From Dyadobacter sp. 50-39 (GTDB taxonomy: Bacteria > Bacteroidota > Bacteroidia > Cytophagales > Spirosomataceae): a stretch of 64,000 bases of DNA. Both the position numbers and the translations under genes were made by a program. This document shows, piece after piece, positions 1-64,000 of this stretch. The stretch spans positions 248,001 through 312,000 of the forward strand of contig MKSR01000047.1 of NCBI GenBank assembly GCA_001898145.1. Direction: 5' to 3'. The notes beneath the pieces were generated by a model. That model saw only the letters and a program-made list of their open reading frames with translations, was not told the DNA's origin and searched no databases. Within the stretch, counting starts at the first letter, position 1. Every line of letters begins with the position of its first letter.

Positions 1-905
1 CCATCCGTTTCAGTGAGGGGGCGGCGATGATAGACAATGTACCACTGATCCTTACCTGGCACCTGAATTACCGAATGATGCCCGGCGCCTGTTGCAACTT
101 GAGGATCCTGTTGCAGGATTTTACCTACCCGCTCAAAGGGGCCGAAAGGTGAATCGGCTATCGCGTAGGCAACCGAGTAGTTAGGGCCTGTCCAGCCGCC
201 TTCTGACCACATGAAGTAATATTTACCGTTGCGGATAAACATAAAGGGGCCTTCGACATAGCCTTCTGGTGTGATCTCACGAAACGTTTTACCATCCTCG
301 AACGGAATAAAGCCTGTGAAGTCGCTTTTCAGCTTGGCTACATTGCAATGCCGCCAGCCGCCATAAAAAAGGTAGTATTGCCCGTCTTTGTCTTTGAAAA
401 CAAACTGGTCGATCGGCTGCGCTCCATTGTGAAACTTATCGATTAGCGGCTTACCCAGATAATCCTTGAACGGTCCTTCGGGACGGTCGGCGATGGCAAC
501 GCCGATGCCACCCGTTTCATTGTCGTTCTGAATGTCGTTTGCTCCAAAAAACAGGTAGTATTTTTTATCTTTTTCGATGATTGACGGCGCCCACATGGCT
601 CTTTTGGCCCATTTTACGGCGGAGGTATCTATAATATTAGGATGTTTGTCCCAGGTTACCAGGTCTTTGGACGAAAACGCGTCCATATGCACCTGTTTGT
701 TGTAAGGCGCCGAGAATGTGGGGTAAATCCAGAAAGTTTTGTTAAAAATAATTCCCTCTGGGTCGGCATACCACCCTGGAAACACTGGATTTCCGGACGT
801 GGGGCCTGCTTGGGCAGCGGTTTTTATTTTGGGATGAGCGGTTGATTGTGCTAAGGCGTAGTAACAACAAAAATTGAGAAGTGTTAAGGCGAGCAATTTT
901 TTCAT
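1..905 (-). CDS. Secreted glycoside hydrolase family 43 protein, 3' end outside the window
   Basis: Reading leftwards from an ATG at 905, the frame stays open for 301 codons to the window edge, so the C-terminus is missing. It starts with a signal peptide (MKKLLALTLLNFCCYYALAQ). The GH43 five-blade propeller signatures follow in order: WYADPEG near residue 45 holds the catalytic base Asp, WAPSIIEKDKKYYLFF starts a blade, PIDQFVF carries the pKa-modulating Asp, and YVEGPFMF carries the catalytic acid Glu. The visible end, WYIVYHRR, is also typical of GH43. The family acts on arabinan, xylan and related side chains as exo-arabinofuranosidase or xylosidase. The subfamily, and so the substrate, cannot be set from this part. 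The product probably works in the periplasm or at the cell surface in polysaccharide use. No SusC/SusD pair is visible in this window. Confidence 0.9.
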   Translation of the reverse strand, partial: MKKLLALTLLNFCCYYALAQSTAHPKIKTAAQAGPTSGNPVFPGWYADPEGIIFNKTFWIYPTFSAPYNKQVHMDAFSSKDLVTWDKHPNIIDTSAVKWAKRAMWAPSIIEKDKKYYLFFGANDIQNDNETGGIGVAIADRPEGPFKDYLGKPLIDKFHNGAQPIDQFVFKDKDGQYYLFYGGWRHCNVAKLKSDFTGFIPFEDGKTFREITPEGYVEGPFMFIRNGKYYFMWSEGGWTGPNYSVAYAIADSPFGPFERVGKILQQDPQVATGAGHHSVIQVPGKDQWYIVYHRRPLTETD

Positions 906-962
906 GATAAAAGTTTCGGTAATGAGCAATGTAACCGCTGCAAGTTCCAAATTTTTGTTCAA

Positions 963-2120
963 TTAGTAAACTTCACCGGCTCCGCCTCCACCGAATGCGC
1001 CACCTCCGAATTCGACTCCGGGACCCGCGAGCCCGTTATCTGCCGGAGAAGCGCCAAGTTCGTGGGCCGCGATGACGGCTTGCAGGTGTTCAAGGCTGTT
1101 TCTGCGGCTTTGCTCGTCGGAAATACCATGTTTGGGCGTGTGCAAATATTTGATGACCAAAATAGAGACCGTAATCATCAAAACGCCAGCCAGGACAAGC
1201 TCCTGTGAGGCGCTCAGCATACTGAAATAATTTACATAGGTGTAGCACGAAAAGGCGAATGCCAGAAGGCCGGTGATGGAAAGGATACGGTCTGACTTTT
1301 TCAGGCCCATCACTATATAGCACAAGGGTATACCCAATGTGAAAAAGTAGAACAGGGGCGCAAATGCGATCTGTGGAGCTACCGCGACATTCAGGCCGCT
1401 GATCAAAGCATTCAGTTCCCTGACCACCAGGTAGTTTCCTCCAAGGTAGAGCGCGGCAAGGGATAAGACTTCCAGAATTTGACGGCATTGGAGGTAATAA
1501 ATGTCTTTGCTGCTGCGTGCCAGTCCATAAATCACCGCCGACAGGGCCATTACTGCGAAGGGCAGAAGTGCTTTGCCCAGCGGAAATTTCATCATCAATT
1601 CCGCTACGATGGTAAACAGCAAACCGAAAATGGCGATCGGCCCCAGCAAGTCGGCATATCGCAGCGTGGCGGGAATGATCACTGCAAGTGCAATCAGCCA
1701 ATATGCCCAAAGCGGTGCGTGCTCAAAAAGCAGGAATACCGGCACCATCGCCGCGGTGACGGCAGCATAGAGCAATGCATTGTCGACGCCGGAGTGGAAC
1801 AGGCTCTTGGTTTTAATCAAGTATTCCAAAAAGAACAGGAAACAGGCGCAGCAGATCAGGCTCAATGCCGAAAAGCCAATTTCTGAGCTTGTGTCGTAGA
1901 TAAACAAGGAAAGAAAGCCGACAAAGAAGCAGGTCGCGACCACTGCGAAACAGAACAGACCAATCTTGACAAATATGCCAGGTCGATAAAATTTTTCGGG
2001 GAACAGCTCCTTTACTTGCGCCTGCTGTTCGGCAGTGAGCAGGTTCCTGGACTTCCATTCGGTAGCCTGACGCTGAACATATAGGTTTTCGACCCAGGTA
2101 TGATTATATGCTTTTTTCAT
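963..2120 (-). CDS. Polytopic membrane protein with glycine-rich tail, paired with a DUF2157 protein
   Basis: This 385-residue protein has a soluble N-terminal stretch of about 50 residues followed by roughly ten hydrophobic segments up to about residue 330. The cytoplasmic-looking tail ends in the Gly-rich motif FGGGAFGGGGAGEVY. Its ATG overlaps the stop codon of the upstream gene (ATGA at 2117-2120), which suggests translational coupling. The N-terminus (RNLLTAEQQAQVKELFPE) resembles the short helical region before the membrane part of DUF2157-type proteins, so the pair may be diverged relatives acting together; that is an inference. A similar Gly-rich ending is common in TPM-domain/DUF2207 membrane proteins. 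No enzymatic motif is visible and the function is unknown. Confidence 0.75.
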   Translation of the reverse strand: MKKAYNHTWVENLYVQRQATEWKSRNLLTAEQQAQVKELFPEKFYRPGIFVKIGLFCFAVVATCFFVGFLSLFIYDTSSEIGFSALSLICCACFLFFLEYLIKTKSLFHSGVDNALLYAAVTAAMVPVFLLFEHAPLWAYWLIALAVIIPATLRYADLLGPIAIFGLLFTIVAELMMKFPLGKALLPFAVMALSAVIYGLARSSKDIYYLQCRQILEVLSLAALYLGGNYLVVRELNALISGLNVAVAPQIAFAPLFYFFTLGIPLCYIVMGLKKSDRILSITGLLAFAFSCYTYVNYFSMLSASQELVLAGVLMITVSILVIKYLHTPKHGISDEQSRRNSLEHLQAVIAAHELGASPADNGLAGPGVEFGGGAFGGGGAGEVY

Positions 2121-3085
2121 TTTTTAATCCCCAGGAATTTTTTAAAGTTCAACAGAAAGTAGATGACGCCGACGCTTGAAAAAAGAAAATAGAAAATCCC
2201 GAGTCCCAATGCAGCGTCGATTCCCAGGCTAGTGAAAATGCAGTAGGTGATAATCGCGTAGCCATAGACGGTGCCCATCAGCAGAAACAGGAGCGATTGC
2301 GCGTGCCTTGCCCGGTAGACAAAAAAGGCGCAGAGCCCGGCTCCGATAAAGAAATACAGTACTTTGGCTGTTTCGCTAAACAGGCCGATTTGCGCAGCGA
2401 TGCAGGCCAGGTTACCGCCCATCAGCATATAGGTGAATGCGAAATGCTTTTTGATGTTCCGCTCTTCTGATATCCATCCGACTGCTGTGAGCACGCAGCC
2501 AAGGGCAATCGCGGGAAAAATTAGTTTGCCGTCCGAAAAGTCGTTTTCAGCTATCACCGAAAGCGGAGCAATGGTTAACCCCAGCCACGAGGCGAGCCCT
2601 GTTATAGCCATCGACAATGCACCTCGGTGATCGAAACGGTAGGCGCACACAAAAAAAACGATCGTAGGAATCATTACTGCCAGCCCGTACCGCGGGCCGA
2701 ACAGGTTGTATTGATATTGCAGATAGCCTTCCAGTGCTAAGAATGTCGAACAGCCTAGTAGCAGTATGTAGTCAACGAGCTTATTGGGATTTTCAACCCG
2801 CTCATTTGCGTACGGAAGGCTGTTTTTGTAGGTGTAGTAAAAGCAAGCTGCGGTAATCAGCGCAATAACGGCAATGACGGCCTGATGACCGATCGTGTCG
2901 ATGTTTTCGTAGATGAGAATACCCGCGCCGGAACTGAATAGTAAAATGCCCAGGTACAGCACCGAACGAAGCTCCCAGTGGATTGAAAAGGCTTTTTCGT
3001 TTTCAAATGAAACTATCGAATCTGCCTGCTGGTCGGAAATAATTCCCTTGCTTGTCAGGGCATTAAGGATGGATTTTGTGGTCAT
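2117..3085 (-). CDS. DUF2157 domain membrane protein
   Basis: I chose the ATG at 3085 (MTTKSILNALTSKGII) over one 33 bases upstream, because the added residues (MLTLLSLVSTS) would place an unrelated hydrophobic stretch before the normal DUF2157 start. The protein has 322 residues. A short helical N-terminal domain (SKGIISDQQADSIVSFE) leads into about ten membrane-spanning segments from residue 45 on. DUF2157 proteins are integral membrane proteins of unknown function. The gene overlaps the next one by four bases, so the two form an operon read leftwards. Confidence 0.8.
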   Translation of the reverse strand: MTTKSILNALTSKGIISDQQADSIVSFENEKAFSIHWELRSVLYLGILLFSSGAGILIYENIDTIGHQAVIAVIALITAACFYYTYKNSLPYANERVENPNKLVDYILLLGCSTFLALEGYLQYQYNLFGPRYGLAVMIPTIVFFVCAYRFDHRGALSMAITGLASWLGLTIAPLSVIAENDFSDGKLIFPAIALGCVLTAVGWISEERNIKKHFAFTYMLMGGNLACIAAQIGLFSETAKVLYFFIGAGLCAFFVYRARHAQSLLFLLMGTVYGYAIITYCIFTSLGIDAALGLGIFYFLFSSVGVIYFLLNFKKFLGIKK

Positions 3086-3193
3086 GGAAGTTGAGACGAG
3101 GGATAGTAAAGTTAACAAACTTTACCAGGAACGCTGCTCGGCTCCGCTTGCTGAATTATTTAAAGGGGCCACCAAATATCTAACGGTACAATA

Positions 3194-3979
3194 TCAGAAA
3201 CGAAGCGTGAAATCTTCCTTGGCTTGTTCACTACGGAAGAATACAAGCCCGATCCAGAACAGGTCTACGGTCACTGTTACCTGCGGATGCGCTTTGATGT
3301 GTTGCCATGCCTTTGTCATTCCCTCCGACCAGTAGAGGTCATCAAAAATAAAAAGTGAGCCGTTGTGAATATGGGGCAGGCATTGCTCGAAGTAACGAAC
3401 GGTGGGCTCGTAGCGATGGTTGGCGTCGAAATAGGCGAAGTCGATGGGTTTGTCAAGCGCTGCCAGGCGCTTGGGAAGCGTTTCATCAATATTACCCAGC
3501 ACAACTTCGATGTTGCCGGCATGCTGACCGCGGAAGTGCGCTTGCGCTTTGGCAGCCGTTTGCGGGCAGCCTTCAAAGGTGATCAGCTGCGCATCCGGCT
3601 TCGCTTTTGACATATATAATGTGGTCAACCCCAGCGAGGTACCTAATTCCAGAATCGTAGCAGGCTGGAAGCGCCGGATGAGCCGGTAGAAGAGCCTTCC
3701 GAATTTGGCAGGCTTCTCCGCGTTTTTTGCGATCGTTTTAATGCTTCGCAGATTCGATTTGTTCACCCGCGAGCCCGCGCCCAGGTCGAGTATTTCAATT
3801 TGTTCGTCGGAACGCAGCAAATCGCGGCGCAATGACCGGATGGCTTCATACTCCGGATTGTCGTCCTTTTGGACGGCTATCACATTGTTATAAAGCTCGA
3901 ACAGGAAAGGGGAATGAATGGAATGCTCGTTTCCCGAGCGCAAAAGGTACTTGATATAGGCAGCAATCAATGCAGTCAA
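3194..3979 (-). CDS. Class I SAM-dependent methyltransferase (O-methyltransferase-like)
   Basis: The protein has 261 residues. The SAM-binding motif I is ATILELGTSLGLTTLYM near residue 110, followed by an acidic strand end (LITFEG) and FAYFDANHRYEPT, which matches motif IV of the catechol O-methyltransferase-like group. FIFDDLYWSEGM is the post-motif strand. The N-terminal 90 residues (HSIHSPFLFELYN) form an added helical region. The acceptor is unknown. It stands alone on the minus strand between the DUF2157 pair and apaG, with a 32-base gap to apaG, so co-transcription with apaG is possible. Confidence 0.82.
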   Translation of the reverse strand: MTALIAAYIKYLLRSGNEHSIHSPFLFELYNNVIAVQKDDNPEYEAIRSLRRDLLRSDEQIEILDLGAGSRVNKSNLRSIKTIAKNAEKPAKFGRLFYRLIRRFQPATILELGTSLGLTTLYMSKAKPDAQLITFEGCPQTAAKAQAHFRGQHAGNIEVVLGNIDETLPKRLAALDKPIDFAYFDANHRYEPTVRYFEQCLPHIHNGSLFIFDDLYWSEGMTKAWQHIKAHPQVTVTVDLFWIGLVFFRSEQAKEDFTLRF

Positions 3980-4011
3980 ATTTTTAAATAGGCCGTTGCA
4001 GGGCCGGTGAT

Positions 4012-4398
4012 TCAGTTGAGGCGGTATGGCGCCACGAGTGAGAAAGCAGGAATTACCACGCGGAACTGGCGACCGTCCAAGACCCGCTCCATCAGGTAAG
4101 TACCGGCCATTTTGCCCATGTCGGTGCGCAGGTTACAACCCGACACATAATCATGCACATCACCGGGTTCGAGCACCGGTTGCAGCCCCACTATGCCTGC
4201 GCCTTCTACTTCGCGTACGGTTCCGTTGGCGTCGTAAATCAGCCAATGCCTTCTCAGCAGCTTCACGGTATGCTCGCTATGGTTTTCAATCAGAATCTTG
4301 TAGGTGAACACAAAATGATCCTGACCCGGATTGGAGTAATCAGGCTGATATTCCGTCAAAACGGTGACTTTGACACCATCTGTAACTTTGGAAACCAT
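4012..4398 (-). CDS. apaG: ApaG domain protein
   Basis: The start at 4398 (MVSKVTDGVKVTV) gives 128 residues, the usual ApaG length. An ATG 69 bases upstream would add a tail not found in the family. The beta-sandwich signatures are present: FVFTYKILIENHSEHTVKLLRRHWLIYD, with the conserved RRHW, then GIVGLQPVLEPGDVHDYVSGC and GKMAGTYLM. ApaG is linked to Co2+/Mg2+ resistance and Ap4A metabolism in enterobacteria; its biochemical role is not settled. It is transcribed divergently from ung across a 151-base intergenic region that holds a perfect inverted repeat. Confidence 0.93.
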   Translation of the reverse strand: MVSKVTDGVKVTVLTEYQPDYSNPGQDHFVFTYKILIENHSEHTVKLLRRHWLIYDANGTVREVEGAGIVGLQPVLEPGDVHDYVSGCNLRTDMGKMAGTYLMERVLDGRQFRVVIPAFSLVAPYRLN

Positions 4399-4497
4399 AT
4401 CGATCGAGGGTGTTGGAAAAAATTGAGACTGGCCAAACAGGTGCTGAAATACGGGCCTGCACCTCACTTTTAACGAAAATAGTAATCAATTGGTGAT

Positions 4498-4530
4498 AAA
4501 ACCAAATCAAAAAACACATAATTTGGTTTT
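4498..4530. repeat. Perfect 10-bp inverted repeat between apaG and ung
   Basis: AAAACCAAAT (4498-4507) and ATTTGGTTTT (4521-4530) are exact inverted copies around a 13-base A-rich spacer. The repeat lies 20 bases before the ung start codon and 100 bases upstream of apaG. It could be an operator for a dimeric repressor or a hairpin in the ung leader. It lacks a GC-rich stem, so a terminator is unlikely. Confidence 0.5.
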
Positions 4531-4549
4531 CGAAAACAAATTCAACAGC

Positions 4550-5215
4550 ATGGATGTAAAAATTGAGCAGTCGTGGAAAGAGCGGCTGGCACCCGAGTTC
4601 GAGAAACCTTATTTTGGGGCGCTCACCGCTTATGTAAGAGAAGAATACCAGACCAAACAGATCTTTCCGCCTGCCAAACAGATATTTAACGCATTTAATT
4701 ATTGCAGCTTCGACGAGTGCAAAGTGGTTATTCTCGGCCAGGATCCTTATCACGGCCTTGGGCAGGCCCATGGCCTTTGCTTTTCAGTGAATGACGGCGT
4801 GAGGATGCCTCCTTCCCTGATCAACATCTTTAAGGAAATTCAGCAGGACCTGGGTAAACCTTTTCCGCAATCAGGCAATTTGGAACGCTGGGCCAAACAG
4901 GGAGTGCTGCTTTTGAATGCAACCCTGACCGTCCAGGCCGGGGCAGCCGGCTCGCATCAGGGAAAAGGCTGGGAACAGTTTACCGATGCGGTGATCAAAT
5001 CAGTTTCTGATGAAAAAAGTAATGTGGTCTTTATGCTGTGGGGCAAGTATGCACAGGATAAGGGCGCGGTAATCGACGCTTCGAAACACTGTGTGCTAAA
5101 AGCCAGGCATCCCTCGCCGATGTCGGCCAATGGCGGAGGCTGGTTTGGTACAAAGCATTTCAGCAAGGCAAACCAGTACCTGGAAAGCAAGGGACTAGAT
5201 CCCATCAATTGGTAG
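4550..5215 (+). CDS. ung: Uracil-DNA glycosylase, family 1
   Basis: The enzyme removes uracil from DNA in base excision repair. I chose the ATG at 4550 (MDVKIEQSWKERL) rather than one 60 bases upstream, which gives 221 residues, the normal family-1 length. All signatures are present: the water-activating motif VVILGQDPYHG, the aromatic uracil pocket in GLCFSV, LLLNATLTV, and the minor-groove loop HPSPMSA. The last has Met where most enzymes have Leu. A perfect bidirectional terminator lies directly downstream. Confidence 0.97.
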   Translation: MDVKIEQSWKERLAPEFEKPYFGALTAYVREEYQTKQIFPPAKQIFNAFNYCSFDECKVVILGQDPYHGLGQAHGLCFSVNDGVRMPPSLINIFKEIQQDLGKPFPQSGNLERWAKQGVLLLNATLTVQAGAAGSHQGKGWEQFTDAVIKSVSDEKSNVVFMLWGKYAQDKGAVIDASKHCVLKARHPSPMSANGGGWFGTKHFSKANQYLESKGLDPINW

Positions 5216-5230
5216 TAGTCAGATAAAAAA

Positions 5231-5253
5231 GAGAGCCGGGATGCCCGGCTCTC
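5231..5253. terminator. Bidirectional intrinsic terminator between ung and the Dabb gene
   Basis: A perfect 10-bp stem GAGAGCCGGG/CCCGGCTCTC with an ATG loop, flanked by AAAAAA on the left and CTTTAAG on the right. It lies between two convergent genes and can serve both strands. Confidence 0.9.
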
Positions 5254-5285
5254 TTTAAGATTTTCACTCCTATTACTATTATTAA

Positions 5286-5690
5286 TTACTTCTCGATGTT
5301 GGAATTCATCTCCAACACGTTGTCCCAATGAGCTTCGTTGGCTTTAACGAATGCATTTCTGTCGGCATTCAGCGTATACTCCTGGGCAGCTTCTTTGGTT
5401 CTGAAAGTCAGGTAGTGAATTACGTCAAATTCCTCACTACTGTTTTCCGACTTCTGCACATGTCCGGCCGAGTAGGCAACGACATCTTTTACTGCTTTTT
5501 TCATTGTCGCAAAATCGCGCAGGTGTTTTTCCACTTCCTGTGAAGTGGTGCCGGGTTTAAACTTGATACAAACCACTCGCTGAATCTCGGCAGGCTTGTG
5601 TGGTACATAAGCACCGTAAATGATCAGCATGAATACACAAAGCGCGAAAACGGGGACTAAATATCCTAATGTTTTATTTCTGGTTCTCAT
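5286..5690 (-). CDS. Membrane-anchored Dabb (stress-responsive alpha/beta barrel) protein
   Basis: The ATG at 5690 (MRTRNKTLGYLVPVFALC) gives 134 residues; an ATG 24 bases upstream is less likely. A signal anchor spans residues 9-27. The Dabb ferredoxin-like domain follows: RVVCIKFKPGTTSQEVEKHL, then DVVAYSAGHVQK and DVIHYLTFRTKEAAQEY. These dimeric domains occur in stress proteins and some polyketide cyclases; the ligand here is unknown. A Bacteroidota -7 element (TACCTTTG on the minus strand, 5741-5734) lies 44 bases upstream of the start, though I see no well-placed -33 element. Confidence 0.85.
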   Translation of the reverse strand: MRTRNKTLGYLVPVFALCVFMLIIYGAYVPHKPAEIQRVVCIKFKPGTTSQEVEKHLRDFATMKKAVKDVVAYSAGHVQKSENSSEEFDVIHYLTFRTKEAAQEYTLNADRNAFVKANEAHWDNVLEMNSNIEK

Positions 5691-6036
5691 TGTAGCAAAA
5701 TTCAATAAATGCAATTATCTAATTCTCTTGCTACAAAGGTAAAACTTAATTTTATTATTGTATTATTTGGATATTAAATATAAATAATTTTGAAAATTTA
5801 ATATTTAAGAAAAGAAACATGCCGCGAAAATCTACTTTCCGAAAGATTATTCTGAGGATAAATTTTTGCAAAACTTTCCAACCAGTCTGTACATCAGCGG
5901 GCTAGGTAAGCTGTTTAGCCATAAAAACTGACCGTAGGGAAAAAGCAAGTTTTAAAAAACGGCATTTTTGTTACCTTTTTTGCAAACAGCGTCTTAATAG
6001 GTGTAAAATCTTCAAGAAACACCTTCCAAATATTGT
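5691..6036. other. AT-rich intergenic region between divergent genes
   Basis: 346 bases without a convincing gene. The left part holds the -7 element of the Dabb gene (5734-5741). The rest is strongly A+T-rich with short poly-A and poly-T runs and only weak hairpins such as GGCTA/TAGCC near 5899. It presumably carries the promoter of the rightward S1/P1-like gene, but no clean TTG-N19-TAnnTTTG pair is visible. Confidence 0.5.
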
Positions 6037-7068
6037 ATGGCGCTGTTTGTTCTCTCAACGCTAAAAAAGATCGAAAAAAATCGATTTTTTTTCAAAAAAG
6101 CCTTGAAATTCAGCCTGCTCGCGGCACTTTTGCTCACTGAGACTGCGTCAAAAGCGAATTGGGGCTTCTGGGCCCATAGGCAGATCAACCGGCTGGCGAT
6201 TTTCAGACTGCCCGTTCAAATGCAGGTATTCTATAAAAAGTACATGGATTACCTGTCGGAGAATGCAGTCAATCCCGACAGGCGGCGCTATGCGGTGATC
6301 GGAGAGGCCGAGCGGCACTTTATTGATCTGGATGCTTATGGCGACAGCGCATTGTCTGCCCTGCCACCGAATTGGCAGGCTGCCGTGAGTAAAATGGGAG
6401 AGGACAGTTTGCGTAAACATGGGATCGTACCCTGGCACATTCAACTGGCGGCTTTGCAGCTCACAACCGCGTTTAAAGACAAGAGCGCGTCACGTATCCT
6501 GTGTATTTCAGCCGACCTTGGCCACTACATTGCAGACGCCCACGTACCGCTGCACACTACGCGCAACTACAACGGCCAGCTCACAGGCCAGGATGGCATT
6601 CACGGCCTTTGGGAATCGCGTTTGCCGGAGCTTTTTGGCCGGAATTATGATTTGTGGCTAGGGAAGGTAAGTTACAGAAACGACATCGCAGCCGACGTAT
6701 GGAAAGCTGTCGAACAGTCCCATGTGGCGATGGATTCGGTGCTCCTATTTGAAAGGCAACTATCCGCAGGATTTAAAGCCGATAAAAAGTACAGCTTTGA
6801 GCTTCGCAATAATGTGCTCACCCGAATGCATAGCCGGGAGTTTTCAGAGCGATACCACCGGATGCTGAATGGCCAGGTTGAGCGGCGCATGCGTGCTTCG
6901 GTGTAGATGGTAGGCGACATTTGGTACACGTGCTGGGTAAATGCAGGCCAGCCTGATCTGCATCAGCTGGTAAATGACGGGCCGGAAATGGCGGCGGACA
7001 CAATAGGGAGCAGCCGGCAGAGTTGGTTTAAACGGCTGCTCAGAGTGAGGCCCGAATCGGATGAATAG
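6037..7068 (+). pseudogene. Zinc-dependent S1/P1 nuclease / phospholipase C-like gene interrupted by an in-frame amber codon
   Basis: The first open frame (289 codons, 6037-6906) starts with a hydrophobic signal region (FSLLAALLLTETASKA) followed by NWGFWAHRQINRLAIF, the Trp/His zinc-binding start of this family. Further zinc ligands appear in RHFIDLDAYG, LGHYIADAHVPLHTT and GIHGLWESRL. At 6904-6906 a TAG ends it, but the same frame continues without a gap for 53 codons to a TAG at 7066-7068. The continuation (MVGDIWYTCWVNAGQPDL) matches the C-terminal helix expected in relatives. One base change, for example from AAG or CAG, explains the break. The truncated product keeps all visible zinc ligands and may still fold. 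A sequencing error is the alternative. Confidence 0.8.
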
Positions 7069-7089
7069 CTCCTGGCGTACGATCCCCGA

Positions 7090-7644
7090 TTAAAACGGCC
7101 GGTTTAACTGCTGCCCAGTCCCGTTGTCCAATCCGGAGATAAGTACCTTCGCGGTAACCAGAAGCTGACCCACATGTCGCTGCGTGTGCTCTGCTGCATG
7201 GAACAGCAGGCCTAAATGCGTGGAAGGAACCATCGCACGACCCACATAGCGTATCTCCGTCAATGTGTCGGGATTGGTTTTGCGCAGCTGCTCTAAGGCA
7301 GTTTCCAGCTGTTGATTAAACTGATCCAGCAAGTCATTATAGGTGCAATGCTCAAATGGCTCTTTATCTTCACTTTTTAGGAATGCCATCTGACTTTCGC
7401 TCAGCGACTCCTCCCGAGCGTAGCTGAACAATCGGTCGAGCACGCCGGCCAGGTGGTTCAAATGAAAACCGACCGAAGCCACGTTAGCCGGTTTTTGCCA
7501 AAGGAGTCTGGTTGGGAACGTGTTGCTGAAAATACCGAGCTCTTCGCGCGCCTGCAACAACGCATGCGCGACGGGTTGAAGCAGGTCGGGTATTCCGGGA
7601 AGCGGCCCGCGCAGCCATACTTCGAGTTGTTCTCTGTTTTGCAT
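7090..7644 (-). CDS. DinB-fold protein
   Basis: The protein has 184 residues. It shows the four-helix DinB/YfiT layout with His residues that would bind a divalent metal: one pair in GFHLNHLAGVLDRL on helix 2 and HAAEHTQRHVGQLL on the last helix. DinB-superfamily members include thiol transferases (bacillithiol, mycothiol) and many proteins without an assigned function. No thiol-pathway genes are nearby, so I leave the role open. It stands alone on the minus strand, converging with the interrupted S1/P1-like gene. Confidence 0.85.
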   Translation of the reverse strand: MQNREQLEVWLRGPLPGIPDLLQPVAHALLQAREELGIFSNTFPTRLLWQKPANVASVGFHLNHLAGVLDRLFSYAREESLSESQMAFLKSEDKEPFEHCTYNDLLDQFNQQLETALEQLRKTNPDTLTEIRYVGRAMVPSTHLGLLFHAAEHTQRHVGQLLVTAKVLISGLDNGTGQQLNRPF

Positions 7645-7660
7645 GTCTGAAAATAAACGA

Positions 7661-7688
7661 AAAAGGGACCTTTTTACAAGTCCCTTTT
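7661..7688 (-). terminator. Intrinsic terminator downstream of the DEAD-box helicase
   Basis: Stem AAAAGGGAC (7661-7669) / GTCCCTTTT (7680-7688) with a 10-base loop, followed on the minus strand by a short T run and CGTTTA. It lies 26 bases after the helicase stop codon and just before the DinB gene start. Confidence 0.75.
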
Positions 7689-7713
7689 CGCACTAATCAA
7701 TTGTTGTCAGAAT

Positions 7714-9492
7714 TTATTTTGCAATGTCGATCTGCACCGGCTTACCCTTGATGGTATTGCCATCCATCGCCCGCAACACCGCGCGTGCATCACGCTCAGG
7801 TACATCCACGAATGTGAATTTGTCATAAATGTCGATCGCCCCGATGGTTTTGCCAGGAATGTTGGCTTCGCCGGCGATAGCGCCCACGATGTCTTTCGGC
7901 ATAATGTGGTCTTTGCGGCCAAGGCTCAAAAACAAGCGGGTCATACCAGCCTCGGGAGCCGATTGACGGCGCTCGCCACGATCACCTCCGCGGTCACCGC
8001 GCTCGGCACGTGGTGCATAACGGTCGCCGCCGCGGTCGCCAAAGCGGCCGCCTTCACGACGGTCACCGCCTCTTTCGAAACGGCTTCCTCCCTCACGACG
8101 ATCGCCACGTCCAAAACGGTCGTTGCCGCCTTCGCGACGGTCGCCGCGGCGCTCTTCCCACGCCAGGTTGCTGTCGGAGTATTCGTTTTTCTGAACACCC
8201 ATGATCTGCTTGGCCATAGCGCCAACAATCTGCTCGGTAGAGAAACCGCTGTGGTGCAGCATTTCGAGTACGTCGTTATACAGTTCCTCGTCGTTGCTGT
8301 CTTTGATAGAAGCTGAAATGTTCTCCACAAAGCGCGCCTTGCGAACGCCAACGATATCTTCGAAAGAAGGAATGACACCTTTTTCGATTTTTACCTTGGT
8401 ATAACCTTCGATGGATTTCAGACGGTATTTTTCGTCACGGGCAACCAATGAGAATGCCTTACCGGACATCCCCGCACGGCCTGTACGGCCGATCCGGTGT
8501 ACGTAGTACTCTTCGTCCATTGGAATGTCGTAGTTGATCACCCCGTCCAGTCCGCTTACGTCGATACCACGTGCCGCAACATCGGTAGCAACCAGGATGG
8601 TAGTAACACCCGCCTTGAACTTGCTCATAACATTGCTGCGCTGCTGCTGGCGCAGATCACCGTGAATACCTTCCGACGCATAGCCACGGAGTTGCAGGTC
8701 TTCTACGATTTCATCCACTTTGCGTTTGGTATTACAGAAAACCAGCAGGGATTTAATATGGTACATATCGATCAGGCGTGTCATTACTTCGACTTTCGCC
8801 TGTGGTTTTACTTCAAAATAAACCTGTTCGATATTCTGGTTGGTCAATTCATTACGAACTACCTTAATTAAGGTTGGATCGTTGAGGAAGCGTTTGGTAA
8901 TCGACATGATCGGCTTGGACATGGTTGCCGAGAAAAGGATCGTCTGGCGATCTTCCGGCATGTCGGCCAGGATGCTTTCGATGTCTTCACGGAAGCCCAT
9001 ATCGAGCATTTCGTCCGCTTCGTCAAGCACCATCATGCGTACTTCGTCGAATTTCAAAGTGCGACGCTCCATATGGTCCATTACGCGGCCCGGAGTTCCT
9101 ACTACTATATGTACCCCTTTTTTGAGGGAGCGGATCTGACGGTCTATCGAGTCACCACCATAGATGGCTTCGATGCGCACGCCGCGCAAATATTTGGCCA
9201 AACGGCCAAGTTCTTCGGATACCTGCACCGCCAATTCACGGGTAGGGCAAAGGATCAGGGCTTGTACTGCGTTGTTGGAAGTATCTATTCTTTCCAGCAC
9301 GGGAATTCCGAAGGCAGCCGTTTTACCGGTACCAGTCTGGGCCTGACCAATTACGTCAGAGCCCTGCATTACTGCCGGGATTCCTTGTGCCTGTATCGGT
9401 GAGGGTTTCTCAAAACCCATTTCTTGCAAGGCTTTCAGGATGTTTTCGTTGAGTCCAAGCTCTTCGAAAGTTTGAAAAGTTTCAGTAGTCAT
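7714..9492 (-). CDS. DEAD-box ATP-dependent RNA helicase with DbpA-type RNA-binding domain
   Basis: I chose the ATG at 9492 (MTTETFQTFEELGLNENIL), the usual DEAD-box start, over an ATG at 9606 that would translate the leader; this gives 592 residues. Helicase motifs in order: Q motif (FEKPSPIQAQ), I (AQTGTGKT), Ia (PTRELAVQ), II (VLDEADEML), III (FSATM), V (ATDVAARGID), VI (HRIGRTGRAG). After the core come a dimerization/linker region, an RGG-like segment rich in Gly, Arg and Asp (about residues 450-520), and a C-terminal DbpA RNA-binding domain (TRLFLSLGRKDHIMP). The order matches CsdA/DeaD, which act in ribosome assembly and cold adaptation. It has its own promoter and a leader of about 315 bases. 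Confidence 0.95.
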   Translation of the reverse strand: MTTETFQTFEELGLNENILKALQEMGFEKPSPIQAQGIPAVMQGSDVIGQAQTGTGKTAAFGIPVLERIDTSNNAVQALILCPTRELAVQVSEELGRLAKYLRGVRIEAIYGGDSIDRQIRSLKKGVHIVVGTPGRVMDHMERRTLKFDEVRMMVLDEADEMLDMGFREDIESILADMPEDRQTILFSATMSKPIMSITKRFLNDPTLIKVVRNELTNQNIEQVYFEVKPQAKVEVMTRLIDMYHIKSLLVFCNTKRKVDEIVEDLQLRGYASEGIHGDLRQQQRSNVMSKFKAGVTTILVATDVAARGIDVSGLDGVINYDIPMDEEYYVHRIGRTGRAGMSGKAFSLVARDEKYRLKSIEGYTKVKIEKGVIPSFEDIVGVRKARFVENISASIKDSNDEELYNDVLEMLHHSGFSTEQIVGAMAKQIMGVQKNEYSDSNLAWEERRGDRREGGNDRFGRGDRREGGSRFERGGDRREGGRFGDRGGDRYAPRAERGDRGGDRGERRQSAPEAGMTRLFLSLGRKDHIMPKDIVGAIAGEANIPGKTIGAIDIYDKFTFVDVPERDARAVLRAMDGNTIKGKPVQIDIAK

Positions 9493-9813
9493 TCTATTGC
9501 TTTTAGTATTAATTCTTGGTTTGAACGGTTGATCCGGTCTGGGGAGAATGAGGGCTAACAGCACAATGATCCTGCGGGACAAGTCCAACAAATGCATTGG
9601 TTCCAATCAAGTTGGACCACACCTCCGGCATGCCGGTTTTACTCGTAATAAATTGAAAGGGATTGCACAAAGCCCACCACTAACCATCCGTGGGGCTCTG
9701 CGTGTGAACGGTAGGTCCAGCCGGGACAAATTTTGAGGCTGGCAGGTGATCTGTAAATGTACTAGACCGTTTATGAGCAGAGAAGCGAACGGATGTTCCT
9801 TCAAATTGTGACG
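9493..9813 (-). promoter_or_regulatory. Long structured 5' leader of the DEAD-box helicase mRNA
   Basis: About 315 bases lie between the predicted start point near 9808 and the ATG at 9492. On the minus strand I see several hairpins: CCAGCC/GGCTGG; AGCCCCAC/GTGGGCT with a bulge; the self-complementary CCGGCATGCCGG (9625-9636); and GTCCAAC/GTTGGAC (9617-9611 with 9589-9583) enclosing ATTG-GAAC-CAAT. The short open frames here on both strands look like chance. Long leaders of cold-shock helicase mRNAs in other bacteria control translation or stability, so a regulatory RNA is plausible here. It matches no riboswitch class I recognise. Confidence 0.55.
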
Positions 9814-9845
9814 CAAAAGTAAAAACAATATTCGGTAATCGCAAA
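9814..9845 (-). promoter_or_regulatory. Bacteroidota-type promoter for the DEAD-box helicase
   Basis: On the minus strand: TTTG (9845-9842), 20 bases, then TACTTTTG (9821-9814). This fits the sigma-ABfr consensus TTTG-N19-21-TAnnTTTG. The start of transcription should be near 9808. Confidence 0.75.
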
Positions 9846-9885
9846 TGCTTTTGAGAAAGTAATTGTAATATTTTTAGAAAACGAA

Positions 9886-9913
9886 AACCCGGCTCACAAA
9901 GAGTGGCCGGGTT
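9886..9913 (-). terminator. Intrinsic terminator after alanine dehydrogenase
   Basis: Stem AACCCGGC (9886-9893) / GCCGGGTT (9906-9913) with a 12-base loop, followed on the minus strand by TTCGTTTTC. It lies 21 bases past the stop codon of the alanine dehydrogenase gene. Confidence 0.8.
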
Positions 9914-9934
9914 GGTTTAGTCAGGTTTGCTGAT

Positions 9935-11047
9935 TCAGAATAATTCCTTGACGTCCGTATAAGGCAGATGCCAGGCTTCGGCAACACCTTTAAATACTAC
10001 TTTTCCGTGAACTACATTCAATCCCTTACGCAGTTCCTCATTGGTTGAGCAAGCCTGTTTCCAGCCCTGATTGGCCAATTGCAGTGCATAGGGGAGTGTA
10101 GCATTGGTGAGTGCCAGCGTGGAGGTGTATGGCACTGCGCCCGGCATGTTGGCCACGCAATAATGTACGACACCGTCCACTTCGTAGATCGGATCTTCGT
10201 GTGTAGTGGCTTTGGAAGTTTCAAAACAGCCGCCCTGGTCGATGGCTACATCCACCATGACCGTTCCGGGTTTCATCAGTTTGAGCATGTCGCGTGTGAT
10301 CAGCGACGGCGCTTTTGCGCCCGGGATCAGCACGCCGCCAATGATCAGGTTAGTGCTCTGGATGAGCTCGCGGATGTTGTATTCATTGGACATAACCGTG
10401 TCCACGTTGGCCGGCATAATGTCTTCCAGATAGCGAAGGCGTGCCAGGCTGATATCGACGATTGTTACATTGGCTCCCAATCCCGCCGCCATTTTAGCAG
10501 CCTGGGTGCCTACAATCCCGCCGCCAAGCACGAGCACATTCGCTGGTTTTACACCTGCCACGCCGCCAAGCAGGATGCCGAATCCACCCATTGGCTTTTC
10601 GAGGTATTTGGCGCCTTCCTGGATCGCCATACGCCCGGCTACTTCGCTCATCGGAACAAGCAGCGGAAGGCTTCTGTCTGTCTTTTCTACGGTTTCATAA
10701 GCGAGGCAAACTGCTTTGCGCTCGATCATGGCATGGGTGAGGGGCTCGGAGGAGGCGAAGTGGAAGTAGGTGAACAGGAGCTGGTTTTCCTTAATGAGTG
10801 GGTATTCACTGGCGATTGGCTCCTTCACTTTGATGATCATCTCGGCAATGCCGTAAACTTCTTCGATGGTTGGTAGAATGCCGGCGCCTGCTTGTGTGTA
10901 TTGCTCATCTGTAAAACCGCTGCCTTTGCCCGCATCTGCCTGCACGTACACTGTGTGTCCGTGCTTACGCAGCTCTGTGACTCCTGCGGGCGTTAAAGCT
11001 ACCCGGTTCTCGTTGTTCTTGATTTCTTTGGGGACACCAATGATCAT
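9935..11047 (-). CDS. ald: Alanine dehydrogenase
   Basis: This NAD-dependent enzyme interconverts L-alanine and pyruvate plus ammonium. It has 370 residues, the standard length. The N-terminal substrate domain begins MIIGVPKEIKNNENRVAL with R15; K75 in KVKEP and H96 in YFHFAS are the expected pyruvate-site residues. The Rossmann motif VLVLGGGIVGTQAA lies near residue 175, and VDVAIDQGG supplies the catalytic Asp near 270. The gene is divergent from an Lrp/AsnC-family regulator 173 bases away, the arrangement often seen where Lrp-type proteins sense alanine and control ald. A -7-like element (TAATTTTG, 11092-11085 on the minus strand) lies 38 bases upstream, with a TTG 23 bases further. Confidence 0.96.
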   Translation of the reverse strand: MIIGVPKEIKNNENRVALTPAGVTELRKHGHTVYVQADAGKGSGFTDEQYTQAGAGILPTIEEVYGIAEMIIKVKEPIASEYPLIKENQLLFTYFHFASSEPLTHAMIERKAVCLAYETVEKTDRSLPLLVPMSEVAGRMAIQEGAKYLEKPMGGFGILLGGVAGVKPANVLVLGGGIVGTQAAKMAAGLGANVTIVDISLARLRYLEDIMPANVDTVMSNEYNIRELIQSTNLIIGGVLIPGAKAPSLITRDMLKLMKPGTVMVDVAIDQGGCFETSKATTHEDPIYEVDGVVHYCVANMPGAVPYTSTLALTNATLPYALQLANQGWKQACSTNEELRKGLNVVHGKVVFKGVAEAWHLPYTDVKELF

Positions 11048-11220
11048 CGGTATGTAAGTGTTATATAGTTTAGATTAAAGAGACCAAAATTAATTTCTGG
11101 CAGAAAAACATACTACAACAGGAAAAAAAGATAGAAAAGAAATCTATTTTTGGCCTGTTCGACAAGAAAAATTTCTCCCGGTAACGCTCACAGACTGTTT
11201 CCTGCCACAAAAAATACTTT

Positions 11221-11682
11221 ATGCAACCCGATCAGACCGACCGCAAGATTCTGGATCTACTACAAAACAATGCCCAGATGACCATCAAGGAGATCGCTAG
11301 TAAGATCAATTTGTCGGTTACGCCTGTGCATGAGCGTATCAGGAAGCTTGAAAAAGAGGGATATATCGACAAATACGTGTGCCTGCTCAACCGCCGTAAA
11401 CTGGGGAAAAGCCTGGTCGTGTATTGTAATGTGACCCTGGACAAGCAACGCAAAGAGAGCTTTGAGGATTTCAATCAGGCCATCGTACAAATGCCCGAAG
11501 TGCTGGAATGCTCGGTGGTTTCGGGCAATTTTGACTACATGCTGAAAGTGGTTGTCGAAGATGGCGAGGCGTACAATCAGTTTTATCAACATAAACTTTC
11601 TGCCCTGTCGAGCGTGTTACACATCAGCAGTTATTTCGTAATTTCCGAAATTAAGTACACCACCGGAATCGCTGTATTGTAA
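11221..11682 (+). CDS. Lrp/AsnC family transcriptional regulator
   Basis: The protein has 153 residues. The N-terminal winged helix-turn-helix begins TDRKILDLLQNNAQMTIKEI with recognition helix region NLSVTPVHERIRKLEKEG. The C-terminal RAM/AsnC ligand domain follows (VLECSVVSGNFDYMLKVVV), with the conserved Gly-x-x-Asp-Tyr that shapes the amino-acid pocket. Divergence from ald suggests it regulates alanine use; that link is inference from position. It probably also regulates itself. No downstream gene is tightly coupled: the radical SAM gene starts 66 bases later. Confidence 0.92.
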   Translation: MQPDQTDRKILDLLQNNAQMTIKEIASKINLSVTPVHERIRKLEKEGYIDKYVCLLNRRKLGKSLVVYCNVTLDKQRKESFEDFNQAIVQMPEVLECSVVSGNFDYMLKVVVEDGEAYNQFYQHKLSALSSVLHISSYFVISEIKYTTGIAVL

Positions 11683-11748
11683 TTATCAACGCTATTTAAA
11701 CTGATCATCAGGCCGGTAGGCGCGTGCTGATCGCTGAATGCACAGCAT

Positions 11749-12771
11749 ATGAACAAGAATTTTAAGGATGGCCTGAACCTGATGTCCAAAGTGACGCCGA
11801 AGCGTGCATGGAATGCGATGCAGATATTGGGAAGCTATTTTTATTCCAAAATGACAGGAAACCCGGTGCATTGGGGCATGCCGCTCGCGATTTCTTTTGA
11901 ACCGACCACCTCCTGTAACCTTCGCTGCCCTGAATGCCCCAGCGGACTCCGCTCGTTCACACGCCCGACGGGTATGATGGAGGAAAAGCTCTACAAAAGA
12001 ACCATCGACGAGCTGGCCGATACTTTACTATACCTTATATTTTATTTCCAGGGAGAGCCCTACCTGCATCCGAAATTTTTCGAGCTGGTCAGATATGCCC
12101 ACGATAAGGGCATTTATACCGCTACTTCTACCAACGCGCATTACCTCACCGACGAGAAAGCACGCAAAACCGTGGAGTCTGGCCTGGACCGCCTGATTAT
12201 TTCCATTGACGGGACCACCCAGGATGTTTATCAGCAATACCGTGTCGGCGGTAACCTGGAAAAAGTGCTGGAAGGCACACGCAACATTGTTAAATGGAAA
12301 AAGGAGCTGAAATCGGCGACACCGCATGTGATTTTCCAGTTTCTTGTAGTGAAGCCCAACGAGCACCAGATAGAGGATGTAAAGAAGCTGGCAGAGGAAA
12401 TGGGCGTGGATGAGGTAGGCTTAAAAACTGCCCAGATTTATGATTATGAGGAAGGGTCCGATCTGATCCCGACCATCGAAAAATATTCGCGTTACCAGGC
12501 CCAGGCTGACGGCAAGTACTCGATCAAAAATAAATTTGTAGACCACTGCTGGAAAATGTGGCACTCTTGCGTGATCACCTGGGATGGCGCTGTGGTGCCC
12601 TGCTGCTTTGACAAGGACGCCGAGTACAAGCTCGGTGATATGAAAACTTCCACCTTCCGGCAGTTATGGAAAGGCAAGAAGTACCGCGACTTCCGGGCTT
12701 CGTTGATCAGATCCCGTTCAGAGATAGAGATGTGCAAGAACTGTACAGAGGGAACGCAGGTATGGGCGTGA
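11749..12771 (+). CDS. Radical SAM/SPASM domain protein
   Basis: The protein has 340 residues. The radical SAM cluster motif CxxxCxxC is at C56-C60-C63 (TTSCNLRCPECPSG). GEPYLHP and the ISIDGTTQDVYQQYR strand are typical of the SPASM branch. The C-terminal SPASM cluster ligands appear in HCWKMWHSC, VVPCCFDKD and EMCKNC. Members modify peptides or sugar precursors, or work on unknown substrates; many Bacteroidota carry this type with an N-terminal helix like MQILGSYFYSKMTGNPVHWG. No precursor peptide gene is visible next to it, so the substrate is unknown. Confidence 0.9.
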   Translation: MNKNFKDGLNLMSKVTPKRAWNAMQILGSYFYSKMTGNPVHWGMPLAISFEPTTSCNLRCPECPSGLRSFTRPTGMMEEKLYKRTIDELADTLLYLIFYFQGEPYLHPKFFELVRYAHDKGIYTATSTNAHYLTDEKARKTVESGLDRLIISIDGTTQDVYQQYRVGGNLEKVLEGTRNIVKWKKELKSATPHVIFQFLVVKPNEHQIEDVKKLAEEMGVDEVGLKTAQIYDYEEGSDLIPTIEKYSRYQAQADGKYSIKNKFVDHCWKMWHSCVITWDGAVVPCCFDKDAEYKLGDMKTSTFRQLWKGKKYRDFRASLIRSRSEIEMCKNCTEGTQVWA

Positions 12772-12935
12772 AACATTCAGCTTTTTTCTGTCCAAATTAT
12801 TTTTAATTAAATAATAATATCATTTAATATTCTCATTTTCAGGTAGTTTGATGTTTAATTGAAAACTCCGTGGAACATTTCTTGGTAGATTGCCCCGAAT
12901 AATAGAAATTTGACCTTGGTAACTCAAATGAATAC

Positions 12936-13724
12936 ATGGGCAAAGTAATTGCAATTGCAAACCAAAAGGGAGGCGTAGGGAAAACCACCACTGCTATAAA
13001 CCTTGCGGCCAGTTTGGCCGCGCTAGAATTCCGCACACTTATTATCGACGCCGACCCGCAGGCGAATTCCACCTCGGGCCTCGGGTTTAATCCGCAGGAG
13101 ATGGAGAACAGCATTTACGAATGCATGGTAGAGCAGGCCAGGACCTCGGAGATTATCTTACAAACGGATTTTCCCAACCTGAACCTGCTGCCCTCACACA
13201 TCGACCTGGTGGGTGCGGAGATTGAAATGATCAATCTCAAAAACCGCGAGCACCGAATGAAGGATGCCATTGCGGAAGTGCGCGATGATTACGATTTTAT
13301 CATCATTGACTGCTCTCCCTCACTGGGTCTGATCACGATCAACAGCCTTACTGCCGCCGACTCGGTTATCATCCCTGTCCAATGTGAGTATTTTGCACTG
13401 GAAGGGCTCGGTAAGCTGTTGAATACCATAACGATTATCCAGTCCCGTCTGAATACTAACCTGATCATCGAGGGCATCCTGCTCACGATGTACGATCTCC
13501 GCTTGCGTCTGTCCAACCAGGTGGTGACCGAGGTTACCAATCACTTCGAATCTCTTGTTTTCAACACCATCATACCTCGTAACGTACGTATCAGTGAGGC
13601 ACCGAGCTTTGGTATTCCTGTCATGGCGCAGGATTCAGACAGCAAAGGAGCTGTAAGCTACCTGAACCTTGCAAGAGAGATTCTCACTAAAAACGGTTTG
13701 CTGTCTTCCGACAGGGTGAACTGA
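12936..13724 (+). CDS. parA: ParA chromosome-partitioning ATPase
   Basis: The protein has 262 residues. It begins with the deviant Walker A motif KGGVGKTTTAINLA (residues 10-23), then IIDADPQANSTSGLG (Walker A') and FIIIDCSPSLGLITIN (Walker B). This is the chromosomal Soj/ParA type without an N-terminal DNA-binding extension. It works with ParB, encoded 21 bases downstream, to segregate replication origins. It heads a cluster conserved in the phylum: parA, parB, DUF5683, dapB, lepB. I do not see a complete parS palindrome nearby. Confidence 0.97.
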   Translation: MGKVIAIANQKGGVGKTTTAINLAASLAALEFRTLIIDADPQANSTSGLGFNPQEMENSIYECMVEQARTSEIILQTDFPNLNLLPSHIDLVGAEIEMINLKNREHRMKDAIAEVRDDYDFIIIDCSPSLGLITINSLTAADSVIIPVQCEYFALEGLGKLLNTITIIQSRLNTNLIIEGILLTMYDLRLRLSNQVVTEVTNHFESLVFNTIIPRNVRISEAPSFGIPVMAQDSDSKGAVSYLNLAREILTKNGLLSSDRVN

Positions 13725-13745
13725 TCACGATAGTACGAACAGGCA

Positions 13746-14663
13746 ATGGAGAATAGCAGCAAGACGAAAAAAATGACCGGACTGGGAAGAGGACTAGGCG
13801 CTCTTCTGCAAGACTCTGAGAAGATTAACACGCCCAGAACCAGCACACGCATTTCGCAGGCAGAGGTTATCGGCTCAATGAGTGAAATCGATGTGAGCCA
13901 GATAGAGGCTAACCCTTACCAGCCACGTACGAAGTTTGACCAGGAGTCACTCGACGAACTGGCCGATTCTATCCGCGTGCAGGGCATTATACAGCCTATC
14001 ACCGTCCGGCAGCTTTCCGAAGACTCCTTTCAGCTGATTTCCGGGGAGCGCCGTTTGCAAGCCTCTCGGTCGCTGGGCATGACTACCATTCCGGCGTATA
14101 TCCGGACGGCCAACGACCAGCAAATGCTGGAAATGGCGCTGATCGAAAACATCCAGCGCGAAAACCTGAATGCGATCGAGATTGCACTGAGCTACCAGCG
14201 GCTGATTCTGGAATGTAGTCTGAAACAGGAGGAGCTGGGCGCGCGCGTGGGTAAGAACCGCACGACGGTCAACAACTATATCCGCCTGCTGAAACTGCCA
14301 CCGGTTATCCAGGCCGCATTGCGCGACGATAAGATCAGTATGGGTCACGCCAGGGCGCTGATTACGATCAACAGCGATCAGAGCCAGCTCAATATTTTTA
14401 ACCAGATCATCGAGGAAGGATGGTCGGTGCGGAAGGTGGAGGACGAGGTACGGAAGCTTGGAATGGTGAGCAATGTCGCTTCTGAGTCTAAAAAGCAGCC
14501 GACAATTAATCAGGAAATAAAGTCGTTACAGTTCCAGCTTTCATCCTTCTTTGGGGCGAAAGTGTCCGTGAAGAGTAATGAGCAGCACAAAGGTGAAATC
14601 AAGATCCCTTTTGGCTCTCAGGACGAACTGAAAAAGATTTTAGAAACACTGAAATTCAAATAA
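13746..14663 (+). CDS. parB: ParB/Spo0J chromosome-partitioning protein
   Basis: The protein has 305 residues. The N-terminal region KKMTGLGRGLGALLQD contains the LGRGLxAL motif that contacts ParA. The CTP-binding ParB/Srx domain has IEANPYQPRTKFD and LISGERRLQASRSLG, the latter holding the GERR phosphate-binding motif. The helix-turn-helix spans ECSLKQEELGARVGKNRTTVNNYIRLLKLP. The C-terminal dimerization segment is at about 260-305. ParB loads on parS and slides as a CTP-dependent clamp. The next gene starts four bases after its stop. Confidence 0.96.
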   Translation: MENSSKTKKMTGLGRGLGALLQDSEKINTPRTSTRISQAEVIGSMSEIDVSQIEANPYQPRTKFDQESLDELADSIRVQGIIQPITVRQLSEDSFQLISGERRLQASRSLGMTTIPAYIRTANDQQMLEMALIENIQRENLNAIEIALSYQRLILECSLKQEELGARVGKNRTTVNNYIRLLKLPPVIQAALRDDKISMGHARALITINSDQSQLNIFNQIIEEGWSVRKVEDEVRKLGMVSNVASESKKQPTINQEIKSLQFQLSSFFGAKVSVKSNEQHKGEIKIPFGSQDELKKILETLKFK

Positions 14664-14666
14664 GCG

Positions 14667-15362
14667 TTGAAAAACTGGGTATTGTTAGGGTTGATTTTGC
14701 TGGTTTCAGGTCGGATCGCAGCACAGACGGAGGGTAAGAAAGACAGCCTGAAAATCGGAAAGTTGACGGCTGTACCCCTGGACAGCGCTACGCTGGCCCA
14801 GGCCGACACGTTAAAAAACGTTAAAAAGAAGTGGATGCCCGTGCCGAAGACCGCCACAAGACTGGCGTTCATTCCCGGGGCAGGACAGATTTACAACCGT
14901 GACTATTGGAAGGCGCCTATCGTGTACCTGGCTTTTGGAGGGGGGCTTTATACCTATTATCTCAATACGATCAAGTACCGCGATTTTCTGGGTGCCTACG
15001 AGTCATTTTATGTGCTGGATAAGAACGATCCCAAGTACGGCCAGCGCAAGCAGGAACTTAGCGGCGATGACGACACAGTGCGGGTAAGGGTAAGGAACCT
15101 GCTTAACACAAGCAGCGAGTACCGGGATATCACCCACAGCCAGGCCATCCGTCAGAAAAATTACTGGCGCAGAAACCGGGGTTTTGCATTGATTGTAACG
15201 GGATTGATTTACACGCTGTCAATCATTGAGGCCAATGTGGCAGCTCACTTGAAGACATTCGATCTATCCGACGATCTGACTTTGAATGTGAGCCCGAAGC
15301 TGAATCAACCTTCCATGCGCACGCCGACGCCGGGTGTAAGGATGGTTTTTAATTTCAAATGA
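14667..15362 (+). CDS. DUF5683 domain membrane protein, TTG start
   Basis: The start is TTG at 14667; an in-frame stop (the parB TAA at 14661-14663) lies only one codon upstream, so no ATG is available before the signal peptide KNWVLLGLILLVSGRIAAQ. The protein has 231 residues. The DUF5683 signature is RLAFIPGAGQIYNRDYWKAP, a hairpin of short membrane segments with the conserved PGxGQxYN motif, followed by a second hydrophobic segment near 165-185. The domain is common in Bacteroidota between parB and dapB. Its function is unknown; the position suggests envelope or growth-linked work. Confidence 0.9.
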   Translation: MKNWVLLGLILLVSGRIAAQTEGKKDSLKIGKLTAVPLDSATLAQADTLKNVKKKWMPVPKTATRLAFIPGAGQIYNRDYWKAPIVYLAFGGGLYTYYLNTIKYRDFLGAYESFYVLDKNDPKYGQRKQELSGDDDTVRVRVRNLLNTSSEYRDITHSQAIRQKNYWRRNRGFALIVTGLIYTLSIIEANVAAHLKTFDLSDDLTLNVSPKLNQPSMRTPTPGVRMVFNFK

Positions 15363-15395
15363 TTTAAAAGAGTACTGATTTCAAATAACAGATTA

Positions 15396-16109
15396 ATGAG
15401 AATACTATTACTGGGGTACGGAAAGATGGGAAAGACGATCGAGCAGATTGCCGTTGAGCGCGGGCATTCGATCGTCGGGAAAATTGACGTGCAAAACCGG
15501 GCGGATATGGACAAGTTGCAGACCGGCGACGTAGATGTGGCCATCGAATTCAGCTCGCCCGAGTCCGCATTTGAAAATATCATTTATTGCCTTAAAAAGG
15601 GATGGCCGATCGTATGCGGTACTACCGGCTGGCTCGACCGCCGCACCGAAGTAGAGGCGCTTTGCAAAGCCCAAACCGGATCATTCTTCTACGCATCCAA
15701 TTACAGCATTGGCGTCAACCTGTTCTTCCGCCTCAACCGCATGCTGGCGCGGCTAATGAACGGCCATGAGTATCAGAGCTCGATGACGGAAGTTCATCAC
15801 ATCCACAAACTTGACGCTCCGAGCGGCACGGCCATTACCCTTGCCGAAGGCATTATCGAGGAAATTGAAGACGTCGAAGGCTGGAAACTCGCCCCTGAGA
15901 GCGAGGACGGTTACTTGCAAATCCTGGCAGAGCGACGTGGCGAAGTGCCAGGTACGCACATTGTCCGGTATGAATCCGAAGTAGATGCGATCGAGATATC
16001 CCACACTGCCCACAACCGCCAGGGCTTTGCGCTGGGCGCTGTGGTAGCTGCCGAATGGCTTCCCGGCAAGTTCGGGGTCTTTGGGATGAACGACCTCCTC
16101 AAAATTTAA
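15396..16109 (+). CDS. dapB: 4-hydroxy-tetrahydrodipicolinate reductase
   Basis: This is the second step of the diaminopimelate/lysine branch. The protein has 237 residues, shorter than the enterobacterial enzyme but normal for this phylum. The nucleotide-binding motif is [16 protein letters not shown] at the N-terminus. VCGTTGW and [16 protein letters not shown] follow. The catalytic signature is [14 protein letters not shown], with the His pair, Lys and substrate-binding SGTA loop. It sits in the par/lep cluster, 33 bases after the DUF5683 gene and 23 bases before lepB, so one transcript is likely. Confidence 0.96.
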
Positions 16110-16132
16110 AGTATTTAACTATCAATCATCGC

Positions 16133-17269
16133 ATGGCTGTTAATAAAGAGTTGACTTCCAGTTCAGTTGAGTCCAAAAAGAAGAAGTCACCGGTACGGGA
16201 GTGGTTCGACTCCATTTTGTTCGCGGTAGTTGCCGCTACGCTGATCCGCTGGCTGTTTTTTGAAGCATTCACGATCCCAACCCCGTCAATGGAAAATAGC
16301 TTGCTGGTGGGCGATTTCCTTTTCGTGAGCAAGCTGCATTATGGTACCCGCACGCCGAAAACGCCATTGCAGGTACCGCTGACGCACCAGACGATCTGGG
16401 GAACAAACATACCCTCTTATACAAGCCTGATCCAGTTGCCGCAATACCGCCTGCCGGGTTTCAGCGAGGTTAAAAGAGGCGATGTGGTGGTGTTCAATTA
16501 TCCTCCCGAGTTGCAGCACCCGGTGGATTTGAAAACCAATTATATCAAGCGCTGCGTCGGCATTCCAGGCGATAAAGTAGAAGTGCGCGACTTACAGGTG
16601 TATGCAAACGGCCAGGCAATGGAAAATCCGCCTCGCATGGAGAACGAATATTTTGTGGCTACCACAACTGCGGTGAATGAGGAGAAAGTATTCCGTGAGA
16701 ACGGCGTTTCTGAATTCAACACCTATACAGAAGGCGACAATGATACCATCCGCGGCAATGAACAAATGGGTTACCTGGTTTTCACCACCACCGAGATCGC
16801 TGCAAAGCTTAAAACTTATGATTTTGTAAAAAACATTACGCTTGTAAAGTCTCCCAAGGATATCAGCGAACCGATGCTGTACCCCAATTCATCGCTCTTT
16901 AAATGGAACCGCGATAACTACGGCCCCATTACAGTTCCCAAAGAGGGTATGACCGTTCAGCTGACGCCAGAGAACATTGCGACATATGGCCCGGTTATCA
17001 AAAATTATGAAGATAATGAGGATGTGGTGATTGATGAGAAGTCAGTGAAAGTGGGCGGAAAAGCCATTACCAGCTACACATTCAAGCAAGATTATTACTT
17101 TATGATGGGCGATAACCGTCATAACTCGGCCGATTCACGCTATTGGGGCTTTGTGCCGATGGATCACATTGTGGGTAAGGCTGTTTTCGTGTGGATGTCT
17201 ATCGATCCGAATCCTACCAGTTTCTTCAATAAGATTCGTTGGAACCGCATTTTCCGGGTGATCAATTAG
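16133..17269 (+). CDS. lepB: Signal peptidase I, first of two tandem copies
   Basis: It cleaves signal peptides at the outer face of the inner membrane. I chose the ATG at 16133 ([18 protein letters not shown]), since an upstream ATG lies inside dapB; this gives 378 residues. One N-terminal membrane segment spans about residues 24-44. The catalytic Ser is S52 in [13 protein letters not shown], the general base Lys is K139 in [11 protein letters not shown], and box E is [17 protein letters not shown] near 331. About 180 residues lie between the Lys box and box E, longer than in E. coli and typical of Bacteroidota. The N-terminal positive cluster (KKKK) fits a cytoplasmic end. A near copy follows after 152 bases. 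Confidence 0.95.
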
Positions 17270-17291
17270 CGCCGTGCAAAACAATTATTCG

Positions 17292-17319
17292 AAGGGGAGA
17301 CCAAGTCAGGTCTTCCCTT
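17292..17319 (+). terminator. Intrinsic terminator after the first signal peptidase gene
   Basis: Stem AAGGGGAGACC/GGTCTTCCCTT (one G-T pair) with a 6-base loop, followed by TCTTTTTG. It separates the two lepB copies, so the second copy probably has its own promoter in the AT-rich 17320-17421 stretch. Confidence 0.85.
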
Positions 17320-17421
17320 TCTTTTTGCATATAATATATAAATTAACATCATATAATGATTATTAATTTATAGAGATAAAAAGTATATTGCATTGGAATA
17401 ACTTAGTCAACGAATGCTTGT

Positions 17422-18597
17422 ATGTCAGAAGCAGAAATACTTTCAAAACCTAAAATCACTTCCAGGAAATCGGCTTTTCGCGAGTGGCTGGATTCGATCC
17501 TGTTCGCAGTAATTGCTGCTATGCTAATTCGCTGGCTTTTTTTTAGCGCATTTGTCATCCCGACGCCGTCAATGGAGAATAGCTTGCTGGTGGGAGATTA
17601 CCTGTTTGTCAGCAGGATGCACTATGGAACTACGACGCCTGTTACTCCCTTGCAAATACCGCTGACCCACCAGACGATCTGGGATACGGGCATTCCGTCC
17701 TATCTCGATTGGATCAAACTACCTCAATACCGTCTACCGGGCTTTACCAATGTCAAAAATGGCGATGTGGTCGTGTTCAATCTTCCTGTTGAGCATCCGG
17801 GCATGTACCAAAAATACAGCAATGTATTGCCCGACCTGCATCCGCATCCTACCGACCTGCGTTCCAACTATATCAAACGGTGCGTGGGAATCCCGGGCGA
17901 TAAGCTCGAAATTCGTCTCGGCCAGGTGTATGTGAACGGCAAGTTGCAGCCCCTCCCTTGGCGTATGCAGAACGAGTACTTTGTTTCGGTTAAAACAGCT
18001 GTGAACGAGGAGAACGTATTCCGCAAAAACGGTATTGTGGATTATTCCCAGTTTACCGAGACGTTCGGCGATAGCATTGCCTCCAATGATGAGATGGGCT
18101 ATGTAGTGAAGACGACCGCTGCATTGGCCGAAAAGCTGAAAGGCTACGACTTTGTAAAAAGAGTGGAGCCGGTGTGGATGGAAAAAGGTTTGAAGGAACC
18201 TTTCCTGTTCCCGACAACCGACATGGTGGATTGGAGTAAGGATAATTATGGGCCTGTAACCATACCCAAAGCAGGGGTGACAGTCCCTTTAACCGGATTG
18301 AACATCGCCCTTTACGGTGATATCATCCGTAATTTCGATGACAATGAAAATGTGGTTGTAGAAAAGGATAAAGTCACCATCGACGGTAGGCAGATCACCG
18401 ATTACACCTTCAAGCAGGACTACTATTTTATGATGGGAGACAACCGCCACGACTCAGCCGACTCACGGTATTGGGGCTTTGTACCCAAAGACCATATCGT
18501 CGGAAAGGCGGTCTTTGTTTGGATGTCTGTGGATCCTGATCCGACCAGCTTCCTCAAAAAAATTCGCTGGGACCGGGTTTTCAGGACTATTGATTAG
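17422..18597 (+). CDS. lepB: Signal peptidase I, second tandem copy
   Basis: The protein has 391 residues and is clearly a duplicate of the gene before it: both share [45 protein letters not shown] and [16 protein letters not shown]. The catalytic Ser is S50 and the base Lys is K152. It differs by a 14-residue insert before the Lys box (HPGMYQKYSNVLPD) and by many exchanges in the long middle region, so the two may prefer different substrates. A terminator between the copies points to separate expression. Confidence 0.94.
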   Translation: MSEAEILSKPKITSRKSAFREWLDSILFAVIAAMLIRWLFFSAFVIPTPSMENSLLVGDYLFVSRMHYGTTTPVTPLQIPLTHQTIWDTGIPSYLDWIKLPQYRLPGFTNVKNGDVVVFNLPVEHPGMYQKYSNVLPDLHPHPTDLRSNYIKRCVGIPGDKLEIRLGQVYVNGKLQPLPWRMQNEYFVSVKTAVNEENVFRKNGIVDYSQFTETFGDSIASNDEMGYVVKTTAALAEKLKGYDFVKRVEPVWMEKGLKEPFLFPTTDMVDWSKDNYGPVTIPKAGVTVPLTGLNIALYGDIIRNFDDNENVVVEKDKVTIDGRQITDYTFKQDYYFMMGDNRHDSADSRYWGFVPKDHIVGKAVFVWMSVDPDPTSFLKKIRWDRVFRTID

Positions 18598-18600
18598 ATG

Positions 18601-18640
18601 GAGGAAAAGGGGGGAGAAAGTCCCTTCCCCTCTTTTCCTC
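18601..18640. terminator. Terminator between convergent lepB and the GH13 gene
   Basis: A 15-bp purine/pyrimidine stem, GAGGAAAAGGGGGGA (18601-18615) with TCCCCTCTTTTCCTC (18626-18640), containing one G-T pair. It starts three bases after the lepB stop and ends before the stop of the opposing gene. Confidence 0.65.
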
Positions 18641-18654
18641 CTCTATCTCGTTCT

Positions 18655-20478
18655 TTACTCCTCCTGCGAGAAGATTAAAGCAGAGTACGGCGGGATTTGC
18701 AATGATCCGAACTGCGCACAGTCGTCCATTTCTCCTTCCATGGTATCGATGTCGAACACGCCCAGGTGCGAGAAATCAGGGTCGTAATTTTCGTTATCGC
18801 TATTGAAGCGCAAATGCCACTTGCCAGCCCGCGGGAATCCTACTTTGTAATCCGAAAAGGTCTCGGTGGAGAAGTTGAACACCACAATTACACTGTCTTT
18901 GGGCCCGCCTTCATCCCAGCGGTGCATAACGATCATTTTCTTCTCATTGTCCTGCCTGATAATGCCCACATGCTGGCCTTGAAGGCCCTTGGTCACACCA
19001 AACCAGTTTCTGCGGATATGGATCATGTCGCGATGCAAGGTTGCGAAGCCGCTGAATTTTTCCAGCCGTGACCAGTCGATCGGGTCGCTGTCCGAAAACC
19101 ATTTGTCCTCCAAAAGCGGCTGGCCCTGGAATATCATCGGAATGCCGGGTGAGGTAAGCACCAATGCGACGCCGAGTGCTGCCCGTTTTTTCGAGTACCA
19201 GTTGTTTACGTCGCCGTCGGCGATCTCTTCCGCCACACGCGCCTGTCCATTGGCCACTTCGTCGTGCGATTCGGTGTAGATAATGCGTTGAAAAGAATCT
19301 TCGTTGTAGCGGTTCGTAATCGCGGCTACCACACTGTCCATATCCCTGTCCTGATCGTTGGCAGTGATAATGGCATCGCGTACGGAGTGTACGAATTGGG
19401 CATCCCATTGCGATCCGTATCCCAGCCCCCCGTTCTCTACCGGACTGGTAATAAAATCCAGCGAGTGCATGTCCTCGGCGATGGTAATGCAGTTGCCGCA
19501 GCTTTCCCGGATGTCCTTGTTGATCCATTGCATCAGCGACATGCCTTCCGGGATGTCGTCACCGGGATTGCCGTTGGCTTTTACATTTCGGATGTATGGG
19601 ACCATATCCATACGAAGACCGTCGATACGATAGTCGCGGAGCCACATCATAGCATTATCATGAATATACTGGCGCACTTCGCCGCGGCCATAATCCGGCC
19701 TGGTGTTTCCCCATGGCGTTTCCGAGCGCCAATCATTATAGAAGTAAATGCCGCCGCCATCATTCTCCTGCCATCCGTCAAATTGCCACAGGTCGAGGTC
19801 GGAGGGGCCAAAGTGGTTGTATACCACGTCAAGAATCACTGCAAGACCGGCTTCGTGTGCGGCTTTAACGAAAGCTTTCAGTCCGTCCGGGCCGCCGTAG
19901 TCGGATTCGATGGCAAATGGGTTTGCCGGGTTGTACCCCCAGGACCGGTCGCCGGGAAATTCTGAGCAGGGCATCAGCTCCACGGCATTGAAACCCATAT
20001 CTTTTAAATACGGGATGCGCTCAATGGCCGTGTAGAACGTGCCTACTTTCCCTTTCTCGGTCACGTTGAATGTGCCTACGTGCAGTTCATAGACTACGAG
20101 CTCGTGCCAGCCCGGCATCTGAAAGGTCACATCCTTCCAGTCGAACGATTCGTGGTTATACACAATACAATTGCCTGCGGAGTTAGTTACTTTTAACGCA
20201 TAAGGGTCATTGCGGTGCAGTTCGCCTGAGGGCGTTTTAAGGACATATTTGTATTCGTCGCCCTCTGAGGAATTCTCGACCAGCGCACCCCACATCCCGT
20301 TTTCTTCAGGTTGCAACGGATTGGCCGAAGCATCCCATTCGTTGAAACTTCCTATGACCGAAACGCTTTCGGCATGTGGCGCCCACACCCGGTAATATAC
20401 TCCTTCGGGATGGCAGGTGGCACCCATGCCTTCGTAATGTTGCTCGGTTTCGGCTACTTCGGTTTCGAGGTTTTTCAT
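18655..20478 (-). CDS. GH13 alpha-amylase family enzyme (branching enzyme/trehalohydrolase type)
   Basis: The protein has 607 residues and no signal peptide, so it acts in the cytoplasm. An N-terminal CBM48-type sandwich (YYRVWAPHAESVSVIGSFNEW) is followed by the GH13 barrel. Motifs: VYELHVGTF before the barrel, VILDVVYNHFG (region I), GLRMDMVPYI (region II, catalytic Asp), CITIAEDMHS (region III, catalytic Glu) and YTESHDE (region IV, Asp). The order CBM48 plus ELHVGTF fits both glycogen branching enzymes and maltooligosyl-trehalose trehalohydrolases; the SHDE ending and overall size lean toward a branching-enzyme-like protein. No glg or tre genes are nearby to decide. Confidence 0.85.
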   Translation of the reverse strand: MKNLETEVAETEQHYEGMGATCHPEGVYYRVWAPHAESVSVIGSFNEWDASANPLQPEENGMWGALVENSSEGDEYKYVLKTPSGELHRNDPYALKVTNSAGNCIVYNHESFDWKDVTFQMPGWHELVVYELHVGTFNVTEKGKVGTFYTAIERIPYLKDMGFNAVELMPCSEFPGDRSWGYNPANPFAIESDYGGPDGLKAFVKAAHEAGLAVILDVVYNHFGPSDLDLWQFDGWQENDGGGIYFYNDWRSETPWGNTRPDYGRGEVRQYIHDNAMMWLRDYRIDGLRMDMVPYIRNVKANGNPGDDIPEGMSLMQWINKDIRESCGNCITIAEDMHSLDFITSPVENGGLGYGSQWDAQFVHSVRDAIITANDQDRDMDSVVAAITNRYNEDSFQRIIYTESHDEVANGQARVAEEIADGDVNNWYSKKRAALGVALVLTSPGIPMIFQGQPLLEDKWFSDSDPIDWSRLEKFSGFATLHRDMIHIRRNWFGVTKGLQGQHVGIIRQDNEKKMIVMHRWDEGGPKDSVIVVFNFSTETFSDYKVGFPRAGKWHLRFNSDNENYDPDFSHLGVFDIDTMEGEMDDCAQFGSLQIPPYSALIFSQEE

Positions 20479-20584
20479 ATATGGTTTTCAGATTATTGTT
20501 TACATTTGAAAATCAACTGCTGACGTATATTCGCAAAATGTATGCCAGGCGTCGATACCCCTAAACTCAACCGACACACTATAC

Positions 20585-21714
20585 ATGCAAGCATCCTCCG
20601 ACACAGAGAAAATCTGTATCCTCGCCCTTATGCACACACCCGGCATCGGGGCGGTTACCGTTCGCCAGCTCATCGGCTACTGTGGCGGCGCATCCCAGGT
20701 CTTTGACGCTGATTACAGAAAGCTTATCAAAATCCCCGGCATCGGCGAAAAAATCGTGAAAGCCGTCTTAGGGAAAAAATGCGCTCGAATTGGCTGAAAA
20801 AGAGCTTATGCAATGCCGTAAGACCGGCACGCAACTACTTTTTTTCAATGACCCTGAGTATCCCGCTCGGCTCCGGCCACTATATGATTCGCCCGTTGCA
20901 TTGTACGCCAAAGGGAATACCGACTTCAACTGGCCGCGGACGGTTGGGATTGTCGGTACCCGCAAAATCAGTGAATACGGAAAAGCCATTACTGAAAACA
21001 TCATTCGGGACCTAGTGCCTTATCAGCCACTTGTGGTGAGCGGGCTGGCGTATGGTGTGGATATCACTGCACACCGGCATTGCTTGCGGAACAGCCTGGC
21101 TACGCTGGGCGTGATGGCGAGCGGGCTGGATGTGATCTATCCGGCCGTTCATCAGCGTACCGCTTCTGAAATGCAGGAGAACGGTGGAATTGTTACGGAA
21201 AATGCGCTGGGGACCAAGCCGGACTTTATGAGATTTCCCGCACGAAACCGAATTATTGCGGGGCTTAGTGATGTTACAATCGTAGTGGAATCGGGGCAAA
21301 CCGGTGGGAGCCTGATCACTGTCGAATTTGCGCAAAATTACCACCGGGAGGTATTTGCCGTTCCGGGAGCTATCAACGACCCGCAATCAGAAGGGTGTAA
21401 CTTCCTCATCCGTGATCACAAGGCCGCAATTTTTACTTCGGTAGCAGATATGGCCGCGGCGCTCGGGTGGGAAGAGGGAATTCCGGATGTAGTACCAGTT
21501 GCCCAGCCGGATTATGCCGTGACCACTTTTGAGGGGTTCACCCAAGACGAAGGGCAGGTACTAGCGCTGTTGAAGCAGCGCGGGGGCAATGCAGGTCGAT
21601 GAGCTGGCCTGGCAGTCGGGTATTCATTTAAACCGGTTGGCTTCATTACTGCTTAATCTCGAATTCCAGGGGATGGTCCGGTCGATGCCGGGCAAGAAAT
21701 ATGGGTTGATTTAA
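20585..21714 (+). pseudogene. dprA: DNA-processing protein DprA, broken by two single-base frameshifts
   Basis: Three reading frames together encode one DprA. Frame 1 (20585-20797) gives the N-terminal helix-hairpin-helix part (HTPGIGAVTVRQLIGYCGG, IPGIGEKIVKAVLG). Frame 2 (about 20780-21602) gives the Rossmann-like LOG domain with VGIVGTRKISEYG, SGLAYGVDITAH, ENALGTKPDFMRFPARNRIIAGL and ESGQTGGSLIT. Frame 3 (from about 21589) gives the C-terminal winged helix, MQVDELAWQSGIHLN to KKYGLI. The shifts fall at an A6 run (20774-20779) and a G5 run (21582-21586). Removing one base from each gives 375 codons plus stop in one frame, the normal DprA length. DprA loads RecA on incoming DNA in transformation. 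Real decay and homopolymer sequencing errors both fit. Confidence 0.88.
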
Positions 21715-21718
21715 ATGC

Positions 21719-22348
21719 ATGGATAAAAGTATCATTCAATTAATTAAGGAAGGAGAGGGGCTTACCACCGAATTCAAACGCACGGTCGACAGCTCTTTCA
21801 AAATTGCCAAAACGATTGTTTCGTTTGCCAACACGTCGGGCGGAAACCTGTTGATAGGTGTGGCCGATCATGGCGCTGTAATGGGTGTGCATTCGGAGTT
21901 GCGGGAGTTGCAAAAGCTCGAAAAGGCGCTTTTGAAATTAATTGAGCCCGCATTGGTCGTCCAGATCAGAGCAGAAAATCTGGATGGCAGGATGATTTTA
22001 TGGGTGACTGTTGGGGAAAGCGAAGACAAGCCGCATCACGCAATGAATGAGAAAGGGGAGCGCATTATTTACATTCGGGTTAAGGATAAAAGCATGCCCA
22101 TACCAAGGCTGCTGCTTTATAATGGCACCGATCCCGAAACAGAAAAATTGCTGGCTACGCGCCATGTAAAAACACTGATCACCTATTTGAAAGAAACCGA
22201 CTCGGTGACGTCCAAAGTATTTTCCAAAATGATCAATATCTCTGAAAAAAGGGCGGAACGCATGTTGCAGGACCTTGCTGCTCGGCAGATACTGCTCAAA
22301 CTATCCAAAGGAAAGCCCGAGAGTTTCAGTTTGAAATGGACCGAATAA
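21719..22348 (+). CDS. AlbA_2 (Schlafen-type) domain protein with C-terminal winged helix
   Basis: The protein has 209 residues and starts four bases after the dprA frame ends, so it is likely co-transcribed. The AlbA_2/Schlafen-AAA_4 signature is LTTEFKRTVDSSFKIAKTIV, then FANTSGGNLLIGVADHGAVMG, the glycine-rich strand-turn common to this family. About residues 155-205 look like a winged-helix segment (KMINISEKRAERMLQDLAAR). Members bind nucleic acid or act as transcription modulators; many are of unknown role. No AAA+ core is present, so it is not an ATPase of that type. Confidence 0.82.
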   Translation: MDKSIIQLIKEGEGLTTEFKRTVDSSFKIAKTIVSFANTSGGNLLIGVADHGAVMGVHSELRELQKLEKALLKLIEPALVVQIRAENLDGRMILWVTVGESEDKPHHAMNEKGERIIYIRVKDKSMPIPRLLLYNGTDPETEKLLATRHVKTLITYLKETDSVTSKVFSKMINISEKRAERMLQDLAARQILLKLSKGKPESFSLKWTE

Positions 22349-22350
22349 AA

Positions 22351-22375
22351 ATGCGGCCGGCTCAGCCAGCCGCAT
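22351..22375. terminator. Terminator between the AlbA_2 gene and the FKBP gene
   Basis: Stem ATGCGGC (22351-22357) / GCCGCAT (22369-22375) with an 11-base loop, between convergent stop codons. The A run on its left side supplies the U tract for the leftward gene. Confidence 0.7.
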
Positions 22376-22391
22376 AGGATTTATCGACGGA

Positions 22392-22820
22392 TTAGTTGAT
22401 ACCAACCAATTCCAGTTCAAAGATCAGGTCCTGGCCTGCCAGCGGGTGATTGGCATCCAGTACTACATAAGTTTCGGTAACTTCTCTTACCACAACGGGG
22501 ATAACCTGGCCGCCGTCCTGGTGCATATTCAAAGTGCCGCCCACTTCCAGGGGGATGTCAGCAGGGATTTGCGCACGTTCAAACTGAATGACCATTTCAT
22601 CATTGACCGGACCGTAAGCTTCGGCATTGGGGATATTGATCGTTTTCTTGTCGCCGATTTCCATGCCGGTTACACCGTCATCGAATCCTTTGATCACCTG
22701 TCCACTGCCCAGAGTGAAGCTCAAAGGCTCACGTCCCTCGGAGGAATCAAAAAGTTGTCCGCCCGGCAGGGTACCTTTATAATGTACCTGCACTTTGTCA
22801 CCAGCCTTTGCTTGACTCAT
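22392..22820 (-). CDS. FKBP-type peptidyl-prolyl isomerase, SlyD-like
   Basis: The protein has 142 residues. The FKBP half begins GDKVQVHYKGTLPGGQLFDSS with LGSGQVIKGFDDGV, and the chain returns to the FKBP fold at HPLAGQDLIFELELV. Between them, about residues 65-120 form the insert-in-flap chaperone domain (IPADIPLEVGGTLNM), as in SlyD. It lacks the His-rich metal-binding tail of E. coli SlyD. It should act as a cytoplasmic folding helper with proline isomerase activity. Terminators flank the gene on both sides. Confidence 0.93.
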   Translation of the reverse strand: MSQAKAGDKVQVHYKGTLPGGQLFDSSEGREPLSFTLGSGQVIKGFDDGVTGMEIGDKKTINIPNAEAYGPVNDEMVIQFERAQIPADIPLEVGGTLNMHQDGGQVIPVVVREVTETYVVLDANHPLAGQDLIFELELVGIN

Positions 22821-22847
22821 AATTTTATATTTATATGGTTGAAAAAA

Positions 22848-22875
22848 GCATTCGTGAAAACTGTTTCACGAATGC
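22848..22875 (-). terminator. Intrinsic terminator after proS
   Basis: A perfect 12-bp stem GCATTCGTGAAA/TTTCACGAATGC with a 4-base loop. On the minus strand a TTTTTTC run follows. It lies 13 bases past the proS stop codon. Confidence 0.88.
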
Positions 22876-22887
22876 AGGAAATGTAAA

Positions 22888-24363
22888 TTAATATGCCCGC
22901 GCAAATACCACGCGTCCTTTTGAAGGCTTACCTGAGTAAATGCAAACGCCCTCTTCGGCTTCCTGGTTCAAAGGAATGCAGCGAATGGTTGCTTTGGTTT
23001 CTTCTTTGATCTTCTCCTCAGTCTCGGATGTGCCATCCCAATGAGCAAGCACAAAGCCGCCTTTGGTATCCAGGATTTCGTTGAATTCCTGAAACGAATC
23101 GACTTTATAGGTATTCTCTTCCCGGAAAGCCAACGCCTTCTTATAGATCGATTCCTGAATATCGTCAAGCAGGTCTTGAACGTGCTGTGCGATGCCCTCC
23201 AATGAAACTGTTTCCTTCGTTTTGGTATCGCGCCGCGCCACTTCTACTGTGCCGTTTTCAAGGTCGCGACCACCCATTGCCAGCCTGACCGGAACACCTT
23301 TCAGTTCATACTCGGCAAATTTAAAGCCAGGTTTCGCATTGTCACTGCTGTCGTATTTGACGCTGATGCCGCGCTTTTTAAGGTCTTTGGTGATCTCGGC
23401 TACTTTTTCGGAGATCTGCGCGAGCTGTTCTTCATTGCGGTAGATTGGCACGATCACGACTTGGATAGGAGCTAGTTTCGGAGGCAGAACCAGCCCTGCA
23501 TCATCGGAATGCGCCATAATGAGCGCGCCCATCAGACGTGTGCTTACGCCCCATGAAGTTCCCCAGACATAGTCAAGTTTGCCTTCCTTGTCCTGGAATT
23601 TTACGTCGAATGCATTCGCGAAATTCTGGCCCAGGAAGTGAGAAGTACCTGCTTGCAAAGCTTTCCCATCCTGCATCATTGCTTCGATACAATAGGTGTC
23701 TTCGGCGCCCGCAAAACGTTCGTTGGCAGTCTTCACCCCTTTGATAACCGGAACCGCCATCCATTCTTCGGCAAACTGCGCGTATACTTCCAGCATTTGC
23801 TTCGTTTCCGTGATTGCTTCCTGCGCGGTGGCGTGCGCGGTGTGGCCTTCCTGCCAGAGGAATTCGGCTGTACGAAGGAATAGCCGTGTACGCATTTCCC
23901 AGCGTACCACGTTGGCCCATTGGTTGATCAGCAGCGGCAGATCGCGGTATGACTGGATCCAGTTTTTATAAGTGCTCCAGATAACTGTTTCCGAAGTGGG
24001 GCGAACGATCAGCTCTTCTTCCAGCTTTGCTTCCGGGTCCACGATCACGCCTTTGCCATTGGGGTCGTTTTTGAGGCGGTAATGCGTCACTACTGCGCAT
24101 TCCTTGGCAAATCCTTCCACGTGTGAGGCCTCCTTGCTCAGGTACGATTTCGGGATGAAAAGCGGAAAATAGGCATTAGTATGGCCTGTCTCCTTGAACA
24201 TGTCATCCAGCGCGCGCTGCATTTTTTCCCAGATAGAGTACCCGTACGGCTTGATCACCATACAGCCTCTCACCGGCGAGTTTTCGGCCAGGTCGGCGCG
24301 TTTCACTAATTCATTGTACCACTCGGAGTAGTTTTCACTGCGTGTTGGTAAGCCTTTACTCAT
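22888..24363 (-). CDS. proS: Prolyl-tRNA synthetase, archaeal/eukaryotic type
   Basis: The protein has 491 residues. It lacks the long editing insert of the E. coli-type enzyme and has the C-terminal zinc-domain-like region, so it belongs to the shorter ProS type 3. Class II motif 2 lies in [27 protein letters not shown]; motif 1 covers [13 protein letters not shown]; motif 3 is near [29 protein letters not shown]. The anticodon-binding domain follows ([13 protein letters not shown]). The C-terminus ends RVVFARAY, with the final Tyr that reaches the active site in this group. A -7 element (TATCTTTG, 24439-24432 on the minus strand) lies 69 bases upstream of the start. Confidence 0.97.
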
Positions 24364-24428
24364 TACTTTGTATTATTTTGGAATTGAAATGGAGTATTAC
24401 GTTAACCCAGGCCTGTTTTTCAAGGGAG

Positions 24429-24458
24429 TTGCAAAGATAGTTTTTTATGTTAACTTTG
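24429..24458 (+). promoter_or_regulatory. Bacteroidota-type promoter for the Tyr/Ser/Gly-rich protein, abutting the proS -7 element
   Basis: TTG (24429-24431), 19 bases, then TAACTTTG (24451-24458), an exact fit to the consensus. The predicted start near 24465 leaves a leader of about 82 bases. The minus-strand TATCTTTG at 24439-24432, the likely proS -7 element, lies inside the spacer, so the two polymerases would compete for the same DNA. Confidence 0.75.
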
Positions 24459-24546
24459 GAATTAATGTATAGTTACGGTCGTTTACTTCATAGCAGGAAC
24501 GCATTTTTTAACTATATTAGCAACAAACTTTTAATCCTTAAAAGCC

Positions 24547-25818
24547 ATGAGTATGTTCAATAAAGCCAAATATTTGTCTTTGCTCGTGCTGTTGGGAGCT
24601 TGGGGATGTACTTCAAATCAGTATACATCCCGTTCGGGCGGAGGATACGATGATCTCTATGGAGGAAACTCCGGCGGAGGCCTTGTGTTGACCGACCGTT
24701 CAGGGGATCAGGAAGTATCCCGTTCGGATAACCCGGATTACGCTTATACAGGCAATTATTCTGAAAACGGCACAGCAGACTATTACGACGAAAACTACCT
24801 TTCATCCAGGGCCGTCAAGCGCCAGGTGTCGACAGACGTTGGCTATAATGCCGGTTTTGTCGACGGTTACAATTCAGCCAGTTTAAATAATCCCTACTAT
24901 GGTGGTCTGGGTTCATACTGGCCCGGCAGCTATGCGGGTCTGTCCTTGAACTTCGGTTACGGCGGTTTCAGGATGCGTCCTTCAATCGGATTCGGTTTCG
25001 GATCTGGTTTCGGATACTCGCCTTGGGGATATTCTCCGTGGAATTACGGCAGTATGCTGGGCTACGGTTACGATCCGTTTTACAGTCCTTGGGGATATAG
25101 CCCCTGGGGTTATAACAGCATGTATGGTTGGGGTGGAGGTTACTACGATGGTTTCTATGGTGGTTACGGCTATTCTCCATGGGCATACAGCCGCCCGGTT
25201 ATCGTCATCAACAACCCGGAGAGAGGTTATTCGAGAACCTATGGCCCGCGTGTAGTAGATGCCAGCAGAAACCGCAGCAGCGAGCGTTATAATTCCAACT
25301 TTGTGAATTCGTCGCGCTCAAGGTCCGAAAACGCCACGAGAGGAGGCCGTGTGATCTCCGGTGACACTTATGCTGCACCAAGATCGGAGCGCTCCGGCCG
25401 TGGTAACGCGGTGGCTAACGGTCGTGGCAGGACAAGTGGAGAGTCGTTTGGTTCGCGGGGTGTGGTAGATGGCAGTAATGTCTATTATTCTCGCCCTCGT
25501 TCCGCTAACTCGAGTAACTATTCGTCCGAGGGAGGCAATACCAATGGCGCAAGTTACTATTCAAGTCCGCGTTCTTCGAGAAGCTCGTCTTCTTATAGCA
25601 CGCCTTCATACAACAACAGTACGCCATCAAGAAGCCAGTCGGATTACAGCACGCCTAACAGGAGCTACTCAACGCCGAGAAGCGAATCTTACAGCGCTCC
25701 AACCAGGACCTATAGCCAACCATCGTACAGTGCTCCTTCAAGAAGTTACAGTGCACCGTCCAGCAGTGGAGGGGGCGGCGGTGGAAGTTCAAGTCGTTCT
25801 TCGAGAGGACCAAGATAA
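24547..25818 (+). CDS. Low-complexity Tyr/Ser/Gly/Pro-rich probable lipoprotein
   Basis: The protein has 423 residues. A hydrophobic start (SLLVLLGAWGC) places a Cys at residue 21; the lipobox is loose because Trp stands at -2. Residues 100-205 carry aromatic-glycine repeats with several copies of YSPWGYSPW-like units. Residues 215-310 are Arg/Ser/Asn-rich, and 315-423 repeat YSTP, YSAP and SRSYS units before a Gly6 run and a basic end. The composition is that of a disordered, prion-like polypeptide. I recognise no enzyme domain. Similar proteins of unknown role occur in Cytophagales. A consensus promoter lies upstream and a terminator downstream, so it is its own unit. Confidence 0.8.
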   Translation: MSMFNKAKYLSLLVLLGAWGCTSNQYTSRSGGGYDDLYGGNSGGGLVLTDRSGDQEVSRSDNPDYAYTGNYSENGTADYYDENYLSSRAVKRQVSTDVGYNAGFVDGYNSASLNNPYYGGLGSYWPGSYAGLSLNFGYGGFRMRPSIGFGFGSGFGYSPWGYSPWNYGSMLGYGYDPFYSPWGYSPWGYNSMYGWGGGYYDGFYGGYGYSPWAYSRPVIVINNPERGYSRTYGPRVVDASRNRSSERYNSNFVNSSRSRSENATRGGRVISGDTYAAPRSERSGRGNAVANGRGRTSGESFGSRGVVDGSNVYYSRPRSANSSNYSSEGGNTNGASYYSSPRSSRSSSSYSTPSYNNSTPSRSQSDYSTPNRSYSTPRSESYSAPTRTYSQPSYSAPSRSYSAPSSSGGGGGGSSSRSSRGPR

Positions 25819-25852
25819 TCTGCGACTGTCCTGATTTTGTGATAGTCAACCT

Positions 25853-25886
25853 AAACCCTGCAAGATGTCATAATTTTGCAGGGTTT
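25853..25886 (+). terminator. Intrinsic terminator before the FadL-like gene
   Basis: A perfect 11-bp stem AAACCCTGCAA/TTGCAGGGTTT with a 12-base loop, followed by TCGTTT. It lies 35 bases after the previous stop codon and 15 bases before the next start. Confidence 0.85.
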
Positions 25887-25900
25887 TCGTTTAAATTGTA

Positions 25901-27481
25901 ATGAAACACGTATCAACCGCCATGTCAAAAACATACTCGGGAATCGCGCTGCTCGTTTCCCTGCTCACTTCATCAGCGGCAGTCGGACAATATGCTACCG
26001 ACGCCCTTCGCTATTCCGAAATAAACCAGACTGGTACTGCGCGCTTTCAGGCGTTGGGCGGAAACCATGCCTCGATCGGAGGGGATGCCAGCTCCATATA
26101 CGGTAACCCGGCGGGATTGGGCTTCTACAACCGATCAGAATTGACGCTCAGCCCGGCCGTAACGATTGCCGGAACATCTGCGGCTTACCTGGGCAATACC
26201 GAGAAACAGAATAGTAGCCTGTTTAACATTCCACAAGCTTCGGTGGTGTTCGCCAGTCAGCCAGGGTTTCAGCGAAAGTGGAAACGTTCGTCATTTGGCG
26301 TCTCGTTTTCACGCCAGCAATCATTTCAGAACGGGTATCGCTACGGTGGAAGGAACAATAACAGCGCCTATATCGATAATGTATTGGAGAGCGTCAACAA
26401 TGCTTCTCCACCTTATACGATCAAAGAACTAGAAGATGGTTTGCAGAATAATCCGGGCGGTAATCCGGTAGCCAGCTCTATACCCGTAGCCTATTATCAA
26501 ATGTATCTGATTAATCCTACAAGTGCCTCAGGCCCTCCGTTCGCAGCGATCGATGGGCAGAGCGTAGTAGATCAATCGGGGGATTTCACTTCAACCGGGG
26601 CCACCTCTCAATGGACCTTTGCCTATGCGGGCAACCTGAACGATAAATTTTACCTGGGAGGTAATGTTGGATTCAGCAGGATCAAATACGACTATTCGTC
26701 CAGGTTTAGTGACGATTACATAAACAGCCCATCGTTGACTTACATCGATCAGTTCGAAGATTTCACGGTTCGCGGTACCGGGTTCAATGCGTCGCTGGGC
26801 GCCATTTATAAATTCAATCCAATGTTCCAGATCGGAGGAACGCTCATCAGCCCGACTTTTAGCGCCAGTAAAGAGACGTACAGCCAAAGTGTAGCCGCCG
26901 GTTTTGTGGGCGGAAAGGTAAAGGATGCTGATGGAAACCTGATTACACCGCCTTACACGTCGCTGCCTATTTCGCCCAATGATTTTGAATATAACCTGGT
27001 TGGCCCAATGCGGGGTAATTTGGGCGGTACTGTGTTTTTCCAAAACAAAGGTTTCCTGACTGCAACGATTGAATACATCGGTTACAGCGGGATGCGGGCA
27101 AGAACCAGTTTTTTAGATGCAACAGGCAACCAGGACTTTAAGGATAATACGAAGGCAGAAATTCAGGACACATTTCGGAATACCGTCAATTTCAGGCTTG
27201 GCGGGGAGATTCGGGCGAAGATTTTCCGTGCACGCATAGGAGGCGCCTACATTTCAGATCCTTACCTTGAACGCACGGACGGTATCGATCGCAGTAAACT
27301 GCTATTCTCGGCAGGTGTAGGCATGCGCAGCGACCGCTTTTTCGTGGATTTGACAGGAACATTTACCACTTACAAATCGGCTTATACGCCTTACTATCTC
27401 AAGAATCCCAACAACTATGCGTCTGTTGAGATCACTAACAAGCCGATCAACGTCATGTTGACGGCAGGTGTGTTTTTCTAA
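25901..27481 (+). CDS. FadL/OmpP1-type outer-membrane protein
   Basis: The protein has 526 residues with a signal peptide (YSGIALLVSLLTSSAAVGQ). An alternative ATG seven codons later (MSKTYSG) is possible. The mature start YATDALRYSEINQTGTARFQALGG and GGDASSIYGNPAGLGFYNRSE are typical of the OMPP1/FadL/TodX group as seen in Bacteroidota. The rest alternates short amphipathic strands with Gly/Asn turns, consistent with a 14-strand barrel, and ends in an aromatic residue (VMLTAGVFF) as expected for an outer-membrane barrel. FadL proteins take up hydrophobic compounds; the substrate here is unknown. Confidence 0.88.
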   Translation: MKHVSTAMSKTYSGIALLVSLLTSSAAVGQYATDALRYSEINQTGTARFQALGGNHASIGGDASSIYGNPAGLGFYNRSELTLSPAVTIAGTSAAYLGNTEKQNSSLFNIPQASVVFASQPGFQRKWKRSSFGVSFSRQQSFQNGYRYGGRNNNSAYIDNVLESVNNASPPYTIKELEDGLQNNPGGNPVASSIPVAYYQMYLINPTSASGPPFAAIDGQSVVDQSGDFTSTGATSQWTFAYAGNLNDKFYLGGNVGFSRIKYDYSSRFSDDYINSPSLTYIDQFEDFTVRGTGFNASLGAIYKFNPMFQIGGTLISPTFSASKETYSQSVAAGFVGGKVKDADGNLITPPYTSLPISPNDFEYNLVGPMRGNLGGTVFFQNKGFLTATIEYIGYSGMRARTSFLDATGNQDFKDNTKAEIQDTFRNTVNFRLGGEIRAKIFRARIGGAYISDPYLERTDGIDRSKLLFSAGVGMRSDRFFVDLTGTFTTYKSAYTPYYLKNPNNYASVEITNKPINVMLTAGVFF

Positions 27482-27494
27482 GAATGTCACGGAT

Positions 27495-27539
27495 TTATAA
27501 TCGAAAAAACCTGCTCACAGCAGGTTTTTTCGATTATAA
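27495..27539. terminator. Very strong bidirectional terminator overlapping the aroK stop codon
   Basis: A perfect 21-bp stem (27495-27515 with 27519-27539) around a CAC loop, with A6 on the left arm and T6 on the right arm. It closes both the FadL-like gene and aroK; the aroK stop codon (27536-27534) is part of the right arm. Confidence 0.93.
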
Positions 27540-28037
27540 CAAGGGTGTAAGCACTTCCAGCAAATGGCTGACGTCTATTTCTCCCTTTAATGTAAAATCG
27601 GCCTGTGAATAATAAGGTATTCGGTCGGTGATGCGACTTCGCAGTGTGTCCACGAGCGATGTGGCGCCGGAGAGAATGGGACGGTCATCCTTGCCATGGT
27701 TTTCGATCCTTCTGGCGAGGTCTTCCGCCGGGACGTCGAGGAAAATGCTGACACCCATTTCCTTTATCACCTTCATATTATCGAAGAAACACGGCGTACC
27801 ACCACCGGAAGCGAGAACAATGCCTTGTTGTGTGGCAGTGTCTTTCAAAATGCGGGTCTCCACCTCCCGGAAATAGTCTTCTCCTTTTTGTGCAAAAATG
27901 GCAGAAATCTCCATTCCCTGGTCTTTCTCGATCAGTTTGTCGAGGTCTATGAACCGGTAGTTCAATGCGCGCGCCAGCTTCTTCCCCAGCGTTGTTTTGC
28001 CGGAAGACATCATCCCGACGAGTATTATATTGTTCAT
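27534..28037 (-). CDS. aroK: Shikimate kinase
   Basis: It phosphorylates shikimate in the aromatic amino-acid pathway. The ATG at 28037 (MNNIILVGMMSSGKTTLGKK) gives 167 residues; an ATG at 28058 would nearly touch the upstream gene's stop and adds MTDTNSK. The P-loop GMMSSGKTT is at residues 8-16. DLDKLIEKDQGMEIS holds the substrate-binding Asp, EDYFREVE holds the conserved Arg, and LASGGGTPCF the Gly-rich loop. Lid and adenine residues follow in DDRPILSG. It lies two bases after the upstream DoxX-type gene if the longer start is used, so the two are probably co-transcribed. Confidence 0.95.
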   Translation of the reverse strand: MNNIILVGMMSSGKTTLGKKLARALNYRFIDLDKLIEKDQGMEISAIFAQKGEDYFREVETRILKDTATQQGIVLASGGGTPCFFDNMKVIKEMGVSIFLDVPAEDLARRIENHGKDDRPILSGATSLVDTLRSRITDRIPYYSQADFTLKGEIDVSHLLEVLTPLL

Positions 28038-28059
28038 CTTACTGTTGGTGTCGGTCACA

Positions 28060-29151
28060 TTATTTGACGAGGCCTACCACCTCTTCGGCGGTAGGGGTAT
28101 CGTTGTAATGCCATTTGCCTTTCACTACGCCGTCTTTCAGCAGCCACAGGCCGGGGTTTGAGCGCAAAATCGTTTTAAGTACCGTCGCATCCACGTAGTA
28201 ATACGGAGCAGTGAGCTGGTGCTGCGATAGAAAATTCTCGATATCGGCGCTGTTGCCTGAGGTGAGTATAATCGGTTCGATGCCCTGGCCTTTTACCGCA
28301 TTGATCAGCTTATTAATGTCAGGCAATGCCGCGGTGTTAATGTCGGTAAGACTTTTGATAATCAGAAAGAGTTTTTTGCCCTGGAATGTACTTTCTGTAA
28401 AATCTCCCTCGTCATTCCAGACTTTATAGTCCGTGATTTTAGGCTTGGCATCCTCATTCAATACTACCATTTCTTTGAATTTCAAGGTAGTATCACTTGG
28501 ATATTGCTCATATTCAAGTGTTTTGCCGTCTTTTTCGAATACATACTGATAGCGTAGCGGTTCAGACGGTTTCATTTGGGCTGGAATACTTGCCCCAACG
28601 CGGTAAGGCAGCAAATCGACAATCGGAAGGTGGCGCAGCGCATAAACGGCCACACCCAGAGAAACCAGCGTCGAAATCACCACAATGATGCCGGTAGGGT
28701 AGGATGTGAATTTCTTTCGGTAGTATACGATTACCAAAATCAGTATTAACAGCAATATATCCTTACCAAACGATGTCCATGGCGTGAGCTTGATCGCCGC
28801 CCCGAAGCATCCGCAATCAGTAACCTTGTTGAAATAGGCCGAATAGAATGTTAGGAATGTAAAGAAAACGATAATCGCCAGCAGCAGCCAGGAAATGGTT
28901 TTGGGCTTGTAAGCGACAAGTAACGCAATGCCTAGCACAACCTCTGCCGTGCAAAGGAAGACCGAGAAATACAGCGCCAGCGGCACCAGAGCCATGAAGA
29001 AATCATGCAATGCCGGAAGATCGGTTGCGAAAACCTCGAAGTATTCTTCCAGCTTGTACTGTGTCCCGATCGGGTCGTTCAGCTTGATGATTCCGGAAAA
29101 GATGAATAGTAATCCTACTACGACTCGTGAGATCTGGGCAAAGATTTTCAT
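28060..29151 (-). CDS. DoxX/MauE-type membrane protein with C-terminal thioredoxin-like domain
   Basis: I chose the ATG at 29151 (MKIFAQISRVVVGLLFIFSG) because upstream residues are low-quality and overlap the neighbouring gene; this gives 363 residues. Four or five membrane segments come first, with FSGIIKLNDPIGTQYKLEEYFEVF, the signature of the DoxX-like family of Bacteroidota (BT_3928 type). A CGCFGAA motif near residue 105 recalls MauE/VKOR-like redox Cys pairs. The second half (about 200-363) looks like a thioredoxin-fold domain, but no CxxC is visible there. It may handle envelope redox or oxidative stress; that is inference. It lies in a run DUF1599, DoxX, aroK. Confidence 0.8.
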   Translation of the reverse strand: MKIFAQISRVVVGLLFIFSGIIKLNDPIGTQYKLEEYFEVFATDLPALHDFFMALVPLALYFSVFLCTAEVVLGIALLVAYKPKTISWLLLAIIVFFTFLTFYSAYFNKVTDCGCFGAAIKLTPWTSFGKDILLLILILVIVYYRKKFTSYPTGIIVVISTLVSLGVAVYALRHLPIVDLLPYRVGASIPAQMKPSEPLRYQYVFEKDGKTLEYEQYPSDTTLKFKEMVVLNEDAKPKITDYKVWNDEGDFTESTFQGKKLFLIIKSLTDINTAALPDINKLINAVKGQGIEPIILTSGNSADIENFLSQHQLTAPYYYVDATVLKTILRSNPGLWLLKDGVVKGKWHYNDTPTAEEVVGLVK

Positions 29152-29183
29152 TGCAAACTGGACGGCGGTTTGTTGTGTCTTCG

Positions 29184-29786
29184 TTAATTGGTCTGTAAGG
29201 CGTTCGATTTGATCAGACAGAATACCGAGTAGTTGATAATATCCTGGTAACCGGCTTTTACACCCTCGGAAACGAGTGTAAGTCCCTGGTTGTCTTCTAT
29301 CTGTTTGATCCTTAGCAGTTTCATGAGAATGATGTCCGTCATCGAGCTGACGCGCATATCTCGCCATGCTTCACCGTAGTCATGGTTTTTATTAAACAAC
29401 AATTCCTTCACTTCGTTCACCTGCTGGTTGTAAAGAATTGTTAATGCCGAATCGTCAATGTCCTGGTTTTGTTCTGCCGCCGCGATCTGGATCAACGCCA
29501 TGACACAATAATTGATAATGCCGATAAATTCGGAAGAGACGTCCTCATTTACTTTCTGTACACCTTTATCTTGGATTGTGCGGATGCGCTGGGCTTTGAT
29601 AAAGATCTGATCGGTGATCGAAGGGAGCCGCAGGATGCGCCAGGATGTTCCGTAGTCCTTGTTTTTTTTTGTAAAAAGATCTTGGCAATACTGAATGATT
29701 TCCTGATATTCCGATTCTGTGGATTTCACTGTTTCAAATGATTTAGAGACTTTCAGACGGTAGGAAGAGAATGCTTTGATATTCAT
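29184..29786 (-). CDS. DUF1599 protein with two internal repeats
   Basis: The protein has 200 residues from the ATG at 29786 (MNIKAFSSYRLKV); an ATG at 29822 would overlap the divergent folP gene. Two copies of one domain are visible: KKNKDYGTSWRILRLPSITDQIFIK with a C-terminal helix FIGIINYCVMALI, and FNKNHDYGEAWRDMRVSSMTDIILMK with DIINYSVFCLI. DUF1599 is described as a nucleotide-modification-associated domain. The paired DYGxxWR motifs likely form one shared site, which is an inference. It lies upstream of the DoxX gene with a 32-base gap. Confidence 0.85.
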   Translation of the reverse strand: MNIKAFSSYRLKVSKSFETVKSTESEYQEIIQYCQDLFTKKNKDYGTSWRILRLPSITDQIFIKAQRIRTIQDKGVQKVNEDVSSEFIGIINYCVMALIQIAAAEQNQDIDDSALTILYNQQVNEVKELLFNKNHDYGEAWRDMRVSSMTDIILMKLLRIKQIEDNQGLTLVSEGVKAGYQDIINYSVFCLIKSNALQTN

Positions 29787-29813
29787 TCCTTTGCCTGTTT
29801 TTGAAAAGAATTT

Positions 29814-30665
29814 ATGTTGCAAGTTAGTAAAAAAACGCTCAATATTCGGGGCACGCTGGTTGATCTGTCGACGCCTGTCGTAATGGGCATTATTAATATA
29901 ACCCCTGACTCATTTTACTCCGGAAGCCGGGTTGCCGGTGTCGACCAGGTGATAGACAAGGCAGGTCAGATGCTTTCCGAAGGTGCCTCGATGATCGATA
30001 TTGGCGGCTACTCTACCCGGCCTGGCGCCCGTGAAGTGAGCATTCAGCAGGAGGGCGACCGTATTGAATCGGCCATAGAGCCATTGGCTAAATTTTTTCC
30101 CGACCTGATCATTTCTGTGGATACCTTTCGGGCCGAAGTAGCCGAAAGGGGTATCCGCAAGGGCGCGCATATTATTAATGATGTGGCCGGCGGAAACCTC
30201 GACGACACGATGTTCGACACCGTCGCACGCCTGCGGGTACCTTACATATTAATGCATATGCGCGGGACGCCGCAAACGATGAATCGCCTGACGCATTATG
30301 ACCATCTGCTAGCCGACATTCTGCGGGATTTAGGACAGAAAATCGCGGTACTTCAAAGCAAGGGTGTTGCAGACCTGATCATCGATCCGGGTTTTGGATT
30401 TTCAAAAACCATTGCACAGAATTTTGAGCTGATGCGCCAGCTTCGACAATTCCAATTGCTCGGGTATCCTGTATTGGTAGGCATTTCACGCAAGACGACT
30501 ATTTATAAAACGTTAAATATTTCGGCGGATGAAGCGTTAAATGGCACGACAGTGCTCAATACTCTGGCATTGGAACGTGGTGCCTCGATCCTGCGTGTAC
30601 ATGATGTCGGGCCTGCCGTGGAAGCGGTAAAACTGTGGATGGCTGCGGGTAACTATCCAAATTAA
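29814..30665 (+). CDS. folP: Dihydropteroate synthase
   Basis: It joins 4-aminobenzoate to dihydropterin pyrophosphate in folate synthesis. The protein has 283 residues. The pterin-site signatures are MGIINITPDSFYSGSR near residue 24, IDIGGYSTRPGA, SVDTFRAEVA, INDVAGG, and DPGFGFSKT; the C-terminal GISRKTTIY holds the Lys/Arg that contact the substrates. The start codon is 27 bases from that of the divergent DUF1599 gene, so their promoters overlap. cdaA follows after 37 bases and is probably in the same operon, an arrangement common in Bacteroidota. Confidence 0.96.
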   Translation: MLQVSKKTLNIRGTLVDLSTPVVMGIINITPDSFYSGSRVAGVDQVIDKAGQMLSEGASMIDIGGYSTRPGAREVSIQQEGDRIESAIEPLAKFFPDLIISVDTFRAEVAERGIRKGAHIINDVAGGNLDDTMFDTVARLRVPYILMHMRGTPQTMNRLTHYDHLLADILRDLGQKIAVLQSKGVADLIIDPGFGFSKTIAQNFELMRQLRQFQLLGYPVLVGISRKTTIYKTLNISADEALNGTTVLNTLALERGASILRVHDVGPAVEAVKLWMAAGNYPN

Positions 30666-30702
30666 AATAGTAATTTAGTCGCTGTAAAATATCACCTTTC
30701 GT

Positions 30703-31506
30703 ATGCGTGTGGGTTTTCTGAACATCAATTGGGCTGATATCCTGGATGTTTTTTTAGTGTCCATTCTTCTTTATCAGGTATATACCCTTGTTCGGGGAAG
30801 TATTGCAAGCAGAGTTTTTCTGGGGTATTTGTTTGTTTACGTCTTCTACCTGGTCGTCAAAGGGCTGGGTCTGGGTCTGCTTACTGCCATCCTGCAATAT
30901 TTTATGGGCGTTGGTGCGGTCGCTTTGATCGTGATTTTTCAGCAGGAGATCCGACGTTTTTTGCTTATTATAGGTAAATCCACGATTTATACAAATAACG
31001 GTTTTCTCAAAAAGATTATCGGCAAGTCGATGTTGGACTTCAAGGTGAAAAACCTGAAAGAGGTGATCGATGCGAGCAAGTCGATTGCGGCAAACTTTAC
31101 AGGCGCATTGATTGTGCTCAACAAGCGTGACGACCTTGGTAAATATGTGGAAACCGGGGAAATGCTGGATGCGAGGGTTTCAAAGCCACTGCTTGTATCG
31201 CTTTTCAATCAGTACAGTGAGCTGCATGATGGAGCGGTGATTATCGTGGACGGTGTGTTAAAAGCGGCGCGCTGCGTATTGCCAGTCGCCGATGGCGTGG
31301 ATGTACCTTCGTCACTGGGCTTCCGGCATCGGGCTGCGATGGGTATGAGCGAGGCTACTGATGCGATCGTGATCGTGATCTCGGAGCAGACGGGCAAAAT
31401 CTCGCTGGCCGTCGAAGGCGAACTGCACAGTAATATTCCCTACAACGAGCTCGAATCGCGTATTGAAGAGTACCTGGCTTCTGACGTTCAGCGCATGCCG
31501 AAGTAG
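30703..31506 (+). CDS. cdaA: Diadenylate cyclase CdaA
   Basis: It makes cyclic di-AMP from two ATP. The protein has 267 residues. Three membrane segments cover about 12-90. The DAC domain follows with the two defining motifs, DGA at 176-178 (LHDGAVII) and RHR at 208-210 (GFRHRAAMG). The order folP-cdaA links this second messenger to folate and envelope genes in the phylum. c-di-AMP normally controls potassium uptake and turgor. No CdaR or GlmM gene lies beside it, unlike in Firmicutes. Confidence 0.96.
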   Translation: MRVGFLNINWADILDVFLVSILLYQVYTLVRGSIASRVFLGYLFVYVFYLVVKGLGLGLLTAILQYFMGVGAVALIVIFQQEIRRFLLIIGKSTIYTNNGFLKKIIGKSMLDFKVKNLKEVIDASKSIAANFTGALIVLNKRDDLGKYVETGEMLDARVSKPLLVSLFNQYSELHDGAVIIVDGVLKAARCVLPVADGVDVPSSLGFRHRAAMGMSEATDAIVIVISEQTGKISLAVEGELHSNIPYNELESRIEEYLASDVQRMPK

Positions 31507-31540
31507 GTTTATTTTAATTGAAATATATTTTGAAAGGAAA

Positions 31541-31572
31541 TTTGGCGTTTTCGGAAGCAATTTCTATTTTTG
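31541..31572 (+). promoter_or_regulatory. Bacteroidota-type promoter for rpsT
   Basis: TTTG (31541-31544), 20 bases, then TATTTTTG (31565-31572). The predicted start is near 31579, giving a leader of about 30 bases before the rpsT ATG. Both elements match the consensus. Confidence 0.8.
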
Positions 31573-31609
31573 CAGACCGAAATGAGAAATAGAAAAATAT
31601 TCATTACAA

Positions 31610-31873
31610 ATGGCAAATCATAAATCAGCTTTAAAAAGAATTCGCGCGAACGAAACCAAGCGTTTGCGTAATCGTTACCAGCACAAGACTACCCGTTCAT
31701 ACATCAAGAAATTGCGTGAAACGACTGATAAGGCAGTAGCTGTTGAAGTTTACAAAACCGTATCTTCAATGTTGGATCGTTTGGCAAAGAAAAATATCAT
31801 CCACAAGAAGAAAGCTTCAAACCAGAAGTCAAAATTGGCGAGGTTCGTCAACGGACTTTCTGTTGCAGCGTAA
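31610..31873 (+). CDS. rpsT: 30S ribosomal protein S20
   Basis: This small basic protein (87 residues) binds the 16S rRNA 5' domain and helix 44. The start MANHKSALKRIRANETKRLRN and the helical basic body (KKLRETTDKAVAVE, KKNIIHKKKASNQKSKLARF) are typical of bS20. It has its own consensus promoter and a strong terminator directly after it, so it is a single-gene unit. Confidence 0.98.
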   Translation: MANHKSALKRIRANETKRLRNRYQHKTTRSYIKKLRETTDKAVAVEVYKTVSSMLDRLAKKNIIHKKKASNQKSKLARFVNGLSVAA

Positions 31874-31891
31874 TTTCACTTCGTGTGACTG

Positions 31892-31918
31892 AAACCCCGG
31901 CAAATGCTTGCCGGGGTT
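31892..31918 (+). terminator. Intrinsic terminator after rpsT
   Basis: A perfect stem AAACCCCGGCAA (31892-31903) / TTGCCGGGGTTT (31907/31908-31918) with a 4-base loop, followed by TTTCTTTTTATT. Confidence 0.93.
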
Positions 31919-31947
31919 TTTCTTTTTATTGTATATTGCGCGTTCTG

Positions 31948-31989
31948 AAAGAACCTTGCACAGGTATAAACGCCCTTGCAAGGTTCTTT
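31948..31989 (+). repeat. Second hairpin between rpsT and the beta-propeller gene
   Basis: A perfect 13-bp inverted repeat AAAGAACCTTGCA (31948-31960) / TGCAAGGTTCTTT (31977-31989) around a 16-base loop, followed by TTGATG. It comes 30 bases after the rpsT terminator and 49 bases before the next gene. It may be a backup terminator, an attenuator in the leader of the next gene, or an operator. Confidence 0.55.
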
Positions 31990-32037
31990 TTGATGTAAGC
32001 TCAAATGTTCAAACCACCTAAAACTTAAATTCTTTCT

Positions 32038-33312
32038 ATGAAAAAAGTTGCACTATTTGCTGGTTTGGCTGCGTTGGGAAGCGTCCCGGCGATGGCCCAA
32101 TCGCCCATCTCTTTCAATGCCCGTGGTCTGGTCGTAGTGTCTGATGCTGATTTAGCAGCTTCTGCATTGGTGGATGGAAAGCTATTAAGGGACAACACGT
32201 CAAAAGACCAACTTACAACGATTAAATTTCCAATAGAAAGGGGAAGCAAAGGCCTGGGTAGCGCACTGGTGTCCAACTCGGCGCTTGGGTATTCCAAAAC
32301 GCTGGCGGTGTCACCCACGGGAACCCTCGCGTTCGTGCTGGAAAGCCGCGTAAGGCCGGAAGATGGGGTGGGGGAATATAAAGACCTTTCAAAAGATTTC
32401 CCTGCCGGCGAGAAGCTTTTCGTAGTCGATATCAGCAACCTTGCTGCACCGAAAGCTAAATTTGGCTTTCCGGTAGGCAAAAAGCCAACTTCGATTGACG
32501 TCAACAAAAATGAGCTCATTCTCGCAACCAATGATACCGGCAAAGAACTCGTTTTCATCGAAGCCGGACCAGACGGTAAGCCGGCGCGTTTTCTGAATCT
32601 GCCATCTGCATTAGACAGTACTAACCGCATTGTAGACATTTCCTGGCATCCGTCAGGTGATTTCATTGCGTTCTCCCTGGATAATTCGAATGAAGTAGGC
32701 CTGTATAAAGTGATCCGCGAAGCTGGAAAACTGAAAAATGTGGAGATGGTGGGTAAGCCTGTGAAGGTAGGGGTTGATCCTACTTTTGGAAGATTTACGG
32801 CCGATGGAAAGCATTATCTCGTTCTTGACGCAAAAGGTCCGCAGGGTAAGGGAGCAGGAGAGGGTGAAGTATTTGTGGTAGATTTCTCCATGGACGGGGC
32901 CGTTGAGCATAAAGTGGCCGGCCAGGCGCCGGTTGGCCTGAACACCGGTTCGTTCGCATTGAGCCCGGACGGCGCATTACTGGTAACTGCCAATGCAGGC
33001 AAAAGCGGTTCGCCATGGGCGGAACAAGGTGCCGGAACAGGCGCATCACTTACATTATATAAAGTTGCAGCTACCGGAGCATTGACCAAAGTAGCCGATT
33101 ATCCGTTTGAGGGTATCTACCCTCAAAGCGTGGCTTTCGATAAGGACGGTTCTAACCTGGCTGTTTCTGTTTTCGAATATCTTGAATACGGTAGCGGCAA
33201 TGGCGGCGTCGAATTCTGGTCGGTAACCAAAGGGGATACCCCTGCGCTGAAAAAGCAAGGAGCGAAGGTGAGCGTAGCCAAAGGCGCACACACATTGCGT
33301 GTGATCCCTTGA
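32038..33312 (+). CDS. Secreted beta-propeller protein (lactonase-like)
   Basis: The protein has 424 residues with a signal peptide (KKVALFAGLAALGSVPAMAQ). The mature part repeats strands of the type TLAVSPTGTLAFVLES, IDVNKNELILATND, ISWHPSGDFIAFSLDN, FTADGKHYLVLDA, FALSPDGALLVTANAG and VAFDKDGSNLAVSVFE, spaced about 50 residues apart, which fits a seven-blade YVTN/lactonase propeller. No catalytic metal ligands can be assigned from the sequence alone. It probably lies in the periplasm or at the surface. Function unknown; ligand binding or a lactonase activity are the main options. Confidence 0.8.
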   Translation: MKKVALFAGLAALGSVPAMAQSPISFNARGLVVVSDADLAASALVDGKLLRDNTSKDQLTTIKFPIERGSKGLGSALVSNSALGYSKTLAVSPTGTLAFVLESRVRPEDGVGEYKDLSKDFPAGEKLFVVDISNLAAPKAKFGFPVGKKPTSIDVNKNELILATNDTGKELVFIEAGPDGKPARFLNLPSALDSTNRIVDISWHPSGDFIAFSLDNSNEVGLYKVIREAGKLKNVEMVGKPVKVGVDPTFGRFTADGKHYLVLDAKGPQGKGAGEGEVFVVDFSMDGAVEHKVAGQAPVGLNTGSFALSPDGALLVTANAGKSGSPWAEQGAGTGASLTLYKVAATGALTKVADYPFEGIYPQSVAFDKDGSNLAVSVFEYLEYGSGNGGVEFWSVTKGDTPALKKQGAKVSVAKGAHTLRVIP

Positions 33313-33341
33313 TCAGCGAAAAATCCTTGGATTTCAATAGG

Positions 33342-33363
33342 CAGGCCGGTAACAACCGGCCTG
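33342..33363 (+). terminator. Intrinsic terminator after the beta-propeller gene
   Basis: Stem CAGGCCGGT/ACCGGCCTG with an AACA loop, followed by TTTTGTTTG. Confidence 0.88.
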
Positions 33364-33436
33364 TTTTGTTTGCATTTAGTTTACGTAAGGATGCTAAATC
33401 AGACCGATTTTTGTAATTTTGCGGTCTCATTCATAA

Positions 33437-35065
<1,629 letters not shown>

Positions 35066-35101
35066 TTTTTGAATGCCGTGAATGGCATCCTATTTATAGC
35101 A

Positions 35102-35132
35102 AAAGGTCCGGTTTCATCGAAACCGGACCTTT
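35102..35132. terminator. Bidirectional terminator after the ABC-F gene
   Basis: A perfect 13-bp stem AAAGGTCCGGTTT/AAACCGGACCTTT with a 5-base loop, followed by GTTTTG on the right and preceded by an A run on the left. It lies between convergent genes. Confidence 0.9.
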
Positions 35133-35153
35133 GTTTTGCAGCAGAAATTGGTT

Positions 35154-35885
35154 TTAAAAAATAGAGAGTTGCTTCTCTGATTTCTCCGTCAATACCGCGT
35201 AAGAACTTGGTTTGATGCCCTTTAAATAGGGTATCATGTTCAGCAAGGCGAACTTGAACTTTGTGATGTAGTAAGCAGATTTATTTTTTCCGTACAAGAG
35301 CTTTAAAACGTCGTCATGATAAAAGTAATTGATGTCGTCCAATACTTTGAAGTTCTCGGACTTTAACAAAAAGCGGAATAATGACGGGGTATAAATGTTA
35401 ATGTGTCCGTACGACAGAAAATGTGCCAGTTTCTTATCGACATAGAATGAAAAATCAATAGGCACTTCAAAAATCTGATATTTCGATACCCGCTTGATTT
35501 CCCTGAGCAGTATCCGCTCGTGTTCAACATGTTCCAGTACATGCGAGCAAATAACCAGGTCAAAATGATTATCCGGATAAGGGATTTGGTAGCCGTCGAA
35601 GAGTAGAATGTCGTTCAGGTTGGGAATATTTTTAGATTTGATCATTTCCAACCCGCTTTCGGAAATCTCAATGCAATTCAGGTTTTTGCAAAAATCCATT
35701 TTGGACAGCCAGTTCAACACGCTTCCTTCCCCGGCGCCTACTTCCAGAACACTGCTGAACTGAACCGATTTTGCAAGCCTGGTAATGTTGAGCGCCTTGT
35801 AGCGCGCTCCCGTATTGCGCCAGTTTACCGAATTTTGATCATATTGACTTGAATATGAATCTTTTACATTGTCAGACAGCTGCAT
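35154..35885 (-). CDS. SAM-dependent methyltransferase (Methyltransf_11/23 type)
   Basis: The protein has 243 residues. Motif I is SSVLEVGAGEGSVLNWL, followed by the acidic CIEISESGL, DLVICSHVLEHVEHE (motif II/post II) and a Tyr/Phe-rich C-terminus. HVLEH with an acidic N-terminal glycine loop places it with UbiE/Methyltransf_11 enzymes, often found with surface polysaccharide genes. No such genes are adjacent here. The gene is visibly richer in A+T than its neighbours, which may mean later acquisition; I did not compute this. A -7 element (TAACTTTG, 35915-35908 on the minus strand) directly follows the upstream operon's terminator. Confidence 0.83.
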   Translation of the reverse strand: MQLSDNVKDSYSSQYDQNSVNWRNTGARYKALNITRLAKSVQFSSVLEVGAGEGSVLNWLSKMDFCKNLNCIEISESGLEMIKSKNIPNLNDILLFDGYQIPYPDNHFDLVICSHVLEHVEHERILLREIKRVSKYQIFEVPIDFSFYVDKKLAHFLSYGHINIYTPSLFRFLLKSENFKVLDDINYFYHDDVLKLLYGKNKSAYYITKFKFALLNMIPYLKGIKPSSYAVLTEKSEKQLSIF

Positions 35886-35921
35886 TTGTATGATCTTGAG
35901 TTTGCCTCAAAGTTAAAAAAA

Positions 35922-35948
35922 GTGCGTCATTGCTATTCAATGACGCAC
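35922..35948 (-). terminator. Terminator of the GMC oxidoreductase operon, overlapping the next promoter
   Basis: A perfect 11-bp stem GTGCGTCATTG/CAATGACGCAC with a 5-base loop. On the minus strand a T7 run follows, whose end runs into TAACTTTG, the likely -7 element of the methyltransferase gene. Confidence 0.85.
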
Positions 35949-35978
35949 GGGTTATTCTTCATATTTTGAATCGGGAGC

Positions 35979-36614
35979 TTAATCGTAGCTCAAACCGTAT
36001 TGTTTCAAAACATCTGCCGGTACCCCTTCCCAGACGTTAGGAGTATTTCCTTTGTATCCAAGGTCGGCAATGCCGATTTTGGAAGTGTAAAACCCGGAGG
36101 CAGTCAGGTTGCGCATCAGATTAAAGAATGCAACACCCTGGCTATAAATCGGTTTCGCTTTTTCAGGATAGGCGATATCATCAACAATCTGGATCTGCTG
36201 CGCTTTGCTCGCCAATGTAAACCCTTTGCCGAAACGGTTAAGCGACTCCCTTTCAAGCCACCGTAATCCGCCGCGTAGCGGTGTTTGATGCTGGGGCATG
36301 TCCTTTACAATGAAATCAATAAACTCGACCACGCCTGCCTGTGATGCGCTGGCGGAGGTTGCGTCGGCCGGAATGATAATGTCTACCAAAACCCTGATGG
36401 TGGCCAACTCTGCTACTGTCAGGAATTTCTCTTTGGCCAGTTTTGCGTCGCGTATTGCTTCTTCTTTTGTTCTGCCGCCTGGAATTTTAAGCGGTGTCTC
36501 CGGCGGGTTCTGCATTTCCAGCTCCCTCTGCTCGGCAAGTGCCACCTGAGGGCTCAACGCGGCAATACCCAGCGAGCTTAGGGTCAATGACTTTAATGAA
36601 TCTCTGCGTTTCAT
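35979..36614 (-). CDS. Gluconate 2-dehydrogenase subunit 3-like protein, Tat-exported
   Basis: The protein has 211 residues. A Tat-like signal (MKRRDSLKSLTLSSLGIAAL) with an Arg pair precedes the mature chain. The domain matches the small subunit of membrane-bound gluconate 2-dehydrogenases: FLTVAELATIRVLVDIIIPAD, VEFIDFIVKDMP and GLRWLERES. It is encoded directly after a GMC oxidoreductase (29-base gap) and probably carries that flavoprotein across the membrane as a folded complex, since the partner has no signal of its own. Confidence 0.9.
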   Translation of the reverse strand: MKRRDSLKSLTLSSLGIAALSPQVALAEQRELEMQNPPETPLKIPGGRTKEEAIRDAKLAKEKFLTVAELATIRVLVDIIIPADATSASASQAGVVEFIDFIVKDMPQHQTPLRGGLRWLERESLNRFGKGFTLASKAQQIQIVDDIAYPEKAKPIYSQGVAFFNLMRNLTASGFYTSKIGIADLGYKGNTPNVWEGVPADVLKQYGLSYD

Positions 36615-36643
36615 ATGCTTGTAATTTGAACAGGGTTCAAATG

Positions 36644-38383
36644 TTAGATATTTTTCTGTTTTACCTGATTGATGATGTATTCCGAAGCACGCATCGATAG
36701 CGCCAGGATGGTCCAGGTCGGGTTTTTGTCAGCTTGTGAGACAAACGAACCACCGTCTACGACAAAGACGTTCTTTGCATCGTGCGCCTGCGAGAATTTG
36801 TTCAACGCAGATGTTTTCGGATCATCGCCCATGCGCACGGTCCCAACCTCGTGGATGATACGGCCAGGAGCCGCCAAACCGTAGTTGGTGTCCGCACCCG
36901 GCTTGGTACCGTTTGCAACGCCGCCTAATGCATGAATCATCTCTTCGAATGTATCGTGCATATGTTTGGCTTGCTTGATCTCATAATCAGACCATTTATA
37001 GTGGAAGCGCAATACCGGAATACCGAATTTGTCAACGACAGTCGGATCGATTTCGCAATAGTTATTGAAATCGGGCACTGCCTCACCACGACCGGCCATA
37101 CCGATGTTGGCCCCATAGAAACGACGGTAATCTTCTTTGAGCGAAGCACCATAGCCGCCCGCTGCTTTGGTCACTCCGTCTTTGGTAGGGTATTTCCCAT
37201 TCAGGTTTTCAATTCCGGAGCCGAAACCGTAGCTGGGCATACCCATACCGCCACCGTATTCAATGTGATAACCCCGCGGGAAATCCAGTTTTTTGTTATC
37301 CAGCCACCACGGCGTATACACGTGCATACCGCCGACACCGTCTTCATTATAGCGCTTGCGATCCATCAGGTGAGGCAGAAATGCGCCGCGGGAAGCTCCC
37401 GTTGAGTCATGCAGATAACGACCTACCACGCCGCTTGAATTGGCCAGACCATTTTGGTGACGGGCTGACTTCGAATTTAGAAGCAAACGTGACGATTCGG
37501 CTGCGCTCGCTGCGAGTACTACCACTTTCGCTTTGACAGTGTGTTCAGTCAGTTTTTCACGGTCAATGTACGAAACGCCCGTGGCAAGTCCTGTCGACGG
37601 ATCTGTCAGCACCTCACGGCACATCGCGTTATTGATAAGGGTTACGTTACCGGTCTTGATTGCAGGTATACACAACACTGACGATGAAGAGAAGTCCGCA
37701 TAGGCCTGGCAGGCGCGCGAGCACTGGCTGCAATAGAAGCACACACCACGCTGATCGTTGATGGGCTTGGTCAGGATTGAAAGCCGTGAGGGGATTACCG
37801 GAATATTCGCCTTTTTGCCGGCTTGTTTCAGAAATAGCTCGTGCAAACGAGGCTTAGGCGGAGGTAAAAAGATACCATCGGGCTCATTGTCAATGCCTTC
37901 TACCGTTCCGAACACACCGATCAACTTATCTACTTGGTCGTAGTACGGTTTTACATCGTCGTAGCTGATTGGCCAGTCGTCACCAAGTCCGTCGATGCTC
38001 TTCCTTTTAAAATCTTTGGGTCCAAAACGCAGCGAGATACGTCCCCAGTGATTGGTTCTGCCACCGAGCATGCGCGACCTGAACCAGTCGAATTGCGTTC
38101 CGTTCTTGCGTGTATAGGGCTCTCCCTCGATTTCCCAACCCCCCCACGCGGCATCGAAATCACCGAAAGGCCGGTGGTTACCAGCACCACGGCGTGGCGA
38201 TTCGTAGGGCCATTTCAGCTGGGTAATGTACTTCGGATCGGCAGGGTCGAAATATCCACCTGCCTCCAAAAGAGCCACTTTGGCACCTGCTTTGGCAAGT
38301 TGATAAGCTGCCATTCCACCTCCCGCACCCGAGCCGATAATAGCGACATCGAACACGGTAGGCTGTTCTTTGATTTGAAACAT
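36644..38383 (-). CDS. GMC family FAD-dependent oxidoreductase
   Basis: The protein has 579 residues. FAD is bound by the N-terminal AIIGSGAGGGMAAYQLA with the acidic strand end LLEAGG. WGRISLRFGP and GRTNHWGR continue the flavin domain, and the C-terminal HEVGTVRMGDDP and NPTWTILAL are GMC signatures; HxxGT is the usual active-site region. A Cys-rich stretch, CFYCSQCSRACQAY near residue 225, is typical of the gluconate-dehydrogenase branch. Together with the subunit 3-like protein it likely oxidises a sugar or sugar alcohol in the periplasm and feeds electrons to the chain. No cytochrome subunit gene lies next to it. Confidence 0.92.
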   Translation of the reverse strand: MFQIKEQPTVFDVAIIGSGAGGGMAAYQLAKAGAKVALLEAGGYFDPADPKYITQLKWPYESPRRGAGNHRPFGDFDAAWGGWEIEGEPYTRKNGTQFDWFRSRMLGGRTNHWGRISLRFGPKDFKRKSIDGLGDDWPISYDDVKPYYDQVDKLIGVFGTVEGIDNEPDGIFLPPPKPRLHELFLKQAGKKANIPVIPSRLSILTKPINDQRGVCFYCSQCSRACQAYADFSSSSVLCIPAIKTGNVTLINNAMCREVLTDPSTGLATGVSYIDREKLTEHTVKAKVVVLAASAAESSRLLLNSKSARHQNGLANSSGVVGRYLHDSTGASRGAFLPHLMDRKRYNEDGVGGMHVYTPWWLDNKKLDFPRGYHIEYGGGMGMPSYGFGSGIENLNGKYPTKDGVTKAAGGYGASLKEDYRRFYGANIGMAGRGEAVPDFNNYCEIDPTVVDKFGIPVLRFHYKWSDYEIKQAKHMHDTFEEMIHALGGVANGTKPGADTNYGLAAPGRIIHEVGTVRMGDDPKTSALNKFSQAHDAKNVFVVDGGSFVSQADKNPTWTILALSMRASEYIINQVKQKNI

Positions 38384-38552
38384 AGTAAAGGGTTGTTTAG
38401 ATAGTACTATTTAACCAATAAATATAAACACGTATCAGGTAAACGCGGTGTAGGGCCGTACACATTCAGAGTTATTTAAAAACAATCTAAATGCGATTGC
38501 TCGGATTTCTTCTGCGCTGCCGTATTTTTGTATTTTAAAACAGAATTACATT

Positions 38553-39512
38553 TTGGCAGTTACCGGTAGCGACCTGAGTGTCGCAAAAGAATTTCTGATA
38601 AAAGGCGAATTGGTGGCCATTCCTACCGAAACCGTTTACGGCCTCGCCGGCAATGCATTGAACGAAAAGGCGGTACTTTCTATTTTCGAAGCAAAGAACC
38701 GGCCGGCATTTGATCCGCTCATTATTCATACTGACTCGATTGACAAAGCGGCTATTTACGTAGCTGACATACCCGACAAAGCGCGGGTTCTGGCCAGTCG
38801 TTTCTGGCCCGGCCCGCTTACGCTACTGCTTCCAAAAAGGCAAATCGTGCCGGACCTGGTCACTTCCGGGCTTGATACGGTTGCCGTGCGGATACCCAAC
38901 CACGCCCTGACTCTGCAACTGCTGAGCCAGCTGAGCTTTCCTCTGGCAGCACCGAGTGCAAATCCTTTCGGCTACATTAGCCCTACCAAACCTGAACATG
39001 TCGACCAGCAACTTGGTGAGCGCATTCCCTACATTCTCGATGGCGGAGAGTGCGAGGTGGGCATCGAATCGACGATACTGGGTTTCGAAAATGACGAAAC
39101 GATCGTATACCGCCTGGGCGGGTTGGATATTAACGAGATCGAATCGTTGATCGGGCCGGTGGTGCTCATGCCGCATTCTACCTCGGATCCAAAGGCACCC
39201 GGAATGCTCAAAAGCCACTATGCGCCGCGAAAGCCGCTGCATTTATACAGAAGGGACGATATTGTGCCGGGGAGCGCAGAAACAGGGTATTTGATGTTTG
39301 ACCGGTACCTGGAAGGGGCAGACCGGAAATACCAGCGCCTGCTCAGCCCCAACCGAGATCTGAAAGAAGCAGCGCATAACTTGTTTGCCTATCTTCGGGA
39401 ACTGGATACATTGCCTGTTCTTGAAATAAAAGCCGAACTGGTGCCTTCCCAGGGATTAGGTTTGGCGATTAACGACAGGTTGCAACGCGCTTCTGTCCCA
39501 GCGACAGCATAG
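38553..39512 (+). CDS. L-threonylcarbamoyladenylate synthase (Sua5 type), TTG start
   Basis: It makes the intermediate for t6A at position 37 of ANN-reading tRNAs. The start is TTG at 38553 (AVTGSDLSVAKEFLIKG). The protein has 319 residues, so it is the two-domain Sua5 form rather than short TsaC. The YrdC domain has the KxR-type entry (FEAKNRPAFDPLIIH) and PSANPFGYISPT with the Ser/Asn of the ATP site. The C-terminal Sua5 domain begins near residue 210 (PGMLKSHYAPRKPLHL). It converges on the helicase gene with one base between stops. A -7 element (TATTTTTG, 38523-38530) lies 22 bases upstream. Confidence 0.93.
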   Translation: MAVTGSDLSVAKEFLIKGELVAIPTETVYGLAGNALNEKAVLSIFEAKNRPAFDPLIIHTDSIDKAAIYVADIPDKARVLASRFWPGPLTLLLPKRQIVPDLVTSGLDTVAVRIPNHALTLQLLSQLSFPLAAPSANPFGYISPTKPEHVDQQLGERIPYILDGGECEVGIESTILGFENDETIVYRLGGLDINEIESLIGPVVLMPHSTSDPKAPGMLKSHYAPRKPLHLYRRDDIVPGSAETGYLMFDRYLEGADRKYQRLLSPNRDLKEAAHNLFAYLRELDTLPVLEIKAELVPSQGLGLAINDRLQRASVPATA

Positions 39513-39513
39513 G

Positions 39514-40941
39514 TTACTTAAAAAACTGCTGGTGAAAGTTCATCAGGAATACCTCGTCGGTGGCGCGGGTAATAGCCGTGTAAAGCCACCGGATAAATTC
39601 GGTGTTGATCTGTTCTTCGGGTAGATAGCCCTGGTCGATGAATACTGCGCTCCACTGGCCTCCCTGTGCCTTGTGGCAGGTGAGCGCGTAAGCGAACTTT
39701 ACCTGCAGCGCATTTAGGTAGGGGTCTTTTCGTAATGCTTCTACCCGGTCTTTTTTGGATTTGATATAGAAATAATCCTGCTGGACGCTCTCATAGAGCT
39801 TTTTGTTATCTTCCGCGGACATTGAAGCCGAAGGTGAATGCAATGTGTCCAGGAAAATTTTTGCGTCGAACTCGGGTTGTTTTTCATAATCCGTCAAACG
39901 CAATGTTACGTCTGCAAAGCGGAAACCGTGCATTTCCTGGGTTTTGCGAATTTTGAGCAATTCTACAAAATCACCGTTGGCAATAAAGCCGGCTGGAGAG
40001 TCTTCGTCCAATATATTATAGTTGTTTCTGACAACCATCAGCCGGTCACCGGCATCGAGCTCGTCTTCGGAGAAGTTGATCACGCGCCGAATGTATTCAT
40101 TGTATTGAACGGCCGACTTATTCGAGCGCGTGAGGATAATCGAGTTTTCAGTACCATACTTATCATAGGCATACCGCAGTCCTTCTTCCAGCTTTTCGCC
40201 CGTCATTTTGAAAACGTCACGGAATGCCCGAGTAGTTATATGAATGTTGGCCGCCTCAGCGCCGAGCTGGTTACGCAGCTGGGTAGCATTGAAGAGAATG
40301 CCGGATTGTTCGTCTTGCCGCATTACTTCTTTTAACTCCTCTTGAAAAACAGACATGTAGAATGTTCTTTCCATATACTCGCCGTCCAATGCAGGGCTAA
40401 GTTCCTTTCCCACAGGTGGCAGCTGGGCGGTATCACCCACCAGCATCAGTTTGTTGCCCGGGTTTTCAAATACGAATTCCACCAGATCGGCCAGCAGGCT
40501 ACGACTTCCAAAATCAGCGTCGTCGGTGATCATAGAAGCCTCATCGACGATGAACAGCGTATTGTCGTGATAGTTTTTCTGCCGCTGGAAAGTCAGTGTG
40601 CCTGAAAACGCATCGGCGGTTTGTTTGTAAATTTTCTTATGTATTGTGAGAGCGATCTTTTCTGAATAGCCAGACATGACCTTTGCGGCCCGACCGGTAG
40701 GGGCCAGCAGCACCGATTTGTAACCAAAGTTTTTGAGCACTTTGATGAGCGTGCTGATGATCGTTGTCTTACCGGTTCCGGCGTATCCTTTCAGCAAGAA
40801 GCAATCCCGGTAGCGCTCTAACCCCTTTTCCTCAATCAGAAAATCGTTGGTCTGCTCAAAGAAACGGAGCTGCCCTTCGGTGGGCCTGAATGGGAATTGT
40901 TTGCGCAGTAACTGGGAAGGTAAAAGTTTGCCGGTGTCCAT
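39514..40941 (-). CDS. SF1 DNA helicase of the RecD/Pif1 type
   Basis: The protein has 475 residues. Walker A is LLKGYAGTGKTTIIS near residue 50, then LLAPTGRAAKVMS (Ia), FIVDEASMI (II), LMLVGDTAQLPPVG (III), ILTRSNKS and, in the UvrD_C_2 region, FAYALTCHKAQGGQWSAVFID with TAITRATDEV at the end. It lacks the RecD2 N-terminal domain and the nuclease domains of RecB. This single-gene helicase is common in Bacteroidota and is annotated as exonuclease V-like or ATP-dependent DNA helicase; its DNA task is not known. Confidence 0.92.
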   Translation of the reverse strand: MDTGKLLPSQLLRKQFPFRPTEGQLRFFEQTNDFLIEEKGLERYRDCFLLKGYAGTGKTTIISTLIKVLKNFGYKSVLLAPTGRAAKVMSGYSEKIALTIHKKIYKQTADAFSGTLTFQRQKNYHDNTLFIVDEASMITDDADFGSRSLLADLVEFVFENPGNKLMLVGDTAQLPPVGKELSPALDGEYMERTFYMSVFQEELKEVMRQDEQSGILFNATQLRNQLGAEAANIHITTRAFRDVFKMTGEKLEEGLRYAYDKYGTENSIILTRSNKSAVQYNEYIRRVINFSEDELDAGDRLMVVRNNYNILDEDSPAGFIANGDFVELLKIRKTQEMHGFRFADVTLRLTDYEKQPEFDAKIFLDTLHSPSASMSAEDNKKLYESVQQDYFYIKSKKDRVEALRKDPYLNALQVKFAYALTCHKAQGGQWSAVFIDQGYLPEEQINTEFIRWLYTAITRATDEVFLMNFHQQFFK

Positions 40942-41080
40942 GCAACGAATCTAATGCTAGGATTTTGATTATCAAAAACCAGATTTTATTACAAAATAAT
41001 ACACAGATTTTATTGGACTTTAATAGGCTAAATCCATATATTAGACTCCCTTATCTGAAAATCCCCAAACCTAAACATCT

Positions 41081-41521
41081 ATGCTGGTACAACATGTAAT
41101 GGGCAACAAGCCTGTCAATGCGATTTGGTCGGTTACGCAGGACAACACAGTGTTTGAGGCTCTGGAACTCATGGCCGAGAAGAACATTGGGGCAGTTTTG
41201 GTACTTGAAGACAATGAGCTGATCGGTATCTTCTCCGAGCGTGACTATGCCCGGAAGGTGATATTGCAGGGGCGTGCCTCTAAGGATACGCTGATCCGCG
41301 AGGTGATGACCGCCAAGGTGATCACCGTAGAAACAGACGAGAAAATAGAGGAGTGTATGCAGATCATGTCAGACAAGCATATCCGACATCTACCCGTGAA
41401 CCGGGACGGCCAGCTGGTGGGTATAATTTCTATCAATGACATCGTTTCTGCGATCATTCACGAGCAAAAAGAACACATCAATACGCTCGAAAGCTATATT
41501 TCCGGAAGTCCTTACTCCTGA
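41081..41521 (+). CDS. Protein of two CBS domains
   Basis: The protein has 146 residues and consists only of a CBS pair: AIWSVTQDNTVFEALELM to IGIFSERDYARKVI, and KVITVETDEKIEECMQIM to LVGIISINDIVSAII. Such pairs sense adenine nucleotides. The SERDYARK motif is common in stand-alone CBS proteins that bind AMP or NAD(H). The partner is unknown. It lies divergent from the helicase gene across 139 bases. Confidence 0.9.
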   Translation: MLVQHVMGNKPVNAIWSVTQDNTVFEALELMAEKNIGAVLVLEDNELIGIFSERDYARKVILQGRASKDTLIREVMTAKVITVETDEKIEECMQIMSDKHIRHLPVNRDGQLVGIISINDIVSAIIHEQKEHINTLESYISGSPYS

Positions 41522-41597
41522 GTCCTGCTTCATTTTCCTGCGAAGGGTAATTCGGCCTGTGCACCGCACCCGGGACACTGGCTTGGATAATTATGTC

Positions 41598-41627
41598 TTG
41601 CCAATTATGCACGGATGGTTATCTTTG
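41598..41627 (+). promoter_or_regulatory. Bacteroidota-type promoter for the Nudix gene
   Basis: TTG (41598-41600), 19 bases, then TATCTTTG (41620-41627), an exact consensus fit. The predicted start near 41634 lies downstream of the first in-frame ATG (41593), so that ATG cannot be used from this promoter. Confidence 0.7.
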
Positions 41628-41676
41628 CGGGTTCAAAAAACAGGCTTTGCAAACGTTAAATGCAGACATAGCAAAT

Positions 41677-42147
41677 TTGTATGGCGGCAAGGTGCGCGTG
41701 CGTGTGTGCGGGATCTGCATTCATGAGCGCAAAATCCTGCTTGTCAACCATGCACTTTACGGTCGGGACGGAATATTCTGGTCACCACCGGGAGGCGGTG
41801 TGCAACCGGGTGAAACTGCCGGGCAGGGACTGGTCCGTGAATTCCGCGAAGAAACAGGTTTACAAGTGGAAGTAGGGGAGCTCCTTTTCATTAATGAGCA
41901 CATTAGCCCGCCGCTGCATGCCGTCGAGCTGTTTTTTGAAATTAAGTGCTTTTCGGGTACGGTCGCCACCGGCTATGATCCTGAGCTGAGCGCGGACCGG
42001 CAAACTATCCGTGATGTGCGATTTATGAGCTGGAAAGAAATCGAGGCATTCCAGCCGGCGCAGCGGCACAGGATTTTGAATATCTCTGGTTCGCTGGCAG
42101 GAATTTTCAAATTGAACAAGTATATTACCGCCGATCGGCATCATTAA
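41677..42147 (+). CDS. Nudix hydrolase, probable TTG start
   Basis: The Nudix box GGGVQPGETAGQGLVREFREETGL fits GX5EX7REUXEEXGU, so the enzyme should cleave a nucleoside diphosphate-linked compound. The open frame reaches back to an ATG at 41593, but a consensus promoter (41598-41627) overlaps that part. The TTG at 41677 gives LYGGKVRVRVCGICI as the first strand, the normal start for this group, and 156 residues. The extra N-terminal residues (MSCQLCTDGYLCGF) look unlike the family. DUF3822 follows after 21 bases. The substrate is unknown. Confidence 0.82.
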   Translation: MYGGKVRVRVCGICIHERKILLVNHALYGRDGIFWSPPGGGVQPGETAGQGLVREFREETGLQVEVGELLFINEHISPPLHAVELFFEIKCFSGTVATGYDPELSADRQTIRDVRFMSWKEIEAFQPAQRHRILNISGSLAGIFKLNKYITADRHH

Positions 42148-42168
42148 ATAAATACGACCCCGCAAGAC

Positions 42169-43074
42169 GTGGCAAATTCTGAAAACCAGTTAATAGAAGT
42201 AATTCCGACGCTGTTGGTGGGAGACAATTCTTTCGATGCGGGGAGCATTCCGCTTTGTACGCTTTGTATTGAGCTGGACGAGCGGCGCATCCGGTTTTGT
42301 ATTATCAGGGACGAAAATATGGAATGCATTTGGTTGGAAGACTACTTCTTTGAGAATGCGCTCACACCCACTGAAATATTTGAAAGACTTAAGCGGATTT
42401 TCAGCGGCCATTTGTCCTGGTCAACCAATAACTGGAACCACGTCCGCGTGACAGTGAATTCACACGCCTTTACAATGGTGCCTAATGTGCTTTTCAACGC
42501 GGAATCTGCATATGAATATCTTTGTTTTGCGTTGGGCAATCCGGTTTCAAAGCACGAGAAGGTGCTCTGGCATGATCTGCCCCTGGTGCACGCACAGAAT
42601 GTATTTTGTGTACAGGAGCTTTGGTATGACTGGGTGGTCAACCATTTTAGCTCGTCGACCGTAACGTTCTACCATCTTACCAGCGCTCTGGCGATCGGTT
42701 CGCTGGTCAACCACGTAGAACACCAGGAGATACGCATGATGTCTTTGTATTTTGAGAAAGATCATTTTACCCTCGTAGTTAGCGAGAGCCAGCAGTTGTT
42801 GCTTTGCAATCGCTTCAAATATGCCCAGGTCCAGGAGCTGGCCTATATTATCCTGTTTACTTTGGGCCAGCTGAATATTCTGCCGGAGGAGATTAAAGTG
42901 TTGTGCTACGGTGAGATTACGCCGGCATCAGACGCCTACCGGGAGCTTTCGCGGTTTTTCCCGAACCTGCATATGGGTAGCCGGCCTACTACACTTAAAT
43001 ACAGCCCGCAATGCGCTGAAGTGCCCGGACACCGGTATTTCGGATTGTTCAATACCTATCTCATATCCTCTTAA
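42169..43074 (+). CDS. DUF3822 protein, GTG start
   Basis: The protein has 301 residues from a GTG at 42169. It matches DUF3822, a Bacteroidota family with an actin/ASKHA-like layout of repeated strands (RRIRFCIIRDENMECIWLEDYFF, HVRVTVNSHAFTMVP, MMSLYFEKDHFTLVVSESQQLL). The C-terminal part ends HRYFGLFNTYLISS. The gene precedes coaD with a 12-base gap here, and DUF3822 next to coaD is a recurrent order in the phylum. Function unknown. Confidence 0.85.
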   Translation: MANSENQLIEVIPTLLVGDNSFDAGSIPLCTLCIELDERRIRFCIIRDENMECIWLEDYFFENALTPTEIFERLKRIFSGHLSWSTNNWNHVRVTVNSHAFTMVPNVLFNAESAYEYLCFALGNPVSKHEKVLWHDLPLVHAQNVFCVQELWYDWVVNHFSSSTVTFYHLTSALAIGSLVNHVEHQEIRMMSLYFEKDHFTLVVSESQQLLLCNRFKYAQVQELAYIILFTLGQLNILPEEIKVLCYGEITPASDAYRELSRFFPNLHMGSRPTTLKYSPQCAEVPGHRYFGLFNTYLISS

Positions 43075-43086
43075 ATACGTCCTCCT

Positions 43087-43569
43087 ATGACCAGAATCGC
43101 ATTATTTCCAGGTTCTTTCGATCCATTTACGAAAGGTCATGAAGATATCGTCTTGCGTGGACTCAGGCTATTTGACCAGGTGGTGATCGGGATCGGTAAC
43201 AACGCCACCAAAAAGCGCTATTTTCCCCTGGAAGTGATGCAGGAAATGATTGAGAAGACCTTTTCATCAGAGCAGAATGTGCGGGTGGTCACTTACGACG
43301 ATTTGACAGCCCACACCGCCAGGGAACTGGGCGCCAGGTTTTTGCTGAGAGGCCTTCGCAATACTACCGACTTCGAGTACGAAAACGGCATTTCACAAGT
43401 GAACAGGTATTTATACGAAGAAATAGAAACGGTATTTTTGATCACATCGCCGGCTCTGGCACCGATTAGTTCAAGCATCATCCGCGACCTGCACCGTTAT
43501 GGACAGGCCGTGGACAATTTCCTTCCTTATTCGTTATCCGAATTGAAAAAGGCCGGTCAGAACATTTGA
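43087..43569 (+). CDS. coaD: Phosphopantetheine adenylyltransferase
   Basis: It makes dephospho-CoA, the fourth step of CoA synthesis. The protein has 160 residues, the standard length. The nucleotidyltransferase motif is TKGH at 15-18 (FPGSFDPFTKGHEDI). LLRGLRNTTDFEYE carries the pantetheine-contact Arg and acidic residues, and ISSSIIRD (127-134) corresponds to the ISSTxVR motif, with Ser in place of Thr. It is the last gene of the Nudix-DUF3822-coaD run. Confidence 0.97.
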   Translation: MTRIALFPGSFDPFTKGHEDIVLRGLRLFDQVVIGIGNNATKKRYFPLEVMQEMIEKTFSSEQNVRVVTYDDLTAHTARELGARFLLRGLRNTTDFEYENGISQVNRYLYEEIETVFLITSPALAPISSSIIRDLHRYGQAVDNFLPYSLSELKKAGQNI

Positions 43570-43587
43570 CCAGTTCAGGTCTTCTGC

Positions 43588-44277
43588 TCAGGATTCTTTC
43601 AGATTGTGAATTTTGTTGAGGCTATCGATCACATAGCGGATCGAGCTGTATGACTTGATGAGCAGTGGTTTGACGTCGGCCGGTTCGTACCAATCCAGTT
43701 TTTCGATCTGCTCCTCGGCCTGAGGGCTCATTTTAGTGTCGTCGACACAATCAAAAAGGTACCATTTGGTCCGCTTAAGAATGCGGCTGTTGTTAAGCGT
43801 GTAAGTGTGCCAGGTAGTGCAGATTTTATCCCTGATCAACGCTTTGACGCCCGTTTCTTCTTCAATCTCACGGGTAGCGGCCACTTTTGAATTCTCGCCT
43901 TTGTCAAGCTTGCCCTTTGGCAAATCCCACATTTTGCGCCGGTACATGAACAACCATTTACCATCCTTCACCACCACGCCACCCGCGGCTTTGATGACCT
44001 TGTATTGTCCCTTGATTTTGTCCTCTACCTCCGATTTTTCGCGGGTAGCCATCGTAATAGAAAGCATTTCTTTCGGAAACTCCTTTTCGAGCATCTGGAT
44101 CACCTGAATGGCACTGGTGGTTGTCGAATTCAGGAACAGCACGTGGCCTGTCAGCATGCTTCTCTGCAACTTTTCGAGCCGAAGATCAACAATATGTTCA
44201 AATCGTGAAGTTTCTGCGGCAGACAACTGGTTGGTCCGTACAATTCTGACTGGACGGTCGTCGAAAAAAATGGTCAT
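43588..44277 (-). CDS. Nudix hydrolase with N-terminal extension
   Basis: The protein has 229 residues. The Nudix box GKLDKGENSKVAATREIEEETGV (about 130-152) is complete. The first 90 residues form a separate alpha/beta domain (TIFFDDRPVRIVRTN, GHVLFLNSTTTSAIQVIQML) that is not part of the Nudix fold. WDLPKGKLDKGE and TWHTYTL recall diadenosine-polyphosphate or MutT-like hydrolases of Bacteroidota. A -7 element (TAATTTTG, 44311-44304 on the minus strand) lies 27 bases upstream. The substrate is unknown. Confidence 0.88.
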   Translation of the reverse strand: MTIFFDDRPVRIVRTNQLSAAETSRFEHIVDLRLEKLQRSMLTGHVLFLNSTTTSAIQVIQMLEKEFPKEMLSITMATREKSEVEDKIKGQYKVIKAAGGVVVKDGKWLFMYRRKMWDLPKGKLDKGENSKVAATREIEEETGVKALIRDKICTTWHTYTLNNSRILKRTKWYLFDCVDDTKMSPQAEEQIEKLDWYEPADVKPLLIKSYSSIRYVIDSLNKIHNLKES

Positions 44278-44378
44278 TTTGGAATGGGTACGTGAATGGA
44301 TCGCAAAATTAAGTAAAGAGTTTAGTTTAGGCAGAGATTATTATTGATAAATTTGTATTTGTAACAACTAAACAGTTC

Positions 44379-45683
44379 TTGGAACTCCTCATAATTCTAC
44401 TTCTGGTGCTGCTCAATGGTCTTTTTTCCATGTCTGAGATAGCACTGGTTTCCTCCCGAAAATCGCGTCTGGAAGCCGCAGCCAAGAATGGCGATTCTAG
44501 CGCGAAAGCAGCACTAACCCTCGCGAATTCTCCTACCAAATTCCTTTCCACCGTTCAAATCGGTATTACATTGATCGGTTTGCTGACCGGTATGTACAGC
44601 GGCGACAATATTACGGCCGATTTTGAGAAAATAATTTCCCGTGTTCCCGAGCTGGTACCGTATGCACATTCGCTGGCGGTGGGTACTGTGCTGGTCGTGA
44701 TCACCTATTTGTCGTTGGTGCTCGGAGAGCTGGTGCCTAAGCGCATTGGTATGTCGAATCCGGAAGCCATTTCAAAGGTAATGGCCACACCGATGAACCT
44801 GCTTTCGAAGGTAACAGCGCCTTTTATTGCGCTATTGGGTTTTTCTAGCGATTTAATTATCAAGGTTCTAAATATTAAGCAAAGCGAAAATGCAGTTACC
44901 GAAGAGGAGATCAAAAGCCTGATTCAGGAGGGCACCTCAGGAGGGGTTTTCGAGGAAATAGAGCAGGAGATCGTGCATAACGTGTTTCAACTCGGCGACC
45001 GGAAAGTAACCTCTCTGATGACCAACAGGCAAGAGATTGTTTGGCTCGACCTTGAAGATACCGTAGAGGAAAATAAAGCGAAAATCCTGGATTCGCGGCA
45101 TTCGATCTACCCGGTCTGCCGCGGTAATGTTGACGACGTGGTAGGGTTGGTGTATGTAAAAGACCTGATTGCGACCGATCTGGAAGTGCAGATGACGCAT
45201 CTGCATACAATCATGCGTGACCCTGTCTACCTTCCCGAAAGCAACCGGGCCTATCAGGCGCTTGAAAAATTCAAGGAGCAGCGAGTGTACTATGGCATTA
45301 TTGTCGATGAATACGGGGGGACGCTAGGTGTGGTCACGATGCATGACATCATGGATGCGCTGGTAGGCGATATTTCCGAAGACATTGAAGAGGCATCCGA
45401 AATTGTAAGGCGCGAGGACGGAAGCTACCTGATAGATGCGCAGTTGCCGTTCGACGACTTTGTTCAGTATTTTAATATCAATATCCAGGAAAGCGAGCGT
45501 CGCGAACTGGTAGGCTTTAATACGCTCGGTGGCTTTGTGCTCCACGTGCTTGAAAATATTCCACAAACCGGTGAAAAGTTCACCTGGCGGCAGTTCGACT
45601 TCGAGGTCATTGATATGGACCGCAGCCGAATCGATAAGCTTTTAGTAACCAACCATAACAAACAGCAAGAATCCGAAGATTAA
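44379..45683 (+). CDS. CNNM/CorC-type membrane protein (hemolysin family), TTG start
   Basis: The start is TTG at 44379 (ELLIILLLVLLNGLFSMSEI). The protein has 434 residues. The DUF21/CNNM membrane domain (about 1-190) has the signature NGLFSMSEIALVSSRKSRLE and NSPTKFLSTVQIGITLIGLLTG. Two CBS domains follow (about 205-330) and then a CorC_HlyC domain (SYLIDAQLPFDDFVQYFNI to the end). This group transports or controls Mg2+ and is often called hemolysin for historical reasons. pyrE starts two bases after its stop. A -7 element (TAAATTTG, 44348-44355) lies 23 bases before the start. Confidence 0.93.
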   Translation: MELLIILLLVLLNGLFSMSEIALVSSRKSRLEAAAKNGDSSAKAALTLANSPTKFLSTVQIGITLIGLLTGMYSGDNITADFEKIISRVPELVPYAHSLAVGTVLVVITYLSLVLGELVPKRIGMSNPEAISKVMATPMNLLSKVTAPFIALLGFSSDLIIKVLNIKQSENAVTEEEIKSLIQEGTSGGVFEEIEQEIVHNVFQLGDRKVTSLMTNRQEIVWLDLEDTVEENKAKILDSRHSIYPVCRGNVDDVVGLVYVKDLIATDLEVQMTHLHTIMRDPVYLPESNRAYQALEKFKEQRVYYGIIVDEYGGTLGVVTMHDIMDALVGDISEDIEEASEIVRREDGSYLIDAQLPFDDFVQYFNINIQESERRELVGFNTLGGFVLHVLENIPQTGEKFTWRQFDFEVIDMDRSRIDKLLVTNHNKQQESED

Positions 45684-45685
45684 TA

Positions 45686-46333
45686 ATGTCGAACGACCTG
45701 GATATTACCAAACGAATCGCCGAGCTGCTTCTGGAAGCGCAGGCTATCAAGCTCAGTCCCGAAAAACCCTTCCAATGGAGCTCGGGCTGGTATTCCCCTA
45801 TATATTGTGATAACCGGGTGGCACTGTCTTACCCCGATACCCGGACCTTTATCAAAAAGGCCCTGGCCGAGCTGATTCGTTCAAAGTATCCGAATGCCCA
45901 GGCGGTGGTGGGTGTTGCCACCGGGGGTATCGCGCAGGGGGCATTGGTAGCCGATCTGCTCGAATTGCCATTTGCCTACGTTCGCCCCGAACCTAAAAAG
46001 CATGGAATGGGCAATCAGATCGAGGGCAGGCTTGAAAAGGGCCAGTCGGTTGTGATCGTAGAAGACCTGATCTCGACCGGAGGAAGCTCCCTGAAAACAG
46101 TTGACGCCCTCCGCGAAGCTGGCATAGAAGTAGTCGGGATGGTAGCGATCTTCACCTACGGCTTTCAGGTTGCCGCCGATAATTTCACAGAAAAGCAAGT
46201 AGAGCTTCATACGATCAGCAACTATAATGCTTTGATAGAGGTAGCGTTGGAGCATAACTACATCGACGCTTCGCAGCAGGAAAGCCTCGCTCAATGGCGA
46301 GAAGCACCAGAGCGGTGGGGGAAAAAGCTGTAA
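45686..46333 (+). CDS. pyrE: Orotate phosphoribosyltransferase
   Basis: It converts orotate and PRPP to OMP in pyrimidine synthesis. The protein has 215 residues. The PRPP loop VVIVEDLISTGGSSLKT is complete, with GVATGGIAQGALVADLL and the flexible catalytic loop AYVRPEPKKHGMGNQIEG. The gene starts two bases after the CNNM/CorC gene, so the two are translationally close or coupled, an unusual partner pair. An imperfect palindromic repeat follows. Confidence 0.96.
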   Translation: MSNDLDITKRIAELLLEAQAIKLSPEKPFQWSSGWYSPIYCDNRVALSYPDTRTFIKKALAELIRSKYPNAQAVVGVATGGIAQGALVADLLELPFAYVRPEPKKHGMGNQIEGRLEKGQSVVIVEDLISTGGSSLKTVDALREAGIEVVGMVAIFTYGFQVAADNFTEKQVELHTISNYNALIEVALEHNYIDASQQESLAQWREAPERWGKKL

Positions 46334-46350
46334 GCAGTAGGCTTTAAGCT

Positions 46351-46422
46351 ATAAGCAGTAAGCCGTGGGCTGTGAGCCGTGCATTCTTTGCTATAGCTTA
46401 CAGCCTACGGCTTATTGCTTAT
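46351..46422. repeat. Imperfect 26-bp inverted repeat after pyrE
   Basis: Left arm 46351-46376 (starts ATAAGCAGTAAGCC) and right arm 46397-46422 (ends CTTATTGCTTAT) pair over 26 positions with three G-T pairs and no other mismatch. The region also repeats the unit TAAGCAGTA twice. It lies between the convergent genes pyrE and the aldo/keto reductase. The low-complexity AAGC/GCTT wording resembles dispersed intergenic palindromes and does not look like an ordinary terminator, as it has no T tract. Confidence 0.6.
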
Positions 46423-46428
46423 GGCATT

Positions 46429-47451
46429 TTACCCCCGATGATTATCCAGACTCTCAAATAGCCCTCCAAAGGCCTCTTCCTTCACACCATCGGATTTCAG
46501 GAATTCGTGCGGGAATCCAAGCTCGATCTTACTTACCTCATCCAGTTTTCGCAGCGCGTCTTCCGGCAGGCGGAAGTCAAGGCAGCCCAGCGAGTCCAGT
46601 AGCTGGCTCTCTTTCGATGCCCCAACAATCGGGATCATCACCTGATCGCGGTGACGGGTCCAGTTAATGGCAACCTGGGCCGGAGTCACGCCCAGCTCTG
46701 TGGCCACATCCACCACGGTTTGGGCAATGAGGCTGCTGTGATCGCTTCTGCGGGTGCTGTGGTCAGGTACGCGCCCGGTCTCACCGCGGAGGTATTTGCC
46801 CGTCAGTGCACCACCTCCAATAGCACCCCAGGGTGTAACTGCCAGGTCAAGCGCCTTAGCCATTGGTAGTAAGTCGCGCTCAGGCGTACGTTGCAGGAGC
46901 GAATACTCAAACTGAATGGCAGCAAATGCGTTCCAGCCTCGGAAGTCAGCGATAGTATTAGCTTGTGAAACTATCCACGCCGGTGTATCGGAAATGCCGA
47001 TGTAATGCACCAGGCCACGGGAAACCAGGTCGTCCAGACCACGCATTACCTCCTCGGCGGGCGTGGTGTTATCCCACATGTGTACCCAAAGCAGGTCAAT
47101 GTATTCGGTATTGAGGCGTTTGAGGCTCGATGTTACTGAACGCATCATGTTTTTGCGATGGTTGCCTGCAAAGTTCAGGTCGTCATTACGGTCTTTGAGT
47201 GTAAATTTTGTGGCAAGTACCCAGTGGTCTCGGTCGGTTTCGATAAACTCGCCCACGTACTTTTCCGAGGTGCCTTCCGTGTACCGGTTGGCCGTGTCGA
47301 TAAAGTTGCCGCCTGCCTGGGCGAAGGCCTCGAAAATCTTAAAGCTCTCATGCTTATCCGCTCCCCAACCCCATTCTTTTCCGAATGTCATCGCCCCAAG
47401 GCAAACTTCGGAGACCCGCAAACCTGAGCGGCCCAATAATTGACAACGCAT
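46429..47451 (-). CDS. Aldo/keto reductase
   Basis: The protein has 340 residues. The barrel's catalytic tetrad is visible: Asp and Tyr in FIDTANRYTEG, Lys in VLATKFTL and His in LLWVHMWD. NADPH is bound in the C-terminal GVTPAQVAINWTRHRDQVMIPIVGASKESQL. It belongs to the YajO/YghZ-like group. The physiological substrate is unknown. A -7 element (TAACTTTG, 47530-47523 on the minus strand) lies 72 bases upstream. Confidence 0.92.
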   Translation of the reverse strand: MRCQLLGRSGLRVSEVCLGAMTFGKEWGWGADKHESFKIFEAFAQAGGNFIDTANRYTEGTSEKYVGEFIETDRDHWVLATKFTLKDRNDDLNFAGNHRKNMMRSVTSSLKRLNTEYIDLLWVHMWDNTTPAEEVMRGLDDLVSRGLVHYIGISDTPAWIVSQANTIADFRGWNAFAAIQFEYSLLQRTPERDLLPMAKALDLAVTPWGAIGGGALTGKYLRGETGRVPDHSTRRSDHSSLIAQTVVDVATELGVTPAQVAINWTRHRDQVMIPIVGASKESQLLDSLGCLDFRLPEDALRKLDEVSKIELGFPHEFLKSDGVKEEAFGGLFESLDNHRG

Positions 47452-47592
47452 AGTGATATAATGATAATTTAAAAGAAGATATAGCTCCGGAAACTTACCT
47501 GACAGCGTTGCTTTTTGTACCGCAAAGTTATATTCTTACCGGCCAAATGTATTTATATTGTACCAAAATTTGAATCTTTTACAACACACTCA

Positions 47593-49695
47593 ATGATCGA
47601 CGTTGCCTACCCTTACTTTGATACCAATCTTAGCTGGCTTTCGAATAATTACAGGTTGCTGCTGGAAGCAAACGACGAAACGGTACCGGTAAGGGAGCGT
47701 TTGAGGTTTTTGGGTATCTACGCCTATCAGACCAAGGAGTTCTATCGGGTAAGGATCCCGAACTTGCTCGCGATGGGGGAGGTGAGCAATGACATTCGTT
47801 CCAAGCTGAATATTTTCCCGGAGTCATTGCTGGAACATGTTTATGAAACGGTGGAGAATCAGCTCCGCGAATTCAATGACATCCTGTTATCCCGTATACT
47901 GCCTGCATTGCTGGATCAGGGGCTGCATTTGTACTATCGGGAGTCGTTCGTAGCCGAACATGCTGCTTTTGCCCGCCGTTTTTTTCTGGACAAATTGTTC
48001 CGGTATCTGCAGCCGGTATTCCTGGATAGTCGCCGCATGCTGAAAACACCGGCATTCGAGTCCAAGCAACTTTACCTTATTGTGCGTATGCAGCATAAGG
48101 AGGATGCGCAGGAAGAGGATTGGTATGCGACGGTAAACGTGCCTTCTGAGCCTTACGGCCGTTTTCTGGAATTGCCTGAATGGGAGGGAAAGCGCCATGT
48201 TGCGTTCCTGGAAGATGTGATTCGCGAAAACCTGCCTGTCCTGTTTCCAGGCTATAATATTTTGGAAAGTTATGCCTTACGCGTTGAACGTGAAACCGAA
48301 TTGTCTATCGAGGATGAATATCCGATGCAGGTAGCGCAACGCATTTTGAAGCAGCTTGAAAAGAGGAATTTCGTGCAGCCAGCGCAGTATTTCTATGAAT
48401 CGGCGATGCCGCTGTACGTTCGCGAATACCTGGTAGGGAAGGTATCGGTCCCGATGAACGATTTTCACGAACGCGGCGATTATCTGTACATGCAGGACCT
48501 GGCCAGGTTTCCTATCGTGTCCCGCCGCCTCGATTATCCGTTCCAGCGGCCGGTCCAGAATCCCGAATTTGATCAAACCAAATCGGTTTTTGAAGTTATT
48601 CAGCAGGGCGATCAGATGCTGCATTTGCCTTACCAATCCTACGAGCCGATCGTCAGGTTCTTCAACGAGGCTGCGGTGGACCCGCACGTTCGCGAAATCC
48701 ACGTTTCTTTGTATAAGATCAGTCCTAACTCATTTATTTTAAACTCGTTAATCAGTGCTTCCAGGAACGGAAAGCGGGTAACGACTTACGTAGAGCTGAA
48801 TACCAAACTCGATATCCAGGAAAACCTGCAATGGTCGAAGAAGATGCGCGACGCGGGGGTGAAAATCCTGCTAAGTGTGCCTGGCCTGAAAGTGCACGCG
48901 AAGATGGCGTTGGTTAAGCGCAAAGTGCAAAAGGGTTGGGAACGCTATGCATTCCTGGGCACGGGCGGCTTTTACAGGCTGACCAGCCGCGAGATTGTCG
49001 ACCACGCATTGCTTACCTCGCACAGGGAGCTGACCAACGAGCTGGAATTGCTCTTCGGCTACCTGTCCACACAAGATGAGCCCAAGAAGTATAAATATCT
49101 TCCTTTCAATACATTACAGGTAACACAGTTCAACCTTCAAAAGCGATTGCTGGATTTGATGGACCGCGAAATTGCCAACTGCAATGCGGGCCTTAAATCG
49201 TTCATTACAATCAAGATCAACCAGTTGCAGGACCATATTCTGATCGACAAGCTTTATCAGGCCGGTCAGGCAGGTGTGCCGGTTCATGTGATCGTGAGCG
49301 AGAGTTGCGGTTTAATCTCGGGGCTGCCATCGATCAGTGATAACATTATCGTCAGCCGCCACGTGGACCGGTACATAGAGAACACACGGATATTTCATTT
49401 TGGCAACCGGGGCAATGATGAGCTTTATCTTACCTCATGCGACTGGACGCACCGCAACCTGCACCGACGGATTGATATTTGCTTTCCGGTGTTGGATGAG
49501 ACCTTGAAAAGCCAGATGCGTACCGTGCTACGTAACTACCTGAATGACAACCAGAAATCGGTTAGGCTGGACCTTTATCAAAATAATTTGCGCATTACCG
49601 ATGAGTCGCGTGGAAAGGTGCGCGCACAGGAAGCGAACTACCGGTTAGTGGAGAAAATTGAGCGAAATGGGCTTTCACGGCGTTCAGAAATATAA
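47593..49695 (+). CDS. Divergent PPK1-family protein (polyphosphate kinase 1-like) with altered ATP site
   Basis: The protein has 700 residues from the ATG at 47593 (MIDVAYPYFDTNLSWL). It spans all PPK1 domains: the N domain (TNLSWLSNNYRLLLEA), H domain, C1 and C2. Numbering nearly equals E. coli PPK1. The phospho-histidine is kept (H435 in GLKVHAKM). The Mg2+-contact Arg375 and Arg405 are Lys (LYKIS, ELNTKLD). The ATP contacts Asn45, Tyr468, Arg564 and His592 are Gln46, Ile468, Ser569 and Asn597. GTGNxN is GTGGFY. The canonical PPK1 reaction, ATP to polyphosphate, is therefore doubtful. The residue list for E. coli is from memory of the known structure. An alternative upstream ATG at 47515 adds an unlikely leader. 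Confidence 0.85.
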   Translation: MIDVAYPYFDTNLSWLSNNYRLLLEANDETVPVRERLRFLGIYAYQTKEFYRVRIPNLLAMGEVSNDIRSKLNIFPESLLEHVYETVENQLREFNDILLSRILPALLDQGLHLYYRESFVAEHAAFARRFFLDKLFRYLQPVFLDSRRMLKTPAFESKQLYLIVRMQHKEDAQEEDWYATVNVPSEPYGRFLELPEWEGKRHVAFLEDVIRENLPVLFPGYNILESYALRVERETELSIEDEYPMQVAQRILKQLEKRNFVQPAQYFYESAMPLYVREYLVGKVSVPMNDFHERGDYLYMQDLARFPIVSRRLDYPFQRPVQNPEFDQTKSVFEVIQQGDQMLHLPYQSYEPIVRFFNEAAVDPHVREIHVSLYKISPNSFILNSLISASRNGKRVTTYVELNTKLDIQENLQWSKKMRDAGVKILLSVPGLKVHAKMALVKRKVQKGWERYAFLGTGGFYRLTSREIVDHALLTSHRELTNELELLFGYLSTQDEPKKYKYLPFNTLQVTQFNLQKRLLDLMDREIANCNAGLKSFITIKINQLQDHILIDKLYQAGQAGVPVHVIVSESCGLISGLPSISDNIIVSRHVDRYIENTRIFHFGNRGNDELYLTSCDWTHRNLHRRIDICFPVLDETLKSQMRTVLRNYLNDNQKSVRLDLYQNNLRITDESRGKVRAQEANYRLVEKIERNGLSRRSEI

Positions 49696-49795
49696 GCTTT
49701 CCGACGGCTTAAAAAAATTTTACCAGTATTAAATTTACGAATCGCCTGTCAGATTTAATGGACGGCATTTGTAGAAAATATAAAGAAATTAGGCC

Positions 49796-49826
49796 TTGAA
49801 GTGTAAGAGGTAAAAGGTTATATTTG
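49796..49826 (+). promoter_or_regulatory. Bacteroidota-type promoter for the TetR gene
   Basis: TTG (49796-49798), 20 bases, then TATATTTG (49819-49826). The predicted start is near 49833, about 37 bases before the TetR ATG. Confidence 0.72.
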
Positions 49827-49869
49827 AATCACATCATTTCTGAATCAATCCTAAAATATATTTTTAAGC

Positions 49870-50463
49870 ATGGGAATAGTAGAGCGAAGAGAGCGGCTTA
49901 GAATACAGGTACGCTCAGACATCGTTAAGACAGCCAAGGACATAGCCCGCGAGGATGGCTGGACGGCTGTCTCGATTCGCAAAATCGCTGATGTAATTGA
50001 ATACAGCCCGCCTATTCTCTACGAATATTTTGAAAGCAAGGACAAGCTCCTTGAAGCCATTCGTCTGGAAGGCTTCGATTATCTGCAAGGAGAGTTTGTA
50101 AAGATAAAAGGGCATTTCAGTAACCCGCAGAAACAACTTGTGGAGGTTGCGCAGACCATTTGGCATTTCGCTGTCGAAAATCCAGAGGTTTTTCAGGTCA
50201 TGTTCAATCTGGAAGGTGCTTATTGTGATTCGAAAAAGGCATATTCACAAGCAATGAGCATCAAAGACAACCCTGTATGGGAAATGATCGCAGGTCTGCG
50301 TCCCAAGTCGGGTGAAATGGTTACCAAAACTTATTATGAATGGTGGTGCCTGACCTTCGGGTTTATCAGCATTACCATGACTACCCAACCACGTTATGCC
50401 TTCCCTCAGGCTGAGCCTGTCTACATGGAAGGTATCCGGCGATTCATCCGGAGCATTATGTAA
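49870..50463 (+). CDS. TetR family transcriptional regulator
   Basis: The protein has 197 residues. The helix-turn-helix covers [49 protein letters not shown]; the ligand domain follows and has the WHG-type core ([31 protein letters not shown]). The ligand and target genes are unknown: no transporter or enzyme gene lies beside it. Its last eight bases overlap the end of the convergent cysE gene. A consensus promoter is at 49796-49826. Confidence 0.9.
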
Positions 50464-51289
50464 TGGAAGGGGAAGAATGCTGGCGTATCTCTATTTTGCT
50501 TTGGTGATAAACCAGCGAATATGGAGGTACGCTTTTCGTTAACCAGGCATTCCCTCCGATGATTGAGTCATGGCCTATTACGGTCTCACCTCCCAGGATT
50601 GTCGCATTGGCATACACTACTACATTGTCCTCAATGGTTGGATGCCGCTTGTGAGATGCAAGCGACTTGGAAACGTGCGTTGCACCCAGCGTTACACCCT
50701 GGTAGAGCTTTACATTATTACCTATATGGGTTGTCTCACCGATTACCACACCGGTGCCGTGATCGATGAAAAACGAATGGCCGATGGTAGCGTTAGGGTG
50801 AATGTCGATGCCGGTCTGGCTATGTGCAAATTCTGTCAGCATGCGTGGGAGCAGCGGTATGCCGCTCTTGGCAAAGGAATGAGCAAAACGGTAGGTCGCA
50901 ATGGCCATAAAGCCCGGATATACGGAAATCACTTCTTCAATGCTCACCGAAGCGGGGTCGTTGTCGGTAATCGACTTGGCATCAGTCAGAAGCGCTTCAT
51001 AAATACCGGGGATTTGTGCAAACACTTCGTCCAGTATTTCCTCGGGCGTACGTTCAAGCTGAGGCAGCATCGGCTGCAACATACACCGAAGGTCGTTGCG
51101 TAAATCAGCATATTTCATAGACAGGTCCTTGGCAGGGCAGCTGGGGCAATCCTTGCTGATCGGGAACAGAAAGTTGATCAGATTCTGGATGAATTTCCCC
51201 GCATCTTGCCGTGAAGGCAGCTTGTAGGTGTATTTCTCATTCTGAGCCGTAAGTCGCTCAAAGAAAAGTGCTTGCTGGTTGGCTGTCAT
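50456..51289 (-). CDS. cysE: Serine O-acetyltransferase
   Basis: It acetylates serine in cysteine synthesis. The protein has 277 residues. The N-terminal helical domain ([15 protein letters not shown]) is followed by the left-handed beta helix: [50 protein letters not shown]. The His and Asp in FFIDHGTG and the H in [10 protein letters not shown] form the active site. The last turn ([18 protein letters not shown]) is conserved. No cysK or cysM gene lies beside it. The 3' ends of cysE and the TetR gene overlap by 8 bases. Confidence 0.94.
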
Positions 51290-51485
51290 TAAAATAGAGG
51301 TTAACCTATACCGTTAAACCATTATTGGCATTGCTTTTGAGTGTTCAACAACGAAATGCACTGAAAAATTTTAACCGCATCGTTTTCTTTTTAAAAAAGG
51401 CCGATTGTCAGTTTTTTCTCCTGATGAAATCGTATATTGAAATTATCTGTGAATTTAGGAAATAAGGCAAGATTCATTAAGGCGT

Positions 51486-52397
51486 ATGTTAAGTTTTAAA
51501 TTACTTCGTTCGGCTGTCCTGTTCCTTTCGTTATCCGTTTCGCTGAGTTCCTGCTTTTCGCGCTACATTATTTCGGCCAAGGAAGTACGCAGGCACTACG
51601 CGGATAAGAAAGTCAAGCCGAAGGAAATATTCATCAAGAACGACACACTTTCACTCTCGTTGGCCAGCATCGGACCCGATACGCTGCCGATGCTGCTGCT
51701 TATTCATGGCGCCCCCGGCTCGCTTTGGGGATACATGAACCTGATGGACGACGAAGACCTGCAAAAGCATTTTCACATCGTTTCAGTGGACAGGGTGGGT
51801 TATGGCAAGTCCCGGCTCAAAAAACGCAGGTATGTCACTTCCATTGAGACTCAGGCCAACGCGCTTCTTCCCGTATTCGCGCTCAACAAGAGTGACCAGA
51901 AGGTCATTGTGCTGGGCCGGTCGTACGGTGCACCTATCGCCGCCAGGTTAACGGCGATGGCGCCCGATCAGGTGAAGGAGCTTATCATGGTGTCGCCGGT
52001 TATAGATCCGGAAACCGAGCGGTTCTTTTGGTTTTCCAAATGGGGAAGGATGAGTTTTGTGCAGCTTTTTCTACCCAGGGCATTCAATGCCGCCACGGCC
52101 GAGAAATACAGTCACGCTGAGGAGCTGCGCAAAATGTTGCCCGTTTGGGAGAAGTTAAACGTGCCTACCACTGTGATTCAGGGAGGCAACGACTGGATCG
52201 CTGACCCTACCAACATCGATTTTGCCAAGAAACACATTAAGAGCAAGAGGGCGCAGTATATTTTCCTTTATAACGCCGGACATATGATCACCTTTTCACA
52301 TGCCAACATGATCAAGGAAATGCTGCTCAAAAGCAGGCTTTTCCAGGAGAAGATCACAGCATTGGAGCCGCGAAACGTGCATATGGCCAGCGAATAG
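51486..52397 (+). CDS. Alpha/beta hydrolase, probable lipoprotein
   Basis: The protein has 303 residues. A lipoprotein signal is visible (LFLSLSVSLSSC), with Cys near residue 20. The hydrolase core has the oxyanion loop LLIHGAPGS, the nucleophile elbow VLGRSYGAP (GxSxG), an Asp in VIQGGNDWIADP and the His in NAGHMITFSH. It probably works at the membrane face of the periplasm. The substrate is unknown; ester or lactone hydrolysis is the default expectation for this fold. A strong terminator follows. Confidence 0.88.
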   Translation: MLSFKLLRSAVLFLSLSVSLSSCFSRYIISAKEVRRHYADKKVKPKEIFIKNDTLSLSLASIGPDTLPMLLLIHGAPGSLWGYMNLMDDEDLQKHFHIVSVDRVGYGKSRLKKRRYVTSIETQANALLPVFALNKSDQKVIVLGRSYGAPIAARLTAMAPDQVKELIMVSPVIDPETERFFWFSKWGRMSFVQLFLPRAFNAATAEKYSHAEELRKMLPVWEKLNVPTTVIQGGNDWIADPTNIDFAKKHIKSKRAQYIFLYNAGHMITFSHANMIKEMLLKSRLFQEKITALEPRNVHMASE

Positions 52398-52422
52398 CCC
52401 GCACTAGCCGCCATCTACGGAG

Positions 52423-52452
52423 AAAGCGGCAGCTCATTGGAGCTGCCGCTTT
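52423..52452 (+). terminator. Intrinsic terminator after the alpha/beta hydrolase gene
   Basis: A perfect 13-bp stem AAAGCGGCAGCTC/GAGCTGCCGCTTT with an ATTG loop, followed by TTCTATTAATAATT. Confidence 0.88.
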
Positions 52453-52556
52453 TCTATTAATAATTAACCTATGGTAATACGTGAAATGGTATTTCACCTA
52501 AAACAACTATATCCATATGACGACATTCGTGCCCGGTACCATTACAGGGCAGGTTA

Positions 52557-53663
52557 TTATCTCAGTACTTTTTGTGTCACCGAATCTTTTGCATTGCTCG
52601 CGCGGATGATATACATACCGCGGGCGAGGTTATGCATGTCAAATTCTTCCTGAAATGCAATCTCCGGCGTCTTGCTTGCGATCTCTTTCAGAACACGGCC
52701 TTTCATATCAATCAGCTGCAACCGGATGATCGCCCGCTGTTTGCTATATGCTTTTACCGTAACAAAGCTTTCTGTCGGCACCGGATATGCCTGTATCGCC
52801 ATCGAGACTTCAGAAGACGTAACTGCCGGGGTAGAGGTGATCAAGCCACCATATTCCGCCGACTCGTAAGGCGGTACATCTACTTTTTCACCTGGTTTGT
52901 CAATTACCGTGACAAGGCCTTCGCGGTAGCTTTCCGATATCCGCACGCCATTGCGCCATTCCGATACAGTCATTGCATAGAGGTAGTTGCCGACCGTTTC
53001 CGGCGCAGTCCACACAAGCTTTTTCTGTACCGCATCGACTTTGAATGTACCGGTGGCACTGATTTCATTCGGAAACAAATAGCCATGGTCCAGCATTCGC
53101 ACCCCGCATGTTCCAGGTGAAGGTTTGCTCAACCTGGCCACTTTCACAGTAATGCTGTCATTATCGGTAACAGTGGGCTTGACATCAATGGAAAAGACCT
53201 GGCGAACCCCGGCCTCAAATGACAGGTAAGGCATCACCGGAGTAGAATTTTGCTGCTGGGTATCGATCACCGTCCAGATGAATTGTATCGTGCCAGATGC
53301 ATTCGGCAGGTTCACCACGTTGTCACTACGCTGGTCATCGGCATAGGAAATCTGATAAATTCCTGAACTCGGATAGGTATAGCCCGCCTCATACTCGGTT
53401 ACGACCACGTTTCCGGGCAAGGTAGCAGGGCCAACGGATACGCGTGGCACACTGATAACGTTGCCGTCACCCATACATACGTTAATGGTATTCTTAAACT
53501 CGCCCGTGCCTCCAAGTCCCTGATCGACATACAGGCGGACCCTGATCTTATAACCTTGCCCGGAAATATGGGTTGCTATAATTTCACCGCCTTTCAGATG
53601 CGTGGCCTCGGCAAACGGAGCCGTAAGCAGGAGCAATAGGAGAATGCTGTAGACTGATTTCAT
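52557..53663 (-). CDS. Secreted protein with T9SS type A sorting domain
   Basis: I chose the ATG at 53663 (MKSVYSILLLLLLTAPFAEA), which begins a clear signal peptide; an upstream ATG at 53744 would put 27 residues before it. The protein has 368 residues. After HLKGGEIIATHISGQGYKIRVRLYVD come Ig/PKD-like strands. The last 80 residues are a Por secretion-type C-terminal sorting domain: MAIQAYPVPTESFVTVKAY, QLIDMKGRVLKEI, FDMHNLARGMYIIRA, ending VTQKVLR. This directs the protein through the type IX system to the outer surface. The HLKGGEI start and Asp/Gly-rich repeats are common in gliding bacteria. Function unknown. A -7 element (TAGTTTTG, 53697-53690 on the minus strand) lies 27 bases upstream. 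Confidence 0.88.
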   Translation of the reverse strand: MKSVYSILLLLLLTAPFAEATHLKGGEIIATHISGQGYKIRVRLYVDQGLGGTGEFKNTINVCMGDGNVISVPRVSVGPATLPGNVVVTEYEAGYTYPSSGIYQISYADDQRSDNVVNLPNASGTIQFIWTVIDTQQQNSTPVMPYLSFEAGVRQVFSIDVKPTVTDNDSITVKVARLSKPSPGTCGVRMLDHGYLFPNEISATGTFKVDAVQKKLVWTAPETVGNYLYAMTVSEWRNGVRISESYREGLVTVIDKPGEKVDVPPYESAEYGGLITSTPAVTSSEVSMAIQAYPVPTESFVTVKAYSKQRAIIRLQLIDMKGRVLKEIASKTPEIAFQEEFDMHNLARGMYIIRASNAKDSVTQKVLR

Positions 53664-53752
53664 ATAGAGGAATAGAAGCCGTAAGGTTACAAAACTATAT
53701 GTACAGAACGCCCGAAGCACGGGATTTTGTATGGTCTTTTTCAAACAAACTG

Positions 53753-54844
53753 CTAGTCTTTGTAAATCAATATTTCACGTTTGCCATCGGCTTTGATATA
53801 GCCTCGGTACATGCCTTCACTATTAAATGGCATCGCCACATTTCCATTCCGGTCAATGGCTATCACCCCTCCTTCGCCTCCTTTTTCTACCAACTTTTTC
53901 ATCACTACTTCGTTGGCAGCATCAGCGAGTGACAGCCCTTTGTATTCCATCAAGGCGGAAATGTCATGCGCCACCACTGAGCGGATGAAGTATTCCCCGT
54001 GCCCGGTTGCCGATACGGCGCAGGTTGCATTGTTGGCGTAAGTCCCGGCGCCGATAATGGGCGCGTCACCGATGCGGCCGTAACGTTTATTAGTCATCCC
54101 GCCGGTAGATGTACCCGCGGCAAGATTACCATATTTATCCAGTGCAACGCAGCCCACCGTTCCGAACTTCTTGCCTTCTGTAAAAATCAGATCTTCCACA
54201 GAATGGTGCCCTGTCTTGGGCCCGTTTTTTATCTTCCGTTGATCCACACCGCCCTTGCCTCCGCTCTCCTTTGTACCATTGTGATCCAGCTCTGTTTTCT
54301 CTTGCTCTTTGGCACGTTCCAATGCCTTGTACCGGGCTTCTGTATAGAAATAGGACGGGTCCACTATTTCCAATCCCTTCTCCCGCGCAAACTGCTCGGC
54401 ACCCTTGCCAGCCATCATCACGTGTACCGACTGGTCCATGACTGCGATAGCTGCGGAAATGGGGTTTTTGATGGTTGTTACACCGGCGACTGCGCCTGCT
54501 TTCTGTGTTCTTCCATCCATGATCGCCGCATCCAATTCATTCTTTCCCTCGTTTGTAAAAACCGCACCTTTGCCCGCGTTGAAAAGAGGAGAATCTTCCA
54601 TCACGTGAATCGCAGCTTCGACTGCCTGCACGCTGGTTCCACCCTTTTTCAGTACTTCATAACCCTTTTCCAAAGCGATATTCATTGTCTGGCGGTACGC
54701 ATTCTCTCGTTCGGGACTCATGTTGGCCCGGTTGATTGTGCCTGCGCCGCCGTGTATGACCAGCGTAAGTTTATCTGAAAAATCCTGTGCAGATAAGGAA
54801 ACGCAATACAGGGTGGCAAGCAGGGTAATCGAAAGTCTTTTCAT
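53753..54844 (-). CDS. Isoaspartyl peptidase/L-asparaginase (Ntn hydrolase)
   Basis: The ATG at 54844 (MKRLSITLLATLYCVSLSAQ) gives a signal peptide and 363 residues, so the enzyme is exported. Ntn family features: VIHGGAGTI at the mature start, a long alpha subunit, and the self-cleavage site at GTVGCVALD, where the Thr becomes the nucleophile. GTSTGGMTNKRYGRIGDAPIIGAGTYA forms the substrate site. It removes isoaspartyl or asparaginyl residues from peptides. A 5' element (TAGATTTG, 54876-54869 on the minus strand) is a likely -7 site. The next gene leftwards, the T9SS cargo, is close enough for a shared transcript. Confidence 0.93.
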   Translation of the reverse strand: MKRLSITLLATLYCVSLSAQDFSDKLTLVIHGGAGTINRANMSPERENAYRQTMNIALEKGYEVLKKGGTSVQAVEAAIHVMEDSPLFNAGKGAVFTNEGKNELDAAIMDGRTQKAGAVAGVTTIKNPISAAIAVMDQSVHVMMAGKGAEQFAREKGLEIVDPSYFYTEARYKALERAKEQEKTELDHNGTKESGGKGGVDQRKIKNGPKTGHHSVEDLIFTEGKKFGTVGCVALDKYGNLAAGTSTGGMTNKRYGRIGDAPIIGAGTYANNATCAVSATGHGEYFIRSVVAHDISALMEYKGLSLADAANEVVMKKLVEKGGEGGVIAIDRNGNVAMPFNSEGMYRGYIKADGKREILIYKD

Positions 54845-55014
54845 GAGCAGTAATTTGAGTGATGTAGTCAAATCTAGCAACTAAAACCTAATATCGCTAT
54901 TCTGCTGACGGCCAGCTCAGTCATACATATAGCGTTTTTAGGACAGTAGAGGCCATTCCGGCTTTACTTTTGATAGTTTCAATCAAAATCTATTTTACAA
55001 AACCGAAAACTCTA

Positions 55015-56889
55015 ATGAAGAAAATAGTGCTGAGCCTGGGAGTAATTCTGGGCAGCCTGTATGGCCCTGCCGATGCGCAACGGACCGGTGAAGAAAAATC
55101 TGAATGGAAGTATGTACAAGGCAAGATTGTAACGCCATGGGCGGAAAAAGTACTGGCACAAACCCCGCTGCCTGAGTACCCACGTCCGCAAATGGTTCGG
55201 GCCAACTGGCAGAACCTCAATGGCCTTTGGAATTATGCCATCGTTCCCCAAAGCGCGGGCGATGTAAAGCCTTCGGCGTTCGATGGCAAAATATTGGTTC
55301 CTTTCGCAGTCGAATCTGCATTGTCCGGCGTAGGCAAAACGGTGGGCAAAGACAGTGTGCTTTGGTACCAGCGCTTGATCGATTTTACGCCCAAATTGAA
55401 AGACCAGCGTTTGCTGCTGCATTTCGGTGCTGTGGACTGGAAGGCCGAAGTGTTTGTCAACGGCAAGCCGGCTGGAAGCCATCAGGGAGGCTACGACCCA
55501 TTTTCTTTTGACATCACGGACCTGCTCGTAAAGAAAAAGCAGCAGGAAATCGTAGTGAAAGTGTGGGATCCCAGCAGTGACGGGCCCCAGCCGCGTGGTA
55601 AGCAGATCAAGAATCCCCATGGGATCTGGTACACGCCGGTAACAGGCATCTGGCAGACGGTTTGGCTCGAAACTGTGTCTGCTGCCCATATCGCCCGCGT
55701 TAGCCCATTGGCTGATATTGACAAACAAACACTTACTGTAAATGCCGAAGTATCCGGCGCGGGCGCGACGGATAAGGTGAAAATTACCATATGGGACGGC
55801 GTGAACAAAGTTGCCGACCAGGAGGTAGGCGCTAATCAGCCTGCTACGCTGAGTATTGGCGATATGAAGCTATGGTCACCGGATTCACCTAATCTTTACA
55901 ACCTGACTTTGGCTCTTACCCGCAACGGGAAGCTGGTGGACGAAGTGAAAAGCTATGCGGCTATGCGAAAAATTGGGGTTCAGGTGGATGAGAACGGTAT
56001 CCAGCGGATGACGCTGAACAACAAATTCCTGTTTCAGTATGGCCCTCTGGATCAGGGCTGGTGGCCAGACGGCCTCTATACCGCTCCCACCGACGAGGCA
56101 TTGAAGTTTGATATATTGAAAACCAAGGAAATGGGTTTCAATATGATCCGTAAGCACGTGAAAGTAGAACCTGCAAGATGGTACCGCTATTGCGATGAGC
56201 TGGGGATGCTTGTGTGGCAGGACATGCCAAGTGGTGACCTGGGCAACAATTGGGAAATGCGCCCTGGCATTACCGGGAATGAAACAGACAAAAAGCGCAC
56301 ACCTGAATCCGAAAACATTTACAGGACAGAGTGGAAGGCAATCATAGATGCGAACCGTTTCTTCCCCTCTATCGTAGTCTGGGTGCCGTTCAACGAAGCC
56401 TGGGGGCAGTTTAAAACCGCTGAAATCACTGACTGGACTATGAAGTACGATCCTTCGCGCCTGGTGAACAGTGCCAGCGGCGGCAATTTCGAGCCAGTGG
56501 GGCATATTATCGACTTGCACAATTACCCGGCACCGGTAATGCCTCGCCCGGACTTGTTCGGAGAGAAACAGATCATCGTTTTAGGAGAATTCGGAGGATT
56601 GGGTCTACCCGTGGACCAACATGTCTGGCAGCAGAAAGATAACTGGGGTTATCAAAGCTTTAAAAACCAGGAAGAGCTGTATAATCGTTATGAAACATTC
56701 ATCAATCGCTTTGAACCATTGATCAGAAAAGGTTTATCTGCGGCGGTTTACACGCAAACGACCGATGTGGAGGTAGAAACAAATGGTTTGATGACCTACG
56801 ACCGTAAAGTGATCAAATTCCCGGAGCAAAAGTTGAAACAAATCCATACCAAATTATACGATCCGTCATTTGTGAAGTTGAAACCGTAG
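55015..56889 (+). CDS. Glycoside hydrolase family 2 protein, secreted
   Basis: The ATG at 55015 (MKKIVLSLGVILGSLYGPADA) starts a signal peptide; an upstream ATG at 54970 is less likely. The protein has 624 residues. Domains: sugar-binding jelly roll (WQNLNGLWNYAI, DWKAEVFVNGKPAGSHQGGYDPFSFDIT), an Ig-like domain, and the catalytic barrel. The acid/base Glu lies in VWVPFNEAWGQF and the nucleophile Glu in VLGEFGGLGL. It is a beta-galactosidase/beta-glucuronidase-like enzyme of unknown substrate, exported and so likely used on polysaccharides. A -7 element (TACTTTTG, 54965-54972) lies upstream. Confidence 0.93.
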   Translation: MKKIVLSLGVILGSLYGPADAQRTGEEKSEWKYVQGKIVTPWAEKVLAQTPLPEYPRPQMVRANWQNLNGLWNYAIVPQSAGDVKPSAFDGKILVPFAVESALSGVGKTVGKDSVLWYQRLIDFTPKLKDQRLLLHFGAVDWKAEVFVNGKPAGSHQGGYDPFSFDITDLLVKKKQQEIVVKVWDPSSDGPQPRGKQIKNPHGIWYTPVTGIWQTVWLETVSAAHIARVSPLADIDKQTLTVNAEVSGAGATDKVKITIWDGVNKVADQEVGANQPATLSIGDMKLWSPDSPNLYNLTLALTRNGKLVDEVKSYAAMRKIGVQVDENGIQRMTLNNKFLFQYGPLDQGWWPDGLYTAPTDEALKFDILKTKEMGFNMIRKHVKVEPARWYRYCDELGMLVWQDMPSGDLGNNWEMRPGITGNETDKKRTPESENIYRTEWKAIIDANRFFPSIVVWVPFNEAWGQFKTAEITDWTMKYDPSRLVNSASGGNFEPVGHIIDLHNYPAPVMPRPDLFGEKQIIVLGEFGGLGLPVDQHVWQQKDNWGYQSFKNQEELYNRYETFINRFEPLIRKGLSAAVYTQTTDVEVETNGLMTYDRKVIKFPEQKLKQIHTKLYDPSFVKLKP

Positions 56890-56904
56890 ATAAGTAGATT
56901 TGAA

Positions 56905-56940
56905 ATGCAAAAAGCCCGGAGTGATCCGGGCTTTTTGCAT
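56905..56940. terminator. Bidirectional terminator between the GH2 gene and maeB
   Basis: A perfect 16-bp stem ATGCAAAAAGCCCGGA/TCCGGGCTTTTTGCAT with a GTGA loop and a T run. It lies 15 bases after the GH2 stop and 20 bases before the maeB stop. Confidence 0.93.
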
Positions 56941-56960
56941 GTTGGCCGTATGATGACCCA

Positions 56961-59234
56961 CTAGTTACCTTTCATCTGCGCTTCGACCACGGCGATGGCA
57001 ACCATATTCACGATCTCGCGCACTGAGCTACCCAATTGCAACACGTGTACTGGTTTTTTGAGGCCTAGCAGGATCGGCCCGATCGTTTCGAGCTCCGCGG
57101 CTTCTTTGAGCAGGTTGTAAGCAATGTTGCTAGCCGAAAGGTTGGGAAAGATCAAGGTATTTGCTCCACCATCGACCAATTCACTGAATGGGTGATTCTC
57201 CTTCAATAGCGCGGTGTTGAAGGCCAGGTGCGCCTGCATTTCACCTTCTACGATCATCGACGGGTTGCGCTTTTTCAGGATTGCCGTGGCATCCCGCATT
57301 TTCTCGGCGTCGGCACCTTTTGCGCTGCCGTAATTGGCATAGGTTACCAGCGCGATTCTTGGCTGGATGTTGAAACGCTCCACAGCTTTCGCAGTCAGCT
57401 CGGTGATTTCGACAATATCATCTACTGTCGGGTCGAGGTTTACGGTCGTATCCGAGAAAAACAGCGGGCCTTTCGGCGTGAGCAGAATGTACATACCTGC
57501 CACTTTGTTGACGCCGTCCTGCTTACCAATTACTTGCAACGCCGGGCGGATCGTGTCGGGGTAGGTTCTGGTCAGACCCGAAATGAATGCATCCGCCTCA
57601 CCGGTTTCAACCATCATTGAGCCGAAATAGCTCTTGAAATACATCGTGCGCCTCGCTTCAATTGGCGTTAGGCCTTTCCTTTTCCGCTTTTCATAAAGCT
57701 TTGCTGCATACTTTTCAATCATCGCATCACTTTCTGCTGCGCGAGGGTCCAGGATTGACACGTCCGCCAGGTCAAGTTTGCTTTCGTGAATCAGGTGCAG
57801 GATGGTCTCTTTGTTTCCCAGCAATATCGGCGTAGCGATGCCTTCATCACGAACCTGCTGGGCTGCGCGCAGCACCTGGATATTCTCAGCATCTGCAAAA
57901 ACCACCTTTTTGGGCGATAGTTTCGCTTTATTGAGGATTACTCTTGATATCTGCTCGTTTCGGCCAAGCCGGCTGGAAAGTTCCTGTTCGTAAGCATCCC
58001 AGTCGGTAATCACTTTTCGGGCCACCCCGGTGTCGATGGCTGCTTTCGCCACAGCAGGTGCTACCGTGGTGAGCAGGCGAGGGTCCACGGGTTTGGGGAT
58101 AATATAATTTTTGCCGAAAACGATATTGGTCTCGTTATAAGCCAGATTTACAATATCAGGAACCGGTTTGGTGGCCAGGTCAGCTAATGCATGTACGGCT
58201 GCCAGTTTCATCTCTTCATTGATCTCTGTCGCACGCACGTCCAGCGCGCCCCTGAATATGTAGGGGAAACCCAGAACGTTATTGACCTGATTGGGATAAT
58301 CCGAGCGGCCTGTGGCCATGATCACATCTTCGCGCGCCTCTACCGCATCCGGGTAGGGGATCTCAGGATTTGGATTGGCCATCGCAAGCACGATCGGATC
58401 TTTCGCCATGGACTTAACCATTTCCTTTGAAACGATATTGGCTGTCGAAAGGCCCAGGAACAGGTCTGCACCTACCATCGCCTCTTCCAGCGATTCATAA
58501 GCCTTATCGGTCGCGAACTGCTTTTTCATATCGCTCAAATCCGTCCGGCCATTGTGAATGTGGCCTTTGGTATCGAACATCGCAATGTTTTTTGGGCTGG
58601 CGCCCAATGCGAGGTACAGCTTTGTACAGGACACCGCGGACGCACCTGCCCCAGATACGACTACGCGGATGTCTTCGATCTTTTTGTCAACCAGTTTCAA
58701 TGCATTGAGCATCGCCGCGGCACTGATGATGGCCGTTCCGTGCTGATCGTCATGCATGACCGGTATGTTCAGCTCTTTTTTGAGCCGGGCTTCAATTTCA
58801 AAGCATTCGGGCGCCTTGATATCTTCCAGATTGACCCCGCCGAACGTAGGTTCAAGAATTTTGACGGTCCTTACGAATTCGTCGACGTCCTTGGTATTAA
58901 GTTCAATATCGAAGACGTCGATGTCGGCGTATATCTTAAAGAGCAGGCCTTTTCCTTCCATAACGGGTTTGGAGGCTTCGGGTCCGATGTCTCCAAGACC
59001 CAGCACGGCTGTGCCGTTGCTGATCACTGCCACAAGGTTACCTTTGGCGGTGTATTGATATGCGTTTTCTACGTTATCGGCGATTTCCAGACAAGGCTCC
59101 GCCACGCCGGGCGAATAGGCAAGCGAGAGGTCGCGTTGGGTACTCGTTTCTTTGGTAGGGATAACCTGAATTTTTCCTGGCCTGCCCTTCGAATGATAGT
59201 ATAGCGCGTCTTCTTTTCTGATTTTTTTGTTCAT
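56961..59234 (-). CDS. maeB: NADP-dependent malic enzyme with phosphotransacetylase-like domain
   Basis: It converts malate to pyruvate and CO2. The ATG at 59234 ([17 protein letters not shown]) gives 757 residues; an ATG at 59267 is less likely. The malic enzyme half (about 1-430) has [38 protein letters not shown], and the dinucleotide motif [12 protein letters not shown]. The second half (about 440-757) resembles phosphotransacetylase ([31 protein letters not shown]), a fusion known as the MaeB type in which that half is regulatory. It is alone between a terminator and the sugar-transferase gene. Confidence 0.95.
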
Positions 59235-59348
59235 ACCTAAGTGGACGATGTTTCGTGCAAGGTACAAACATTCGGTTCACCGCCACGAATTCTGCTTGGG
59301 TATTAGCAAGAATTTCCTGGCTGTTTTTTGCCCGGCCGGTGATGTCAA

Positions 59349-60539
59349 TTATTGAAAAGTGGAGAGGTCATCATCCGCCAGCGAGGGGCTCTTGACTAAT
59401 TTTTTCCGCTCTTTGACAGTAACGATGCGTTTTTTGAGAAAATAGGCAAACACCATGTACAATCCGAACATGGCAATGTAAATGTACAGCGAGGCCGTGT
59501 TGGTAATGTTACCATGGAAGGTGAAAAACAACGCCGTGTTGACAATCGTCACCATCCAAAGCGTGAATGATGCCCAGAAGTGGTTCAGGCCGTTGTCGAT
59601 CAGGATGTGATGCATGTGGTTACGGTCGGCAACGAATGGCGAGCCACCTTTGAAAATACGAACTATGAATACCCGCAGCGTATCGAAGATCGGGACGATC
59701 AGCAGTACCATCACGATAATGGGTGCATTGAAATAGGCATTCGGATCGTGCAGGTAGCCTACGTTGAGCGAGAGGAATTCAACGGCAAAGATTGACAGCA
59801 GGTATCCAACGATCAGAGAACCGGTATCACCCATGAAAATCTTGCTGGTCTTTGAGAAATTGAAGCGCAGAAAACCAAGCAGCGAACCCGACATCGCAAA
59901 TGCAAGGCAGCCGAACGAGAAGTGGTCATTGGCAATAAACCAGATACCGAAGCCGAGGCCGGCAATTAGGCTGATACCACCCGCAAGACCATCAATACCG
60001 TCGATCAGGTTAATAGCATTAATAATAGCGATAAATATGAAAACGGTCAGTGGAATGCTGATGAAGTCTGAGACGCCGTGGATGCCGAAAATTCCATAGA
60101 AGTTGTCAACTTTAAAGTTACCCATTGCGACGAGAATCAATGAGGCAAAAATCTGGATGATGAGCTTTTTAGTCGGGTCTACCGCGAGAATATCATCTTT
60201 GATTCCCAGAAAAAACAGGATAATCACCCCGGTCATCGCCAGACTGATCAAATTAGAATCAAGGATATTTTCCGAGTGAGGCCACAGGAAGTAGGCAATC
60301 AGTGTGGCCGCAAAAATGGCAATACCGCCCAGTGTAGGCGTTTCTGTTTCGTGTGAGCTTCGGAAACCCGGTTTTGCAGTCAGATGCAGCAGGTTCGAGA
60401 GGTTAATGATGATGGGTATGGAAATGATCGAAAGGAAACAGCCTATCAAAAACGAAAGAAGGCATTGGTAAATGTCGTGATGGACAAGCGTATTAACGTT
60501 TCCTTCGGTCAGTATTTGCAGAGGTAGTTGTAGTTCCAT
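59349..60539 (-). CDS. WecA/MraY-family undecaprenyl-phosphate sugar-1-phosphate transferase
   Basis: This integral membrane enzyme (396 residues, about ten to eleven helices) puts a sugar-1-phosphate on the lipid carrier and starts a surface polysaccharide. Family motifs: KPGFRSSHETETPTLGGIAIF, the Asp-rich LGIKDDILAVDPTKK, NLIDGIDGLAGG, FMGDTGSLIVGY and the cytoplasmic loop FKGGSPFVADRNHMHHIL, where HMHH is the WecA-type His motif. It lies downstream of the glycosyltransferase cluster with a 150-base gap and likely serves the same polysaccharide. Confidence 0.92.
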   Translation of the reverse strand: MELQLPLQILTEGNVNTLVHHDIYQCLLSFLIGCFLSIISIPIIINLSNLLHLTAKPGFRSSHETETPTLGGIAIFAATLIAYFLWPHSENILDSNLISLAMTGVIILFFLGIKDDILAVDPTKKLIIQIFASLILVAMGNFKVDNFYGIFGIHGVSDFISIPLTVFIFIAIINAINLIDGIDGLAGGISLIAGLGFGIWFIANDHFSFGCLAFAMSGSLLGFLRFNFSKTSKIFMGDTGSLIVGYLLSIFAVEFLSLNVGYLHDPNAYFNAPIIVMVLLIVPIFDTLRVFIVRIFKGGSPFVADRNHMHHILIDNGLNHFWASFTLWMVTIVNTALFFTFHGNITNTASLYIYIAMFGLYMVFAYFLKKRIVTVKERKKLVKSPSLADDDLSTFQ

Positions 60540-60689
60540 GAGCTTGTCAAGATTAGGAAGTGCGTTGAATAGCGGACCCGAAAATCCAAATCAAATGTCG
60601 AAATATAATCTAATAATTGTAATATGCAAATCGCTGATTATCAAAATATTTACTATCTGGTTTACGATACTTGAGTTAACTTTTGCGAC

Positions 60690-61433
60690 TTAAATAAATT
60701 GTAAAATTTTTCTGAACGGTTTAAGCCACAAGGTATAAAACCGTGGTCGAAGGTTGTTGATTTTCCAGGCCATCCTATCGTTGCGGTTAGCAGCAATTCT
60801 ATTTTTGAACGTACTGTTGCTAACGCCACCGGCCCGCATTTTCACAAGCACCTTCGGCAGGTACGCCAGCCTTATCTTCTCACGATGTATAAATCGCAGC
60901 ATCAGTTCATAATCCGCTGCGCTTCCAAGATCAAGACGAAAGTGGCCATATGCTTCGTAAACCTTCTTTTTGACAAAAAAAGTAGGGTGCGGCGGCATCC
61001 AGCCGTTCAAGAATGCCCCTACCTTGTATGCCCCAGAGACCCATTTTCTGCGTACGAGCGTTGCATCGCTCGCATCTATATATTCCAGATCTCCGTAGGA
61101 AGCATCTACGTCTGCGGCGCTTAACAAAGAAGCCACCTCGCTGATTACCGACGGATATGCATAAAAATCATCTGCATTCAAGATCCCAACCACATCACCG
61201 GTTGCCAATTGTATGCCTTTGTTCATCGCATCGTAAATACCGGCATCTGGTTCGCTGAGAAAGCGAGCTATTTTATCACCATACGATCTTACGATTTCCT
61301 GGGTTCCATCCTTCGAATTCCCATCCACCACAATGTATTCCACATTCGGGTAATCCTGTGCAAGGACCGAATCGATGCAGTGCGCGATAGTGGCCGCTCC
61401 GTTGTATACAACAGTGAGTATGCTTACTTTCAA
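60690..61433 (-). CDS. Family 2 glycosyltransferase
   Basis: The protein has 247 residues. The GT-A fold starts SILTVVYNGAATIAHCIDSVL; VDGNSKDGTQEIV and the metal-binding ILNADDFYAYP (DxD-like) follow. The C-terminal part (MPPHPTFFVKKKVYEAYG, GSAADYELMLRFI) matches the WcaE-like polysaccharide group. Its start codon overlaps the stop of the acetyltransferase gene by four bases. It is the last member of the tightly linked leftward run. The sugar it adds is unknown. Confidence 0.92.
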   Translation of the reverse strand: MKVSILTVVYNGAATIAHCIDSVLAQDYPNVEYIVVDGNSKDGTQEIVRSYGDKIARFLSEPDAGIYDAMNKGIQLATGDVVGILNADDFYAYPSVISEVASLLSAADVDASYGDLEYIDASDATLVRRKWVSGAYKVGAFLNGWMPPHPTFFVKKKVYEAYGHFRLDLGSAADYELMLRFIHREKIRLAYLPKVLVKMRAGGVSNSTFKNRIAANRNDRMAWKINNLRPRFYTLWLKPFRKILQFI

Positions 61434-61996
61434 TTGGTTATAGTTCTTGTTTTGATGTATTTCGCCGGATTTCCCTGATAAATGCCATATGCGTCCAGGT
61501 GACTGGTTGCGACCGAACCGACCGTCAGCAGCGCGTGCGAGCCTACATTAACACCCGGGCAAACTGTTGCCTGGGCACCTATCCAGGAACCTGGTCCAAG
61601 AGTTATAGGCTTCACAATTAGGTCGAAAGCACTTTTTCGGTAATTATGATTCCCGGTCAGCAGCATAGCGCCCTGCGAGAGGCAAGCGTTTGATTCAATA
61701 GTCACCAATGTGAGGTTGTCGATCCACACATTCTCACCAATCCATACGTGGTCGCCTATTTGCAGGAACCAGGGATACTTTACATTAACCATGGGTTTAA
61801 TAACCACCCCTTCGCCGATCTTCGCTCCAAACAACCGGAGCAGCATCACCTTCAATGCCGAAGGGTAAGGTATGTGCGTGTGAATGAACAGCCGGTTGAG
61901 CAAATACCAGATGATCAGCTTGGGATAGCTGCCCGGTTTATACCAATCGTTGTTATAGGCGGACAGATTGGTTTGGGTTTCTGAGGTCTTTTCCAT
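61430..61996 (-). CDS. WcaF-like polysaccharide acetyltransferase
   Basis: The protein has 188 residues: a short N-terminal part (LSAYNNDWYKPGSYPKLIIWYLLNR) followed by a left-handed beta helix with hexapeptide repeats (IGEGVVIKPMVNVKYPWFLQIGDHVWIGENVWIDNL) and the CATx loop SQGAMLLTGNHNYRKSAF. The catalytic His lies in GNHNY. It is the colanic acid-type O-acetyltransferase group. It overlaps the upstream GT2 gene by 44 bases and the downstream GT2 gene by four, so all three are coupled. Confidence 0.9.
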   Translation of the reverse strand: MEKTSETQTNLSAYNNDWYKPGSYPKLIIWYLLNRLFIHTHIPYPSALKVMLLRLFGAKIGEGVVIKPMVNVKYPWFLQIGDHVWIGENVWIDNLTLVTIESNACLSQGAMLLTGNHNYRKSAFDLIVKPITLGPGSWIGAQATVCPGVNVGSHALLTVGSVATSHLDAYGIYQGNPAKYIKTRTITN

Positions 61997-62879
61997 ATTC
62001 TGTCCTGAAATGTGATATGATAGCTTCTTTGTCGCGTCCTACCCGGTGATACACTTCGTAAATTTTGGCATCAACCAGGAAGCGGTACCAAAATCCCTGT
62101 AAAACGTGCCAGATAAGTCCCTTTGTTCCATCCAGAAATCCGAACTTGATGAAATAGCGGTACGCAAAGTAGATAAATGGCCGGGTAAACAATGGCATGT
62201 TCGCATACTTGATTTTCAGGAAACGTGTACGCTGTTCCTGGCTTCCCCAGAAACTGGGTTCTACGGTCTCCTTACTATCAAAGTTATATTTAATGTTCAA
62301 CAGGTCTATTACCTCGCGGATTGCATAATTGTTATGCTTTTGTGTCCACCAGGTCAGATTGTTGAGCGTGTGATCAACGATATCGTGCTGCAATTGGGCG
62401 GTCGTGCCGTCACTGAGTTTGATATGTTCATCCATCCAGAGCTCTTCGCAGATGCCCTTTCCGCTGCGCCAGACGCGCAACAGCCAGATAGGATAGTATC
62501 CGCCTCGGTGAATCCATTTGTCCATGAAAATCACCCGTCGCTTTACGTACAGGCCTGAGACATCCTGTTGAATGCTCCACATAGACAGATTCAGCTCCTG
62601 CGCAAGCTCAGGTGTGATGTACTCGTCGGCATCCATCCGCATGAGCCATTCCGTCTGGAAAGGATTGTTACGTATGCCGAAATTGAACTGGAACGCGTAA
62701 GAAACCCACGGATTCTGCACCACCACTGCGCCAAGGCTTTCAGCGATTGCGACCGTGTCGTCGGTGGAGAATGAGTCGACAATGAAAATTTTATTGGTAA
62801 CCTGCAACAGGCTTTGAATGCACCGGCCGATGTGCTTGGATTCGTTGTGTGTTAAAATGATGACGGATAAATCGACCAT
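61953..62879 (-). CDS. Family 2 glycosyltransferase (WaaE/KdtX-like)
   Basis: The protein has 308 residues. The nucleotide-binding start SVIILTHNESKHIGRCIQSLL, FIVDSFSTDDTVAI and the metal site MRMDADEYIT are typical of the WaaE/KdtX branch. The C-terminus has basic and aromatic helices (TRPFIYFAYRYFIKFGFLDGTKGLIW), which likely touch the membrane. It lies between a GT4 gene (72 bases upstream) and the acetyltransferase gene that overlaps it by 44 bases. The sugar is unknown. Confidence 0.92.
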   Translation of the reverse strand: MVDLSVIILTHNESKHIGRCIQSLLQVTNKIFIVDSFSTDDTVAIAESLGAVVVQNPWVSYAFQFNFGIRNNPFQTEWLMRMDADEYITPELAQELNLSMWSIQQDVSGLYVKRRVIFMDKWIHRGGYYPIWLLRVWRSGKGICEELWMDEHIKLSDGTTAQLQHDIVDHTLNNLTWWTQKHNNYAIREVIDLLNIKYNFDSKETVEPSFWGSQEQRTRFLKIKYANMPLFTRPFIYFAYRYFIKFGFLDGTKGLIWHVLQGFWYRFLVDAKIYEVYHRVGRDKEAIISHFRTEYGKDLRNPNQSVRL

Positions 62880-62950
62880 ACTGTTTTGAGAACGGGACCG
62901 GACCTCGTTCGCAGGGCGCGGGTCAGCGGTTACTTCGCCGGTAAATGTAG

Positions 62951-64000
62951 TTACTTTTTTTGAACTTTCTTGTATTCTTCCAATAACTGATTGGCAACCA
63001 CCCGGATATCAAAGTTTTCGGTAACCATCTTGTAGGCTCGATTTGAGATACCCTCTGCGTAGGTTTTGTCTTGTAATATTTTAAGAAGACCCTCTGCGAC
63101 GCCCTCGCTGGTCAGCGGCGTCAGGTAAGCCGCCTCGTACTTTGCTATATAGTCGCCAAAGCCGACCCGATCGGATACCAGAGCCGGTACTCCGGAGGTC
63201 ATCGCTTCGAGGACTGCAATCGAAAAGCCTTCGGAATAAGAAGGGGAAACAAACAGGTCGGCGTCGGCTAATGCCTCCTTTTTGAGTGTATCGGTCAGCA
63301 TGCCTACCAGCTTGACCCGGTCTTCAAGGTGATGTTTGCGTATAAATTCTTCGGTTTGCGCCTGATAGCCGTCGTCAGGCCCGGCAAGTATCAGCTGCAC
63401 GTCCGGTAGCAGCTGATGAACCTGCTGAAAAGCTGGCAGAAGCAGGTCGAGGCCTTTCTTGATATTGAGCCTGGCCAGGAATAGCACCATTTGCTGGTGA
63501 GGCAAAATGCCGTATTTGGCCCTGAAAATCCCTTTCGCAGGTAAATGTGCCCGGGTGTACTCGTCGAGCTTCATGCCGTTGGGCACAATTACCATATTTC
63601 TGGGGCGGTAACCCAGGTAGCGGATTACGTCCTGCTCTTCGTCTGTGTTGTTGATCTGGATCAGGTCCGCCTGGCCAAGCAGCCTTTTTTGGTATAGCAG
63701 GGTTACCAGGTCTTTCTTCCACTTACTGTGCGCCACAGCCCATTTGTCGAGCAGGCCATGAATGGTAATCACCTTAACAGCCTTTGAGGGGACCAGAAAC
63801 GGCGCCAGGCTACCAAAATGCCAGATACCGTGCATATGTACTACATCGTACTCGTGAATGTGTTTTTTCAAATACCTGTACAAATCCACGGAGAACTCCC
63901 GATAAAAATTGCTGAATGGCGTCGTGCGTGCGACCGGGATCAGCCGCGCGCCCTCGGGCACGGGGTACATTTTCTCACCGGGCGTCATCGGACTCAGTAT
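62951..64000 (-). CDS. Family 4 glycosyltransferase, 5' end outside the window
   Basis: The frame is open to the window edge; an ATG at 63988 is probably internal because the preceding codons (ILSP) continue the chain, so the N-terminus is missing. About 349 residues are visible. The GT-B parts are HMHGIWHFGSLAPF, NGMKLDEYT after the linker, and the nucleotide-sugar domain VLFLARLNIKKGLDLLLPA with SPSYSEGFSIAVLEAMTSGVPALVSD, the EX7E motif. It is the first visible gene of the leftward cluster (GT4, GT2, WcaF-like, GT2, then the sugar-1-phosphate transferase). Confidence 0.93.
   Translation of the reverse strand: MLSPMTPGEKMYPVPEGARLIPVARTTPFSNFYREFSVDLYRYLKKHIHEYDVVHMHGIWHFGSLAPFLVPSKAVKVITIHGLLDKWAVAHSKWKKDLVTLLYQKRLLGQADLIQINNTDEEQDVIRYLGYRPRNMVIVPNGMKLDEYTRAHLPAKGIFRAKYGILPHQQMVLFLARLNIKKGLDLLLPAFQQVHQLLPDVQLILAGPDDGYQAQTEEFIRKHHLEDRVKLVGMLTDTLKKEALADADLFVSPSYSEGFSIAVLEAMTSGVPALVSDRVGFGDYIAKYEAAYLTPLTSEGVAEGLLKILQDKTYAEGISNRAYKMVTENFDIRVVANQLLEEYKKVQKK

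Follow-up and report, generated by a model that had tools for sequence, protein, structure and literature searches.

What does a PPK1-like protein do once it has kept the phospho-acceptor histidine of its family and exchanged the residues around it? A gene in the window analysed here, a stretch of 64,000 nucleotides from the 7.72-Mb genome of Dyadobacter sp. 50-39, raises this question. The gene (47593..49695, forward strand) encodes 700 amino acids from an ATG start, as supported by the open reading frame, by Pfam and phmmer matches, and by an alignment of 28 rows in which M1 of this form is invariant; a longer in-frame option, a TTG at 47515, would give 726 residues. We use the name PPKL for the orthologous group of this protein. 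It matches PF13089, PF02503, PF17941 and PF13090 (the N, middle, C1 and C2 domains of PPK), each above the Pfam cut-off, and scores 551.4 bits against TIGR03705, the NCBI equivalog model of PPK1, for which the cut-off is 465.85. PPKL is thus a member of PPK1 by homology and fold, but by its residues it does not qualify as a working ATP-polyphosphate kinase. Because it passes the equivalog cut-off, its automatic name is probably wrong, and for the same reason a tally of ppk1 in such bacteria may contain a protein that probably does not synthesize polyphosphate.

Active-site residues and fold of PPKL

We used the E. coli MG1655 PPK1 as the reference for residue numbering, which was checked at all seven sites considered (N45, R375, R405, H435, Y468, R564 and H592). 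We take N45, R375, R405, Y468 and R564 to be key contacts of the E. coli site. The active-site passages of PMC3163519 describe H435 as the phospho-acceptor histidine of PPK1, name E623 as the partner of H435 and D470 as that of the acid H592, and place ATP on one side of a tunnel and polyphosphate on the positively charged other side. Alignment with MG1655 PPK1 bore out the residue changes proposed by the first-pass annotation, namely N45Q, R375K, R405K, Y468I, R564S and H592N with H435 retained, as well as the conversion of GTGNFN to GTGGFY and of SNNLDEF to AYQTKEF. The phmmer alignments with four solved PPK1 chains agreed on the replaced residues, and the agreement of pairwise, multiple and structural comparisons rules out an alignment artefact. 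The numbering, which that annotation had called almost identical to that of E. coli, coincides in the middle of the protein (e.g. 375-470), whereas it is shifted by 1 at position 45 and by 5 at 564-623.

All codons given here lie on the forward strand. E. coli N45 corresponds to Q46 (47728..47730), with Q in 50, E in 3 and H in 3 of the 56 PPKL rows. Lysine stands at 375 (48715..48717) and at 405 (48805..48807) in 56/56 PPKL, in contrast to arginine in 87/87 other PPK1, while H435 (48895..48897) is kept in both sets without exception. The loop G459-I468 (48967..48996), NFNEKTARLY in E. coli, is rebuilt, with G459 in 55/56 PPKL and position 468 occupied by I in 40, F in 14, L in one and S in one; confidence of the structure model dips in 461-470. 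R564 is replaced by S569 (49297..49299; 53 S and one each of N, T and G), and the general acid H592 by N597 (49381..49383; N in 56/56). D470 (49000..49002), the partner of H592 in E. coli, is kept in 56/56, and E623, the partner of H435, is conservatively replaced by D628 (49474..49476; D in 56/56, E in 87/87 others). The earlier statement that every key contact besides H435 is changed is slightly overstated: K433, K437 (56/56), D470, R594 and R621 are kept, E623D is conservative, and R375K and R405K preserve the charge.

The comparison set of 87 other PPK1 rows consists of 51 rows and 36 more from the class; L139 (a broken frame with canonical readable sites), L003 (identical to L004) and other identical rows were left out of the counts. 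All seven sites are kept in 87/87 of these rows. Since the replacements at 375, 405 and 592 occur in 56/56 PPKL, positions 45, 468 and 564 are changed in 56/56, and none of the 87 others is changed, the differences are not due to chance. Compared with the solved enzymes of E. coli (1xdo, 9uuh, 9urj, 9uri) and P. gingivalis (2o8r), every PPKL has replaced six catalytic and five more invariant columns. These are F17, N45, R375, R405, E408, N459, Y468, R564, H592, M614 and E623, that is, 11 of the 55 columns that never vary among the 87 rows, and they cover every named catalytic site but H435, six of seven (hypergeometric 1e-4). This enrichment indicates that the change was aimed at the active site and was not general decay. 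With the 51 canonical rows, 14/66 invariant columns differed in every PPKL; the count fell with 87 rows because some canonical PPK1 deviate at 377, 461 and 462. Of 22 positions that are K or R in no less than 95% of the 87 rows, 19 remain so in no less than 95% of PPKL, the three lost being R10, R261 and R564. New residues, K375, K405, N592 and T614, are fixed in the former ATP site. PPKL has kept the nucleophile H435 and its acidic partner and lost the general acid. The Asn at the H592 position, found in 56/56, also sets PPKL apart from the phospholipase D superfamily (e.g. PLD3, 7e0m): without the second histidine, the two-histidine chemistry of that superfamily is unavailable to it.

Could PPKL still work as an ATP-dependent polyphosphate kinase whose site is unusual, with lysines doing the work of two arginines? 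The equivalog score, the conservative R375K and R405K, the retained H435 and the intact fold would fit this explanation. However, N45, Y468, R564, H592, F17, E408, N459 and M614, invariant in 87/87 other PPK1, are replaced in 56/56 PPKL, and the relevant passage of PMC6537752 uses EcPPK1 H435A/H592A as a catalytically impaired control. We consider such a kinase quite unlikely; lacking N45, Y468, R564 and the general acid H592, PPKL probably makes no polyphosphate from ATP.

A first AlphaFold model used no rows other than PPKL and was poor (pLDDT 68.7). The second model, for which the alignment combined PPKL with four canonical PPK1 from viral contigs and which therefore leans on canonical sequences, reached a pLDDT of 88.0 and showed the full PPK1 fold, superimposing on the P. 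gingivalis PPK1 with 2.2 Å over 638 residues. In structural alignments PPKL is 30-37% identical to the solved PPK1 chains. Its N-terminal domain is well kept, and the model confidence drops in 371-380, 401-410 and 461-470, which are the remodelled loops. The viral contigs (L193-L197) are IMG/VR entries of 41-216 kb, filed as viral, that carry PPK1; four of the genes are full length and canonical, and the fifth is partial.

Single origin, fixation and selection of the rebuilt site

PPKL comprises 56 distinct rows, from 48/48 Dyadobacter genomes and from 8 carriers that belong to seven other genera, which include Rhabdobacter, an uncultured Persicitalea, Arundinibacter and Cytophagaceae SCN 52-12. 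Within the family sample it was found at no less than 54% identity in 42/200 genomes and 8/36 genera. The best match outside the genus in the order sample (390 genomes) had 44% identity and was canonical, and the next best match in the class sample (395 genomes) reached 686 bits (L097, canonical) versus 1438 for the gene itself. We also saw no repeated independent loss: the rows examined at 40-44% identity are canonical at all seven sites, as are the 36 class PPK1 and the four full-length PPK1 on viral contigs. A literature search over titles and the openings of abstracts found no paper on such a PPK1-derived clade. Two of the 48 Dyadobacter matches (G036 and G032) show an internal stop in the aligned span; these stops lie near the C-terminus, as the open frames still measure 701 and 695 amino acids.

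Trees of PPK1 had been suggested as a check on whether the replacements define a clade. In quick trees with a single support measure, PPKL forms one clade with a support of 100, also when the 14 trait columns are removed. Its stem is long, 0.9 changes per column or 0.68 with the trait columns removed, and it branches next to the canonical L123 (support 90 and 88).

A search for a canonical ppk1 elsewhere in the source genome, also suggested earlier, found two, L001 (775 amino acids) and L002 (678 amino acids). PPKL belongs to the same family, with about 29% identity to L001 and 41% to L002, but both paralogues keep all seven catalytic residues. PPK2 is also matched once in the genome and Ppx/GppA three times, the third time weakly. 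Another PPK1 match is present in 56/56 PPKL genomes. A distant match of the L001 type (27-29% identity) occurs in 48/48 Dyadobacter and a match of the L002 type in 38/48, the other 10 being without it. The eight carriers in other genera are without the L002 type and have one further, more distant PPK1 match each; the one that was read (L153 of G070) is canonical. Two copies of the L002 type, besides PPKL and the L001 type, occur in Dyadobacter G026, G035 and G038. In another Dyadobacter, one of the 38, the canonical PPK1 of the L002 type is split over two overlapping frames (G043:C1:4657373-4659368), although PPKL is intact there, and an isolated N-terminal piece of PPK1, about 115 amino acids long, lies at G030:C1:247322-247636.

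The company of other PPK1 proteins bears on a further explanation, that PPKL is a catalytically dead partner modulating canonical PPK1 in mixed oligomers. The yeast proteins Vtc2 and Vtc3 are non-catalytic and are said to modulate the polyphosphate polymerase Vtc4. PPKL would be comparable as a sister of a polyphosphate polymerase lacking its activity, although the folds are unrelated and non-homologous, and a mixed complex of PPKL is hypothetical. Such a role would suit the presence of another PPK1 in every PPKL genome and the well-kept fold and N-terminal domain, and the structural passages of PMC3163519 describe PPK1 as an interlocked dimer. However, ten Dyadobacter and the eight carriers in other genera would have only a more distant PPK1 as the partner, and a scaffold does not need H435, which is fixed in 56/56. 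We regard the dead partner as an improbable explanation.

We compared the rates of evolution of PPKL and its paralogue. In all 55 pairs among the 11 genomes that carry only one copy of the L002 type, PPKL is the more conserved protein, with a mean identity of 0.808 versus 0.705; a version with 14 genomes, including the three with two L002-type copies, gave the same result in 90/91 pairs. The dN/dS ratios, rough Nei-Gojobori estimates with dS > 0.9 in most pairs, were 0.009-0.031 for PPKL over the seven listed pairs that gave a defined value (0.009 and 0.031 for the two with dS near 0.2, 0.012-0.027 for five more) and 0.038-0.047 for the L002 type (three pairs); a median and range over 66 pairs, which included undefined values, were not used. 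The loss of catalytic residues could by itself point to a decaying gene copy without function, but the presence of PPKL in 48/48 Dyadobacter, the low dN/dS and an evolution slower than that of the canonical paralogue refute decay, to which we give next to no credence. The low dN/dS, the slower evolution and the PPK1 fold agree with the first-pass view that the gene is under selection with frame and fold kept. We conclude that the nucleotide and acid site of PPK1 was rebuilt once in PPKL, became fixed and is maintained by selection, while the fold, H435 and most basic positions were kept. Selection, fold, a single clade and the two canonical ppk1 genes in the genome together make the role of an ordinary ATP-polyphosphate kinase, already doubted in the annotation, unlikely; very probably, PPKL is not such an enzyme.

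Polyphosphate binding and possible function of PPKL

The retention of the PPK1 fold, of H435 with an acidic partner and of most basic positions suggests that polyphosphate is most likely still bound in the tunnel of PPKL, for which we have reasonable though limited confidence. The loss of the conserved basic residues R10, R261 and R564 counts against it. A polyphosphate-bound entry of E. coli PPK1 (9urj) has Ala at 564 according to its chain letters, so that the loss of R564 need not stop polyphosphate binding.

Our leading explanation, which we hold at about even confidence, is that PPKL is a nucleotide-independent polyphosphate-binding PPK1, derived by duplication, that senses or regulates polyphosphate. 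The duplication of a canonical PPK1 would date back to an ancestor that Dyadobacter shares with neighbouring genera, and the copy would have come to lie behind pyrE. Its ATP/ADP-handling site was rebuilt on the one long stem branch and then frozen by selection. H435 might touch, or be phosphorylated by, the end of the polyphosphate chain, and PPKL would report the polyphosphate level or regulate the use of polyphosphate, whereas a canonical PPK1 of the same cell would carry out the synthesis. The conservation of H435 in 56/56 counts against this reading, as a pure sensor does not obviously need it. A covalent version would make use of the histidine. Lacking an ATP/ADP site, PPKL would be limited to the half-reaction on the polyphosphate side: the chain end would phosphorylate H435, and the phospho-protein would report polyphosphate or, through its hydrolysis, spend it without any nucleotide. 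This possibility is a tentative one; if true, hydrolysis of phospho-H435 would make PPKL an exopolyphosphatase derived from PPK1. Overall, a sensor or regulator seems somewhat more likely than another enzyme. As a polyphosphate-binding sensor or regulator, PPKL would be a PPK1 in which natural selection has parted the handling of polyphosphate from that of ATP, and it could serve as a clean tool for asking how the two halves of the PPK1 active site contribute and whether bacteria own dedicated polyphosphate sensors.

Gene neighbourhood of PPKL

None of the genes around PPKL hints at polyphosphate signalling, which counts against our leading explanation. The one neighbour that stays constant is a gene recognized as pyrE-like (45686..46333, forward strand), upstream of PPKL and on the same strand in 45/45 loci with a flank (42 distinct). 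The gap is 3 nt in L078. In many loci, including the one described here, an aldo/keto reductase gene on the opposite strand separates the two (46429..47451, reverse strand; Pfam PF00248); it is absent from some PPKL loci. In eight relatives without PPKL, no PPK1 was found within the short pyrE flanks. We treat the link between pyrE and PPKL as a lead only.

This location might tie PPKL to pyrimidine or PRPP metabolism if it were a phosphotransferase with other partners, in which a phospho-H435 cycle runs with a different donor or acceptor (polyphosphate to water, a protein or a small molecule). The conservation of H435, K437, D470, R594, R621 and an acid at 623 in 56/56 would be unusual for a dead enzyme, and the residues newly fixed in the former ATP site would suit new partners. 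However, Asn replaces H592, which acts as the acid in the PPK1 reaction, throughout, no substrate is indicated, the adjacency to pyrE may be passive, and many loci have the intervening opposite-strand gene. We therefore regard this activity as doubtful.

Downstream of PPKL, a TetR-family regulator (49870..50463, forward strand; Pfam PF00440) follows in 46/46 loci with a flank (43 distinct). We dropped the idea of a PPKL-TetR operon: the regulator has its own conserved promoter-like stretch and is probably a separate unit, a search of 111 genomes gave 54 with a TetR match, of which 38 are without PPKL, and the order ROK-peroxiredoxin-TetR-cysE stands without PPKL in L151 and L152, from both g32 genomes examined. 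Genes that we take to be ROK-kinase-like lie between PPKL and TetR in the six loci of other genera that were listed gene by gene besides L078, some together with presumably SRAP-like and peroxiredoxin-like genes. Because of these intervening genes, the PPKL-free TetR loci and the separate promoter-like stretch, the adjacency in Dyadobacter looks secondary.

Two minor observations concern the flanks. Before the TetR start, at 49720-49880, a strongly conserved stretch (CTTGA ... TTATATTTG) is present in most aligned Dyadobacter loci and presumably resembles the Bacteroidota promoter form. Further upstream, a Nudix protein is encoded at 43588-44277 on the reverse strand, in which about 95 residues precede the Nudix domain; the same type of Nudix gene adjoins pyrE in three of the eight relatives without PPKL.
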